This document shows positions 1 through 64,000 of a DNA stretch of 64,000 bases, in pieces. Made by a program: the position numbers and the translations under genes. Source of the DNA: Pratylenchus scribneri (lineage: Eukaryota; Nematoda; Chromadorea; Rhabditida; Pratylenchidae); contig JAQSEB010000012.1 of assembly GCA_030063045.1 (NCBI GenBank), positions 1,550,001 through 1,614,000 of the forward strand, in the 5' to 3' direction. Position 1 is the stretch's first letter, and every line of letters begins with the position of its first letter. The notes beneath the pieces were generated by a model. It was not told the origin of the DNA, searched no databases, and saw nothing but the letters and a program-made list of their open reading frames with translations.

Positions 1-1299
1 ATTCCTCACCGAATAATGCCAGCTGAATTATTAAATGAATTATTTGCATCAATGCCTTTGGAAAATGCTTTTAGTCTTCTGGCCAAAATGCCAAATGGCC
101 TTTTGGCCAGAAATGTTCAAAAAATGATCAACGGCATTAAGGAGGTGAATTTGAATGTTTATATAAAATAATAGGAAATAATAATGTGGAATTTTTAGGA
201 AATGAAGAATAATAAATTGAATTCGGCAAACTGTGGTCGAAAATTATCAATTTCTGCAGATGGACTCGAAGCGAAATATTCCAGCCCTGATGAAGGTAAA
301 AATTAAACCATAAAAAATCTTAATATAATTTTAATTAACATTTCTTAGGATATAATTGTGCTCGAACTATTTTGCCATTTCCATCTTTCAATTTTAAAGC
401 CATCAATAAACCATTCATTGCATTTTATTTTGAAATTGAAATTTTGAATGGGTATTTTTTATAAATTATATATTGGGAAATATTTAAAATTTCGAAAAAA
501 ACATTCAAAATGTAGAAAAATTTATACCGGTTTAGTGGTTTGTCCAAAATTCACAGAACATATACCATTGTATAGGGCTCGTCAAGACGCGTCGAATGGT
601 ATTTAATTTGTCATGGTTTAATTGGTTTTGAACCATAAAAATGGTTTAAGTATTTTAATACCCTTATTTTTGATCAAATCATGACAAAATATATACCAAT
701 CGAGGCGTCTTGACGAGCTCTATCCAATGGTATATGGTTTGTGAATTTTGGACAAACCGTATAAACTTTTCGAATTTTCAATACTCTTTTCGACATTTTT
801 AATGTTTTTCTAAAAATTAAATACCATCCATTATATATTTAATTTGTTATATTTTTAAGTTATGATGTTGTCATTGGATTTTGTGACCTGCAATTCCAAA
901 TGGAAGGTGAAGATCTTGGAGTGGAAAATAATTCAATTGGAATTTCTAACAAGCAATTTTTGTGGATTGATAATGACTTTATCCAATTCGGAAATGTCTA
1001 TGAAAATTTCGATAAAGGCGATTTTGTTGGACTTGGCATAATACATCATCCTAATTCCAAAATGAAATGTTTTTTAACGTGGAATGGCAAATTGTTGGGT
1101 AAAATTATTTTAAAAAATAATTGCAAAATTAATAAGAATGCGTAACAAAAATTTAAATTCAGCAAAGGGTGCTTTGCCGTCAAAATTTGCAAACATGGAA
1201 TTATTTCCAGCTATCAGTTTGCATGATGCTGACGAATTAATTCGCATGAACTTTGGCAAAGAAGAATGGCAATTCAAAGAATTTGGGAAACTCCTTTAA
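1..1299 (+). CDS. SPRY-domain protein, 5' end outside window
   Basis: Five exons can be joined in one frame: 1-144, 199-295, 349-451, 860-1098 and 1163-1299 (TAA). They give at least 239 residues. The middle has the SPRY/B30.2 pattern: a strand reading FYFEIEILN, then DVVIGFCDL, then GDFVGLGIIHH followed by TWNGKLL, and near the end ELFPAISLH with IRMNFG. The segment before it (MPAELLNELFASMPLENAF) is helical and could be linker or an F-box-like piece. SPRY domains bind proteins; in cyst nematodes many SPRY proteins are secreted (SPRYSEC) and others are RanBPM-like housekeeping proteins. The start lies before base 1, so a signal peptide can be neither seen nor excluded. Intron 3 (452-859) holds a palindromic repeat. 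The domain call is firm, the role is not. Confidence 0.8.
521..768. repeat. palindromic MITE-like element in SPRY gene intron
   Basis: Two arms of roughly 110 bp are inverted copies. The left begins with CCGGTTTAGTGGTTTGTCC and the right ends with its complement. Each arm carries the motif GACGCGTCGA (or a close variant) next to GAGCTC-like sequence. The same motif recurs in at least six other palindromes in this window. Confidence 0.7.
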
Positions 1300-2820
1300 T
1301 AAAAATTATGAAATGAAGAAGGAAAAAGCAAAAATGAAGATGGACTTTAATTAAATATTTTGTTTTCATTTATATTTACTAACTTTTTAAAATTACTATT
1401 CCGTCTTACTATTTTTAACCACTTAAAATGAATTTTTTGTTAAAATAATAAATCTTCTTTGAAATCTTTGTGTTCTGAACAAATTTAATTATTCATTTGG
1501 CTAACAGAATTTGGCATCCATTTGAATGTTTAATAAACTAAAATAAATTTTATAGGCATTGAAGAACAAAGAATGGAATGAAGAAAATTGCGCTCCAAAA
1601 TTGATAATTTCTGAAAATACACATCCAACTGGGCAATCCCAGAGAATTATGGTCCCTCCAAAAAATTTTTAAAAATTCGAAAACCACTTTTCTAAGAGTA
1701 ATCGGAGGCCTAGAACACGAATCTGACATGCATTTTGTTCATATCTCACCGTTTTGCTAAGATATTGCCAACTTTTACCAAGATAGGCAAAGGGGGAACC
1801 AAGGGCATTTTTGTGAAAATTTTTATATTGCCCCATCCCTCAATTTGAAGGTATTTTTATGTGTTTTTGTTCTTCCAAACATTTGTTTTTGTCTTCCAAA
1901 TATTTGTGTTTTTGTCTTCCAAACATTTTTTGTTTTTAATTCTTCAAAACATTTGTTTTTGTCTTCTAAACATGTGTTTTTGTTCATCCTAACATTTTGT
2001 GTTTTTGTTCATCCTAACATTTTGTGTTTTTGTTCATCCAAACATTTTGTGTTTTTGTTCATCCTAACATTTTGTGTTTTTGTTCATCCTAACATTTTGT
2101 GTTTTTGTTCATCCAAACATTTTATTTTGCCAATAACAATAATCAATGGCAAAACAAAATTGGAGGGAATGGGAAGAGCGAAAAATCGGCACAATTTTAC
2201 CATACGGTTCCCGGCACCAAATTGCCTTCCATTTCTCAATTTTTTTCAATTATTAGATGACAAGCAACTTACCGTAAATTTCCTATTGAAGCCCACTCCC
2301 TATTAGAAGTCCACTCTCTATTAGAAGCCCACCTCTCTTTTGAAATTTTTTTTCACAAATAACCAATTTTTAAGTGAAAATTAAACCGAAAAAGACGAAA
2401 TTAAGCCGAATAAGCATTTTTTGTTTTTCAAAAATTCCAAAAATTCCCCATCCTAGAGAGGCTCCTAAATTTATAAGCCCATGGGCTTCTAATAGGAAAT
2501 TTACGGTAGATAAGGTAGACCAAATCATGCGTAGATCTTCTGTAAGAAATGAACTATGCATGGCAAAATAAGGTGAGAGTGAGAGAGGCATTTTCATAAA
2601 AAGATTAGAGATTATTGTTTAATGGATGGATGGGGAAGAAAATGAATGCAATTATAAAGAGAAATGAGAAGAAGATTACAAATTATTATTCCTCGCTGGT
2701 GTTTTTCCCATTTTTAATTTCTTATGATTATGATATTTTTCGATTGTTAAATTGATTTTTTAGATTAATTAAAAATTCTTGAATCAAAATATTTAAATCA
2801 AATTATCTTCAAGAATAAAA
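1300..2820. other. intergenic, repeat fragments only
   Basis: No gene seen. About 1685-1845 resembles one arm of the inverted repeat at 47404-48039 (shared TTTTACCAAGA and GGGCATTTTTGTGAAAAT-like text). About 1855-2125 is a minisatellite with a 25-bp period containing GTTCATCCTAACATTTTGTG; the open frame across it is a by-product. About 2268-2516 is a palindrome with ends TACCGTAAATTTCCTATT and its complement. Confidence 0.6.
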
Positions 2821-3187
2821 ATGTCCCACGACAATTCGAATTTAATCAAAGAAAACATTGCCTTGAAGGAAAAATTGGACAAAGTTGAAGGACAAAATGC
2901 CGAATTGACAAAACAAAATGGAGAATTAACAATGCACAATCAAGAATTGGCAGATAAAAATGCAAAATTATTGGAGGAAATTGAAGCGATGAAGGCGGAA
3001 AAACTTCAGGTTTTTTGAAATTTCAATTTTTAATAGTGAATATTGTACAATTAAGCAGAATAATTCAACACATTCAACTGATTCAAATCCAAGTTTGCAA
3101 CAAATACTTGAAGAGAAGTCCAACGATTCAGCGGAAGTGAAAATTGATGGAAAAAGAGCAAAATTCACCGGAAGAAGGTTTAATTAA
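2821..3187 (+). CDS. small coiled-coil protein, unknown function
   Basis: Two exons, 2821-3009 and 3056-3187 (TAA), join in phase 0 and give 106 residues. Residues 8-63 form a clear heptad-type coiled coil (KENIALKEKLDKVEGQ, then repeated N-x-E-L units). The C-terminal 43 residues are polar, with Ser, Asn and Asp, and end in a basic GKRAKFTGRR. I do not recognise the family. The ATG follows an A-rich leader and no in-frame upstream extension is evident. Coiled coils of this kind usually mediate dimerisation, but a specific role cannot be inferred. Confidence 0.65.
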
Positions 3188-3212
3188 ATAAATAATGACA
3201 AAAGATTTTTTA

Positions 3213-3555
3213 TGCCGAGAGATTGGATTCTTTTTCCGCGAGATCGGTTTATTGATTATAATTTTTAATGATTGATCCTAGAACACCAAAACGTTTAGCG
3301 TTTACCCATTTTATAGAGCTCATCTAGATGCATCGATTGACGCATAATTTGTCACGGTTTGGCCAAAATTCAAAGTGTTAAACCGTTTAAACCTTATTTG
3401 GTTCTTGGTTTTTAACTCTTTTAGTTTTGAACCAAACCCTTACAAACTATATATCAATCGACGCGTCTCGATGAGCTCTATAAAATGAGTCTAAGGTTTT
3501 GGGGTCTAAGATCCAGCACCAAAAAAGTTAAAATCAAAAAACCGATCTCTCGGCA
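3213..3555. repeat. palindromic MITE-like element upstream of 3650 gene
   Basis: Outer arms CCGAGAGAT / ATCTCTCGG and inner arms with ATCGATTGACGC and ATCAATCGACGCGTCTCGAT. It ends about 95 bp before the ATG of the next gene, so it may sit in that gene's promoter or leader. Confidence 0.65.
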
Positions 3556-3649
3556 AAAGAATCCGATTTTTCGACAAAAAAACCCAAGTCCAAGTCTCTC
3601 GGCAAAAAAAAACCACCCAATAAATAATTATTCAAAGAAAACAAAAAAA

Positions 3650-4652
3650 ATGTTCAGAGTGCAAAATTGGCTGATTGATTCTCTGGAATGGATTCCTCGA
3701 AAAGAAATGGCCGACTCCAAATTGAGTACATCATGCAAGACATTCAATCAATTGTGTTGGCCAAAATTGCATGAAAAAAATGTAAAGCCGCATAAAGTCG
3801 CTTGCTTGTATTTTCGAGGTGATCGCAACGAATCAACGGGCATTTATCGAGGCAGACTGGAAAAATATGTAGAATCCATTGACGACGAAATTGAAATTCC
3901 AATTGCTTGTGTCCCACCGCCAGACTACATCATTGGATTTAAAGGAATCTCAATAGAGTGAAGAATTTTTAATTAAATATTTTAAACTTTTTAAATTGTA
4001 GTTTTTTGAATGGCCGAGTTATGAAATTTATTGAATGCATCTACTCAAAATTAAATGGAATTGCACCGAACTTTGGCACTTTTCACCATGTTAAAATTTC
4101 AATCTATCATTCCTTGGAGCAATTTGGCCAAATTCGTCGTTTGTTCGAAATGATGGCAAAGAAAGCAATTTCATTTTACGACGACCATTTATTTGATTTC
4201 ATGCGATTTCATCCAAATGCATTTGGCCTAATTGAAAATGTTCAATCAATAACAGGGATCAGTTCGGATAAACCGGAGATGGCCGATTTGTTGGTCAAAT
4301 GGTTGAACAAATCCCGCACTGATAAGAAGCCAAAATTGCTCGAATTTTACCAAGGACAAGGAGAGAGCATCGGATCCATTATTGACCAAATCAAGGAGGT
4401 TTTATTAAATTTTATTTGACTCATTTTAATTTATTTTAGCAATTCATTGCCTCAACTCAATCGGCCAATTTCTTTGTGGCATTCGAGGGACCAAATTATC
4501 CAATTTTTAATTTGGAAAATGGACAAACTGGAGAAGTGCTTGCCCTTTATCCAAATGCCGATGCCGACGGATGGACCAATTTTGAATTTCTTGTTCGTCA
4601 TCCAAAAGGCGAAGAACGTTTAAGGGCAGATTGGGAGAAACAATTCAAGTAG
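3650..4652 (+). CDS. F-box-like nematode expanded-family protein
   Basis: Three exons, 3650-3957, 4002-4398 and 4440-4652 (TAG), join with matching phases into 305 residues. The N-terminus (WLIDSLEWIPRKEMADSKLS, then CKTFNQLCWPKL) resembles a degenerate F-box, in which a proline-containing helix and a later S/C-x-x-FNxLC pattern are typical. The remaining 250 residues alternate strands and helices and may be a substrate-recognition region like those of the large nematode F-box families, but I see no named domain. F-box proteins bring targets to SCF ubiquitin ligases. An in-frame upstream extension to about 3485 lies inside the palindromic repeat, so I chose the ATG at 3650. The F-box assignment is an inference of moderate strength; the gene itself is clear. 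Confidence 0.7.
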
Positions 4653-5534
4653 ATATATGCATTGCCTTCTGTGCTAATAGACATCGAAGAAATCGGGGTA
4701 AAAAATACATTTTTTAAAATCATTTTGCAAATTAAGGACTTCTGAAATTTGCGCAATAAATGATCAACGGAAGTAGCAGAATATGAAGACAAAACAATCA
4801 TAAACAAATTTGAGTTTTTTGATTATAAATTCCATCATTATTTTTGGACATCACATTTCATGATTTTGTCAATTCATTGATTAAATAAAACGATTATTTT
4901 AAGGGTAACATTTTGATGTTTGCTTTTTTACATTTGTATTTAATTTCATTTGCTTTAATGCTAATATTTTTTAATTTTCTTATCGTCCTTAAAATTTACA
5001 TCCCTTTTAATCAAACATTTGTTTTTTTTTCCGGAAAATGTTCGCCAAACATTTGTTTTTTCCGGAAAATGTTCGCCAAACATTTGTTTTTTTTCTGAAA
5101 AATGTTCGCCAAACTTTGTTTTTTTTTTCTCGAAAATGGTCACCAAACATTTGTTTTTTTTTTTCCGGAAAATGTTCGCCAAGCTTTGGTTTTTTTTTCA
5201 AAATGTTCGCCAAAACTTTGTTTTTTTTTTCAAAATGTTCGCCAAACATTTGTTTTTTTTTTCCGGAAAATGTTCGCCAAACAATAGCCTTAAAAATGTT
5301 TTATTTAAAACCTTAAAAATGTTTTATTTAAAAAGTCTTTTTGGCTTCTAAATGCAAAAACGATCCGAATTAGATACCTAAAAATCTTTTCCTCTTCCTT
5401 GTATGTAGTTCTTATGGTTTAGATTTTTTTTTCCACACAAAATATGGATAGAGAAAATTTTATTGACAGACAACATTAAAAATACTTATCAATTCTTTTA
5501 TCAAATTTATACTTCAGCGAATTTTTTTTATAAA
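4653..5534. other. intergenic with minisatellite
   Basis: No gene seen. About 5014-5285 holds eight imperfect units built on AATGTTCGCCAAACATTTG plus a T-run, the same unit as the large array at 20223-21015. Open frames on both strands here are repeat artefacts. Confidence 0.6.
5014..5285. repeat. minisatellite, 30-36-bp AATGTTCGCCAAACATTTG unit
   Basis: Eight tandem units with variable T-runs. This is a smaller, more diverged copy of the 20.2-21.0 kb array 15 kb away. Confidence 0.85.
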
Positions 5535-8500
5535 ATGCATGTTCCCCGGATTGTTATTTGTGGCGGCGGATTGATGGGACTTTCCGTAGCATACAATTTG
5601 GCCAAGAGAGGTATTTAAATTAATTTGCCTTTACTAAATAAAAATAAATTCATAAACAATTTAAGGTGCAAAGGATGTCTTCTTGTTCGAGCGGAATTTG
5701 TTTGTTTTTTTTTGCAATTTTTAATAATTTTATTTTTATTTGCCTAGAATTGGTGCCCACAATGCAACCAGAGTCAGCATTGGCCAACTAAGTTTGTTTT
5801 TAAATAAATTAAATAAGAAATAAATAAAAAATCGATATCATGGCTTCTAATTTGGCGAAAAAACATTTAATACGACGAAAAGATTATTGAAAATGGTGAA
5901 AAAGTACTAAATGTCGAAAACATTTTGGCAGTTTAATGGTTTGTCCTAGACACTGAACAATATTTCTTGGATAGGGCTGTTCAGAACGAATAAATTGGTA
6001 TATAATTTGTCATGGTTTGATAAAAAATTAAGAATAAACCGTCCAAATTATGTCATTTTTTTTTATTCAAAACCAAATTTAATTTTATTAAATCTTAAGG
6101 CCAATCATTATCATCGACTTGATGAAATCTATCAATTGAATTAAATTTAGGGTTTATCGGTTTAGGACAACCTATTAAACCGCTAAAATCTTTATGCCAT
6201 TTTAAATATTTGCCGAATTGGTACTTATACGGTTTGTATCCTATTTTTTAAAAAGTGCTTGTTCCCCCTTTGGTTTTAGGGTTTGGGTTAGGGTTTTAGT
6301 TTAGGATACTCTTAAGATGCTTCTTACCCAGCCCTATCCCTAACCCAACCCTGTTTGACCCTAACTCGAAATATAACAAACCAAAGGAGCGACCAAGCAC
6401 TTTCCAAAAAAATAGGATACAAACCGTATGAATACCGCCTAATTTAAATTAAATTTGTGTCAATCACTCAGAAAATTTAACCACATTTGAAAAAATATTA
6501 AATATTTCCCCATATAATTTTTAGCCAGTCCAATGTTCTATTCCGATCCATCGATGCGTGCCGTTGTGCGAAAATCATTCGAAATTTACAATGAATTGGC
6601 CAAGGATGGCGCATTCAGTAATTCATTCAAAATAATAAATAATAGAATTTATCAAAAATGCCTATTTGGAATAAATTTTGGTCGCTGACCAACAAAATGT
6701 CAATGCCCCAAAAACTTACAAAATGTCAACGACATACGACATAAACAGTTTTTGACTTCTAATAAATCAGAAACCGGTTTTAGACTCGACAAACCTTATG
6801 CCATTTTGTAGATCTCATCGAGACGCATTGAATGGTATATAAAATGTCAGGTTTGATCAAAATTAAAGAGTATTAACCGTTTAAATTTTATTTTCAATTT
6901 TTGGTTTTAAACTCTTTAATTTTGGGCTAAACCATGACAAATTATATACTAATCGATGCATCTCGATGAGATCTACAAAATGTTATAAGTTTTGTTCGGT
7001 CTAAAACCGGTTTCTGATTTATTAGAAGTCAAAAACTGTTTTGCCCGTAAAAAGGAATTTTTGCCGGTAAAAAATTGTAGCCCATAAATTACCTTTACCA
7101 ACATGTTTACTTAATTAAATAATTTTTATTGATTATAAACTTAAAGTTTAATCCATTTTTCCTCTGCAGATTTCAGCCGTTGTGGTCGAGTGTATTTGGC
7201 AGCAAGCGATGAAATGGCCATCAATGCCAGGCGGCTATACACAAGGCTCAGCACTGATCCTTCCAGTTCATCGGAATGTGAACTGGTGGATTGTCCGGGC
7301 GAAATGCTCAGTCGATGGCCAATGCTGGCAACCGAGGATCTCAAGGTTTGTGAGGCATAAAATTTACATAAATTGCTTTCAATTGCGACTAGCATAATCT
7401 AAGGTTTTTTTAGCCAACCTTATTTTAATTTTGGCCAAACTAATTCATTTACATTACATTTTAAAAAGCAAATAACTAATTTTATGATTTATGATTAGCT
7501 ATTACAATGCTTATTTTAATAATGCGACGAACAAATATATAATTCAACATTTTCTGCACTTTAATTGATTTATTGAAATTTGGATCGGCCTTGAACTTTA
7601 ATGCAAATGTTATGGCTCATAAGGATCCTGAAATTGCTCACAAAACCTCAAGATGTCCCAAAAAGCAAAAACTTTACGAAACTAGAAATCTTAAGAAGAT
7701 TGTACAAAAATCTTGAGTTGAAATGGCCCAAAAAATCAACAAGCTCTAAAACAAGATGGCAAAAACGTTAATAATAAATAGGTCAAAAACCTAGAGATGG
7801 TCCGAAAACCTTAATAAGATAGCTCAAACCCTTAAGATGACCTAAAATCTTAAAAAGACCCAAAAAAATCCCAAAATGGCCAGTTTATTACATAATTGAT
7901 TTTACCAATTTAATCAAAAAAGATAAATTTATTTCCAAGTTGGCCGTAATTTCTTCACTTGATGCAACCATCGACGTGATGGGACTTTGCCGTCTCCTGA
8001 CCGATCATTGCAAGGAAATGGGCGTTCAGGTGCACGAAAATTGTTCCGTCAAAAAAGTTCTGCTGAATGAGGACAGTCGAGTATATGCGGTGGACACGGA
8101 TGAAGGTTTTTAGCACCCAAAAAATAACATTAAAATAAATTAATCGCTTTCAAGGATTCATCGATGCAAACACATTTGTGAATGCGGCCGGCATTGTGAG
8201 TGCAATTTTTAAATAATTGTTCGAAAGCAGAGTGTGATTTTTTCTTATAATCTCAAGGTTTTATTCGACCTTGACTTTCTATAAAACTGAATTATCAATA
8301 TGCTACTCTAAAGAGTAGAGTAAATGGCTAATAAAACGGTTTATAATTAACCAAAATTTAATTAGAGAAACAACTGAAAATTTTGCTTATCCAAAAAAGT
8401 AATTTTGAAAGATTTTTGATAACTCAAAGAATTTTGAACCAATTCAAACAAAATTAATAATTGATTTGATAGCTAAGAGGAATGTTCTTTAATTGATACT

Positions 8501-11500
8501 AATAAAATTATCAAAATCGATTAACGAGTTTAAACGGTGATAAATTGGGCACGAACCTCAAAGAAAAATTTGACCATTATTCATCCTGGGTCCCCGGACA
8601 CAAAAAAATTTAAATTAAAGGAAATAAATCTTTAAGAAATAAAGAATAACAAAATAGCCCAAAATTTAAGTATGAAAGGAATAGATCTATATACTAAAAG
8701 GAAAATAATTTCATGCATCTAATAGATTTAGGCTTTAGCGTCTTTTTATATAAAAGCTTGTTTTTTTTTGTCCATAAAATTATTAATCTTTTAGTGGGCC
8801 TCATTGGTTGAAGTGCTCGATCTTCCACCGGACAATCATCTCCACATTGCGGCCCATCCATGCTCATACACATTCCTCAGCACCGAACCACTTTCCAACA
8901 GTCAAACTGCCATTGGAGGAAATGCCGAAAATTGTCCGGTAAATATTTTGCGCATAATTAATTTTTAGAGGGCAAATTTATATTGATATAATTTGCAAAA
9001 ATAGGCAAAATATTGATGAAAATTTTTTAAAAAACGCTATATTTTATCAAAAATTTCGAAAAAATTATTCACATTTCAGAGTTTTTTCATTCATAAAATT
9101 TAAAATCCATTTCCAAAAATTTCTATACATATCAATAATTTTTCGAAAATTTTCCAAAATAAATTTTACATTAATTATTATTAAAAAATCACAAAATGAA
9201 CTTTTTCCTAAAATTTTTTCTATTGTTTTTTTCAAAAAATTTCTAATTTTTTCTCGAAAAAATTTCGACCGAAATTGAAAATTCATTAAAAATTTTTAAA
9301 ATTTGTTTTAATCAGATGAAATAATTTTGAATCTTTTTTATTAACCTCCAATTTTTGATTTTAATTTTTGAATTTAATTTTGAACATAAAATTTAAAAAT
9401 TTTTCACAGGTTTTCATTTGCCTCGACGAAAACACCTACATTTGCCCGACGGAATTTCGCACAATTTGTGGTGGATTTGTGGAGGGCGATTTGCAATCAT
9501 TGACACTGCCGGCGCAGACAAGAGGCCGGAATCCGGAATGGACAATGCCAGCGGCTAATTGGGACAAATTTAGTAAGTCCATTTTTAAAGGAAAATTTCA
9601 AAAAATTAATGATAATTTAAAATTATGGTTCGCGTAATAAATCGTACCCTCTGTTTAAAAATTAAATTTTTTTGACCCTAAATTGAGTTCTTGATCTTCA
9701 GTTCAAACAAATTTGAAATTGCCATTGATCATCTTTATTTTCCGACAGTTCCAAACAATTAAAAAATGAGTTAAAAAAAATTTTTTGGGCAAAAATTATA
9801 GGTACCCATTAGGGCCTATTTTTGAAATATACAAAAAAAAAAAATAAACAAAAAATCGTCAATACTAAATTCGGATTTTCTGCTGAAAACTAACAAGCTC
9901 ACTGTTATTTATAAATAATACATATTATAAGAAATTTAGTGATTTTAGGAGATAAAAAAATTTAAATGGTAAATGTTAACATTGGTAAAATTGTTTGATT
10001 GATAAAATTGAGACAAAATATTCTTAATTACCGATAGAAAAATATTAAAAATCAATCCAATCATTTTTAATATTTATACCAATTTCTCCCTTGAAGGAAC
10101 TGTGCTTCGGCATCTGATCAATCGATGCCCGGAATTGGCCAAACTCAGCCGCGGCGATTTGATCACCAGCCCAGAAATGTACACCCCAGACAGTCGTCCA
10201 TTGATTGGCGAATCGGACCAAGCACACGGATATTTTATCGCAAATGGAATGAATGCACAGGTGAGGGGAAAAAGGAAATCAACAGAATAAAAAAAAATTA
10301 TAAAAATTCGTTTCAAAATGTCAATTTTTTGAAGCCTTAAACTATACATATATTCGAAAATTTAACTTAACAATAATAAATACCTAATATTATGGAATGT
10401 GCCAAATTTCTATCTTTAAAAAGGAATATACATTTTATTCATAAAATCATTGTCGAATAAAATTGGAAGGGGTGAATTGACATTTAAGCACAAGGGGGGA
10501 TAATTGGGTACTAAAAAAAGCAATTATTATTTTAAGTTATTTTATATATGGCTAAAAATTTAGCCTACAGTTATAATATTAGATTAAGGGCGTGGAACAT
10601 AGAGAAATTAGGGACTAGGATGCGATATCAAATATGGTGTCCAATGATTGACCAAAATTGGCTTTATAAAGCAAGTTTAACTCTCAATCAGCTCTAGCCT
10701 AACCCAAAGTACGGTACATTTCAATTATTACCAAGTTAGATTGCCTAAAAATGATTAACAAATAAATAGCAAAAAATGATTAAATCTACCAAATCCACAG
10801 GGTTTATCATTTGCCGGCGGCCTTGGCTCCATTCTGGCCGATTGGATTTTGGCTGGTCAGCCGGGCCCTATGATCAGTGTTGACAAATTGGATGTTGCCC
10901 GTTTCCTCCCACTTCATTCAAATCCTCAATATCTCTATCAAAGAGTGCCGGAAGTGGCCAGCAACATTTTCAAGACATTGACTCCCACCCATCAATGCCA
11001 CACGGCACGCAATCTTCGTACATCGCCCATTCATCATTATTTACGAGATGCGGGCGCCGTTTTTGCCGAAAATATGGGCTATGAGAGGTGGGTGAGAGAA
11101 TTTGTTTGTAATAGGGTTAATTATCCGTGCGCGGATAATGAAATCATGGGTAAAGGGTAGTGCGGATAAACAAGGCACAGATAATGGACGGGTAGGCCAT
11201 TTTCGAAAATTATCCGCGGATACTACTCGTCCCGTACTCGTTTGGTATACTGTACATTTTTTGAAATTTGCTTACTCAAATTTCAAAAATTGCCAAAATA
11301 AATAAAATAAATCTTTTTTTCTTTACTAAAATCTATTTAATTATATTATATTTCTAAATGACCATGTTGGGCAGGGTTACCATTTCCTAAATAAAAAAAA
11401 ATCCGGCATATGGATCCAAAAAAATGGCAAAAGTCGGCTAAAAATAAGGTTTGAAGGTAGAGGCGGGTAGGCGGATAATGAAATCACGGGTAACGGGTAA

Positions 11501-14500
11501 TGCGGAAAATACGGGACGGGTAGGCGGGACGGATAATTAGCCCAAAATCGCGCGAATACCCTGCCCGCGTACCCGTCCCGTAAACGGATTATTAAACCTA
11601 GTTTGTAATAAATTTGCAAATTTAATCAAATCAACCGAAACCGATCCTGATTTAGATATAATAGTAAATTTTAGTCACCACCCCTAAAAATCGGATTTTA
11701 AAAAAGCCATATATTTAGGTTTAGGCTTATTTATAGTTAACATTTGGCTAAAGTTTAGGAAGGATAAAATTACACACAAAGGGACCAAATTGTGCCATTA
11801 CTTTAATTAATATCAATTATTCAACCAGAAAATTTTTTTAGTAAATAGAAAGATTTTATGAGTAGATTTAAATTAATTACCAGTTACAACCCTTACCAAA
11901 CAGTCAACATATTAATTTAATTCCTTAAAAAGCTATTTTTTGCAATAAATATCGAAAAATCGACTTTTTAGGCCTCAAAATATAGTCTAATCTGTTGCTG
12001 GTTTCATTTTATACCTTATTAGGTGACTACTGACTACCTATTAATTGACTAAACCTTGACCTATAATTTCCCATCATACATGGCCATGGGGCTAAAATAA
12101 TTGCTTTTTAAAATTGTTTTGCTTGCTGGCTTAAAATCAAATATATATATATAACAAGCCAATTTTCCTGCAGGCCACTTTGGTACAATCCACCATTGCA
12201 TCATCATCAATCAGACCAGCAGCCATCGGAAATGCCCCGTCAAACACTGTTCACCTCCCAGGATCCGTTGTGTGGGAAGCCCAGTTGGTTTCCGCTGGTG
12301 GCCAAAGAATATCAAACATGCCGTGAACGAGTTGGCCTAATCGACATGACCAGTTTTAGCAAATTCGATTTGGATGGACCCGATGCAATCCCATTGCTTC
12401 AACGTCTTTGCTCTGCCAACATTGATAGGCCCGTTGGCACGTAAGTTTTTTTTTTATTTTTTTTACATTTTACACACAAATGGGAGAGCATTTAATGACT
12501 CCTTCTTGAGGATAAGGCAATCTACGGCTTTATTGGTTATTTAGTTAGAAAAGAATCTCATCTATGGTTAGGATTAAGTTTGGATTTAAGGTTAATATTT
12601 TGGGTTAGATTGAATCAAATTCTATGGTTAAGGTTGGGATTAGAATCCATTTTTTGCTAAAACCGAAGATTGGCCCAAAGGACTTAGATCAAAGAAGACG
12701 ATATTTTTTTGAAAATAACCTCAAGGCTTATTCCCTAAAACTTGAAGATCACCTAATTTTCTTATAGTGGAATCCCACCCAAAAGCTTATAAAACACTTG
12801 ATTCCTCGCTTTCCCAATTCCCCCCCCCCCCCCCCCCCCCCATTCATTACTGTGAAAACTTCCTCAAAATGTAAAAGCAATTTCCAAATTCATCCTCATC
12901 CTCTTGGGAGAGTCCATTATTAATCGAAAATTTTGATAAATTTTTCATTAAGTAATCTTATTGGTATTTTCAGAACGATCTATACGGGAATGCAAAATGA
13001 TTGGGGCGGCTATGTGACCGATTTGACTGTTAGCCGAATTGGTCAACATCAGTGAGTAGAAATTCTATTAAAAATTTAAAAAATTCTTTGTCATTTCTCA
13101 ATTATTCCATTAATTTATTGGCCTACACAAAGAATAGCATAAATTTTGGGTTAGAAAAATGAAGGCCAAATTTCCGACTAAGCACACATAAAATTACCAA
13201 TATTAAAAATGCTAATAAATGGAGATTTAATTAATATATCTATTAAAACAATTTATAGACATTATAGAAATGGCTATTGATTAGAAATTAGATGCTGTGC
13301 TTTTTTAGGCATAATAGATCATCGAGATTCGAGAATGGGCTCATTTGACTCGGAAATCTATGAAATTTCAATTTAATAACGTATTGATATTTTGTCAAAA
13401 GTTATTTACTATAAAACTTTTATTAGAAGCCCACCCTCGACTTTGAGTCACTCTACCTCTTGGCATAATGAACTTTTCGATTAGTGCCTTGGGTCTATAA
13501 AAAACGTTATAGTTTGTTCAAAAAAGTCTACAAATAACAAAGTTAGACCCAAAATTTTACCCATTTTTGGGTTTATAAGCCCATGGCCTTCTAATAGAAA
13601 AATACATAAAAACTGTTTTGGTTTAGTATTTCTAACATTTAACATATCATTTTTCAGCTATTTCCTGGTGGCACCCACCGTTCAACAAGTTCGCTTGGCC
13701 ATCTGGATTCGTCGATGGGCCAAGGAATGGGGAATGGACATTCGACTGCAGGATGTCACAAATAATTTCACCGCATTGGACATTGTTGGGCCGGCTTCAA
13801 GGGATTTGATGAAAGAAGTGACTGGCAAATCCATGTCCACCACCGAATTCCCGTCATTCGCATTTCGGGTCAGTTTTAAATTTTCTGAAATATTTCGGCT
13901 ATTCAAATTTTAAATTTTTTTCATTGGCCCATTATCCTAGCAAGTGCAACCTTTCAATATATTGATAACTTTTCCATTTTGGTCAATCTCTTCCGTAGGC
14001 ATTTTTATATGAAAATTATTGGATATTCATTGAATTTCTCTGAAAGTTATGACCAAAAAAATGAAAATTTTCTCACTTACCAATTTTTGGATCATAATTT
14101 TATCCCGATTTCTCCAATCAAATCCATTAATTCTTCATCCAAACTAAAATAATAGAAAATTGATAAAACTAATCTTTTTTAAAATACAAATTTTGGAAAT
14201 TTTCAAAATATGCAAATATTTTGTCAAATTTCCTAAAATATGTAAAAAACTCAAATACCAATTTACCTTTTTTTGATTATTGCAAAAAAAAAATAAAATA
14301 AAATATCTTAAAAACCAAACTTAAACATTCGAAATATTCTATTAGAAGCCAATGGGTTTATAATTTTCAATGGCCATCTAGACTAGATTGGGCTCCTACC
14401 TCCTATTAAAGACTAGGCTTATAATTTTCAGAAGCTCTCTAGTGTGGGCTTCTACTATTAGAGACTTGGGTTTTTAATAAAATAAATACGGTAATCGTTC

Positions 14501-16604
14501 GAAATACTATTATAATCCTTTAAAAATTTCTTGAATTATGAAAATTATTAATTATTTCCCTTTTTCCAAAAACAACAGCAAATGCAAATTGGTTTGGCCG
14601 GTCCAATTCGGGTTGTGTCCGTGACGCATTGTGGCGAACTTGGCTGGATGCTGTACATCCCAAATGAATTGGCCCAAAATGTGTATGAACAATTGATTGA
14701 AGCCGGTGCATTGCATGGACTCAAACATTGTGGATATTATGCACTGCGGCATTTACGCATCGAGAAATTTTATGTCTACTGGGGCCAAGACATTGACAGC
14801 AACACAACACCCGTGGAATGTGGTCGCGTTTTTCGAGTGGATTTTGACGTGCGTTTTTTTTATCTTTATGGAAATAATAATTAAGGTTGGACAGAGTCGG
14901 TTTTAAGCCATAGGTTCCGGTTTTGGCGGTTTTTGAAAAACGGCCTAAAAAATTTAATTTTTCATAAAAAATCGTAAAAAAAAATCAAGCAAATTAATCA
15001 AATACCATTTTCAATATTTTCTTCATCAATTTTTATGTTTTTTTCTGGGTCTGTTTAAATGAAAATGGTCTCAAAGGAAAAAATATCCAACATAGCCCCG
15101 CAGGGAGAACAAAAAAAAAGTCTCATATGGAAGAATTTTAACTAAAAACGTGCACCTAAGAGAAAAATTTGAGTAAAAATAGCCCCGTAGTGAGAAAATT
15201 AGTCAAATATTGCCTGCACAAAGCCAAAATGACCCAATAAGGAGAAAATTTAAACCATAATATGGCCCGCCAGCGCCAGAGGAAAATGTTAGCCAAAAAT
15301 AGATTGAAAGTGGGAAATTTTAGTCAAAAATTGGCCGTTAGGGAAAAACTTTTGTCAAAAATATTTACTAAAGCTAAAAATAAAATTTTTAACTTTATAT
15401 TTAACCATAAAATTCTCTATTTTTTGCAGAAAGAATTCATTGGGAAGGAGGCACTTCAACGTCAAATGGAACGCGGGGTTAACAAACGTTTTGTGCAACT
15501 TCTTGTGGACCGGCATGATTTGGACAATGATCCATGGCCACAAGGGGAGGAGCCAATTTATAGGAATAACAAATTGATTGGATGGACCACAACGGCGGCA
15601 TATGGATTCACGCTTGGATGCCATGTAATCCATTTTAATTTTAAAATTGACATTTTTAAAAATGTTTTTTTAATTATTTAAAAAATTTAAAATGTTTAAT
15701 TTTAAATAGGCATTTTTATTAAATTATATTTCAATTTTAGAATTTAAAAAGAAAACATTTAAAATTGGCATTTAAATTTTAGAAAGTATTAGAGGATTCT
15801 CATTCCCAAAAATCGACCGAAAATCGAGTACTTTTTTTTGATTATTGGCCAATACCTTATATAGTCAACTAAATAATGTCTATTCATTTTGATATCAAAA
15901 TGTTATAAGAATTTAATCAACCGGAAAATTATTAAAGGAAAATATTTTTTATCCAAAAGTAGTATTGATTTCTAATAAATCAGAAGCCAGTTTTAGACTC
16001 TACAAACCTTATACCATTTTGTAGATCTCATCGAGACGCATCGATTGATATATAAAATGTCATAATTAGACCAAAAATTAAAGAATTTATAACCATGAGC
16101 CGGAAATTTGGTTTAAATTTATAGCCTAAAATTTTAACTAAACCATGACAAATTATATACCTATCGATGCGGCTCGATGAGATCTACAAATTAGTATAAG
16201 GTTTGTAGGGTCTAAAACCGGTTTCTGATTTACTAGAAGTCAAAAACTTTGCATGTAAAAAATATTTTACCGGTAAAAAATATTTTTTTTGTTGGTAAAA
16301 AATATTAACCATTATATAAAATGAGCCTTTGCGAAAAATTTAAGCAGCCAAATTATAATTAATCAAAAAAAAAGTAACAAAAATAATTCTTAAACCTATT
16401 CAAATTTTCATTTTAAAGGTTTGCCTTGGCTATGTGGAGAACAACAGCGGCGGCGGATTCGGACTTACACCGGAATATTTGAGCCATGGCCAATATAAAG
16501 TGGAGCTGGCTGGACGCAAATTCCCCTGTCGCATAAATTTGAATTCACCACGACTTCCAATGGTCTCATCCGAACATCCACATCATTATAGGCCAACACA
16601 ATGA
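5535..16604 (+). CDS. pdpr: pyruvate dehydrogenase phosphatase regulatory subunit homologue
   Basis: Seventeen exons join in one frame to 864 residues (human PDPR is about 880): 5535-5610, 5666-5699, 5748-5791, 6525-6617, 7170-7345, 7940-8105, 8155-8195, 8795-8938, 9410-9572, 10097-10260, 10801-11087, 12174-12440, 12974-13051, 13658-13868, 14579-14848, 15430-15624, 16419-16604. Residues 6-25 are a FAD-binding Rossmann motif (ICGGGLMGLSVAYNLAKRG); an FAD-oxidoreductase domain follows, and the C-terminal half is a GcvT-like folate-binding region (GLIDMTSFSKFDL, HCGELGWMLYIPNE, GYYALRHLRIEKF, GWTTTAAYGFTLG). The stretches RIEKFYVYWGQD and EPIYRNNKLIGWTT fit PDPR better than sarcosine or dimethylglycine dehydrogenase. 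PDPR tunes the phosphatase that reactivates mitochondrial pyruvate dehydrogenase. No mitochondrial presequence is visible at this ATG; an upstream exon may be missing. Several introns carry transposons. Confidence 0.88.
5929..6188. repeat. palindromic MITE-like element in pdpr intron 3
   Basis: Inverted arms AGTTTAATGGTTTGTCCTA and its near complement, with TATATAATTTGTCATGGTTTG inside as in related copies. The GACGCGTC core is degraded here. Confidence 0.55.
6220..6436. repeat. second palindrome in pdpr intron 3
   Basis: Left arm GGTACTTATACGGTTTGTAT continues to AAAGTGCTTG; the right arm is its imperfect complement. The centre contains TAACCC-rich text (GGGTTTGGGTTAGGG) that looks telomere-like but is short and irregular. 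Confidence 0.6.
6746..7038. repeat. palindromic MITE-like element in pdpr intron 4
   Basis: Near-perfect palindrome. The ends are CAGTTTTTGACTTCTAATAA and its complement, with GATCTCATCGAGACGCAT and the reverse inside. The same family is in intron 16 (15964-16248). Confidence 0.8.
11112..11600. mobile_element. 489-bp hAT-type non-autonomous transposon
   Basis: The ends TAGGGTTAATTATCCG and CGGATTATTAAACCTA are inverted copies. Both flanks carry the same 8 bases, GTTTGTAA. The 8-bp duplication and TAGGG ends are typical of hAT transposons. The interior is GC-richer with many ACCCGTCCCG-like words and no ORF. It sits in pdpr intron 11. Copies are at 59664-60151 and, longer and inverted, 52566-53807. 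Confidence 0.88.
12820..12841 (+). repeat. 22-base poly-C tract
   Basis: An uninterrupted run of 22 C in pdpr intron 12. Its true length is uncertain because homopolymers are error-prone in assembly. Confidence 0.8.
13424..13605. repeat. inverted repeat, TTATTAGAAGCCCA family
   Basis: TTATTAGAAGCCCACCCT on the left and AGCCCATGGCCTTCTAATAG on the right match the palindrome at 2268-2516. More diverged pieces lie at 14337-14490 in the next intron. Confidence 0.5.
15060..15360. repeat. degenerate AGCCAAAAATGG minisatellite
   Basis: Irregular units containing ATAAGGAGAAAATTTAAACC and AGCCAAAAAT look like decayed relatives of the 32-bp array at 51690-52256. They lie in pdpr intron 15, directly before exon 16. 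Confidence 0.4.
15964..16248. repeat. palindromic MITE-like element in pdpr intron 16
   Basis: Same family as 6746-7038: TTCTAATAAATCAGAAGCCA at the left, its complement at the right, and GATCTCATCGAGACGCATCG inside. Confidence 0.75.
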
Positions 16605-17100
16605 ATTTGGAAAGAGAAAATGTGAAAAATATACATATATAATATATTGCATCAATATTATTTTTAATTACACATGTATTATTTTTTAATTGTTTAATTT
16701 GTCTATTTTTCCAAATAAAAATTGCCTCAAACTAAAAATATTTTTGTTTGTTATAATTGTAATGCTTATGGGTGGAATTGTCGAAACACCTAAAACTAAA
16801 AGGCAAAACATCGAATGGACAAAACAGGAACTTTTCGCATTTTACGATTAACATTTTGATCCTTTTCCTTTGGTAATTCCATCTGATATGATCGCAGCTG
16901 ATAAAATGATTTTATTTTTATCCAGTTTCCATATTTATTCGCATCTACATTTGTTTTTGAATGAATTTGACATAATATAAAAAATTTAACATGACATACT
17001 TATGACGTATGACCTTATGTTATGAGTTTTTAATATTTGGATATTTTATCATTTAAATTAAAATTGGCGTTTTTTTTTTATAAAAATGTAACAAATTCGG
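16605..17100. other. intergenic, nothing recognised
   Basis: AT-rich sequence downstream of pdpr. An AATAAA at about 16714 could serve as its polyadenylation signal. No gene or repeat recognised. Confidence 0.4.
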
Positions 17101-17511
17101 GGTGCTAGTGCGTTTCACTTAAAAGGTCGGAAATGCGCGTTTCACTTAAATTGGTCGTTTATTCTCATATTTCAATTTAGAGGGTTTAAACCAAAAAACC
17201 GATAATGTTTTCGAATTCAGCGTGTTGGAAAACCAATAAAACCAGTTTAAAAACATATATTTATGCATGTTAAATTGACAAAAACATTGATTGTTTGAAA
17301 ATAGATGCTAAATCAAAAACATTGATGTTTTAGATGTTTTAGCAAAGATAATTTATGTTATTAAACTGGTTTTAGAGGTTTTGCAACACGCTGAATCCGA
17401 AAACATCATTGGTTTTTTGGTTTAATCCTTCTAAATTGAAATATAAGAATAAACGACCAATTTAAGTGAAACGCGCATTTCCGACCATTTAAGTGAATCG
17501 CGCAAACACGC
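17101..17511. mobile_element. 411-bp palindromic element with 8-bp duplication
   Basis: The arms run inward from GGTGCTAGTGCGTTTCACTT and mirror each other for about 180 bp (shared TTCACTTAAA and CAGCGTGTTG words). AAATTCGG flanks both sides, at 17093-17100 and 17512-17519. No ORF. The 8-bp duplication suggests hAT-type transposition, although the terminal bases match imperfectly. Confidence 0.75.
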
Positions 17512-17525
17512 AAATTCGGTTGGCC

Positions 17526-17883
17526 GACACTTGCGGACCCGACACTTGCGGACGAAATGGTCTGGTGCCGTGGGTGGTAAAGCTATTGTGGATTTGTTTA
17601 CAGCATCTAATTAGGCATAAAATTAGCTACAAAATGACACCAAATGTTTTGGTCAATGTTGAATATTCACCGAGTTATGGCCAAAAAACCGTTTATTTGA
17701 TTAAAATTGTGTTTTTGGCTGTTTTTTGGCCATAAATCGGTGAACATTCAACATTGCCAAAACTTTTGATGTTATTTTGTAGCTAATTTTTTTCCTAATA
17801 ATAAGCCACAAACAAGGCTACTCCAGCTTTACCACCTTCGGCTCCAGACCATTTCGTCCGCAAGTGTCGGGTCCGCAAGTGTC
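17526..17883. repeat. palindromic element, GACACTTGCGGAC family
   Basis: Ends GACACTTGCGGACCCGACAC and its exact complement, with TAGCTACAAAATGACA and its complement inside. It lies 14 bp from the preceding element. Diverged copies are at 26611-26940 and 40570-40928. Confidence 0.8.
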
Positions 17884-18146
17884 GCAGTACGACAAATTCA
17901 CTTATTGTTATTTATTTATTATAGTCGATTAGATGATCAAACCCGGAAAAATAATTTGGTTTGAAACGGATCGGCTAAGTACCTCCAACTTTTACCACCT
18001 CCAATGTCACCCTAGCCTAGAATTCTCTAAAATTATGTATTCAAAGTTTTTCACAATTATAATTGGAAAATAAAATTAGCAGTCATATTTAGGATTTTGT
18101 TTGCTTTTATTAAATTTAAATTTACGTTTTAATCAAATAGAAAACA

Positions 18147-20015
18147 ATGAAAGAATCAGACAACAACGAGAATGACAACAACAATTCTTTGGATGAAAAT
18201 GATGAAGAAAACGATTTATTTGATGATGATCTTCAACAAATTGGAGAAGGTGATGATGAAAGAATGATTCGAGAATGGAAAAGCAAGAAATATGGTAAAT
18301 TGTTTGAACAAATCATCAGCAACAATGGAATTAGAACTGATCAATTAAAGTGCCGAAAATGTGATAGGATCTTCAGTATGCGCAGTAGAGTATCAATTCG
18401 GTTTGACATAAAAATAATTTAAAAAAAGTGTATAATGTATGCAAACATATTAGTGAGCATCAAGAATTGCATGAACGTGGAAATGAAAAATTAAAAGAAA
18501 AAATGATTAAAAGATGCTTGGATGTTATTTCCAATGATGGCCAACCAGTTGCATTTATAGAAAGTGAAGCCATGAAAAAATTAATTCAATCTTGCATTGA
18601 TTTGGCGTAAAATTTGTTTATTTACCATTAATTTATGGGTTCCGATTTTTTGTCCAAATATTTACATTCTTTTATCCATAAATCAGTTTTTGAGTATAAC
18701 TTTTTATTAATTGATCCTACACTTCCAAATCTTATACCCATTTTTTAGAGCTCATCGAGCCGCGTCGATTGATATATAATTTTTAGGGTTTGGCCAAAAT
18801 TCAAAGTATTAAACCGTTTAAACCATATTATGATTTTTGGTTTATAACTTTTTAAGTTTTGAACCAAACCCAGACAAACTATATATTAATCGAGGCGTCT
18901 CAATTAACTCTATTATTGTGTTTTGGGGACTAGAATTAAACATTAAAAATTATACTCACAAAACTGATTGATGGACAAAAAATGATTTATGGACAAAAAT
19001 GTAAATTTATGGACAAAAAATATTTTCTTAATTTATAAAAAAATTATTATTATTTAGGCGTCGCGATCCGAATTGGAGGGCGGCTAAAGATTTGCCAAGT
19101 GAACGAACTTTGCGCCGGCTGATGCTAGAAAGAGGGGGGCATGAACATTCAATGCCAAATACTAATATGCTCATCAGGACGGACAGTAATACCACATAAT
19201 CAGACAGAAATATGTTTATTAATAATCCCAAGAAACACAGCCGCCAATCACAAATGTTGAAGAGGGCCAGCTTGAAAATAATGGCGATGCGCAAATTGCT
19301 GATGATGGTGAAGAAGAAGGAGAATGCGCGGCGACATTCTGCAAGAATTGTACCAACGAAATCCCATTGATTATCAAGTATGGAATAAAATAAAAATGGT
19401 ATTTAATTTGTCGAAAAAAACATTGAAAATGTAGAAAAAATGCTGAAAATGTCGAAAAGTTTATAACGGTTCAGTGGCTTTTCCTAGATCCCCAAACCTT
19501 ATACCCAGTCGATAGATGTCAAAACGCGTCAATTGGTATATAATTTTTAATTGTTATGATTTGATCAAAATTAAAGGTTTTAAACCAGTTAAACCATCTT
19601 ATGGGGTTTGGTTCAAAACCAATTAAACCATGACAAATTATAAACCATTCGGTGTGTCTTGATGAGCTCTATCGAATAGGTGTATGGTTTGGGGGTCTGA
19701 GACAATCCACTAAACCGGTATTAACTTTTCTGCATTTTTAATACTCTTTTCAATAATTTTTACTGCAAATAATATTTCCTCTTTTATATGCACATATTTT
19801 CAATGGAAAAATGGAATTAAACATAACAAATTGTTATGAAATTATAAAAAAATTCGCATTTCAGAGTGTAAAATTAAATTAAATTTGATTGAAAATAATC
19901 AAATTCTTTTACTTTTAGACGACTTGATCAATTGGATTACAAGATGAATCGAATGGTCACAATGATGAAGGAGTTGCTGTCTTCCAAAGCAAATGCTAAT
20001 AATTCTTCAAGCTAG
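18147..20015 (+). CDS. short zinc-finger protein resembling hAT transposase N-terminus
   Basis: Five exons, 18147-18384, 18429-18606, 19058-19185, 19233-19377 and 19919-20015 (TAG), join with consistent phases into 261 residues. An acidic N-terminus (residues 1-35) precedes a C-x2-C-x13-H-x3-H finger (KCRKCDRIFS to HISEH). Then comes GQPVAFIESEAMKKLIQSCI followed by LPSERTLRRLM, which matches the hAT transposase region just upstream of the catalytic core (QPF-x-x-VE, then PSR-x-T). The C-terminus is acidic with CKNCTN and a short coil (RRLDQLDYKMNRM). The RNase-H-like catalytic core and dimerisation domain are absent. Intron positions look like a host gene. Either a domesticated hAT fragment or a degrading copy. 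Introns 2 and 4 contain palindromic repeats. Confidence 0.65.
18640..19020. repeat. palindromic element in hAT-like gene intron 2
   Basis: Outer arms TTTTTTGTCCA...ATAAATC and the reverse; inner GAGCTCATCGAGCCGCGTCG and TCGAGGCGTCTCAATTAACTC. Member of the GACGCGTC-containing group. Confidence 0.6.
19466..19720. repeat. palindromic element in hAT-like gene intron 4
   Basis: Arms CGGTTCAGTGG and CCACTAAACCG, with AAAACGCGTCAATTGGTATA and TATAAACCATTCGGTGTGTC inside; closest to the element at 521-768. Confidence 0.6.
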
Positions 20016-20222
20016 AGACTTTCAACAAATTGAATTGATTGACCAATTATTAATCGGCTATTGTTTATATTTCTTTATCAGAAATGATTGTATCTCTTTT
20101 GTTCTCGCTACTAAAATTAAAAATTTTGTTTTTATGCAGGCTGCAACTGTAACACATGTATTTTTATGATTTTTTGATACTTTCTGATCATTCTAATTTT
20201 TTTTATTAGGATTTTGCTATTA

Positions 20223-21015
20223 TTTTATTTTCTTTCCGGAAAATGTTCGCCAAACATTTGTTTTCCTTTCCGTAAAATGTTCGCCAAACATTTGTTTTCC
20301 TTTCCGTAAAATGTTCGCCAAACATTTGTTTTCCTTTCCGTAAAATGTTCGCCAAACATTTGTTTTTTCTTTCCGGAAAATGTTCGCCAACATTTGTTTT
20401 TTCTTTCCGGAAAATGTTCGCCAAACATTTGTTTTTTCTTTCCGGAAAATGTTCGCCAAACATTTGTTTTTTCTTTCCGGAAAATGTTCGCCAAACATTT
20501 GTTTTTTCTTTCCGGAAAATGTTCCCCAAACATTTGTTTTTTCTTTCCGGAAAATGTTCCCCAAACATTTGTTTTTTCTTTCCGGAAAATGTTCGCCAAA
20601 CATTTGTTTTTTCTTTCCGGAAAATGTTCCCCAAACATTTGTTTTTTCTTTCCGGAAAATGTTCGCCAAACATTTGTTTTTTCTTTCCGGAAAATGTTCG
20701 CCAAACATTTGTTTTTTCTTTCCGGAAAATGTTCCCCAAACATTTGTTTTTTCTTTCCGGAAAATGTTCCCCAAACATTTTTTTTTCTTTCCGGAAATGT
20801 TCGCCAAACATTTGTTTTTTCTTTCTTGAAAATGTTCGCCAAACATTTGTTTTTTCTTTCCGGAAAATGTTCGCCAAACATTTGTTTTTTCTTTCCGGAA
20901 AATGTTCGCCAAACATTTGTTTTTTCTTTCCGGAAAATGTTCGCCAAACATTTGTTTTTTCTTTCCGGAAAATGTTCGCCAAACATTTGTTTTTTCTTTC
21001 CGGAAAATGCTCGCC
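20223..21015. repeat. 35-bp minisatellite, about 22 copies
   Basis: Regular 35-bp unit containing CCGGAAAATGTTCGCCAAAC and a T-rich half. Variants alternate TTCGCC with TTCCCC. Because 35 is not a multiple of 3 and the unit has no stop in any frame, all six frames stay open for 450-830 bp, producing repetitive pseudo-proteins. I see no start context or codon bias that supports translation. Confidence 0.95.
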
Positions 21016-21215
21016 AGTCTATTAAAAAAATTATTGAAGAAAATTTATCCAATATTTTCTATAAATTTATAATCACTAAATTATATTGTTTAATAAATAA
21101 AAATTAAAATAAAACATAATTAGAAACGACAGATAATATAAATTCAATTTCCATCTCTTTTTTTGGCAATTTTATTATAATGCAGTAGTTGAATATGGTG
21201 CAATCACAATTCCAT

Positions 21216-24200
21216 TCAATGTGGCCGGCCATTCGGCGAAATTGTGCGAATTGTTCGCATTGAAATTGAAATTACCGCCGGCCGTTGAGACTGTTGTCCG
21301 TTGATTTGGCCGCCACCCGCGGGGCTGACTTGGGTATTGTTTGCGGAAGATTGTTGCTTGAAGGCGCTGAAATATTTGCCAAACATCGACAGGCATTTCT
21401 GAGGATTTTAAACAATTTTGTTTTTGTTTTTATTTTTCAGTTATTTCTAGAGAATTTTATGGCTAATTTTTAGAATATGAAAATAGGCAGGTGAATTTAA
21501 AGAGAAATGAAAAATATTTTGAATATTCATAAATTATTTTACATTTTTGGAATTGACTAATCTAAAGATTCTGTTGTTTCTCGTTAATTCTGGAAATTAT
21601 AAAAATAAAATAATAAAGTTTGGATTAGCATAGGAAAATTAAATAAAATTAATGATATAATTAAATTAGTTACTAAAAGGCATACTTTTATTTTATTTAA
21701 TACTGTATAAATTTTTAATAGAAAAAATAATTAATTAATTTTTAAAATTTTTTTTTCAAAAATTATCTGTTTTTTCTTTGAATTAGCCAATTATCAAAAT
21801 TTACTATAATATTTAAAATAATTTAATAAATAAAATATTAGTTTATTTTCTTAGTTTAACCAGTAATTTTTATTTATTTATTAATTAAAATTAAAAATAT
21901 ATTTTTTTTAAATTCTATTAATTTCTTTTTGAATTTGACAATTGGGCAATATCTAATTTTAAAAAATGCAAAAAATTTTTATGAAACAATATTAAATTTA
22001 TTAAAAATGAAAACCATACTTACATTTCGATAGCGTCGAATGCACAAAATGCAAATGATTGGATTCATGACGGACAACCACGGATTCCACATGCCCAAAA
22101 GTAATCCAAATGAGGCAAAGAATGGGGTGGCGCCAAACAAATTTGTCAATTTCAAATAAATGGTCGGGGCATAGGCAAAGAACAATGGTAAAAGAGACTT
22201 AAATAATACGATAAAGGGATACTGTAAGTATATGAAGTTCTAGTACTATTTAAAACCCCATTTGGAGTTTCTTTTTTGAGTAGTCCAAAACCGGTTTTAC
22301 AAAGGTATCCGAAGTTTATTCCAATCTTTTTAAGAAAAAGCAATTGTATTCGAAAGTCCTAAATGCCCATTAAAAGGTAATAATTATTTTTTGGAAATTT
22401 TTAAATTAAGATTGGATTTCATAAAATTATAAAATAAATTATAAAGAATAGATAATTTGGAATTAAATTCTAAATGAAATTTTTTCCTATTGGCTATTTT
22501 ACTTTTGAGTTCCAGACAAAAGAAATATTAGAATTTAATAAATATTTTAATAATGTCCTTTTGTAAAAATTGTTTTACTTGAATGCATAAAACGGTGGTA
22601 ATTTGTTTGCTCGTTTCGGTGAGACCATTCACACTGCTTCCCAATTTTGCACGTTTTAAATGTGCATGGATGGTCCAGAAAATGGAAATGGCACAAAAGC
22701 AGATGACAATGTAGAATACAATCAAATAGCCAAAATGAAACCAGGACCAAATTTGGAAGAGTTCCGAATTCTGAGAAGTGGGAAATTTGTTATAGCTTAA
22801 AAAGAAAGGATGAAATAAAATTTATTGCGATTGAAATTAATGTAAAAAATTCAATTTTTTCTTGATAATTATTTGGCTTAATTTGAACAAATTTTATTTT
22901 TTTTATATCCCTGCGATTGGAATGAATTAATTTGAAAAAGGAGATTGGCGGCGGATTTGATAGAAAAAAGCTATGACCAGAGAAAATACTAAAATAGACT
23001 AAAAATAAAAACGTTTTTATGTTTTCTGGGTATTGAATTTGTTGGCCGATATATCTATTTCTATTGTATACCTACACATAACTTGTTTCCAATTTCCATT
23101 TGTTAACCATACAGTATACCTACACATTGTAGGTATACAAAATATTAATTACATTTGTTAACCATACAGTATACCTACACATTGTAGGTATACAAAATAT
23201 TAATTACATTTGTTAACCATACAGTATACCTACACAGTGTAATATAAGAATTTGAGAAAGAGATTTCAAAAATTTTTTTAAATTTTTATAATGTTCCTAA
23301 AATATTGGCTAATATAATTTAAGAAATTTTGGTAGACTTTTCTTATATATTTCCATTTTTTGCTTACCACATTGTAATTGTACCAACAAATTCTGACTGG
23401 ACCAATTGGCCCATTATTCGGATCAGCACCCATCGATGTTGATGGTGGTCCATTCAATAGTTCAGTCTGGTTCACATTTCGAATAAATTCCATTTGCATT
23501 GTTCGGCCATATGAATTGTAGACCATAACACCCCAAAGGGGCAATTCCAATAGGAGAACAAGAAGCAAACAGATGCCATATTGTAAATATGTGAGTGTTA
23601 TGCCACTGTGGAGAAAATATTGGAAAATGAATATTTTTTAAATTATTTTATTTTTTTAAATTTTTTAAAATTCTTTTTAGCCAACTAATTATTAAAAAAA
23701 TTTAGTAAAAATATTAAAATCGTTTATCCGTTGGCTTATATCTTACAAAATATAATTTATTCTATTAAGTCATACTTTTTTAATATCAAAATGATTGATG
23801 AAAAATATGTATAATTGACCGGAAAATTATATCCAAAAAACTAAAATTAATTATAAAATTAACCAATTTTTAAGCAATTTGGGTATTTAGGTTTTATGTA
23901 CCATCAGTATAAGAATTGAAGAGTCCCCTCTTATTTGTGATTAGGATTAGGTTAACGGATACCTGAAATGATAGTCTATCCTCTATGCCTGAATACCCTC
24001 TAACCCTATACCGGATGACCCATAATAGATCACCGTAAGTTTGCTATAAAAAATTCGGTGATAGAAACACCTAAGTACTCAGTCAATTTTTTGACCCTTT
24101 TGGTTCATAATTTTGGCCAATTTCCAATTTAATTTACTAATTCTGTCCATCTAATCAAATCCCTCAATTTATTGGGTTAAAAATAGCCTCAAATTATTTG

Positions 24201-25710
24201 ATAAATTCAAATGTTATTTCAATAAAAAATTAATTTTTTGAAATGTTCATTTTCAAGCCTTTTTCATTATTTTGAAAATTTAATCTTTTAATTAATTAAA
24301 AAAAAATAAAAACTCACTGAACAACAATGCAATATCGGTAGAGGAATTGGATGGCAATGGACCACTAAAAAATAAATAAAAATAATTAATTAATAATATT
24401 TATTTTTACTTGGCTATAATATAGGCTGATTAGCCAGGCAAATGCGATCACATAGTTGACAATGGTCGGTGTCCATTGGAATATTTCCCAATTCAGCACA
24501 CCGTAGCCATAGGTGAATTCCTTTGCCGCGTCGGGCACTACCATATTTTCACCCTTTAAATTTTGCTTTTTTTAATAAATTTAATGAAATTTTATTAATT
24601 TAACTTGATTAATTTAGCCAAAATATTATTTCTAGCATTAATAAAAGAAATTTTATTACCATAATTTTTTGACAAATCCATAAATTATTAATGGAATTTT
24701 GTCAATTTTAGGTGAAGATTAATTTTCCTAACAATTAAATAAACAGCATTGTAGAGAAAGAGGAAGCATAAAAGTTATTTTTTTAAATATTTTCTAGAAT
24801 ATCATAAAATTTACCATAAAATTAATTATATTTTGGAAAATATTTTTGTTAGTCTAATAGAAAAATTTGAGGTCGTACAGCTTTGTCAGGACTCATCATG
24901 AGTAAGTATTATTGCTTATGATTTTATTAGATTAATGTTATGCTGAATATGGCTTACAAAGAAGCTTAATTTTAGCAGAAATTTATTGCCTCAAAAATAC
25001 TTAAATTTTTCAATGGTAAAAAAAATTAATTTTTATTAATATTATTTTTAAATGATTTTTATTTTATTGTTTATTCTGCATACTGTACTGATAAATATTT
25101 TATTATAGATATTAATAAATATATTAATTTTTCCTTTTTAAATTTTAACCCATTTTTCAATTCCTATTTACTATAAAATTAAAATAACTTACATATCGTG
25201 CAAAAATGGAAATGACCAAGAAGACAATGTCAATGTAGGAATTGGTGACCAAAATCCGGGAATAGACGGCCAATTCCGAATGCTTACAACGTTTGACCAG
25301 CCAAAGAAGAAGACAATTGCCAAACAAGCCTAAAATGCCATAGGCGAATGCGAAAACGGCATGCCAAAAACGGAGTGGAGAAGCTTAAAAAAAATATTTT
25401 TAAGATAAAAAATTTTGAAATTTTTGAAATTTTTAAAATTTCTAAATAAAACTAGCCTAGGGTCTAAAATCGGTTTTTCAATTCGCTTGTTTTAAAACTA
25501 GCTATCAATTTTTTAAAATATCGATTTCCCATATTTTCGGGTATTTTGCAAAAATTCATTCCAAATTTCGCTTTGAAATTTCATCGATTTTTTAAACTGA
25601 AATTGATTTTGGACAACCTAAAAACTTCAAAAAATTATTAAGTACAATGCCTTCGAAAACTCACCGGTATTGAAGCCAAAGGTCAACAAGCTGGAAAGGA
25701 ATGTGACCAT
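21216..25710 (-). CDS. nematode 7TM chemoreceptor-like GPCR (Srd/Str-type)
   Basis: Eight exons on the minus strand, 25665-25710, 25193-25383, 24410-24553, 24318-24364, 23368-23605, 22579-22770, 22024-22197 and 21216-21398, give 404 residues with matching phases. Hydrophobic segments occur as AYGILGLFGNCLLLWLVKR (TM1), DIVFLVISIFA (TM2), VNYVIAFAWLISLYY (TM3), LTYLQYGICLLLVLLLE (TM4), FHFGYLIVFYIVICFCAISI (TM5), TTVLCIQSLLPLFFAYAP (TM6) and a last one ending in MNPIICILCIRRYRN (TM7). The NPI near the end and the cytoplasmic T-x-Q-ITTVLCIQ pattern fit the nematode Srd/Str/Srh chemoreceptor superfamily. The second extracellular loop is unusually long (NQTELLNGPPSTSMG). The C-terminal tail is Ser/Gln-rich. 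Such receptors usually act in sensory neurons; the ligand is unknown. Confidence 0.78.
23098..23240. repeat. 54-bp tandem repeat, about 2.6 copies
   Basis: ACATTTGTTAACCATACAGT followed by the palindromic TATACCTACACATTGTAGGTATA recurs at 54-bp spacing in intron 5 of the receptor gene. Confidence 0.85.
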
Positions 25711-28425
25711 TTTTGGGGCTTTGTTTGAAGTCGATTTTTTCGTAATTTGTTGTTATATTGAAGATTATTTTGAGAAGTTGTATATTTAATTGTAAATTGC
25801 TGCAATTTTAAAAAACTTAAGAATTATAATAAAAATAAATTAATACCAAAGAAAATAAAGCAATTTTTAAAATTCATATTAATATTTTTGTTTCAGAAAA
25901 ATCCAAAGTTCTTTCTATTAATTAAATTTTGGGCAACTTTTTAAGCAGAAATAAAATTTTTCTTTTAATTTTAATCTAAAAGCAATAGTGCCAATTAAGT
26001 AAGTAAGTTCTTTGAATCAAAACAGCGGCAATTTTGCACTTATATTTTAATTTAATTTAATTTTAGAGAAAATTGGCACTTTCCGTTTTTCCATTAAATT
26101 CTAAATTTTTGCCATTAAATTCTAAAAATTGAGCAGAAAATAATATTAAATAATTTATGAGAGAGAGAGTTCAAAAATTGTTAATTCCCAATTACCCAAA
26201 AAGTGGGGAAAATATTAAAAGCAGGTGGAATGGAAAAATAAAAATGGGTGGGCGGAGAATTTGGATGGCTTTCAACTAATTTTTCTCATTTTACGGTTGA
26301 TCAAATTTTCAAATAATTATTTGGACTCTAAAGAATAAGTAAATAAATAAAAATTTTAAATTGGCCATTATTTTAATTGTTAATAATTCATTTTTTTTCG
26401 AATTTAATGAGTTCATTTTACTTAGCTTTTAGATTTTTAAACGAAATTTTTGCAATAAATTCTGAGAAACAAGGAAATTGGAATTTGTTTGTTAAATGAA
26501 AAAAAATTATATAATAAATAATTAAAAAATATCAAGTGTAAACTAAATTTACACTTCGGAAATGTCGTCGCATCAAATTAAAATTAATAAGGGCATTAAT
26601 TTTAAATAGGCATGATACGACATTTGCGGACGCGACAATTTTATCAGATGAAACGGTCTGCTCTTCCCAAATATTCCTGATGGTAGTAAAGCTGTTGTGA
26701 CATTGTTTATAAAAAATGATTTTAAAAGCTTTGGCCGTTGGTTTAATTAAAATTTTGTTTTTGGCCGTTTTTTGGCCAAAACTCGCTGAAAACTCAAGAT
26801 TGGCCAAAGCTTTTGATGTCATTTTGTAGCTAATTTTATATTAATAAAATGCTAAAAACAATGTCACAACAACTTTACCGCCTTCGGCAACAGACCTTTT
26901 AGTCCGCAATTTTCGCGTCCACAATTATCATATAGCCGAATTTAGGAAATTTTATTGCATTGAATTCCCTCCTCTGAATGAGAAGAGTTGATTATAGAGA
27001 GAATTAGTAGATTTTATTAGAATTTGGCAAAAAATTTTGACTAAAAAGGGACAAATTAGGCTTAAAATTTGGCATTTATAGTTTTTTGGACATTAATTTG
27101 TACTAATTTATGTTTTTGATTAATTATTTTTGTTAGATAAAAATAAGCAACTGTTCCCCTAGGTTCAAATAAGCTCTTGGAAATTATTAAACCAATCCAA
27201 ATCCCCTAAGTATTCACTATTCATTCACCCCGATCGGCCCTGGGTTAGTTGGATTTGGTCTTCCCAACTTCCCAGTGGCCCAGCGATGGGCCAGCAGCCC
27301 CAATTCCAAATCTTCGACAATATTTGTCATTTACCATTGGATAAAAATGATTCTCAATATTCCATTCGGCAATTACCCCATCGTGTGGCTCCCTCGAAGG
27401 CTAATCACTTTTTGAAAGGAAATTGCTAATATCCTAAATGTATCTAATCTAGCTTGAAGAATTGTTATAATATTGGCCATAGTGTAAAATATGGGTAGTC
27501 AAATCATTTGAATTTAATGAGATGAATTTTATTGATAATTCATTTGAAGAATACAAATTGAATATATGGAAATTTTAATGAATGCAATTAGATTTCAAAA
27601 ATAATTTCCTCCATCGAATTTGCCAAAAAAGAAACCATCAAAAAATATTTTAAGAATATTGTCAATTTTTTGCAAATTTTTCCTTTAAAAATCAAAATTA
27701 ATACCCAAAATAATGGGCCAATTCAAGCATAAAATTAACAAAGAAAAACCAAGGATTACAATTTTGCAGCAAAACATTATTAATAAAAATGTGGTTTAGT
27801 ACGAAAATGGGAATTTGTGGCATCCATTTTTATATTTCCTCATTATTATATTTTTAATTGGTTAATTTATTTTTGCAATTGAATTTTTATTGTATTTGGA
27901 AAATCAAAATGGAAAGCACAGAACGAATGAATTAAATGAATATTTATTTTTTATTATCCTATAATAAGATTAGGGCCCATCCGTATCCGTAGTTTAACAA
28001 ATATTTTTAATATCTCAAAATGATTGTTCAAAAATATAATTGGAAGAAATTTAATTCGAAAAATGATATTTGATCGATTTTGTCCTATTTTGCTGTTTTT
28101 AGGTCATTTTTTTTGCAAATTTCAATAAAATCAAATCACTAATTAATTCTTTCTATAATCAGTTCATCCAAATTAAAGCTATGAATATGATATCAAATTT
28201 AAAGTTAAATTAAAAATTAATTTTATTCTCAAAACTCGCAAATTTTTGTTTTTATCTAACAGAAAATTCATTGGCCAAGTAAAATTTATTCTTGAAAAAT
28301 GGAGTAAGAATTTTTTCTATGCCATTTTGATAACCCATAGGTTAATTTTTATTTGTACTCATTTCTAATTATTTTTTAGCATTAATTTTTGCGTGCCCAT
28401 TTACGTCTACTTCCAAAAATATATC
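25711..28425. other. intergenic, mostly featureless
   Basis: No gene seen. It holds the palindrome at 26611-26940. A less AT-rich island at about 27170-27420 (GATCGGCCCTGGGTTAGTTG, GGCCCAGCGATGGGCCAGCA) has no long ORF and is not recognised. Confidence 0.5.
26611..26940. repeat. palindromic element, GACACTTGCGGAC family
   Basis: A diverged copy of 17526-17883: CATTTGCGGACGCGAC at left, CGTCCACAATTATC at right, TAGCTAATTTTAT and TTTTGGCCGTTTTTTGGCC in the centre. Confidence 0.7.
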
Positions 28426-29599
28426 TGTCGGCGGAGAAACTGAACTTCAGGAGAAATTGAACTCTCCTAGGAGAAATTGAACTTATTCAATTTCTCCTGA
28501 AAGTTAGGAGAAATTGAAATCTCCTAGGAGAAATTGAATAAATTTCAATTTTTCCTGAAAGTTAGGAGAAATTGAAACATCTACAACAAATCTCTAATAA
28601 AAATCGAGAAAAGTTTTATTGTCCCAAGAATCTGTACTTTTTGTCCTTAAAGGCCAAAATGGATAAAAAAGGTGGTGCGCGGGATATATCTGGATATATG
28701 GGGATTAGGGTGGATATGGTGCGATTAAGGGGGATTAATGCTGAAAATTGATGGGTGATGATTCGGATGGATTAGGGAAGGTATAGAAATGAGCCGGAAG
28801 CTTTGAGAGTGGGCGGGATTAAGCCGGATATATGGGGATTAGGGTGGATATGTTGCGATTAAGGTGGATAGAGGGTAATTAAGCCCCGAAATAGATGAGA
28901 AATGGCCCGGAAGGCCAGTGGAAGGATGGAAAAGTACGACAGAGGCTTGGAGAATGTGCGGGATATAGCCGGATATAGAGTGATTAAGATGGATATAGGG
29001 GGATTAAATAGGATTAAGCTCCGAAAAAGGTGGGCATGAGTCCTGATTTAGGCTGTTATGCTTCCGGCTTCGCGAGAATCCTATGCTCCGAACCCTAATC
29101 CTAATCCCTAGCCACTAATTAGGCTTTTTTCGGCTTAATCTTCCTATATCCGGCTATATCCTACGCATTCTCAGCACTTTCAGCTAACTTCTCCTACATT
29201 CCACTGGTCTTCTGGGCGATTTACCATCTAATTCGGGGCTTAAACCGCTTAATCCCCCTATATCCACCTTAATCCCCTTATTATTTTTCACTTTTTTCTG
29301 CAAAAAAAATTTTCCATTAATAATTAGTAAGTATTTTTTTCGATTTCCAATTAAAAAATTAAATTAGTAACCAATTTCTTCGAATTTCCAATTAAAAATT
29401 TAATCTTGTCGAAAATGTAGTGATTTGGTAGAAATTGGTTGTAGATGTTTCAATTTCTCCTAACTTTCAGGAAAAATTGAAATTTATTCAATTTCTCCTA
29501 GGAGATTTCAATTTCTCCTAACTTTCAGGAGAAATTGAATAAGTTCAATTTCTCCTAGGAGAGTTCAATTTCTCCTGAAGTTCAGTTTCTCCGCCGACA
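28426..29599. mobile_element. 1.17-kb foldback element with long terminal inverted repeats
   Basis: Terminal arms of about 165 bp are almost perfect complements, starting TGTCGGCGGAGAAACTGAAC. Each arm contains several copies of TAGGAGAAATTGAA, some themselves palindromic (CTCCTAGGAG). TATC stands on both sides, possibly a 4-bp duplication. The interior repeats GGATATATGGGGATTAGGGT-like words on the left and their complements on the right. No transposase ORF, so non-autonomous; superfamily not assigned. Confidence 0.82.
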
Positions 29600-32374
29600 T
29601 ATCCAAATGAAACATTGACCAATTGTCCATATTATTTTAATCATTTTTTTTGTTAAAAATTGCCAAATTTCTCCAAAAAAACCATTTTCTGTTCTGATTG
29701 AGCTATAATTGGATAATAAAATTAATTAATTAAAAAAATCCAAAAATAAGTTAGATGGATTATTTTTTGGACCTAATGGAATGAGGAAATTTTTAGATTT
29801 ATTGAATTTTGGCTACCGTATTACACGGAAATAAATTTATCTACAAAAAATGGCACAAAATAGTTAATAAAACAAAAAAAATTTTATAGTTAAAGATGTA
29901 AAATTTTTATTCTTAAATTTATTTTCAAATAATTAATTCAATAATAAAATTAATTTTTTGTATGTTTTCAGTCAAAATAAGTATTATTTATTAAATATTC
30001 CCTGTTTAAATAAATAAATAAAATGCTGGCAAAAAATTATGGTCAAAAAATTTGACTGTTCTCTGCAATTCGGAAATATTTTTGCTTAAATTATGTAATT
30101 AATTTTTAAATAATTAATGGATAAAGAAGAAAAATGGTGTAAAAAGAACGAAAAAAGAATTAAATATATCCACTATTTTTAGGGCCAAATGCCTAATAAT
30201 AATAGCTAAAAAAATATTAATTTTTCGTCCATAAAATTTTGGACATTTTAATGTCATTTTTTCTCATTTTAATTTGAATTTAATTTGACATTTTAATATT
30301 TTTTTTACATTTTAATGGTTAAGTTCCATTTATGGTTTGATGAAAAATAGAATTAAAAATGCCACTAAATGAATGCCATCGCTTATACAAAAATAGTAAA
30401 CAATTTAATTAGGCAAAAAATGCCCAAATTTAGTCATCACTACAAAAAATAATGGTAAAAAATATTTTTGATATTGAAAAATATTTCCGCTATGAAAAAA
30501 AGATGGTAGAAAGATATAAATTAAATTGGCAAAAATATTCTTTTTTATTTTAATTTTTCGGAATAAAAATTCACACAGGTAAGTAAATTCATTTTGTAGA
30601 TTTTTCAGTGTTTTATGAGAGTATTCGGAAATGTACTGTTCAAATTTCTGACTTTTATAATACAAATATATTTAAATTTTGTAATATTTGTACCGAATGA
30701 ATTTTGATTTTGAATGTGCGCACAAATTCCCGATTCCCGTGCCAAATTGGAGACGTCTCTGTCAGTCTTCTGTCTATCTTTTATTCCGATTTAGTTGCCC
30801 TTTTTAATATTCTACAATTTACAAATTGTCCCAACGAAATGTTTTAAAATGAATTCTAGGCACGTAATCCTAGAATATAAAATTTTTTGAATGTACAATT
30901 AAGTATAAAATATGACAAAAATTTGCCAGACGAATACATTTTGCCTAAGGAAAGGTCAAAAAATTTTATTGGAATTTGGAACGAATAAGACAGAAGTTTC
31001 ATTGCAAAAATTTTGTTTTATTAAAAATTTTTTATGGTATAATTTTATTAAAACTGAAGTAATTTGATAGTTTAAATAAACTTTAATTTGAATTAAATAC
31101 ATGAACAGATATAAAAATTGTTATAAAATAATTGCAACTTGTTATATTAAATTTTTTAAAAATGTGAAATATTTACTTTCCATTAAGTGTTAAGTCTATT
31201 TTATGTACTATTATTTCTACCCTTATAATGTTGGGAGAAAGAAAAATTTAAATTCATAAACTTGAAATTATATTTATATAATTTTTGATTATTTTATCAA
31301 AGAAATGATGTATAAAAAATGCTATTTTTTACTCTTTAATTGTGGCCAGAAAGATTTCAATATTATTTTATCAAGGAAATGATGTAATATTAAATTGTAA
31401 AAATGTTGATGCTTAAATTGGCATGTAATAATTTTCTTCATTTACTTATAATATTACGTTTATTAATATTTTTACTCATATATGTGGGCATGGCACATTA
31501 ATTTAAATTCCTAAAAATATACTTTAATTTAGATTCAAAGAAATGACATAATGTAAAAATTATAAAATTGCTGATGCCGAAATTGGTAATTTTCTTTCTT
31601 TAATTAAAAATTTTTTAATAAAAGGGAAGATAAAATTTAGCAACTTTTTCCTATTATTAAAATCAACGTATTTTAAAAAAAAATGTTGCCGTTTTATAGA
31701 AATCATCTGGGACATTCTTTGCATAGAATGCACGATAATTCGTGGAAAAATGAAAATGACAAAATTATTCATTTTTTAATCAAAAAATGAAGGAATGAAA
31801 AATTGACCATCTATGCTATAAAAAAATATTGGCATGAATCCCGGCATTTTAAAAAGTCCCAATTTGGAGATCGGGCTACTTTTTAGTACAAAATGGAGAT
31901 CAAACGAAACGTTGACACATTCCCAATTTTGTTTGAAGCCATTGTCTGTATCAATTTTAATTAGAAGGAAATGGGTCATTTTGTATTCCAATTTTGTGTG
32001 AGCATTATAGAAGAATTTTCCTCTGAAATGTAACTAAAAATCAGACTAAAAAAATTGGCAACATTTAATTAAAATATTTTGAGTCATGCAAATAAATACA
32101 AAAAATTAAAAAAATTGGCAAAGTTCTTTTCTTGAATTTTAAGGAAAATGTAGGTAAATTTAATTTTAAATACTAAATTATGAATTAAAAAATTTGCCAA
32201 AATTGGAGAAAATTAGAAATTAGGCCAAAATAATTGTGAAAATAAAATAAAAAATTCATCTTGCTCAAATTAAAATCATATTGCTAAATCTTATTTCTAA
32301 TTTCATCAATCTAAAATTAATTGAATATAAGAAAAAGAAAATTAAAAATTTAAAAATTAATACAAAAAAAATTT
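29600..32374. other. intergenic, AT-rich, nothing recognised
   Basis: Very AT-rich sequence with only short open frames. Around 31300-31600, loosely repeated text such as AAAGAAATGA and AATTGGTAATTTTCTT suggests an old, decayed repeat. Confidence 0.4.
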
Positions 32375-32473
32375 AAAAAATAGTGGAGGTCAAATTTTGG
32401 TGATAGGAGCTTCGACCGACCACATCCGTTTTCTTTTATTTGATAATCCATCCACCGCCGGACCTTCCACTTC
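32375..32473 (-). ncRNA. stem-bulge RNA (Y-RNA-like), copy 1
   Basis: On the minus strand a TATATAAG box (32494-32500) lies about 25 bp before the predicted start, and the transcript ends in a T6 run at 32375-32380, as in RNA polymerase III type 3 genes. The 5' end GTGGAAGGTC pairs with the 3' end GACCTCCAC, leaving one bulged base; inside it GGTGGAT pairs with ATCACC, again with one bulge. The single-stranded part contains TTATC. A bulged terminal stem plus a UUAUC loop motif are features described for nematode stem-bulge RNAs, homologues of Y RNAs linked to Ro binding and DNA replication. A copy with the same structure is at 46729-46826. The identity is inferred from structure, not from a database match. 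Confidence 0.6.
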
Positions 32474-32493
32474 CTTCGAAGAAAGGACTTCGC

Positions 32494-32560
32494 TTATATA
32501 AATGAGAGAATTCATCCGTAGAAAAAGTGTCGCAGTGTAGAAAATTATTTGGAAAGGAGA
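32494..32560 (-). promoter_or_regulatory. TATA box and upstream block of stem-bulge RNA 1
   Basis: TATATAAG at 32494-32500 and an upstream stretch (CTACACTGCGACACTTTTTC on the minus strand) that is almost unchanged at the second locus. A proximal sequence element is expected about there. Confidence 0.5.
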
Positions 32561-32718
32561 AGAAATGGGCAACGAAGGGAGGGAACAAATGGCTTCTCTC
32601 TTTTATTTCTTTGCTTGTCTGAGATTGCCCTAAAGATTCATTAGTGCAGAACAAGTGGTTGGTAAACTAAATAAATAAAGCAAAAAAAAGCAATAATTTC
32701 TTCTTTTGTGAGGGACAT

Positions 32719-32945
32719 TTCCGTCTCATTCATCAGCGATTTTGACTGGCTGCAGCTTGCCACCCAATTAACCAATTTAAAAGATCTAAAGTGCATATAA
32801 CCATAATTATTGGCTTAAATTACCAATAGATAGCTAATACTTAGGGCTATAAGATGCACTTTAGTTCATTTTAAATGATTATTTGATTGATGAGCTATGG
32901 TCCGTCAAAATCGTTGAGGCGCCGAGACGGAAAAATGACCACCAA
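32719..32945. repeat. inverted-repeat element with ATTTCCGTCTC ends
   Basis: Ends CATTTCCGTCTC and GAGACGGAAAAATG. GACTGGCTGCAGCTTGCC-like text near the left and GATGAGCTATGGTCCGTC near the right match the inner palindrome at about 60600-60990. Confidence 0.6.
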
Positions 32946-34439
32946 CCGCAATGATCATATGCCATTACCACTGCGTGAAATTAACAATAATTAAGAAAAA
33001 TTAAATTAATAGTTTTCAATCCATTCAAATTATATATTTTTTATTTCATTTTCCAATATTTCCAAGAAAAATTTGCATTTTTCATTGACAAAGTCCAAAG
33101 AACAAAAAGGAATATTGGCCGAATTGCTGGGAGCAATCCCATTCATTTTCCATTTTTGATTATTCATCAAAGGCAAAAATGATGGACTGAAAAAGTAAAA
33201 ATGATTGGATCGGGGCAAAATATGTGAAAGGGGCACTGGGAAAAGGGAGGTAAAGGGGCAAAAAAAAAGTGATGGGTCGATGTCGACGTGAAAAATGTCC
33301 CAGGGGAGAACATTGCTGAATGAATGAATTTGAATGAATGGGCAAAAATGGATAAAAGGACGGAGGATGGAGGATGGACTCTGGGAAGGACGACGGCAAA
33401 TATGGCAATGAAAATATGTGTTCACCATTCACCATTTTTCATTTGCAAAATCACCGACCAAATATGGAAGATTTTCTATATTTTGCTTCAGGGGTCTCTG
33501 TCATTTTTTTAATCTGAGAATGTAATTTTAATTTCCATTTTTTGAATCAGATTTCCCCATTTCCCCAATTAAAAAATTCACAATAAATAGAGGCAATTTT
33601 TTATTTTAAAATTATTCTTTCTTCATTCATTCCCAACTCCCCGTCCCCATAAATTCCCAACCTTTACCATACCACTCAAAAATGCTATTATGCCACCAAA
33701 TAAATCCCTAATAAAAATGACTTTTTTTCTGATTGCATTTTCTTGTTAAAAGTAGGCATAATCATACGAAATTATATCTAAAATATGAGCTCAAAATCCG
33801 TGCTCAACTCATCCAATTACCCTTATTAGATAAATGTTCATTTATACTCGGGATGGGGGACCCTTTTGTTTTTTACTTTTTTCTTAAATAACACTATTCA
33901 CATTTCACACTGGCCTCTTACATTAGGGAATAATCCTCGAATTCGGCTTGTTATTCCACTTATATTGGCATTTTTTCAGCAAAGCACATTAAATATATTT
34001 TCAATTAAAGCGAGGCTCTCTAATTCGAACCGATTATTCATAAATATCCAATTCCCTTAAATTTTCCCTTCTGGACTATTTTCAATTTCAATTTTCCACC
34101 TTAAGGGTCATTTAAAAATTCTTCTTAAAATTTTGACTTAAAGTTCACAAAAATTATCGGAGTTGAAAAATATGATATTATAATTAAACGAATAAAATAA
34201 AAAATGGGTTTTCTTTGATCTTTAAAACATTTATGTACTGTTTTTTGACAAAAAAATCTGAATTTTTATGCCAGTTATCTGATTTGGAAAAATTTCAATA
34301 TAAACCCTGCTGTTTAAGCCTAATTCACATTTGGGTCCCCCTTGCCCTAATTCACAAAATTAAATATTAATTTTCAGATCAAAATTTGATTAATTTCAAA
34401 CAAATTTTCACCAATTTTCGGCCAACTTTGAATTTCAAA
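32946..34439. other. intergenic, possible promoter region of next gene
   Basis: No gene supported. 33130-33430 is richer in G and A with opposing open frames of low coding quality. 33560-34380 is CT-rich and leads into the ATG at 34440. Confidence 0.4.
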
Positions 34440-37400
34440 ATGGTGGAAAACAACTGTGACGAAAATTCAGCTGATGAACAATTGGCCGAAAATCTTCAAA
34501 ACAGCCATCAAGACCAAAATGGTGATGAACAACATCAACATTTCCGACCATCGGATCCAATTTCGCGGAATATCAATGGCAACGGCAATGGAATGGCGAC
34601 GCCCACATCCTCGAGAATGGCTTCTTCTTCATCATTGGCATCGGCAACTTCAGGCAAAACAACCAATAAAGGCAGTGCTCAACGAAATGTTTTGCAAGTG
34701 AATGTGAGAAATTGCGAATTTGTGTTTAAATTTGCAAAAATCTCAAAAAAATCTCATATAATGGAAATATTTTACAATTTTTAATAATTTTTTGGGGCAT
34801 TTCCTCAATAGGAAATCGTCCTTTTCCGATAAAAAATATCCTAAAATGCAAATATAATATTTACTTCCATTGCCTTTATTTGACATATTTTTCCTTACCC
34901 ACGAAGTCCAAAATTATTCCATTTAAAATGGGTAAAAAAATTATTTCTTTTCTATTCGTAAAAATTCATCAGAGAAATATTTTTTGAATTATAGACAAAA
35001 AGTAGAAAATTTATCGAAACAAATAGTCATAAATTATTTCCTCAAAAATCCAAAATTAATCAATTGAAATTTGTGGAAAAAAATTCATAGACAATTTTTT
35101 TTAGAATTGTAGACAAAAAGTAGAAAATTAAAATTTATTTAAATTCCCATTTTTAGCAGAAAAAGAAATCGCCAGCAGTGGAAACAATGTGTAAAGACCT
35201 TCGAGAAATGATGAAAAAGCCGCCGCCACCATTGCCGAAAATAACCGCAGCTTCATCATCCACTCCAAAAATGCCTGCAGCTTCATCTTCTTCATCCACT
35301 CATCAAAATCAGCAAAAATGGAATAAGCAAATTAGTGAAGAAGAAATTTTGATGGCACTGAAATTTTTGCTGCAAAATCTTCGAAGCAAAAAGGCGAAAC
35401 AAGAGGCCAAAATTGATGGCGAATATGATGTGAGTATAAATTTTGGATGGATGTTTTGGCCATAAATTTGGCCAATTTTTAAATTAAACAATTCGAAAAA
35501 AATATAGATGATCATTTTGGATGCATTAAATATTATTACTATCTATTAAATTTTAGTAGAAATTCCAAAAATACTACAAATTTTTGCCTAGTAAAAATCG
35601 AGAAATATTCACTTTTGTTATTCATATTTTTGTAATAGAAATTTATTTATCTTTAATTCATTAAAACTACCTAATTATTATTATGATTAGTCAAATTTAT
35701 GCTTTTCATGAGTTAATTGATAAATCATAAAGATAAAAAATTATTTTATAAAAATATAAAATTATTATACCTAAAGTGGATTTTGCAAAATAAATTATAA
35801 ATTTAATTAATACACTAATAATTAAAATAATAAACATTTCCCCTTCCACACAGGTTGTTTGCCGTCTTCGCAACATTAAAGCTACAGCAGGTGATGGTAG
35901 AATTACTGTCAAACATGTGGATGGCCCATTCAACGATGTGGACAAACCATTTGGCGATAATCGATTGCAGGCTTTGAAGGTGAAATTCCTTATTTTATAT
36001 ATAATTAATTATCTATTTTTTAAATAAGCAGGCATATGCAAAATTAGTGGACACATCAACTCCGAGAGAAACAATTTGGCCGCCTGCCCCTTTGAACATG
36101 ATCAGTTTGTTGCAAATGTGCAGGTGGGAAATAATAAATAATTTTAATCAATTAGAAAAAATTTAATTAAAATTTTGAAAAATTTAAAAAATAATTTTAA
36201 ATAAAATTTCGAAAAATTTAGAAAAAATTAAATAATTGTTTAATTAAAATTTACAAAAAAGTTAAATAATATTTTTAATTAAAATTTGGAAAAAAAAATA
36301 ATATTTTATTTTTAATAAAAATTAGAAAAAAAAATTATTAAATTTTAATTAAAATTTTCATTTATAGTGAGGACCCATCTTTGGAGTTGGAACCGACCGA
36401 GGCCATTGAAATCGCCACCAAATTGTTCAAAAAAGGATTCATCACAAATCCGAGAACATTGGCCAACACATTTATGCCTGGTTTTCCATCCGAAAGTGGG
36501 TTAAAATTTTAATTTTTTTGGGTATTTACTAAAGGAATTAATAATATTTTTTTGTAAAATACAAATTTTAACAATTCAAAATCAGCTTAAAAAATTTTTA
36601 AATATTTCTAAAAAATTTTCAATATAATAAAATATTTTTTACAAAATTTTTTCATACTTTTTAGATCGCATTAAGCAAGTGATAAAGCAAATGGACGAAA
36701 TTTGTGGTTCGGAAGGCCGAATTGATGCTCAGATAGAAAAGGTTAGGTTGAATTAAATCGAGGGAATTTATTTTTCTTTTTCAGATATATTTGGGCCATT
36801 GGCGACCATGGAATTCGAAAAATTCACAACAGCGGGCGAATCAGGCAACAACAACAATGAATACCAATGGGGCCGAACCAATTCAACCAAATTTGATGGG
36901 ACAATTGAATTTGGAAGAGAAAAGGACATTGGAAGGTGAGCAAATTAAATAAAAATTAAAAAATTAAATAAAAAATGAATTAATTTTATTTAATTAAATT
37001 TAAAATTAATTTTGATTTTATTTAATAAAATTTAAATAAATTATAAAAATTAATTTTTTTTTTATTAAAGGCAAAGAAAAGGCGATGTATTTGCTGATCT
37101 GCCGCCATTTTTTGGCCACATTCCATGTGCCTTACAAAATGTCCAATTACAAATTCATGTGGGTTTAATATTAATTAGTTTAAAAATTTTTTTTTATTTT
37201 TTAAGCTTCGAAATTGGGTCCGAAAAATTCAAATATGAATGCAAAGTTTTGGATGATCCATACAGCAATTTGTTCAAAATTTTGCCACAACTGAAACCAA
37301 AAGGCAGCATTGAAAAATTGCCCAATGTTTTGGCAGAGAGAATTCGAAATTTCAACTACATTGTCAGGTGAAAAATTTTAATTAAGAAATAGTAAATTAT

Positions 37401-40400
37401 TAATATGATATTTGAAATTTTTACAAAAATTATAAATTAAATTTTTTAAAAAATTTTAATAATAAAATTATATTTTTTTTGTTATTTTTCACTAATAATA
37501 TTGTTACGAGAATTCTTATATTAAAAAATTGTTTTAATAATACAAAAATAAACATTTGCTGAAATTATAATTAAATAAAATTATTTTTAGCGATGCGCAA
37601 AAATGCAATGTTGTGGATTCAAATGGTCCTCCGAATCACGGCTTAACTCAGTCGGAATTCATCGGAATGCTGGCCGAAAATTACTGCTGTGTTTTGCAAA
37701 TTCCCGAAATGTTCAAAAAATTGAATAAGAAGAAATTGATCAACGTAAATTTTAAAACGAATATATTTTATATTATTTTAAAATTAAAAAATAATAATAC
37801 TTTTAATTGAAAAAACTCATTGTTTTTATCCAAAACAGATGGTTGGACAAATGATTACGCTGAGTTCGGATGGTATGCAAAAAATTTCGGATCAAATCGA
37901 ATTGGATGAAGATGTTGATGATGGTGATGTCTTCATTGAGGATGATTTGGTGGAAAACAGCGATGAGGTGGACACTGGACAGTATTCAGGATGAGGCAAA
38001 CTCCTACATGCGCGAACGCGAACAAATGGTTCTAGAAAGTGATTCCACTGATGAGGGTAAGAGAAAATCCATATTTTTGATATTAAAAATTGAGAGATTT
38101 ACAATTTAAAAATATTTTTTTTCTTATTAAAAAAATTAAATTTAAAAGGAGAGGAGCTATAATTTTTTTAACAATTTTTTTAATTTATTTACAGCAGATT
38201 TCGATCGAAGCCGTTCACGCCAACGCAGCGGCCGACGAAATGCTTCGCCAATGCCACATTCAGCAGATTGGAGCGATAGTGGAAGGACTATGCCAACGTC
38301 CATTTTGCGCACTCACCCACCCAGACGATTGCCAGATAGAACGTCAAGGCGTGTTCAATTCGAAAGCCCACTCCCAAGAAGCAGCAGAAGCCATGATCGT
38401 GAACAACGAGTGAATCGATACAATCATGGTAAATTGATGGGAAATTTGCAAAGTAGCAAAAAAATATTTGAAATAAAAATTCTTAAAAAATTCAAAAAAA
38501 AAATAATTACCTGAATTGCCAAAACACAAATTCTGATTTGTAAAAAAACAAAAAAACAATTTCTGATTGCGAAAACACAAATTATGATTTATAAAGAAAA
38601 TACAAATTCTGATTTATAAAGAAAATACAAATTCTGATTTAAGAAAACACAAATTCTGATTTCTAAAAAAAACAAAAACACAATTTCTGATTGCGAAAAC
38701 ACAAATTCTGATTTATAAAGAAACACAAATTCTGATTTATAAAGAAACACAAAATTCTGATTTATAAAGAAACACAAATTCTGATTTAAGAAAACACAAA
38801 TTCTGATTTATAAAAAAACACAAATTCTGATTTGTAAAGAAACACAAATTCTGATTTGTAAAGAAAACATAATTTCTGAATTATAAAAACACAAATTTTG
38901 ATATGCATTCTGAATTGCAAAAACATAAATTCTGATTTTCAAAAACACAAATTCTGAATTACAAAAACGTAAATTCTGATTCTGAAAACACGAATTCTTA
39001 TTTGCAAAAAAAAAACAAATTCTGATTTGTAAAGAAAACACAAATACACAATTTCTGATTTGCAAAAACCCAAATTCTGAATTATAAAAACACAAATTTT
39101 AATATATATATTCAAAAAATGTATATGAAATCTTAAATAAAAATTATTAAAATTTATTTCTGCCACAGATGTGCCAATGACATTCCCACCACGAAGGCAA
39201 TATATTCAGCAAAGTGGAGGCCGAAGCCGAATTGGAAATGCAAATTCCGGAGCTGAACAAAATGAAAATCAAATGGCAAGAAATGCGATTGCATTCGATC
39301 CAGCAAAATACAAAACGACAATTTGCAAGGTCCAAAATTTATTTAAATGGGAATTGGGAATTTTTTGAATGAATTTATAGTTCTATATTATATAAACTTT
39401 AGCAAATGAGTAGATTAATTGGCTTTAATCTATTAATAATTCTAATAATTTCAATTAAAAATATTTTTAGTTTTGGCTTGCTTTCAAATCATGTGCCCAT
39501 GGAGACCAATGCAAATTTGCGCATGGCCAGAATGAGCTTCGAAATGTGAATGATTCTTGGGAAGGGGCTGAAAATGCAAATGCTGGAGCTGAACAAAATG
39601 CAAATCGACAGGCGAGAAATGTGAATGCTTTCGATCCAGCCAAATACAAAACCACAATTTGCAAGGTTCAAAATTTATTTAAAATGGGAATTTTTTGAAT
39701 GAATTTATAGTTCTATATTTAAACTTTAGCAAAATGGGTAGATTAATTGGCTTTAATCCAACAATAATTCTAATAATTTTAATTAAAAATATTTTTCAGT
39801 ATTGGCTTGGCAATTCTTGTACCCAGGGGGACCAATGCAATTTTGTTCATGGCCAGGAAGAAATTCGAAATTTGAATGACTCCGGGGAAGAGGTAAGCTC
39901 CTTTCTTCTTTAATTTAAATAGTTAAAATATAAATTATCAAAAAATATTTTAAAAAAAAATATTTTTTTTAATTTTCTTTTTCTCTATAATTTAATAAAA
40001 ATTTTAAATATATAAAATTTTAATTTTCTTTTCCAGTCGGCTCCTTCCACTCGTCCACCTTTCCGCGGTCTTCCACAAAATCGAAAGCGTCCATATCCGG
40101 AACAGGAGGAAGATGCCGTTGCCAATTCGAGCAGAAATTGGCAATCACGACGAAATGATGGAAATGAGGACAGCGGACGCCAAATGAATTCTGGCAATCA
40201 ACAATATGGAGAACCAAAAGCAAAACGTCCAAATCGTTTGAATCCGATGCAATATCCTCAGCAACAACAACAAGGCGGCCCAATGACACGTTCCAGGGCG
40301 AGAACATCGAATTTTAATGATGGGCCAAATGGAAATTGGAGTGGAAATCATGGAGGACCATTGGGTAAATTGAAATCTATAAAATTGTTACTTTTCCATT

Positions 40401-40432
40401 TACGAACCACTCCACCAAAAAATGATAAATAA
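34440..40432 (+). CDS. type IA topoisomerase-like pseudoenzyme with CCCH zinc fingers
   Basis: Sixteen exons are visible: 34440-34697, 35157-35429, 35854-35979, 36032-36123, 36368-36495, 36665-36741, 36785-36935, 37071-37158, 37206-37367, 37591-37744, 37839-38056, 38195-38428, 39169-39329, 39471-39665, 39800-39892 and 40037-40432. After a low-complexity N-terminus, exons 3-11 follow the central domain of topoisomerase III: PPAPLNMISLLQM, then AIEIATKLFKKGFITNPRT, then YLLICRHFLATF, then LTQSEFIGMLAEN. The family has a catalytic Tyr in GYISYPRT; here it is Asn (AAT). The N-terminal TOPRIM domain is missing. Exons 12-16 encode RS-rich text and two C-x8-C-x5-C-x3-H fingers (YKTTICKFWLAFKSCAHG, then QCKFAHG), which bind RNA in other proteins. 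Exon 11 needs a frame change near 37967 to reach exon 12. It could be one chimeric gene or two genes back to back. Confidence 0.6.
38515..39115. repeat. minisatellite, AACACAAATTCTGATTT unit
   Basis: About 24 imperfect units of 22-28 bp, each with ACACAAATTCTGATTT and a variable A-rich spacer, filling the intron between exons 12 and 13 of the topoisomerase-like gene. Confidence 0.9.
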
Positions 40433-41153
40433 TGTGCCCTAAAGGAGAGAGGTAATTTGTGGTGTTGATCAGCAGGAATCTGTGCTCAAAATTACAACGA
40501 TACAATGGAGTTGGACCACTTTATGATTCATTTACTCAGAGCCAACCGACAGCCCTATTTCTGGCTAGCCGCCTTTTGCGGACCCGTCTTTTTGCGGACG
40601 AAATAGTTTGGAGTCGATGGCGGTAAAGTGGCATTCTTTATATACCATTTTATTGGGCATAAAATTTGCTACAAAATGACATCAACTTCATTGGCCAATA
40701 TTGGGTATTCGCCGAGTTATAGCCAAAAAACAGTTTGTTTAATTAAAATTGTATTTCTGGCTGTTTTTTGGTCATAATTAGGTGAATACCCAATTTTGAA
40801 AAATGAATTTGATGTCATTTTGTAGCTAATTTTATTCCCCAAAAAATTATATAAAGAAAGCCCCATAAACTTTACTGCCAACGGCACCAAACCGTTTCGT
40901 CCGCAAAAAACGGTTCCGCAAAAGGCGTAATACCCTATTTCTAGCCTATGCCTTAATCCTAAGCCGACAGTTTTAAAAGTGAAAAATAAAAATGGTCATA
41001 ATTTTTTGTTTGAATTTTATGCTAATTGTAAACCAATGGTAGATTCGTGATCAGCTCATCAAAATCATACAAAAATTTTTTTTTCACTTTTTCTAGTTCC
41101 GACCAAAAAGCGGGCGGGCCCTTTACTTTTTTCAATTTTAAATTTCACCTAAC
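40433..41153. other. intergenic, palindrome only
   Basis: Apart from the element above, no feature is recognised between the two converging genes. Confidence 0.4.
40570..40928. repeat. palindromic element, GACACTTGCGGAC family
   Basis: Ends CGCCTTTTGCGG and CCGCAAAAGGCG are exact complements. TTGCGGACGAAATAGTTTGG mirrors CCAAACCGTTTCGTCCGCAA with one change. ATAACCGAGTTATAGCC-like central text is shared with 17526-17883. CCCTATTTCT appears on both flanks. Confidence 0.8.
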
Positions 41154-42682
41154 TCATTTAAATACGGCGATACGCAAAAATAAGCTCAGATTCTTGATTA
41201 TCATATCAATCAAAATTACCACTTGGATATTTTTCATAATTTTTTGATAAGTTGATTCATATCCATAAAAGAAAGTACCGTAAAATTTTATAAATATACC
41301 AACCATTATACATAACGAAAATAGCAGCATAATCAGATGTGATCCTTGATACATTCTTCCACTTTTATCATCTGTTAACCATACTTGCTTTTTTTGAATT
41401 CCCATGAATAGAGGTAAATATACTACAAGAACATACATCCAAATAATAAGCATTGAAAAAGCAACGCCTATAGGAATTTTCTGCATAACAAATTAATAAA
41501 TTAATATGAAAATATTTTGAGCACAAAATTATTTATCATTTAGCCCTTAAATTTTAAGCCAATATGATAGATCTCTTATAATTAAAAAATATTTTTTGGA
41601 TAAAATATATAATTTTCTTGTAAATAATTATTATTAGGGCCCGGATTTTTAGGCACTGAAAAGTGCCGATATATGCGCATATATATGCACCAAAAAAGGC
41701 CAAAATATGCACCAAATATGCCAATAAATGCCAAAATATGCACATTTTATGCAATTAAATAAATCAATTTTTTATATTAAAAAGTCAAAAAATGTTTTAA
41801 AAAATTATTAAATTCGAAAATTAATCATTTTTGATTGAATACAAGTGAAAATAAAATAAATTTTCACAAATTTCGCTCTTTTATAAAAAAATTTTTGGTG
41901 ATTGACCCATAGGGGAGACGATTCATTTTTTAGAAAAATTTTTTTCTTTTCATTTTTTTAAAAAATTTTCTTGCCGAAAGAAAAAAATTTTCCAAAAATA
42001 CTATCTTAGATAAAATTTTGACTATTTTTATAAAAAAAAAATTTCGGAAAAATATTTTTTTAATAAAATGTTCAATTTTTTACAAAAAATTAACAAAAAT
42101 TCTCGAATTTCCTCAAAATATGCACCAAAATATGCAAAATATGCATCAAAATGACGAAATATGCAGAATATGCAAAGACTGCCAAAATATGCCAAAATAG
42201 GCATTTTTAAACCGGTTCAAAATCATTATTTGAACCCAAAAACACTTTTTTCGTACTCCCCAATGCTGTGCATATTCGCACACAAAATATGCATTTCCAT
42301 AAAAATCCGGGCTCTAATTATTATCATCCCAATTATAATACCGAAAATTCTATATAATCACTATAATTTGTCCAAAAATAAGGAATTTGACTATATAAAT
42401 TTTCCCTATTTTTAATGGAATGAAAAATAATTCCCCATGGGATATTAATAGACGAAATACGATAAATGAGAATTTATATTAAAAATTAATTCTATTTAAC
42501 AAAAAAAAAATAAAAAATTTAACCTCTCTAAAATCATCATCATCATGACTAGCCGAAGCATAGGCGAAATCCGTCAGTTCGTTCTCAATTTTGAAAATTT
42601 CTTCGTCTTCATTTAGTTCTTCTTCATCGTAATAATTCCAATAAAACACAAAAAGGGGCTTAGTTGAAAACAACCACTTCAA
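41154..42682 (-). CDS. putative small multi-pass membrane protein
   Basis: Two minus-strand exons, 42524-42682 and 41154-41480, join in phase 0 into 161 residues. Exon 1 is acidic after a short aromatic start (DEEELNEDEEIF, then SHDDDDFRE). Exon 2 begins right after a TATGCAG acceptor and has three or four hydrophobic stretches (IGVAFSMLIIWMYVLVVYLP, LIMLLFSLCIMVGIFI, VVILIDMIIKNLSLFLRIAV). I recognise no family. The intron (about 1.04 kb) contains a 682-bp hAT-type transposon. The 5' end is 280 bp from the start of the divergent SL2-like RNA gene. The exon pairing is plausible but unproven; exon 2 alone would encode 110 residues from an ATG at 41486. Confidence 0.45.
41635..42316. mobile_element. 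682-bp hAT-type non-autonomous transposon
   Basis: Ends TAGGGCCCGGATTTTTA and TAAAAATCCGGGCTCTA with ATTATTAT directly repeated on both sides. The interior is rich in ATATGCACCAAAATATGC-type words. No ORF of substance. Confidence 0.85.
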
Positions 42683-42819
42683 ACCTATACAATTTTATCG
42701 TATTATTCTTTTCTCTGGGGCTTTTTGCAAGACAACCATTTTGAATTGTTACACGTGTAAAGGACGTTTGAAAAATATTACTAGGAGAGAATTTACACAG
42801 GAGAAAAGAAGATGGAAAA

Positions 42820-42963
42820 GACAGTGTGCTGAATATAAGAGAGCATTTTGTCTGTTTATTTGGTTGGGAAGAGTTGGGAATTTGGGGCCTTTTTTGCCCT
42901 TCCAACGCATCTGCAATTTGCCCCCATTCACCCATCAAATTCCCTCTTTTCCTTTATAGATTC
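42820..42963 (+). promoter_or_regulatory. shared SL RNA gene upstream block, copy 1
   Basis: About 145 bp, from GACAGTGTGCTGAATATAAG to the leader start, also occur before the other two SL RNA genes (43513-43657 minus, 44030-44171 plus). Conserved landmarks are TTTATTTGGTTGGGAAGAG, a C/T-rich centre, and CATCTGCAATTTGCCCCCAT about 35-55 bp before the start, where a nematode proximal sequence element would lie. No TATA box, as expected for polymerase II small-RNA genes. Confidence 0.7.
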
Positions 42964-43070
42964 GGTTTTAACCCAGTGCTATAAGGTACTTGGCGTTCCT
43001 GACCGGGGAAACCTGTATTAAGGACAAAAACTGTACTTTTTGGAACTTGCCTCCGGGGTTATCCGGAGGC
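42964..43070 (+). ncRNA. SL2-like spliced leader RNA
   Basis: The first 14 bases, GGTTTTAACCCAGT, are identical to C. elegans SL2; the 22-nt leader ends in ATAAG and is followed by the splice donor GTACTT. The rest has the SL RNA plan: an Sm-binding site ACTTTTTGG at about 43036-43044, then a perfect 8-bp terminal stem GCCTCCGG/CCGGAGGC. Length is about 107 nt, normal for SL RNAs. SL2-type leaders are donated by trans-splicing, in C. elegans mainly to downstream genes of operons. Shares its upstream block with two SL1-type genes nearby. Confidence 0.88.
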
Positions 43071-43408
43071 TTAAAATAAAAGATAAATTGCAGTTTTAAT
43101 TTGGCAATGAAATTGGAAGTTTATTTTTAACTAATTTTGTGTCATTAATAATAATAAAATGAGACAAAACATAGGCTTCTTTAAAATAATAATTCAAAAA
43201 AAAAATTAATAATAATAAGCATAATTATTATTAATTATTTTTAATTTATTAATTGAATAAGAAAATAAAATAAAAAGTAGCGCACTATAAATTATAAAAT
43301 TAATATTTAATTTGTTATCGAATTTTTTGATTTTTAATATTTTCGAATTAATAATGTGATTTACAACATAATCCCTAATAATTTTTTTTTGATTAAATAA
43401 ATTTTTAA

Positions 43409-43512
43409 GCACTACCCAATTATGTTGGGCAATGCAATTCCAAAATTTATTCCAAACCACTCAGGGAAGAGGGTAGGAAATATTAAGAACCTCAAACTTG
43501 GGTAATTAAACC
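43409..43512 (-). ncRNA. SL1 spliced leader RNA
   Basis: On the minus strand the transcript begins with the 22-nt nematode SL1 leader (its first 20 bases, GGTTTAATTACCCAAGTTTG, then AG), followed by donor GTTCTT. An Sm site AAATTTTGG is at about 43438-43446, followed by the terminal stem-loop GCATTGCCCAA/TTGGGTAGTGC with one G-U-type mismatch. Length about 104 nt. The leader is expected to be trans-spliced to the 5' ends of many mRNAs. The donor GTTCTT differs from GTACTT in the other two copies. Confidence 0.92.
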
Positions 43513-43657
43513 GAAGACGAAAAGGAAAAGGGGGAATTTGATGGGTGAATGGGGTCAAATTGCAGATGCGTTGGAAGGGCACAAAAAGGCCCCAATTTCC
43601 CCACTCTTCCCAACCAAATAAACAGACAAAATGCTCTCTTATATTCAGCACACTGTC
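43513..43657 (-). promoter_or_regulatory. shared SL RNA gene upstream block, copy 2
   Basis: Complement of the block at 42820-42963, about 90 percent alike by eye, including CATCTGCAATTTGACCCCAT and GACAGTGTGCTGAATATAAG. Confidence 0.7.
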
Positions 43658-44029
43658 TTTTCTTTCCCTTTGAATTTATATTGCAATATTTTGTCCATCA
43701 ATTATTCCCTCAAATTTCCAACACCTTTGGCTGCTTGACGGACGCTACCTTATCGATATTTAAAAGCAGAGTTTTCAAAAAGTGTCAGTCAGGCAGTACA
43801 CGACTATCCATCCTCATCCTCATCCCACCCCGCAACCACCTTTTTCTCCTGCTGCAGAATATGAGGGCGATTTAGAGAAGAAGAATTTTGATGAGATGAG
43901 ATGAATGTGTGCAATTCACCTTCTTGAAAGGGAAAACATTTCTGCCTTCAAATATAAATGCATGAGGGCGGGAAAATGAGAAATATTGCTAGCCAAATTC
44001 AACAGAAAAAAGTGAGAGGGAGTGGAAAG
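43658..44029. other. spacer between SL RNA genes
   Basis: Nothing recognised. A C/T-rich stretch (CATCCTCATCCTCATCCCAC) lies at about 43808-43835. Confidence 0.4.
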
Positions 44030-44171
44030 CAGTGAGCTGAATATAACAGGGCATTTTGCCGTTTATTTGGTTGGGAAGAGTGTGGAAATTGAGGCCTTTT
44101 TGTGCCATTCCAACCCATCTGCAATTTGCCCCCATTCCCCCTCCAAATTCCCTCTTTTTCCTTATATCTTC
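44030..44171 (+). promoter_or_regulatory. shared SL RNA gene upstream block, copy 3
   Basis: Same block as copies 1 and 2, with GCAGTGAGCTGAATATAACA at its start and CATCTGCAATTTGCCCCCAT near the leader. Confidence 0.7.
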
Positions 44172-44272
44172 GGTTTAATTACCCAAGTTTAAGGTACTTA
44201 GCGTTTCCTACCCTCTTCCTCGAGTGGTTTGGAATAAATTTTGGGATTGCATTGCCTACTTTTGGGTGATGC
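44172..44272 (+). ncRNA. SL1-variant spliced leader RNA
   Basis: The leader matches SL1 for its first 19 bases and then reads AAG instead of GAG, a single change at leader position 20. Donor is GTACTT. An Sm site AAATTTTGG at about 44237-44245 is followed by a stem GCATTGCC/GGGTGATGC that closes with G-U pairs. The 3' half is clearly homologous to the SL1 gene at 43409-43512, so the two are tandem-duplicate relatives in opposite orientation. Variant SL1 leaders are known in plant-parasitic nematodes, so this could be functional. Confidence 0.85.
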
Positions 44273-44804
44273 TTAAAATTGAAATGTCTTTTAAATTGGC
44301 CATTTCTTTATTGAAATAAGAAATAACGGAATTTTAGTAAAAAGCGGTTTATTTATGGATCAAAATTAACATTTCTCTTTTATTAATCGAATGTAATTTA
44401 ATGTTTCATGCCCTCTTTAACATTCAAAAACTGGTTTGGAATTAATTATGGAAACTTTGCAGTGGTGCTTAAATTAAATTTGAAAGTCAATTTTCACTGT
44501 CTATTTATTCCAGTAAATATTTCTGTCAGAAAATATATATTTATGTAATTTGTTTATTTATACGGTAAAATTTCCATGAAATTTCTATATACATTTTTAA
44601 GATTACCATAAATTTGTTATTATTTTATTAGGGGCTTCGTTATTTTCTACCTTTTTAAAATAAATATTGGCAAAATTAAATCACTCGATTCTTTAAATTA
44701 AATTTATATGTATAATTCTTATTAGCTTTATTATTTAAATTGATCTTAATTCCTAATTAATTGTTGTTCCAAATTTGTAATTATTCTTATTAATTGTATT
44801 TTTT
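44273..44804. other. spacer, nothing recognised
   Basis: AT-rich spacer between the SL1-variant gene and the 3' end of the U4 gene. Confidence 0.4.
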
Positions 44805-45638
44805 AAGCCCCGAAGGGCGTCCAAAAATTGCACAAGGCACAGCTTTCGCTGGCCAAGGCGGGCAATTGGTATAAGTTTTCAATCAGCAATAACAGAACCT
44901 CGGCTAGGCCCGTGTCACGAAATTTGGGCACCGACGAACTTTGGGCACCACGAATTATGGGCACCGCGAACTTTGGGCACTGCGAATTATGGGCACCAAA
45001 TTGGAGAAATAGCCTAAATCTATCTTAAAATGGATTTAATCATTAATTAGATGAATTTAATGATCATTTAACGATCATTTTAGATGGTAAATTCGGGTTT
45101 TTCGGGCTTTTTCGAGACCAAATTTTAAAAAAAATTTTCTCAAAATCATGCAAATGATATATCAATCGACGCGTCTCAACGTGCTGATTATGATTCTGTT
45201 ATTGGTTTATCAAATAAAATTAAAATTTCAAAAATATAACACTTTAATTTGATATGATACTAAAATGGACATAACTATTTTATTTTTAAACTTAATGTAA
45301 AATCCAATAACAGAATCATAATCAGCACGTTGAGACGCGTCGATTGATATATCATTTGCATGATTTTGAGAAAATTTTTTTTTAAAATTTGGTCTCGAAA
45401 AAGCCAGAAAAACCGAATTTACCATCTAAAATGATCGTTAAATGATCATTAAATTCATCTAATTAATGATTAAATCCATTTTAAATAGATTTAGGCTATT
45501 TCTCCAATTTGGTGCCCATAATTCGCGGTGCCCAAAGTCCGCGGTGCCCATAATTCGCGGTGCCCAAAGTTCGTCGGTGCCCAAATTTCGTGGAACCGCT
45601 AGGCCTCATTGGTCTCTGTATTGCCCGAGCGCAAGGCT
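44805..45638 (-). pseudogene. U4 snRNA gene split by a transposon
   Basis: On the minus strand, 45638-45598 reads AGCCTTGCGCTCGGGCAATA then CAGAGACCAATGAGG, matching the U4 5' stem and the first half of the k-turn loop. The sequence resumes at 44910 with CCGAGG, TTATTGCTGATTGAAAACTT, a central domain, the Sm site CAATTTTTGG and a final hairpin GCCCTTCGGGGC, ending at about 44805. Between the two halves lies a 687-bp foldback element with GCTAGGCC duplicated on each side. Leaving out the element and one copy of the duplication gives a full-length U4 of about 147 nt. The insertion falls in the internal loop that binds the 15.5K/Snu13 protein, so this copy should be inactive; an intact U4 must exist elsewhere. 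Confidence 0.85.
44911..45597. mobile_element. 687-bp foldback transposon inside the U4 gene
   Basis: Arms of about 285 bp are near-perfect complements. The outer part of each arm repeats GGGCACCGCGAATTAT and GGGCACCGCGAACTTT-like units; the inner part has ATATATCAATCGACGCGTCTC. An AT-rich spacer of about 110 bp lies between them. GCTAGGCC is repeated exactly at 44903-44910 and 45598-45605. No ORF. High arm identity suggests a recent insertion. Confidence 0.9.
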
Positions 45639-46104
45639 AAATTCAACCATCAAAAAAAGGAACTTTATTCAACCCAAGGCGAGAAAATTGAATGGGAAGC
45701 AGCCAGCCAGTTGGGTAGAGTATTTGTCACTGCTATTCCTCAATTTTATTTTTCTCATTCCATCATAGCGGTTGATGGACCTTTGCGTCTAATTGCTTCA
45801 CATTTACTACACTATTTCTTTCATTGTCTGATGAGCTGCCAAAAGGAGAAGGGGGTGGGGAAGGCAGAGCAGTAGTAGTGGAAGTGAGGAAAAGGGAAAA
45901 GGAATTTCAACTGTCTTTTCTATTTTTGTTCATCTCTCGAGTCCATTCTCTTCTTTTTTCTGTGACAGATTTGGGTAGCGAAATAGCTTTCTATTTACGT
46001 CACTTCCTTCATTTTCTACCGAATTTTGCTGCCCCATTTGGTAAATGTATAACATCAATAATTTCTTAAAAAGAATATTTAAATTAATCTTTTCGCCGGT
46101 TGTG
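45639..46104. promoter_or_regulatory. divergent U4/U2 intergenic promoter region
   Basis: 466 bp separate the 5' ends of U4 (minus) and U2 (plus), so both promoters should lie here. Candidate shared words are TGCTTCCCATTCAATTTT (minus, about 53-62 bp before U4) and TTGCTGCCCCATTTGG (plus, about 66-78 bp before U2). No TATA box at either expected position. Confidence 0.45.
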
Positions 46105-46291
46105 CATCGCTTCTCGGCCTTTTGGCTAAGATCAATTGTTAAATATCTGTTCTTTATGGTTTAATCACCATAATAAGTCCTACCGGACTTAAATTTGATT
46201 ATCCAATTTTTGGAAAAGCGTAAAGACTCCCAGCTTGCTGGTTCTTGACGGCGCGTCGGCCTGGTTTTGCACTAGCCTCCGGGATCGGCGC
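46105..46291 (+). ncRNA. U2 snRNA with altered branch-site-pairing segment
   Basis: The first 28 bases, from ATCGCTTCTCGGCCTTTTGG to CTAAGATC, are those of canonical U2, including the part that pairs with U6. Further on, ATCTGTTCTT, stem IIa (TTATGG/CCATAA), stem IIb (AGTCC/GGACT), the Sm site CAATTTTTGG and stems III and IV (ending CTCCGGGATCGGCGC) all occur in order, about 187 nt in total as in C. elegans. The invariant branch-pairing GTAGTA is replaced by TAAATA, with two extra bases just before it. Stems keep pairing despite sequence differences from other nematodes. It may be a variant gene or a young pseudogene. Confidence 0.85.
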
Positions 46292-46728
46292 TTAAAATGG
46301 TTCTAAAAATTAGAAGCAGTATGTAATTGGACAAAATCAACAATTATGTGCTATTAAATTAAATGATGAATTTTTTGTAATTTTTTAGAAGTTTTATTGA
46401 AATTTTTTCCATTAATTTTTGTAGATGAAAAGAAAATTGATTCTGATCCATAGCGGAAAAATCTTGAACTTATTTTTCGATGGATAAAATTGGAAAGGAA
46501 TTACCTGTGAAATGAGATGTTCAATTTCGAGAATTTTCATCTTATTTTCATTTATTTTTTTTATCGTATTCGTATTTGCCTTTTATAAATTTAAAATATT
46601 ATAGTTTAAAAATCGATGAATATTTGATTTCTATTGTGAATAAATAAAGGCGCTTATTTTTTAATTGTATTTCAAATTTTTTTTATAAAAAATTTTTTTA
46701 AATATCAATCTAAGAGAATTAAATATTT
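46292..46728. other. spacer between U2 and stem-bulge RNA
   Basis: AT-rich; nothing recognised. Confidence 0.4.
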
Positions 46729-46826
46729 AAAAATAGTGGAGGTCAAATTTTGGTGATGGAAGCCTTTGCCGACCACATCCTTTTTCTTTTTATTTGATAA
46801 TCCATCCACCGCCGGACCTTCCACAT
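46729..46826 (-). ncRNA. stem-bulge RNA (Y-RNA-like), copy 2
   Basis: Paralogue of 32375-32473, roughly 90 percent alike across transcript and promoter. The terminal stem GTGGAAGGTC/GACCTCCAC keeps its bulge, and the inner stem GGTGGATGG/CCATCACC is longer than in copy 1. The TTATC loop motif is unchanged, and a T5 terminator lies at 46729-46733. A TATATAAG box is at about 46848-46855. Differences sit mainly in the loop. Identity inferred from structure and duplication. Confidence 0.6.
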
Positions 46827-46847
46827 CCTTGGAAGAAAGGACTTCGC

Positions 46848-46930
46848 TTATATAAATGAGAGAATTCATCCTTAGAAAAAGTGTCGCAGTGTAGAAAATT
46901 ATTTGGAAAGGAGAGAAATTGAATGGGCAT
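46848..46930 (-). promoter_or_regulatory. TATA box and upstream block of stem-bulge RNA 2
   Basis: TATATAAG followed upstream by the block containing CTACACTGCGACACTTTTTC, as at the first locus. The match with the first locus extends to about 47035. Confidence 0.5.
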
Positions 46931-48565
46931 GGGCAACGAAGGGAGGGAATAAATGGCTTCTCTCTTTTATATCTCTGCCCGTCTGTGAATACCCTAACCG
47001 TAACAATTCATTAGTGCAGTGAGAAACAAATGGTCCTTAAGCAAAAAAGGCAAATATTAATTTATTCTTTTAAAGTATTCATTATTCAACCTAAATTTAA
47101 AAAAATGAAATTTCAAATTCATTTAATTATGAAAAAATAGTAATTTAAAATTTTTAAAATTAAATTTATTTGCGACGAAATTTTTAAAAATGCCTTTTTA
47201 AAATTGAATTATATTAAATTAAAATTAAATTTATGAAAAATGCTGTTTAGAAATTAGTCATAGCATATCCACAAATATTACTGCAGGGTTTATTTAGAAA
47301 AAGACAATGAAATAAAAAAAGGCAATTAAAAAATATAATGGGAAAATCAATTCATCAAAAATTTGTATTGCAGTAAATTTATCAATTCTTTATCCTTAAT
47401 TGCGGCAATCGTGGAGAATCCGGCCAGTAAAAATAAATTAATAAATAAAACTTATTCTAGCGTAAAAAATGATGCTATATTCAATCTGACATCCTTTTCA
47501 CAATATCTTGTCATCTTGGTAACATCCTTTTCACAATATCTTGTCATCTTGGTAAGATAGTGCCGACTTTTACCAAGAAAAAGTAAAGATGACACCAAGA
47601 GCATTTTTGGTGAAAATGTTTACATATCAAATTATAGTTCAATCAGTGCAGCTCGCTGACTGAGAGGAATCGAATGGTACCATTTTTAATTCGATAATTT
47701 TGTAGTCAGATTATAAGCCAAAAACTTACTAAGATTAAGTTTTTTGGTCATAACTTGCCAATAACTTCATATTATCTAATAAAAATGGTACCATTCGATT
47801 CCCCTCGGCGAGCTGTGTTGATTGAGCTATTAATATGACTAAGAAAAAAATTTTCACTTGTAATTCCCTTGGTACCCTCTTTACTTTTTCTTGGTAAAAG
47901 TCGGCATTATCTTATCAAGATGGCAAGATACAGCGAAAAGGATGTCAGATTTGAACGCAGCATCATTTTTTAAGATAGAACAAGTGTTTTTACTTTTTAG
48001 ATAACTTTTTATTTTGTGGCCGGATTCTCCACGATTGCCCTTATTGCTATGCTTATTTTCTTTCATTTTTGGTTGATTCAATTTGATAAGACAAAAAGTG
48101 TTTGGATGGGGAATTTGAGTTGAGAAATGTTTGGGAAAATTGTCTCAGGCAAAACATCTGAATTTTTCCTTTGTCTTTCACTTATTTCCAATTTTTATTG
48201 ATCTAATATTTAACTAATTTATCTATATCATTTATTAAGACATTTATTTATCTTTAAAATTATCAATTATATTATAATTTATTAATAGATGATTACTTAA
48301 ATGTACCCTCATCTTAAATAAAATTAAAATTCGCGCTTACAATTTCAAATTTATCAAAAGAAAATTTTTTGTAATTTATTCTAAAAATAAAATTAATTTA
48401 GATTTAGCAATTGATCCTAAAAATTATCTAACAATTTGGAAATTGCTAAAGGCATAGAGGTCAATTCTAGAAAAATATTAAATGAATGATTTCACGGGCT
48501 AATATTGTCACAAATTTATTAATGAAAAATAAATTTAATTATCATCGAATAATTCAAATAAATTC
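46931..48565. other. intergenic with one foldback element
   Basis: No gene seen. Contains the inverted repeat at 47404-48039. Confidence 0.4.
47404..48039. mobile_element. 636-bp foldback element
   Basis: Ends GGCAATCGTGGAGAATCCGG and its exact complement. Inner arms share GACATCCTTTTC, TCTTGGTAA and GGTACCATTCGATTCC words in inverted order. No clear target duplication and no ORF. A fragment related to one arm is at 1685-1845. Confidence 0.75.
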
Positions 48566-51500
48566 TCAGCATCCATGTGGCAATTTTCCTTCATTGTATT
48601 TGTTCGTAAAAATTTCCAAATTGGCAAATGTTTTGAACCGTTCCTCAATTGTAGTCTCAAGCTAAAAATTGAAATATAAATGAAAAATTTGCGAAAAATC
48701 ATTATTTATTTTTTCGTAAATTTACTCTATTGCTTTATACTTTTTAGGAAACTGTAAATTTTGTCTTGTTGTCCTTTTAAATTCTGATTGCCTTATAAAT
48801 GTTTGAAATTATTTATTATTAAATTTTGCATAAATTCTAGCCACAATTATAAATTAATTTATTAATATTTGAGGATTAATTAATTTGTATAATATTAATA
48901 AAATAAATATTATTTGAAAATAATTCTTTATTTTAAGTCTTATTTTTCTTCTAAATTTTGTGGTTTTTCAAATAAAATTTTTTACCAGTTTTTAGACCTT
49001 AATAGATTTATGGAATAAGTCATTAAATATTTACTTCCATAGTCCAATGAATATTCATTTTCTTTGATTTAAATTCATAAATTAATTTGAGCAATGAACC
49101 CATGCTTTTGGTTTGCTTCAATTGAAATTTTCCCATGGCGGGCCAACGCACTTTCAGATCAAGATCAAAGTGCAAATAAAGACGGCCGAACAAGGGAGGG
49201 TCCAAAGTGCCATTTTCAATTTTCTTAAAAATATTAAATAATTTCCAATTTATGGGATGGATTTGTTAACAATTATATAATATTAAAAAAAACTTGAGTT
49301 TCGTTCATTTTTTCAAACATCTCAAGTTCTACCGGGCCGTTTTTCGAGATCTTTTTTTTAAAAGTTTCGTATTTCAATGGCACATATGGAAAAACCTCAA
49401 CTTTTTCAAATTAGGCCCCCGGTTTGGAGATATTAGACAAAAACCGGTTTAAAAAATTGAACTTTTTCGGTTTGCCCAGGTAAAACTTTTTTCCTTTTGA
49501 TTTTGGAGTTTTGGACCCGGAGAGAGGGGGGTAAGTTAGAGTCTTAGCTACAAAATAATATATGGTTTGTGGGGTCTAAATTCAAAACCCAGGGCTGTGG
49601 AGGCCGGCAAAAATTGGTACCTAGGCATTTTTTCCTTCATAGCCGATTGGCGAAGATGGGGGGGGGGGGGGGGTGGGAACGGAGGTCGCGGGTTCGAATC
49701 CCACCAAGGGCCAATAATTTTTTTAGAGGTTTTCGATGATGGGGAACACGAATTTGAGGTTTATTTTGAAAATTAAACCGGTTCAAATTTTTAAACCGGT
49801 TCTGCGCGAGTTGAATTTTGATCAGAAAATTGGGGAATGGATTTTAATTATGAAATATAACCCTTCTAGGAATCTTTTAAAGCGCGATAGCGCTTTCTTT
49901 CTACCGTCCCACGTATTCCTTCCGTCAGCCCCTTAAGAACCAGCGGGCTTGCCCCGCTGGTTCTTTAAAATTAAATATTATGCTTCTTATATTTTATTTG
50001 TCCCTTTTTTCTCATATGAGTTTCTTTTTTTCAAGCCCAAAAAATAATGAAACTTGATAGTCTATTTTGTTTATTAATAATATTTTGAACAAACTTTCGC
50101 GAATTTTATAGAGCTTTAAAAAATGCGATAAGAATAATTTTTAAAATTTCATTCTATAGTTCTATATAGGAAAAATTCATGCATTTTATTAACTTGTCTA
50201 GCCTATATTACCTGATAATATTTTATTTTGATCTTCGGAAAATTCTTGAAATATAATTTTAATAATATTGGATGAATGAAATTTTAAAATTTTCTAGAAA
50301 TTCAAATAGATATGAAAAAATTATTTCCAAATATCAAGAAATATTTTCAATAAAACGCATAAATAGGCATATATTTTATTAACAATAATATATATTCAAA
50401 AACAAATTGTTTCAAAAATATTTTCCATATTTCAGAAATATTGAATAACAGAGCAGAATTTCTTAAAAAACCAAAAATTTTCCATTTATCTTTAGATTTT
50501 ATTTATTTATTTAAAAAAGGTCGAAACTTGAATTTTTTCCCCATTCCAATAAATTTATGATAAAATTCACCTGAATGAGTGTATCAAAAAAGTCCACTGG
50601 CCAATTGCCAACAGCTCTACAAATAATGAGCTCCTTGAAACGGCCCGCTTCAAAAAATCGCAGCAAATTTTCTGAGTAAGACATCCGACCATGAATTTTG
50701 ATCTATCAATTAAAAAGTTAATAATTGCAATTTAAAAATACTTAAAAATGTGATCAGAGCTATGTTCGACTCCGACTCCAACTCCGACTCCGCTCCGGAG
50801 CTGAGGGGCCTTATTCTCATCTCCGGATTTATTGCTAAATCCGGATTTATTTCTTAAATCGCGATTTAATTTTCTAAATCGGCATTCTCATCTTCGGTTC
50901 TTAAATCCAGATTTATTTAGACTAAATCGCGATTTATTTAATCGCGATTTAGCGTTGGCTAAATCGCGATTTAGGACCCTAAATCCTATTTTCTTATTCT
51001 CATCTTTTAGCAATAAATCGGGATTTATTTTCATAAAGGGAAATTAAATCCTAGTCTGAGGCACGATTTAGCATGGATTTAGCAGTTAAAAAATCATAAA
51101 AAATTTATTTTTAATTATAATTGAGTCAAATATTTTTTAAAATGATAAGAAAATGTTTATCTATCATTTAAAAATAATTTTAAATGAAATTTCAATAAAA
51201 TTAATTTTTTTCTATTTTTCCAATTTTTTGCCTTTTTTATGAGAAAAATATTTCTGACAATTTTTTTATTCAAAAGAACTAGTGGACGGAAGGGAAGCGG
51301 GGCCAGGGATCTCAGATTTTTTTCTGGAAAATAAGGTTTTTCGTGGTTTTCCGACATAAAAATAAGGGTTTGTAAGGTATTTGAAAGGAAAAATAAGGCT
51401 TTTTGTAAGGCATATAAATTTTTTGTTAAAAATATTTATTCTCAATATTTCTCGTTACTTTTTTTTGCCTTTTGCAACAATTCAGGCTTTGAAATAAACA

Positions 51501-54500
51501 TATTAAATGCTTGTGAACAATCAAATTCAGAATTTTCTTTAATCGAAACTATAGCATTCATTCACCGTTTTAAATATGGAAACTGTTTCTTTCATCCATC
51601 CAAGCATAGGTCGGCAAGGGGGCTGGAAAACTATCACCACTTTGCGCTTTTCCTAAAAATTTTTCCCGCGGCAGCGAAAAATTTGGTCTAAAATGGCCCT
51701 GATAAGGGAAAATTTAAGCCAAAAATGGCCCTGATAAGGGAAAATGTAAGCCAAAAATGGCCCTGATAAGGGAAAATGTAAGCCAAAAATGGCCCTTATA
51801 AGGGAAAATTTAAGCCAAAAATGGCCCTGATAAGGGAAAATTTAAGCCAAAAATGGCCCTGATAAGGGAAAATTTAAGCCAAAAATGGCCCTTATAAGGG
51901 AAAATTTAAGCCAAAAATGGCCCTGATAAGGGAAAATTTAAGCCAAAAATGGCCCTGATAAGGGAAAATGTAAGCCAAAAATGGCCCTTATAAGGGAAAA
52001 TTTAAGCCAAAAATGGCCCTGATAAGGGAAAATGTAAGCCAAAAATGGCTCTTATAAGGGAAAATTTAAGCCAAAAATGGCCCTGATAAGGGAAAATGTA
52101 AGCCAAAAATGGCCCTTATAAGGGAAAATTTAAGCCAAAAATGGCCCTGATAAGGGAAAATGTAAGCCAAAAATGGCCCTTATAAGGGAAAATTTATGCC
52201 AAAAATGGCCCTGATAAGGGAAAATGTAAGCCAAAAATGGTCCTGATAAGGGAAAATTTAAGCCAAAATTAGCCGCGCAGCGAAAAATTGGAGCCAAAAT
52301 TAACCGCGCAGCGCAAAATTGGAGCCAAAATTAACCGCGCAGCGCAAAATTTTAATAATTTCGACAAAATTGGCCAAAATAAGGCAAAAATTGGCCAAAA
52401 TAAGGCTTTATAAGGCTTTTTCGGAGATAAGGCTTTTGTAAGGGAAAATCCCAAAAATAAGGGAAACCCTTAAAAATAAGGCATTCTGAGATCCCTGAGC
52501 GGGGCGTAAGGGAAGTGGGTGTAAGGAATACGTGGGCCAAAGAAATACATGGGAAGGGTTTATATTAGGGTTAATTATCCGTTGACGGGACGGGTACACG
52601 GGCAGGGTATTCGCGCGATTTTGGGCTAATTATCCGTCCCGCCTACCCGTCCCGTATTTTTCTCATTACCCGTTACCCGCGCATTTTCTACCCGTCCCGT
52701 AATGTTAAAAAGTAACCCTAAATTTGGGCATTTGGGGAACAAAAATTTTTCACAACTTCCCAAAAATTTAAAAGGGCATCATCAATGCGTTCGATTTGCT
52801 TAGTTGGTTAGTGCTTGACTTACATTTTTGGTACTATCGTTCTAATCCCAGCAGCGGAAAATCATTTAATTTAATATTTTTCTGCCTAAAATGAATTAAT
52901 TTTGTTGATAAAAGTATTGAGAAAAATTAGATTTTTTAAAAGCATTTTTTAACAATTTTAAAAGTATAATAAATTTTGTTGAGAATATGCGTTAAACATT
53001 TTTAATATTTTTTAGTCTTTCTAAAAAATGACCTAGAGATCAGGGCTGGGCAAAATCGAAAATTTTTAACGGTACATGGTAACGGTAAACAGTAGAGTCT
53101 AAAAATACGGTCACGATAACGGTACGGTACCCAGCCCTGCTAGAGAAGAGATAGAGAATTCTGCTAATAAAACAATATGGATAAATGATAAATTGAAGCT
53201 AATTGTGCAGAAAAAAAATTTGCTTGTAAAAAACCTAACAAAATTTTTTGCGTTCGCGCCAATCGGCGCTCGCAAAATACTACTAATATAAATTTTTCGA
53301 TCATGACAAAAAAATTTTCAATAAAAATGCTCTATGCTTTTGATCACTCCTTTGCTTTTTCATAGCAAAATTTGAGACAACCATAACCAATATGATAAAT
53401 TATCAAAAATCTGATTCCATCAGAATCGTTTTCAGCATTTCAATTTGCCCCTAAAAATTGTCTTTTTTAAAAAATTTTATTCTTTATCAATTTCTGCAAT
53501 TTTTTGTCAGATTGCAGTGCATTCGATTTTATGAATCAAAAAATTAAATAAAAATTGAAAAGAATAAGAATTCAATAATAATAAAAATTAGGAAAAAATG
53601 ATTCTTCAGATTATGAATGATATTTATTTTGCCGATTTTAAAAATTTTATTAAACGAGTTTCAAAAAAAATGCCTTAAAGGGCACAGGACGGGTAGTATC
53701 CGCGGATAATTTTCGAAAATGGCCTACCCGTCCCTTATCCGTGCCTTGATTATCCGCACTATCCGTTACCCGTGACTTCACTATCCGTGCACGGATAATT
53801 AACCCTAGTTTATATGTTGGGGACGTTTGTAAAAACGCGCCAGGGCGCGTTCGACCTACCCTAGGGCTATGGATTTTGGAATTATTTAGAGATTATAGTC
53901 ATGCTCGCTTCGCTCGCCAGCAATTTTAGGTCGTGTGCAGGCTCGCTAGTTCGTGGGCAGGCTCGCTTCGCTCGCCAGCCCTTCTTTAGGTCGTGTGCAG
54001 GCTCGCTTCGCTCGCCGGCTTTCTTAAGGTCGTGTGCGAATTTTAGAACTGGTTTGTAAACCGATTTTGATCAAATCACAAAACTATTATTAAATTCGAA
54101 TTATTCATATTCGAAAACCTCCAAATCCCAATTTTCACCTCTCTCTGACAAAATTTCATTTTTGGACTTTTTTGAACCGGTTTGCAAACCGGTTTCGACG
54201 GAATCACAAAACTATTATTAAATTCGAAATCCTCATAGTCGAAAACCCCCAAGTCTTAATTTTCACCTAATTCTGATTAAATTTTCATTTTTGACATTTT
54301 TGAACCGGTTTGCAAACCACCTTTTACGCGGGCACCAAAACCAATGTTATTTTTGAATTCTCCATACTCGAAAACCCCCAAATCCCAAATTTCACCTCAT
54401 TCTGACAAAATTTCCATTTTCGATATTTTTGAACCGGTTTGCAAACCACTCCTTGCGCTGATCAAAAAACTATTTCCATTTTTGAATTCTCCATATCTGA

Positions 54501-57500
54501 AAACCCCCGAATCCTAATTTTCACCTCATTACGACAAAATTTTCATTTTTGGACATGTTTTGAACCGGTTTGCAAACCATCCGTTGCGCGAATTAAAAAA
54601 CTGATGCCATAATTGAATTCGCCATAGCCGAAAACCCCCGAGTCCTAATTTTCATCTTCCAACTCCCACTTCCACTATAGGCTTAGCTCTGGGGCGAGAT
54701 ATGGCCAAATCATGACCTGCGCATAGAAGTTAACAAACTCCTCCTAGGCCAAGCCGCGTAGCCCAACATGCCATACACCATTTTGAAGCCCTGACTTGGG
54801 TGCGGGTCATAGGCCAAAAAACTTTTCAAAAAATTCACACACAAAAAAGTTATGAACTAAAATGTAAAAAATGCGGCCAAATTCTAAGTTCAAAAACCGG
54901 TTTTCCCCCTCTGCTAACCACCTGGCCAAACTCAACCTCAAACCAAACCATGTCAAAATTAGTTTAAACGGACGCTATTTGGATACATTTTTTCAGTTCA
55001 CACCTTCCAACTCTCATCCAGAACCTTATTCTACCCGCAAAACCGTGTGACAAAGCTTTTTATATTGAATATAAAAAATTTAACCCTATTTGAACGATAT
55101 TTTACTAATTTTCTCATTTATTTATTTATTTTCCTTTGATTTTCCTCTTTTTCCCTGCCTAAATCCGGATTTAATAAATACCGATTTAGTAAATTGCGAT
55201 TCGACATGAGAATAACGATTTAAGAAATTTTTAAATCCCGATTTAATAAATTGCGATTTATGACTAAATCGCGATTTAATAAATCCGGAGATGAGAATAA
55301 CTCCCCTGGAGTCGGAGTCAAAAATTTTGAGTAACTTCGGACTCCGCATTTTTATTAGAAAAAATGCCTTTTACCATTTTTTGTAATTTTTCAAATTTTT
55401 TCCCTTCTTTCAAAATAAATTTTTTCTATTTATTTTGACTAAAATTGCAATTCTCTCAAATTTTTTCATATTTTTGAAAAGCTATGTTAAATTTTCATAG
55501 CAAAATCACGGAGTCACAATAAAAAAATTTTTTCGGAGTCGGACTCCGGAGTCGAAGTCGAGCTTTTAGAACGACTCCAGGGCTGAAGTCGGAGACGGAG
55601 TCAAAAATTGGAAATCCCTGAGTCCGGAATCGGAGTAGTAGTTAAGAATTATGAAAAGCACAGCTCTGAATGTGATATAGGTTATAGCCGATCTCAAATA
55701 CGACAGACAGAGACTTTAGTCAATGTAATTTAGATTTTGGATAGAATGCTATTTTTGCAATTTATTTAATTGTTTTTGCAATCCAATATTTGATTTATTT
55801 GCAAGTAAAAATGTTTTCTTGACCAAATAGCTAGCGATATGTAGAGCTTATTTAAGATTATAAATATGAGATCGGCTACAACATAATAATTTGAGATGAC
55901 ATATAAAATTACTTAATTATAAATTAAAAATTTTAATTGATATAGAAATTCAGAAAGATTTTTTTAAATTTTTTAGCCCATTGTATTATTGGCTAACATT
56001 AAAAAATTTTAGAATATGAAATAAAGTCGTTTTTATTTTTGAATAATTTTCCAATAATTTTTCCAATTTATATAAATTTTAATAAATATTTTACTTTATT
56101 GGTGAGAATATGGTTGCCCAAAAAATAAAAATAATCATCAAAATTAATCGGTTTTTCAGAACGGGTCCATTCCACCATTTTAGCATAATATTCATACACA
56201 TTTTTTTCGTTCAATTTGCCTTCGGGTAGCAAATCAATTCGATCGTGCTAAAATTGAATTATTTATATTCTGATTTTTAATAAAATTTTTAAAAAGATTA
56301 TTTGGCTTTAAAATGGGGAATTTTGCCAAAAAATCAGTTATTTAAAAAAATATTTTCAATTTACTCTACTATTATCTATTTATTTAGGCTAAAATTCCAA
56401 ATTTTTTATCATATCGATTTTTTAAGCTGCCTAAATCACAAATTATAATTATGAAAATATTGCTAATGATATGAGTATTATTTATTCAGATAATCAAAAA
56501 AAAATTTAAAATTTCTCAATAATTTTATACCTACAAATTTTATATCAAATCTATTATATGAATTTTGTAAAAATAAGTAAAAGAAATAGATTATTATAAT
56601 AAAATTCCATTAATTTTTTTTCCATTAATATTTTCATTGCTTTTTATTTATTTATGAATTTAAACAAACTTCGACATAGCCTTCCGGATAAATATGCACT
56701 TCCGATTTGACAATGAAAACAAAATACATAATTGTACGAAGGTTTATAAGAAATGAAGAATTTGGGAAATATGTTCCTATCCATTTATCTAGAAAAATAT
56801 TCCCATTAATTATTAATTAAATTTGAATTTTAGAATTAATTAGAATATTTGTGAATTTATTATATATAAAAATAAAAACGTAATAACTCCTGCCTTTTTG
56901 AGTATTTAAATAATAATTTTACCAGAATTCATTTCATTTTTTAATATTTTGACCATCCATGCAAAAATTCCGGTAATTTCTTCTTTTGTAGCAAATTGTG
57001 TTGGAAAAATGGCATGCACAAGGTAACATTGTTTGCCTTCTGTAAATTAAGAAGGCTGACAAAATAATAGTAATTTCAAAAATTTATTAAAATTTGATAA
57101 TATAAAATAATTAAAATTATTTTAATTTAATTTGATGACTGATAGTAAGTAATAAGTATAATAATAAAAAAAATAAAAATCAAGATTTTTCAAAAAAAAT
57201 TATTTTAATAAATTATTAAAAATTATTGTTGTAATTTGGAGCAATTTTTGCGCCATTCCCTATTATGAATTAATTGGCTGGCTATAAATTGTGTTGGCAA
57301 AATTAATTTTTCGGCATTTTATTGGTTTTGATAAAAAAAAATCGCAAAAAAAATGAATTCACCTTCGAGCTGTATTGTCCAATCAAAATGTTGTGAACAG
57401 CCTTCAACAAATTTCATTCCGCCAATCAGCGCCGAAATATTTTGCCATCTTTTTTGAGTATTATCTACAACCTGAATAAATAAAACTAGAGTTAATTTAT

Positions 57501-58302
57501 TAATAAAATTAAATAATAATTTAATTCTTTTCTTTTCTTTTCATTCATTTTAATGTTTAAAAATTTTAGCAAAAAATTAAATCAATCATTTTTGCAAATT
57601 TTATCGCAGCCTATATCCCCTTATCCATATTCCTATTCGAATCATAATTAATAAGTTAATAAATTAATATTATTAAATAATATGGCCAATTTATAATTGC
57701 CACAAAATTAATGACTTTTAGTTACAAGTTTCAAAATCAAAAAAAAATAATTTTCATTAAATAAACTGAAGAGTTAATTGTAAATTTAAAATTTGTTAAT
57801 ACATATAAATTTATTAATTTTATTATAAAAATATTTTCTGAATTAATAATATTTATTGTTATTTTGAAATTCTCTTACAGATGAACCATTTTTATCTTTG
57901 GCTTTCTCAACAAATTTGTTATATTCATTGAAACGCGTATCGATGGCGACCACATTTTTATTGAGATTTTTGGGCATATTATTGAAGCAGTTCTGGCAAA
58001 TTTTAATGGAAAATTATCAAAGTTATTTACAATAAATTTTTCTGGATATTAAAATTAATTTAGAATAAAATATTTGATAAATATTAATTATATAAAATTT
58101 TATATATCGAATTTAATTAATAATTATTTTTAAATAATTGACATTTGCTAATATTTCAATTCTCAAAATCGCATACAATTTCCATATTGTGAACCATATA
58201 TTTATTGTCGGCAAATAATTCAATTGGTTGAATAAAGATTTGTTGCCATTTCGAGGCATGACAGAAAGTAGGCATAAAAATTATTAACAAGAAAATTAAC
58301 AT
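48566..58302 (-). CDS. predicted secreted protein, unknown family
   Basis: Nine minus-strand exons, 58177-58302, 57879-57992, 57363-57471, 56923-57039, 56670-56788, 56095-56247, 50571-50702, 49035-49223 and 48566-48661, join with consistent phases to 384 residues. It starts with a textbook signal peptide (MLIFLLIIFMPTFCHA). No other convincing membrane segment is present except a hydrophobic TIMYFVFIVK inside exon 5, which probably lies in a fold core. Cysteines and tryptophans are scattered. Notable stretches are KEEITGIFAWMVKILKNEM, LPEGKLNEKNVYEYYAKMVE and PPLFGRLYLHFDLDLKVRWP. I do not recognise the family. The intron between exons 6 and 7 is 5.4 kb because a 4.9-kb transposon sits in it. 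A secreted protein from a nematode may act in the gut, cuticle or host; nothing here decides. Confidence 0.65.
49638..49712 (+). repeat. tRNA-like (pseudo-tRNA or SINE head) sequence
   Basis: TAGCCGATTGGC fits the polymerase III A box, and GGTTCGAATCC at 49691-49701 is a perfect B box in a good T-arm (CGCGGGTTCGAATCCCACC). A run of 15 or so G replaces the anticodon region, and no matching 5' acceptor strand for AAGGGCC is visible. So it is a tRNA-derived fragment, not a tRNA gene. Confidence 0.45.
51690..52256. repeat. 32-bp tandem array, about 18 copies
   Basis: Unit contains AAAAATGGCCCTGATAAGGG plus AAAATTTAAGCC. CTGATAAG and CTTATAAG versions, and TTTAAG and TGTAAG versions, alternate, hinting at higher-order duplication. 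It continues into GCGCAGCGAAAAATTGG-type repeats to about 52350. Confidence 0.95.
52566..53807. mobile_element. 1.24-kb hAT-type element nested in the 4.9-kb element
   Basis: Ends TAGGGTTAATTATCCG and CGGATAATTAACCCTA with GTTTATAT on both sides. Its two ends match those of 11112-11600 and 59664-60151 in reverse orientation, but it has about 750 bp of extra interior, so it may be closer to the parental form. A tRNA-like patch lies at 52787-52858 (TTGCTTAGTTGG, GTTCTAATCCC). Confidence 0.85.
54035..54660. repeat. 130-bp tandem repeat, five copies
   Basis: GAACCGGTTTGCAAACC recurs at 54043 (diverged), 54174, 54302, 54430 and 54561, followed each time by a block with AAAACCCCCAAATCC and TTTTCACCTC. 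It is preceded at 53900-54025 by repeated GCTCGCTTCGCTCGCCAGC. Confidence 0.85.
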
Positions 58303-59663
58303 ATTTAGAAAATGCTAAAAATTTTATTGATAAAATTAATCAAACAGTAATTCGAATAAAAATTATATAATTTTGAATTTAAAAAAATTTAAAATAATAG
58401 TAGTAAATCCAAAAAATAATTTAAATTTCAAAGAAAATGGAGAATGGACCAATCAAGCGAAGGCCAAAAAAAAACAATAATAAAATATGCATTATTTTTG
58501 GGTTTAAGCAAATAATTTCTTTTTATTCTATAGCATATTAAATAAATTTTGAGTTAATTTTTGGATTTGCTCAAATGGCAAAAAATAAAAAATCCGAATG
58601 ATGAATGAATCATTCTGCGAACGCAAGCAATCAACCAAATGAAATTCATTTAATTAATTTTAGAGAGAATTGAGAAGATTTGGTTAAGGAATTAAGCCAC
58701 GTTGAATAGTGTTTACTTATTTTTTCATATTCTTCCCCTGTCATTCTGTCCATTCTGCTTCACTTCCCTCTTTTCTTTTATTACTGACAGCCGCTCTATT
58801 CTATTTTCCCCTTTTCAATTTTTCAAAGGCTTCTATTTCGTCCAACCAATTTTCCATGAAGCAATTTTTGTTGGACTATGGACTGCCCGCCTCCATTCCC
58901 CCACTCGCCTATTTTTTTCGCCAGCAATTCCAATTACCCAATCCCCATTCCCTTCCAATTGGCTGGATAGCTAGCCGCTAGCCCATTGCCTTCGTGTGTG
59001 GCATCGCAATATAGAGGGGAGGACTGAAGAGCGGGAACGAACGGCCGAGACCGGCTGGCTCGAAAAAGAGGAAGTAAAAATAGGGGACGAGTCGAGAGCG
59101 TCGATCGATGATGGAAAAAAAGATGGGGAGAGAAGGAAATTGGGCCTGCCACTTTTATATAAATTTATAGGGAAATATGATAAAAAAAAATATTGAAAAG
59201 TTTCCGCCAAGTTTGTAATTATTAGAATATTTTTATATCATTAAAATCAAAGGATCCTTCGCTTATAATTATAATTATAAAAAATAGGATTATTGATTCG
59301 AAAAAATGAAAAGGTCCTTCGGCTCTAATTATAATGGAGAATAAAATTGAAAAACTGTAAATTACAGATATTTGGGACCATTGCTGCAGAAAAGAAATGA
59401 AAGAGATTTTAATTTTTTAAGTTTTTTTAAGCCGCTGGTAAAATAGGTGGAGGGAAATGTAATGAAGATGGCGTAAGGGAGGTTAAGCGTCGAGCATGGC
59501 AACGAGAATTTAGGCAATTGATTTTATGGGATGGGCCAAATGGAAAAAAACAAGCCATTGGAGTGTGAGTGGAGAACTCCACTCTGTTGGGTTTTCTCGC
59601 AGAATTTTTTTGCTGCCAGTCGCCTTTCGCCATTGCAGCCGGCCAAGGGAAGTCAAAATAAAG
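58303..59663. other. intergenic, no gene supported
   Basis: 58690-59160 is C/T-rich then G/A-rich with overlapping open frames of no recognisable content. 59540-59640 has a small hairpin (GTGGAGAACTCCAC) before GCAGAATTTTTTTGCTGC, not assignable to a known RNA. Confidence 0.4.
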
Positions 59664-60151
59664 TAGGGTTAATTATCCGTGCGCGGATAATGAAATCACG
59701 GGTAACGGGTAGTGCGGATAATCAAGGGACGGATAAGGGACGGGTAGGCCATTTTCAAAAATTATCCGCGGATACTACCCGTCCCGTACTCTATTGGTAT
59801 ACTGTATATTTTTGAAATTTATTTATTCAAATTTTTAAAATTTCCAAAATATAAAAAATAAATTTCTTTTTTCTTTACTAAAATCCTTTAAATTATATTA
59901 TTTGTTTCTAAATGACCATGTTGGGCATGGTTGCCATCTCAAAAATAAAAAAATTCCGGCATATTGATCCAAAAAATGGCAAAAATCTGGTAAAAAATAA
60001 GGTTTGCGCGTAGGCGGGTAGGCGGATAGTCAAAGTGCGGATAACGGGTAATTCTAAAAATACGGGACGGGTAGGCGGGACGGATAATTAGTCCAAAATC
60101 GCGCGAATACCCTGCCCGTGTACCCGTCCCGTCAACGGATAATTAACCCTA
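59664..60151. mobile_element. 488-bp hAT-type non-autonomous transposon
   Basis: Ends TAGGGTTAATTATCCG and CGGATAATTAACCCTA, with AAATAAAG duplicated on both sides. Nearly the same length and content as 11112-11600. Confidence 0.9.
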
Positions 60152-60270
60152 AAATAAAGAATGAAATTCTAGCTGCTATGGGAGAATTTCCTTCAAATCC
60201 ACCACAAATATAATTCAATACAAATATTGTCACGTCACAGGTCACAATGGATAATGAATGCACTAATAAG

Positions 60271-61468
60271 TAGGGTTGCGCTCCCGAGGGTCGGGGGCGA
60301 GTTGGACGGGGGCGGGGGTGATCGGGGGTGGCACCTTCGGGGGCGGGGACGGGGGTGACCTTGACGGGGACCCCCGCGGGGATCCCCGCGGGGGTACGGG
60401 GTTGACAAAAATTTTTAAAAAAGTCCTATTTTTCAAAAAAAAAATTTCTGAAGAAAAATTTAGTAAAATTTTAATAAATTATAAGCGCAAATAAATTTTA
60501 ATTCATAATTCATTCAATCTCCTCTTCAATTTCTTCCTGTTCTGGATCATTTGAATTTGTTGGTGCCAGTTACACACGGTTGGGATCATTATCATTAGCG
60601 TCTAGATCACAAGCGTCTCAGTGATTTTGAATTTGAAGAGCCTTAGCTCATCAGTCATCAGCCAATTTACTAATTTAAATTAAATGATATAGTGCATTTA
60701 ATAGCCCTAAGTATCGGTTATCAAATGATATATTGAACATACAAAACTGTAATGGTTTGGACAAAATATGGCCCTAGATGCCTAGATACAAAAACAATTT
60801 TTCAAAATTTTTGGCCTCAACTTTGCCAAAGCTTTGAAGTTTTGAATGATCATTATACCATTGGATAGCCAAGATTTGGGACTATTAAATATATTTTAGG
60901 TCCTTTAAATTGGTTAATTGGCTGATGAGCTAAGGCTCGTCAAAATCGATGAGATTAGTGGCGAGATGCTAATGTCCCTCGCTGGTTTCACTTTACACAT
61001 CATCCAAATTTGCTTTTACAAATAAAATTTGACAGAGATTTTTTGCCGAAAAGTCTTATATAAATCTTCAATATGGCATGATATGATTAAAAGGATGTCA
61101 GATTCTTGAATAGCACCCTAAATTAACCATAGAAAGTGATTTTGTGATGTCTATTATCCATAAGAGAAGATTATCAAGAGACGCGCAGCGAAAAAATTAA
61201 CTAAAAATTGCCGCGCAGCGAAAAATTTTTAATGAAAATTTAAAAATCCTACAAAAATCTGCTAAAAATTTCCTTTCATATTGCATTTTTCTTGAAAAAG
61301 TCCGATAATATGGGGTATATGTTCACCCCCGTACCCCCGCGGGGGTGGAGGTTCCGGGGGCGGGAGTGATCGGGGGTGGACCTTCGGGGGTGGGACGGGG
61401 GTGAAACTCAAACCCCCGCGGGGGCCCCCGTCGGGGGTGACCCCCGCGGGGACGGGGGCGCAACCCTA
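60271..61468. mobile_element. 1.2-kb hAT-type element with GC-rich ends
   Basis: Ends TAGGGTTGCGC and GCGCAACCCTA with CTAATAAG on both sides. Each end has about 130 bp of G/C-runs (GGGGGTGATCGGGGGTGG, CCCCGCGGGG) in an otherwise AT-rich region. The middle contains a palindrome (about 60630-60990) around TTAGCTCATCAG and CTGATGAGCTAA and, at about 61180, CGCGCAGCGAAAAATT-type repeats. No transposase ORF. Confidence 0.88.
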
Positions 61469-62118
61469 CTAATAAGATTGGGATTGGGGTGTTGGGGTGT
61501 ACGAAATTTTTTTAATTATATATATGTTGCCGTTAATATTATTATTGAGAATTGGTGTATTACTGGGAATATACTAATAATTGAGGGTTCGTTAATTTCG
61601 AGGCTTCTAGACAAATCAGAATACTCGAGAATAAGCTTATTCGACTCGTTGAATCTCAAATTTTTGTCTTAAGAGTTTTCAAATGTGGTTTCAAGTCCTT
61701 CCTTGCCCAAATTTACTTTTGCTCATACCAATGAGTGAATCCTCATGATTTTATAGAAAATTCATTTCTGGGAAAAATGCTCTATATCATTTTTTTCTAT
61801 TTTTCTTTGCAAATTTTTCCTATAATCGATTGTAAGTAAATCATTTTTATTCGCTTTACGACAATAAATAATAACCATTCAATTTATTGATATATTTATT
61901 AAATTTCTTTGGACGAATTAAATATTTGTTATTAGAAACTTAATGTAACTATGGCTGCTACTCTGTCGATTTTTTATAGTCTACTAAAATCATAATAAGT
62001 AAAATATATTTTTTTAAAATTTATTTTAAAAAAATTTATTCATTAATAATTTATGGCATTTTGAAATAATAAATGGCAATTTTTATTTTTTCATCAAAAA
62101 TTTTTTAATTTTTCTTTT
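61469..62118. other. intergenic, nothing recognised
   Basis: AT-rich sequence between the transposon and the 3' end of the glutamine-rich gene. Confidence 0.4.
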
Positions 62119-63624
62119 TTAAATTTTTTCCTGGACTTCTTCCCTTTCCTCTTTCACATATGTTGCCTGCGACTGTTGGCCAGGTTCCTCAACAATTTCA
62201 ATTTTCGCCGATTTCAATGTCTGAAAATATTTATAAAAATATTAAAAATTTTAATTGAAATTTTCGAACATTTTCCCCTTCTTTTTGTTCATCTTCATCG
62301 AATTTTTCTGCCAATTTTTGATGCAAATTTCCAATCGAAATTCCATCGGAAACAACATTTTCAGCACATTGTTCATTAAATGAAGCCTTCGAAGATGCAA
62401 TTGGATTTTGGGTTTCTGGAAAAATTATTTTAAAAATTGTTTTAATTACCCATCATTTTTTCAATGTTTATTTAAATAAATTTTTACTAATTTATAAAAT
62501 TGAAATATATTTTGATTTAATACAAAATTTTTTTATTTTAATTTATAAAAATAAAACATTAATTTAATTAAAATAACTATTGAAAGTTTATGAAAAATAT
62601 TTTAAAAAAATATTTCATTGTTGGCAAAAAGTTATTAAATTTTTTATTTAATTTAAAATTTACTAAAAATTTATTTTCTAATTTTTTCCTTTTAACCCAA
62701 TTCTATTTCCGAATTTAATTTATTTTTTAATTACCTAAATAAGCGGCTTCATTTGAAGTGGTTTGATGATTGGTACCATCAATTTGGGTTGTCGCATTAT
62801 TTTGATAAATTTGCGACGGTGTTGTGACAGCCGCCTGATAATAGAGAATTGATTCGGGCTGTTGTTTTGGACCATTGAATGCTAAATATAATAAAAAAAA
62901 ATAAAAATTTAAAAGCTTTATTTTTTATTAAATATTATTTCCGACTAAAAGTCTAGTTGTTCAATTTTAATCAAAATTATTATATTTTGAAAAATAATTA
63001 TGTGGTACTATAATAATAATAAATTATTTAAAAATGAAATGAATTAAAAATTTGTCATTTTACTAATTTTAAAATAAAAATTGCATCTCATAAAATTTTT
63101 CATTATTAATAAAATTAAAAAGAGTCTAAGTATAAAAAAAGAATAATTAAAAAAATTAGTGGAATATTTCCAATATGAAAAAAAATTAAAGTAAAAAAAT
63201 GCAATTTTTGTAAAAAAAATTATAAAAATTTGTAATTTTTTAAAATAAAAAATTTTTCCTATAAAATTTTCCATATTTAAAGAAATTGAATACTCAAATA
63301 TTCGAAAAAAATAAAATTCAAAAAATAAAAATAAATTACCAAAATTCTCCTCCCTCTGTTCCATTTGGGCATTCTGATGTGAATGATGATGAATGAATGA
63401 TGAAGGAGGGGGAGGATTCGTTTTTGTTGATTGCCCGCAAGTAGACATCATCAATTGTTGTACATTTGAGGATTCGGATAAATTCTGCTGCTGCTGCTGG
63501 GATTGTTGTTGTTCTCCCAAAAATTGATTACTTCGATGTTGGTGGATACTGTCATAATAATTATTTTGTTCAGCATGATGAACCACCAAAAATGATTGGC
63601 CTGCTGTCCCCTTAGTTGGATCTG
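62119..63624 (-). CDS. glutamine-rich protein, 5' exons outside window
   Basis: Four minus-strand exons, 63340-63624, 62735-62881, 62270-62415 and 62119-62220 (TAA), join in frame into about 226 residues. The first visible exon starts at a CAG acceptor and is low-complexity: Gln runs (GEQQQSQQQQQNLSESSN), a PPPPSS patch and His-rich HHHSHQN. Later exons are polar (PKQQPESILYYQAAVTTPSQ) and then acidic (EKFDEDEQKEGENV, KEEREEVQEKI). No folded domain is visible. Such tails occur in transcription regulators and RNA-binding proteins, but the identifying part lies outside the window. Confidence 0.65.
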
Positions 63625-64000
63625 CTGAAAAAACAAAAAATGGAATAATGGTTTATTGAAAAAAAATTATGTATATACTTAAAAAAGGAGTACATGTAAA
63701 TTTTAAAATTTAAGAAAGATTTAATTTTGCCCAATGATAAGTAAATAATTATTTAAATTGAAAAGGAAATTTTTATTTTATCATCTATCTACCTTCAGTC
63801 AGTTCTCACTGATTAAATTTACAATTAAAATATTTTTTTTCAAAAAAAATGAATTTTTATAAAATTTTAAATTAACATTATTTAAAAAATTTTATTCCGA
63901 TAAAAATAAAGGATTTAATTTTGGTCAATTCTTGACAAAAAAAATCAAATCAAATTTATCTAATTTTAATCATATTAAGATTTTTAAAAATTATTAAAAA
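63625..64000. other. intron sequence, nothing recognised
   Basis: AT-rich, presumably intron of the glutamine-rich gene, whose next upstream exon is not reached. Confidence 0.4.

Follow-up and report, generated by a model that had tools for sequence, protein, structure and literature searches.

A near-palindromic element, most likely a Phantom-type Mutator derivative, interrupts one member of the U4 snRNA gene family of Pratylenchus scribneri

One copy of the U4 snRNA gene of the root-lesion nematode Pratylenchus scribneri is interrupted by a 687-bp near-palindrome, and we are confident that it became so when a non-autonomous Phantom-type element entered the 5' stem-loop of this member of a multi-copy family by cut-and-paste, duplicating 8 bp of target. 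The window, as we call the whole stretch of 64,000 nucleotides that was analysed (C12:1550001-1614000; C and L numbers stand for contigs and loci), forms part of the published HiFi assembly of the species, which holds 276 contigs and 227.24 Mb at 32.8% GC (PMC10138993). Genome searches covered 227,248,964 bases in those 276 contigs. Coordinates of the features are collected in Table 1.

Table 1. Features of the interrupted U4 locus and its insert (positions within the window)
Feature	Position	Strand	Evidence or remark
U4 3' piece (nt 34-137)	44807..44910	-	Rfam RF00015 and identity to intact copies
Target-site duplication, copy 1, GCTAGGCC	44903..44910	.	exact; present once in L012, the intact C121 locus
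Foldback (near-palindromic) non-autonomous MULE-type element, 687 bp	44911..45597	.	inverted arms, fold, genome copies, ends common with L076
Type A end (CGTGTCACG; CGTGT-type), then 16-17 bp tandem units ending GGGCACC (GGGCACT once)	44911..44997	+	
Type B end (GGTTCCACG on the minus strand; GGTTCC-type), then tandem units ending GGGCACC	45511..45597	-	
Target-site duplication, copy 2, GCTAGGCC	45598..45605	.	exact
U4 5' piece (nt 1-41)	45598..45638	-	joined with the 3' piece equals 7 intact U4 copies, 137 nt
Conserved block 43-70 nt upstream of U4	45681..45708	-	window aligned with the 17 best U4 copies
U2 snRNA gene, full-length, head to head with U4	46106..46298	+	Rfam RF00004, 139.5 bits

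The interrupted gene runs on the minus strand from 45638 to 44807, and the insert is flanked on both sides by an exact 8-bp duplication, GCTAGGCC. When the flanks were joined across one duplicate, they gave a 137-nt U4 that is letter-identical to seven intact copies elsewhere in the genome (L003-L009; 106.2 bits each). In its interrupted state the gene scored 49.2 bits over 44924-44807 against the Rfam U4 model (RF00015, gathering cut-off 46), a low score that reflects the position of the true 5' end on the other side of the 687-bp insert. The 3' piece keeps the U4/U6 pairing segment, the Sm site (44821-44829) and the 3' hairpin, and outside the insertion the gene is intact, with 0 differences in 137 positions from the seven copies. 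The duplication covers U4 nt 34-41, GGCCUAGC. Read against the human k-turn, this stretch comprises GG, the CCUAG pentaloop and the opening C of the stem to which the 15.5K protein binds, and thus the k-turn loop with its closing bases. The 5' stem-loop that holds the k-turn is discontinuous: it breaks off after nt 41 and resumes, past the insert, with a repeat of nt 34-41.

A sequence-only reading of this DNA had proposed that a foldback transposon split a U4 gene at its k-turn loop, that the bases duplicated exactly at the junctions lie inside the 15.5K-binding 5' stem-loop, and that the remainder of the gene looked undamaged. The joined flanks and the inverted arms of the insert bear this out, the k-turn assignment by human analogy, and the interrupted copy scores above the cut-off of the Rfam U4 model, against which it had suggested folding the flanks. 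Both halves of U4 do flank the insert as it described; it gave no strand for the gene, and its start coordinate for the locus falls 2 bases outside U4.

The same reading had suggested a search for other U4 copies, which returned at least 30 matches genome-wide, at least 27 of them above the RF00015 cut-off and the window's own copy counted; the figure of 30 is a lower bound, because scoring was confined to the 41 best of 25,720 first-look candidates. Beyond the seven copies among these that are identical to the joined window U4, ten more (L001, L002 and L010-L017) differ from it by 1-2 substitutions. Together these 17 (L001-L017), all located elsewhere in the genome, are the 17 scored matches of at least 101 bits; the other 13 of the at least 30 comprise the window's own U4 and 12 that are diverged or truncated. 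Since the genome contains several decayed or truncated copies, the window's U4 could be imagined to have been a dead pseudogene already when the element arrived, with nothing left to disrupt. This is very unlikely, as the joined copy matches the seven intact ones at every position and has kept the conserved upstream block, which is presumably a U4 promoter element (a putative PSE).

Several of the other U4 matches have structures of their own. L030 (C64:1072078-1072191) is a U4 with a clean deletion of nt 43-65, its nt 1-42 and 66-137 being identical; the deletion breaks one base past the stretch that is duplicated at the window insertion, and could be an excision scar or a coincidence. L023, L024, L026 and L027 (on C95, C25, C198 and C48, respectively) are truncated U4s that extend over about nt 1-63 and then pass into a common foreign sequence starting TTTAATTTTCT; the contig of each also holds a full U4, and the type may represent either a pseudogene that was duplicated long ago or a U4-like RNA in shortened form. 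L028 (C95:174610-174748) carries U4 nt 50-132 at 98.8%, with unrelated sequence in place of the 5' part. As a second transposon-cut U4, L028 was considered and rejected: its match to U4 is confined to nt 50-132, and its 1.5-kb flanks contained no 5' piece. L023, which holds nt 1-63 and shares both contig and strand with L028, was rejected as the other half of L028 because it sits on the wrong side.

An empty site, which had been suggested for a search in other strains, was found within the same assembly, at a syntenic locus on C121 (L012; U4 at 201359-201495, 104.6 bits). The flanks of the insert aligned to this locus as two blocks of ~1.5 kb that overlap by exactly 8 bases, and the C121 U4 is intact at the exact empty site. 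An overlap of 8 bases inside U4 alone arises with any intact U4 copy; C121 was counted as the same locus because the flanking DNA, and not U4 itself, matches, with 87% identity over 1001 bases on the U2 side and 77% over 1005 bases on the far side. Farther out, an exon 34 kb from the window U4 finds its match ~40 kb from U4 on C121 and ~44 kb from U4 on C145, in an orientation that fits, and a fourth copy of this exon lies on C201. The C145 locus (L017) is also without the insert, its matching flanks being shorter, and C12:956k (L015) is a further paralogue that lacks it. On C201, a 2.9-kb stretch that resembles the U4 3' flank (L077) contained no U4 or U2 match.

The head-to-head U4 and U2 genes of the window are spaced ~470 bp apart (45638-46106), and nine other places in the genome match from beside U4 into U2 (one each on C121, C95, C25, C202, C235, C129 and C64, and two on C48). 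Just beyond the U4 3' end lies a second inverted-repeat element (43428-44256), with 203-nt arms that are 88% complementary; it is common to the window and the C121 locus, and its relatives, dispersed through the genome, occur near several U4 loci as well (74 rows of matches). The window further contains tandem arrays at 20228-21016 (35-bp unit, 22.7 copies, 97% matches) and 51690-52268 (32-bp unit, 18.1 copies, 94% matches), with a related, less regular array at 5012-5283. Its GC content is 27-35% in 4-kb steps, and Pfam searches with nine of its open reading frames matched three (FAO_M, GCV_T and GCV_T_C). A dehydrogenase-like exon with the FAO_M domain (10700-11300) has near copies of 90-93% identity on C145, C201, C121 and C44, exceeding the two copies expected of a diploid assembly that is described as purged (PMC10138993).

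Absence of the insertion from the C121 homologue means that it is younger than the separation of the two loci, or that it was lost from C121 without trace. Between the window element and its nearest sibling (L032) identity is 98.4%; the window element carries five private differences in an alignment of ten of the 17 copies that were read, and the U4 pieces carry none in 137 positions. We infer a recent insertion, which is the natural reading, and the earlier suggestion that the hit may be recent agrees with the sibling identity, the few private differences and the empty C121 site. U4 identity does not date the hit, as gene conversion among U4 copies before it would keep the gene young. The assembled DNA came from 500 pooled worms by an ultra-low-input HiFi workflow (PMC10138993), and because of this pooling the insertion may be polymorphic. 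The precise empty site offers a handy marker of recent transposition in Pratylenchus scribneri.

Transcription of the interrupted copy may still start, because the block 43-70 nt upstream is retained. A transcript of it would reach 832 nt, and its k-turn would be split, for which reason this U4 copy has likely lost its function and would no longer yield working U4. In the fold of the 832-nt product, which is a thermodynamic prediction without protein, eight C-stem pairs were predicted at probabilities of 0.52-0.95 and both of the k-turn-closing GG:CC pairs at 0.048. The loss would be tolerated, because 17 other U4 copies lie within 2 substitutions (among the at least 30 matches). The event is a commonplace insertion into one copy of a gene family, with little weight for U4 biology because many near-identical copies remain; it would also cleanly remove one snRNA gene copy, the empty site of which is found in the same assembly. 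A literature search of titles and abstract openings found no report of a U4 gene split by a MITE.

As RNA or single strand, the insert is predicted to fold at -501.4 kcal/mol; 20 shuffles averaged -143.5 kcal/mol. With one such long hairpin inside the transcribed unit and the upstream block kept, the U4 promoter might drive transcription of the palindrome as hairpin RNA, which would supply small-RNA silencing directed at the transposon family, and a disrupted snRNA gene would then be a source of small RNAs against its own transposon family. Promoters of snRNA genes, however, normally yield short transcripts that end near the gene, so that the 832-nt product may not be made, and we give this possibility only a slight chance. 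Simple interruption of the gene by a transposon is the reading that we retain.

The arms of the insert are 96% complementary in the outer 114 nt and 90% complementary in the inner 201 nt, in line with the earlier description of a 687-bp palindromic element. The family to which it belongs is dispersed over at least 40 places in the genome (83 rows of matches, 68-100% identity), and may be larger, because scoring covered 40 of the 461 candidates. Exact patterns of the two ends matched 17 and 18 genome sites, respectively, and reversed controls matched 0. Seventeen copies were read, namely 16 of the at least 40 places (the window's included) and the long relative L076. One A-type and one B-type end were present in all 17, with no more than 3 mismatches in 22. 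Eleven of the 17 are bordered by exact duplications of 8-9 bp and two by a duplication with a single mismatch (L035 and L054); the remaining copies read (L040, L041, L042 and L059) had no duplication.

An element that targets snRNA genes specifically, with U4 as its home site, would explain its presence in a multicopy snRNA gene, which is the kind of target described for Dada transposons (PMC3706591). The other copies make this extremely unlikely. No Rfam RNA gene occurred in the 59,064 bases made up of the 16 other copies read and their flanks, and no element ends lie within 1.5 kb of any of the 29 other U4 matches (among at least 30 loci, only the window's own has them). The duplications at the other copies are unlike U4; of the 11 exact ones, eight are at least two-thirds A+T, the exceptions including the U4 site and the L076 site (GGTAGGTC). 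Dada duplications are moreover given as 6-7 bp, and its U6 and U1 families are described as having no terminal inverted repeats (PMC3706591). On the copies read the element shows no preference for U4, which looks to be a chance target, since the 16 others that were read all sit outside Rfam-known RNA genes. That the junctions are an artefact of assembly or amplification, long palindromes being hard to amplify and assemble and the workflow having been one of ultra-low-input HiFi sequencing (PMC10138993), is scarcely credible in view of a perfect 8-bp duplication at known-repeat borders and of the same borders at ten other copies with exact duplications, such borders being predicted by transposition and not by chimera.

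A candidate for the source of the transposase is L076 (C5:2058162-2062030), in which 3869 bp lie between one pair of ends of the same type; it has 118-nt inverted repeats (99%) and an 8-bp duplication, GGTAGGTC. Pfam searches with six single-exon pieces of L076 identified a MULE transposase domain in one (PF10551, 41.9 bits; cut-off 27.6). A FLYWCH finger (PF04500, 30.4 bits; cut-off 23.6) was matched when two exons were joined by eye; the exons apart gave no FLYWCH match at E <= 0.01, and the assignment hinges on the splice point so picked. The MULE piece had 12 matches in the genome, comprising itself at 100% and others at 26-40% identity. L076 and the 687-bp element have ~88 bp in common at each end (98%) and no long stretch inside, so it is through these ends that the L076 transposase is linked to the short element. 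From its sequence, L076 is a candidate autonomous relative and the likely engine of the family, whose protein may mobilise the short elements. A Phantom-type transposase of the L076 kind would act on the 687-bp element via the common ends, and the element would then insert in the U4 5' stem-loop by cut-and-paste, duplicating 8 bp. Phantom-type transposases are described as combining FLYWCH and MULE domains (PMC3169594), and by that published description the element is most likely a Phantom-type Mutator (MULE) derivative. It resembles Phantom in the FLYWCH and MULE domains of its relative L076 and in its duplications, here 8-9 bp, and differs in that the window copy encodes no transposase.

Three other systems bear comparison. 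Foldback (FB) elements of Drosophila have short tandem units within their long inverted repeats, and by this description the present element is similar to them. The insertion inside a multicopy snRNA gene recalls the Dada transposons, but here the duplications are 8-9 bp, the sites varied and the inverted repeats long, so that identity with Dada is ruled out by duplication length, termini and targeting; Dada is described as targeting multicopy small RNA genes at a fixed site (PMC3706591). The closest parallel is in Meloidogyne, in an account that also names the FB elements: Tm1, a Mutator/Foldback family, has an A1 motif at one end and A2 at the other, inverted repeats of short tandem units, duplications of 8-10 bp without a clear target consensus, MITE-like members and one member with a FLYWCH-MULE transposase (PMC3169594). 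Asymmetric ends on inverted repeats of tandem units (17 of the 17 copies read for ends), duplications of similar length and a FLYWCH-MULE relative are common to both. The sequences themselves differ, Tm1 having the ends CGGTTAA and CCTACCC and 14-bp units of the type CGATTCAGTATCGC (PMC3169594), whereas the ends here are CGTGTCA and GGTTCCA and the units of 16-17 bp end in GGGCACC. Pairs of the Tm1 motif C unit had 0 matches in the genome as an exact pattern, a weak test made with the 15-bp form only, and 0 with the 14-bp consensus of both species at up to 2 mismatches. Membership in Tm1 itself was rejected on these two grounds, the end sequences and the unit pairs. This documents a Phantom/foldback family of Tm1-like build, together with a candidate autonomous relative, in a genome without detectable Tm1 units, and we file the element, on its end and unit sequences, as a new family of the Tm1-like kind that stands apart from Tm1.
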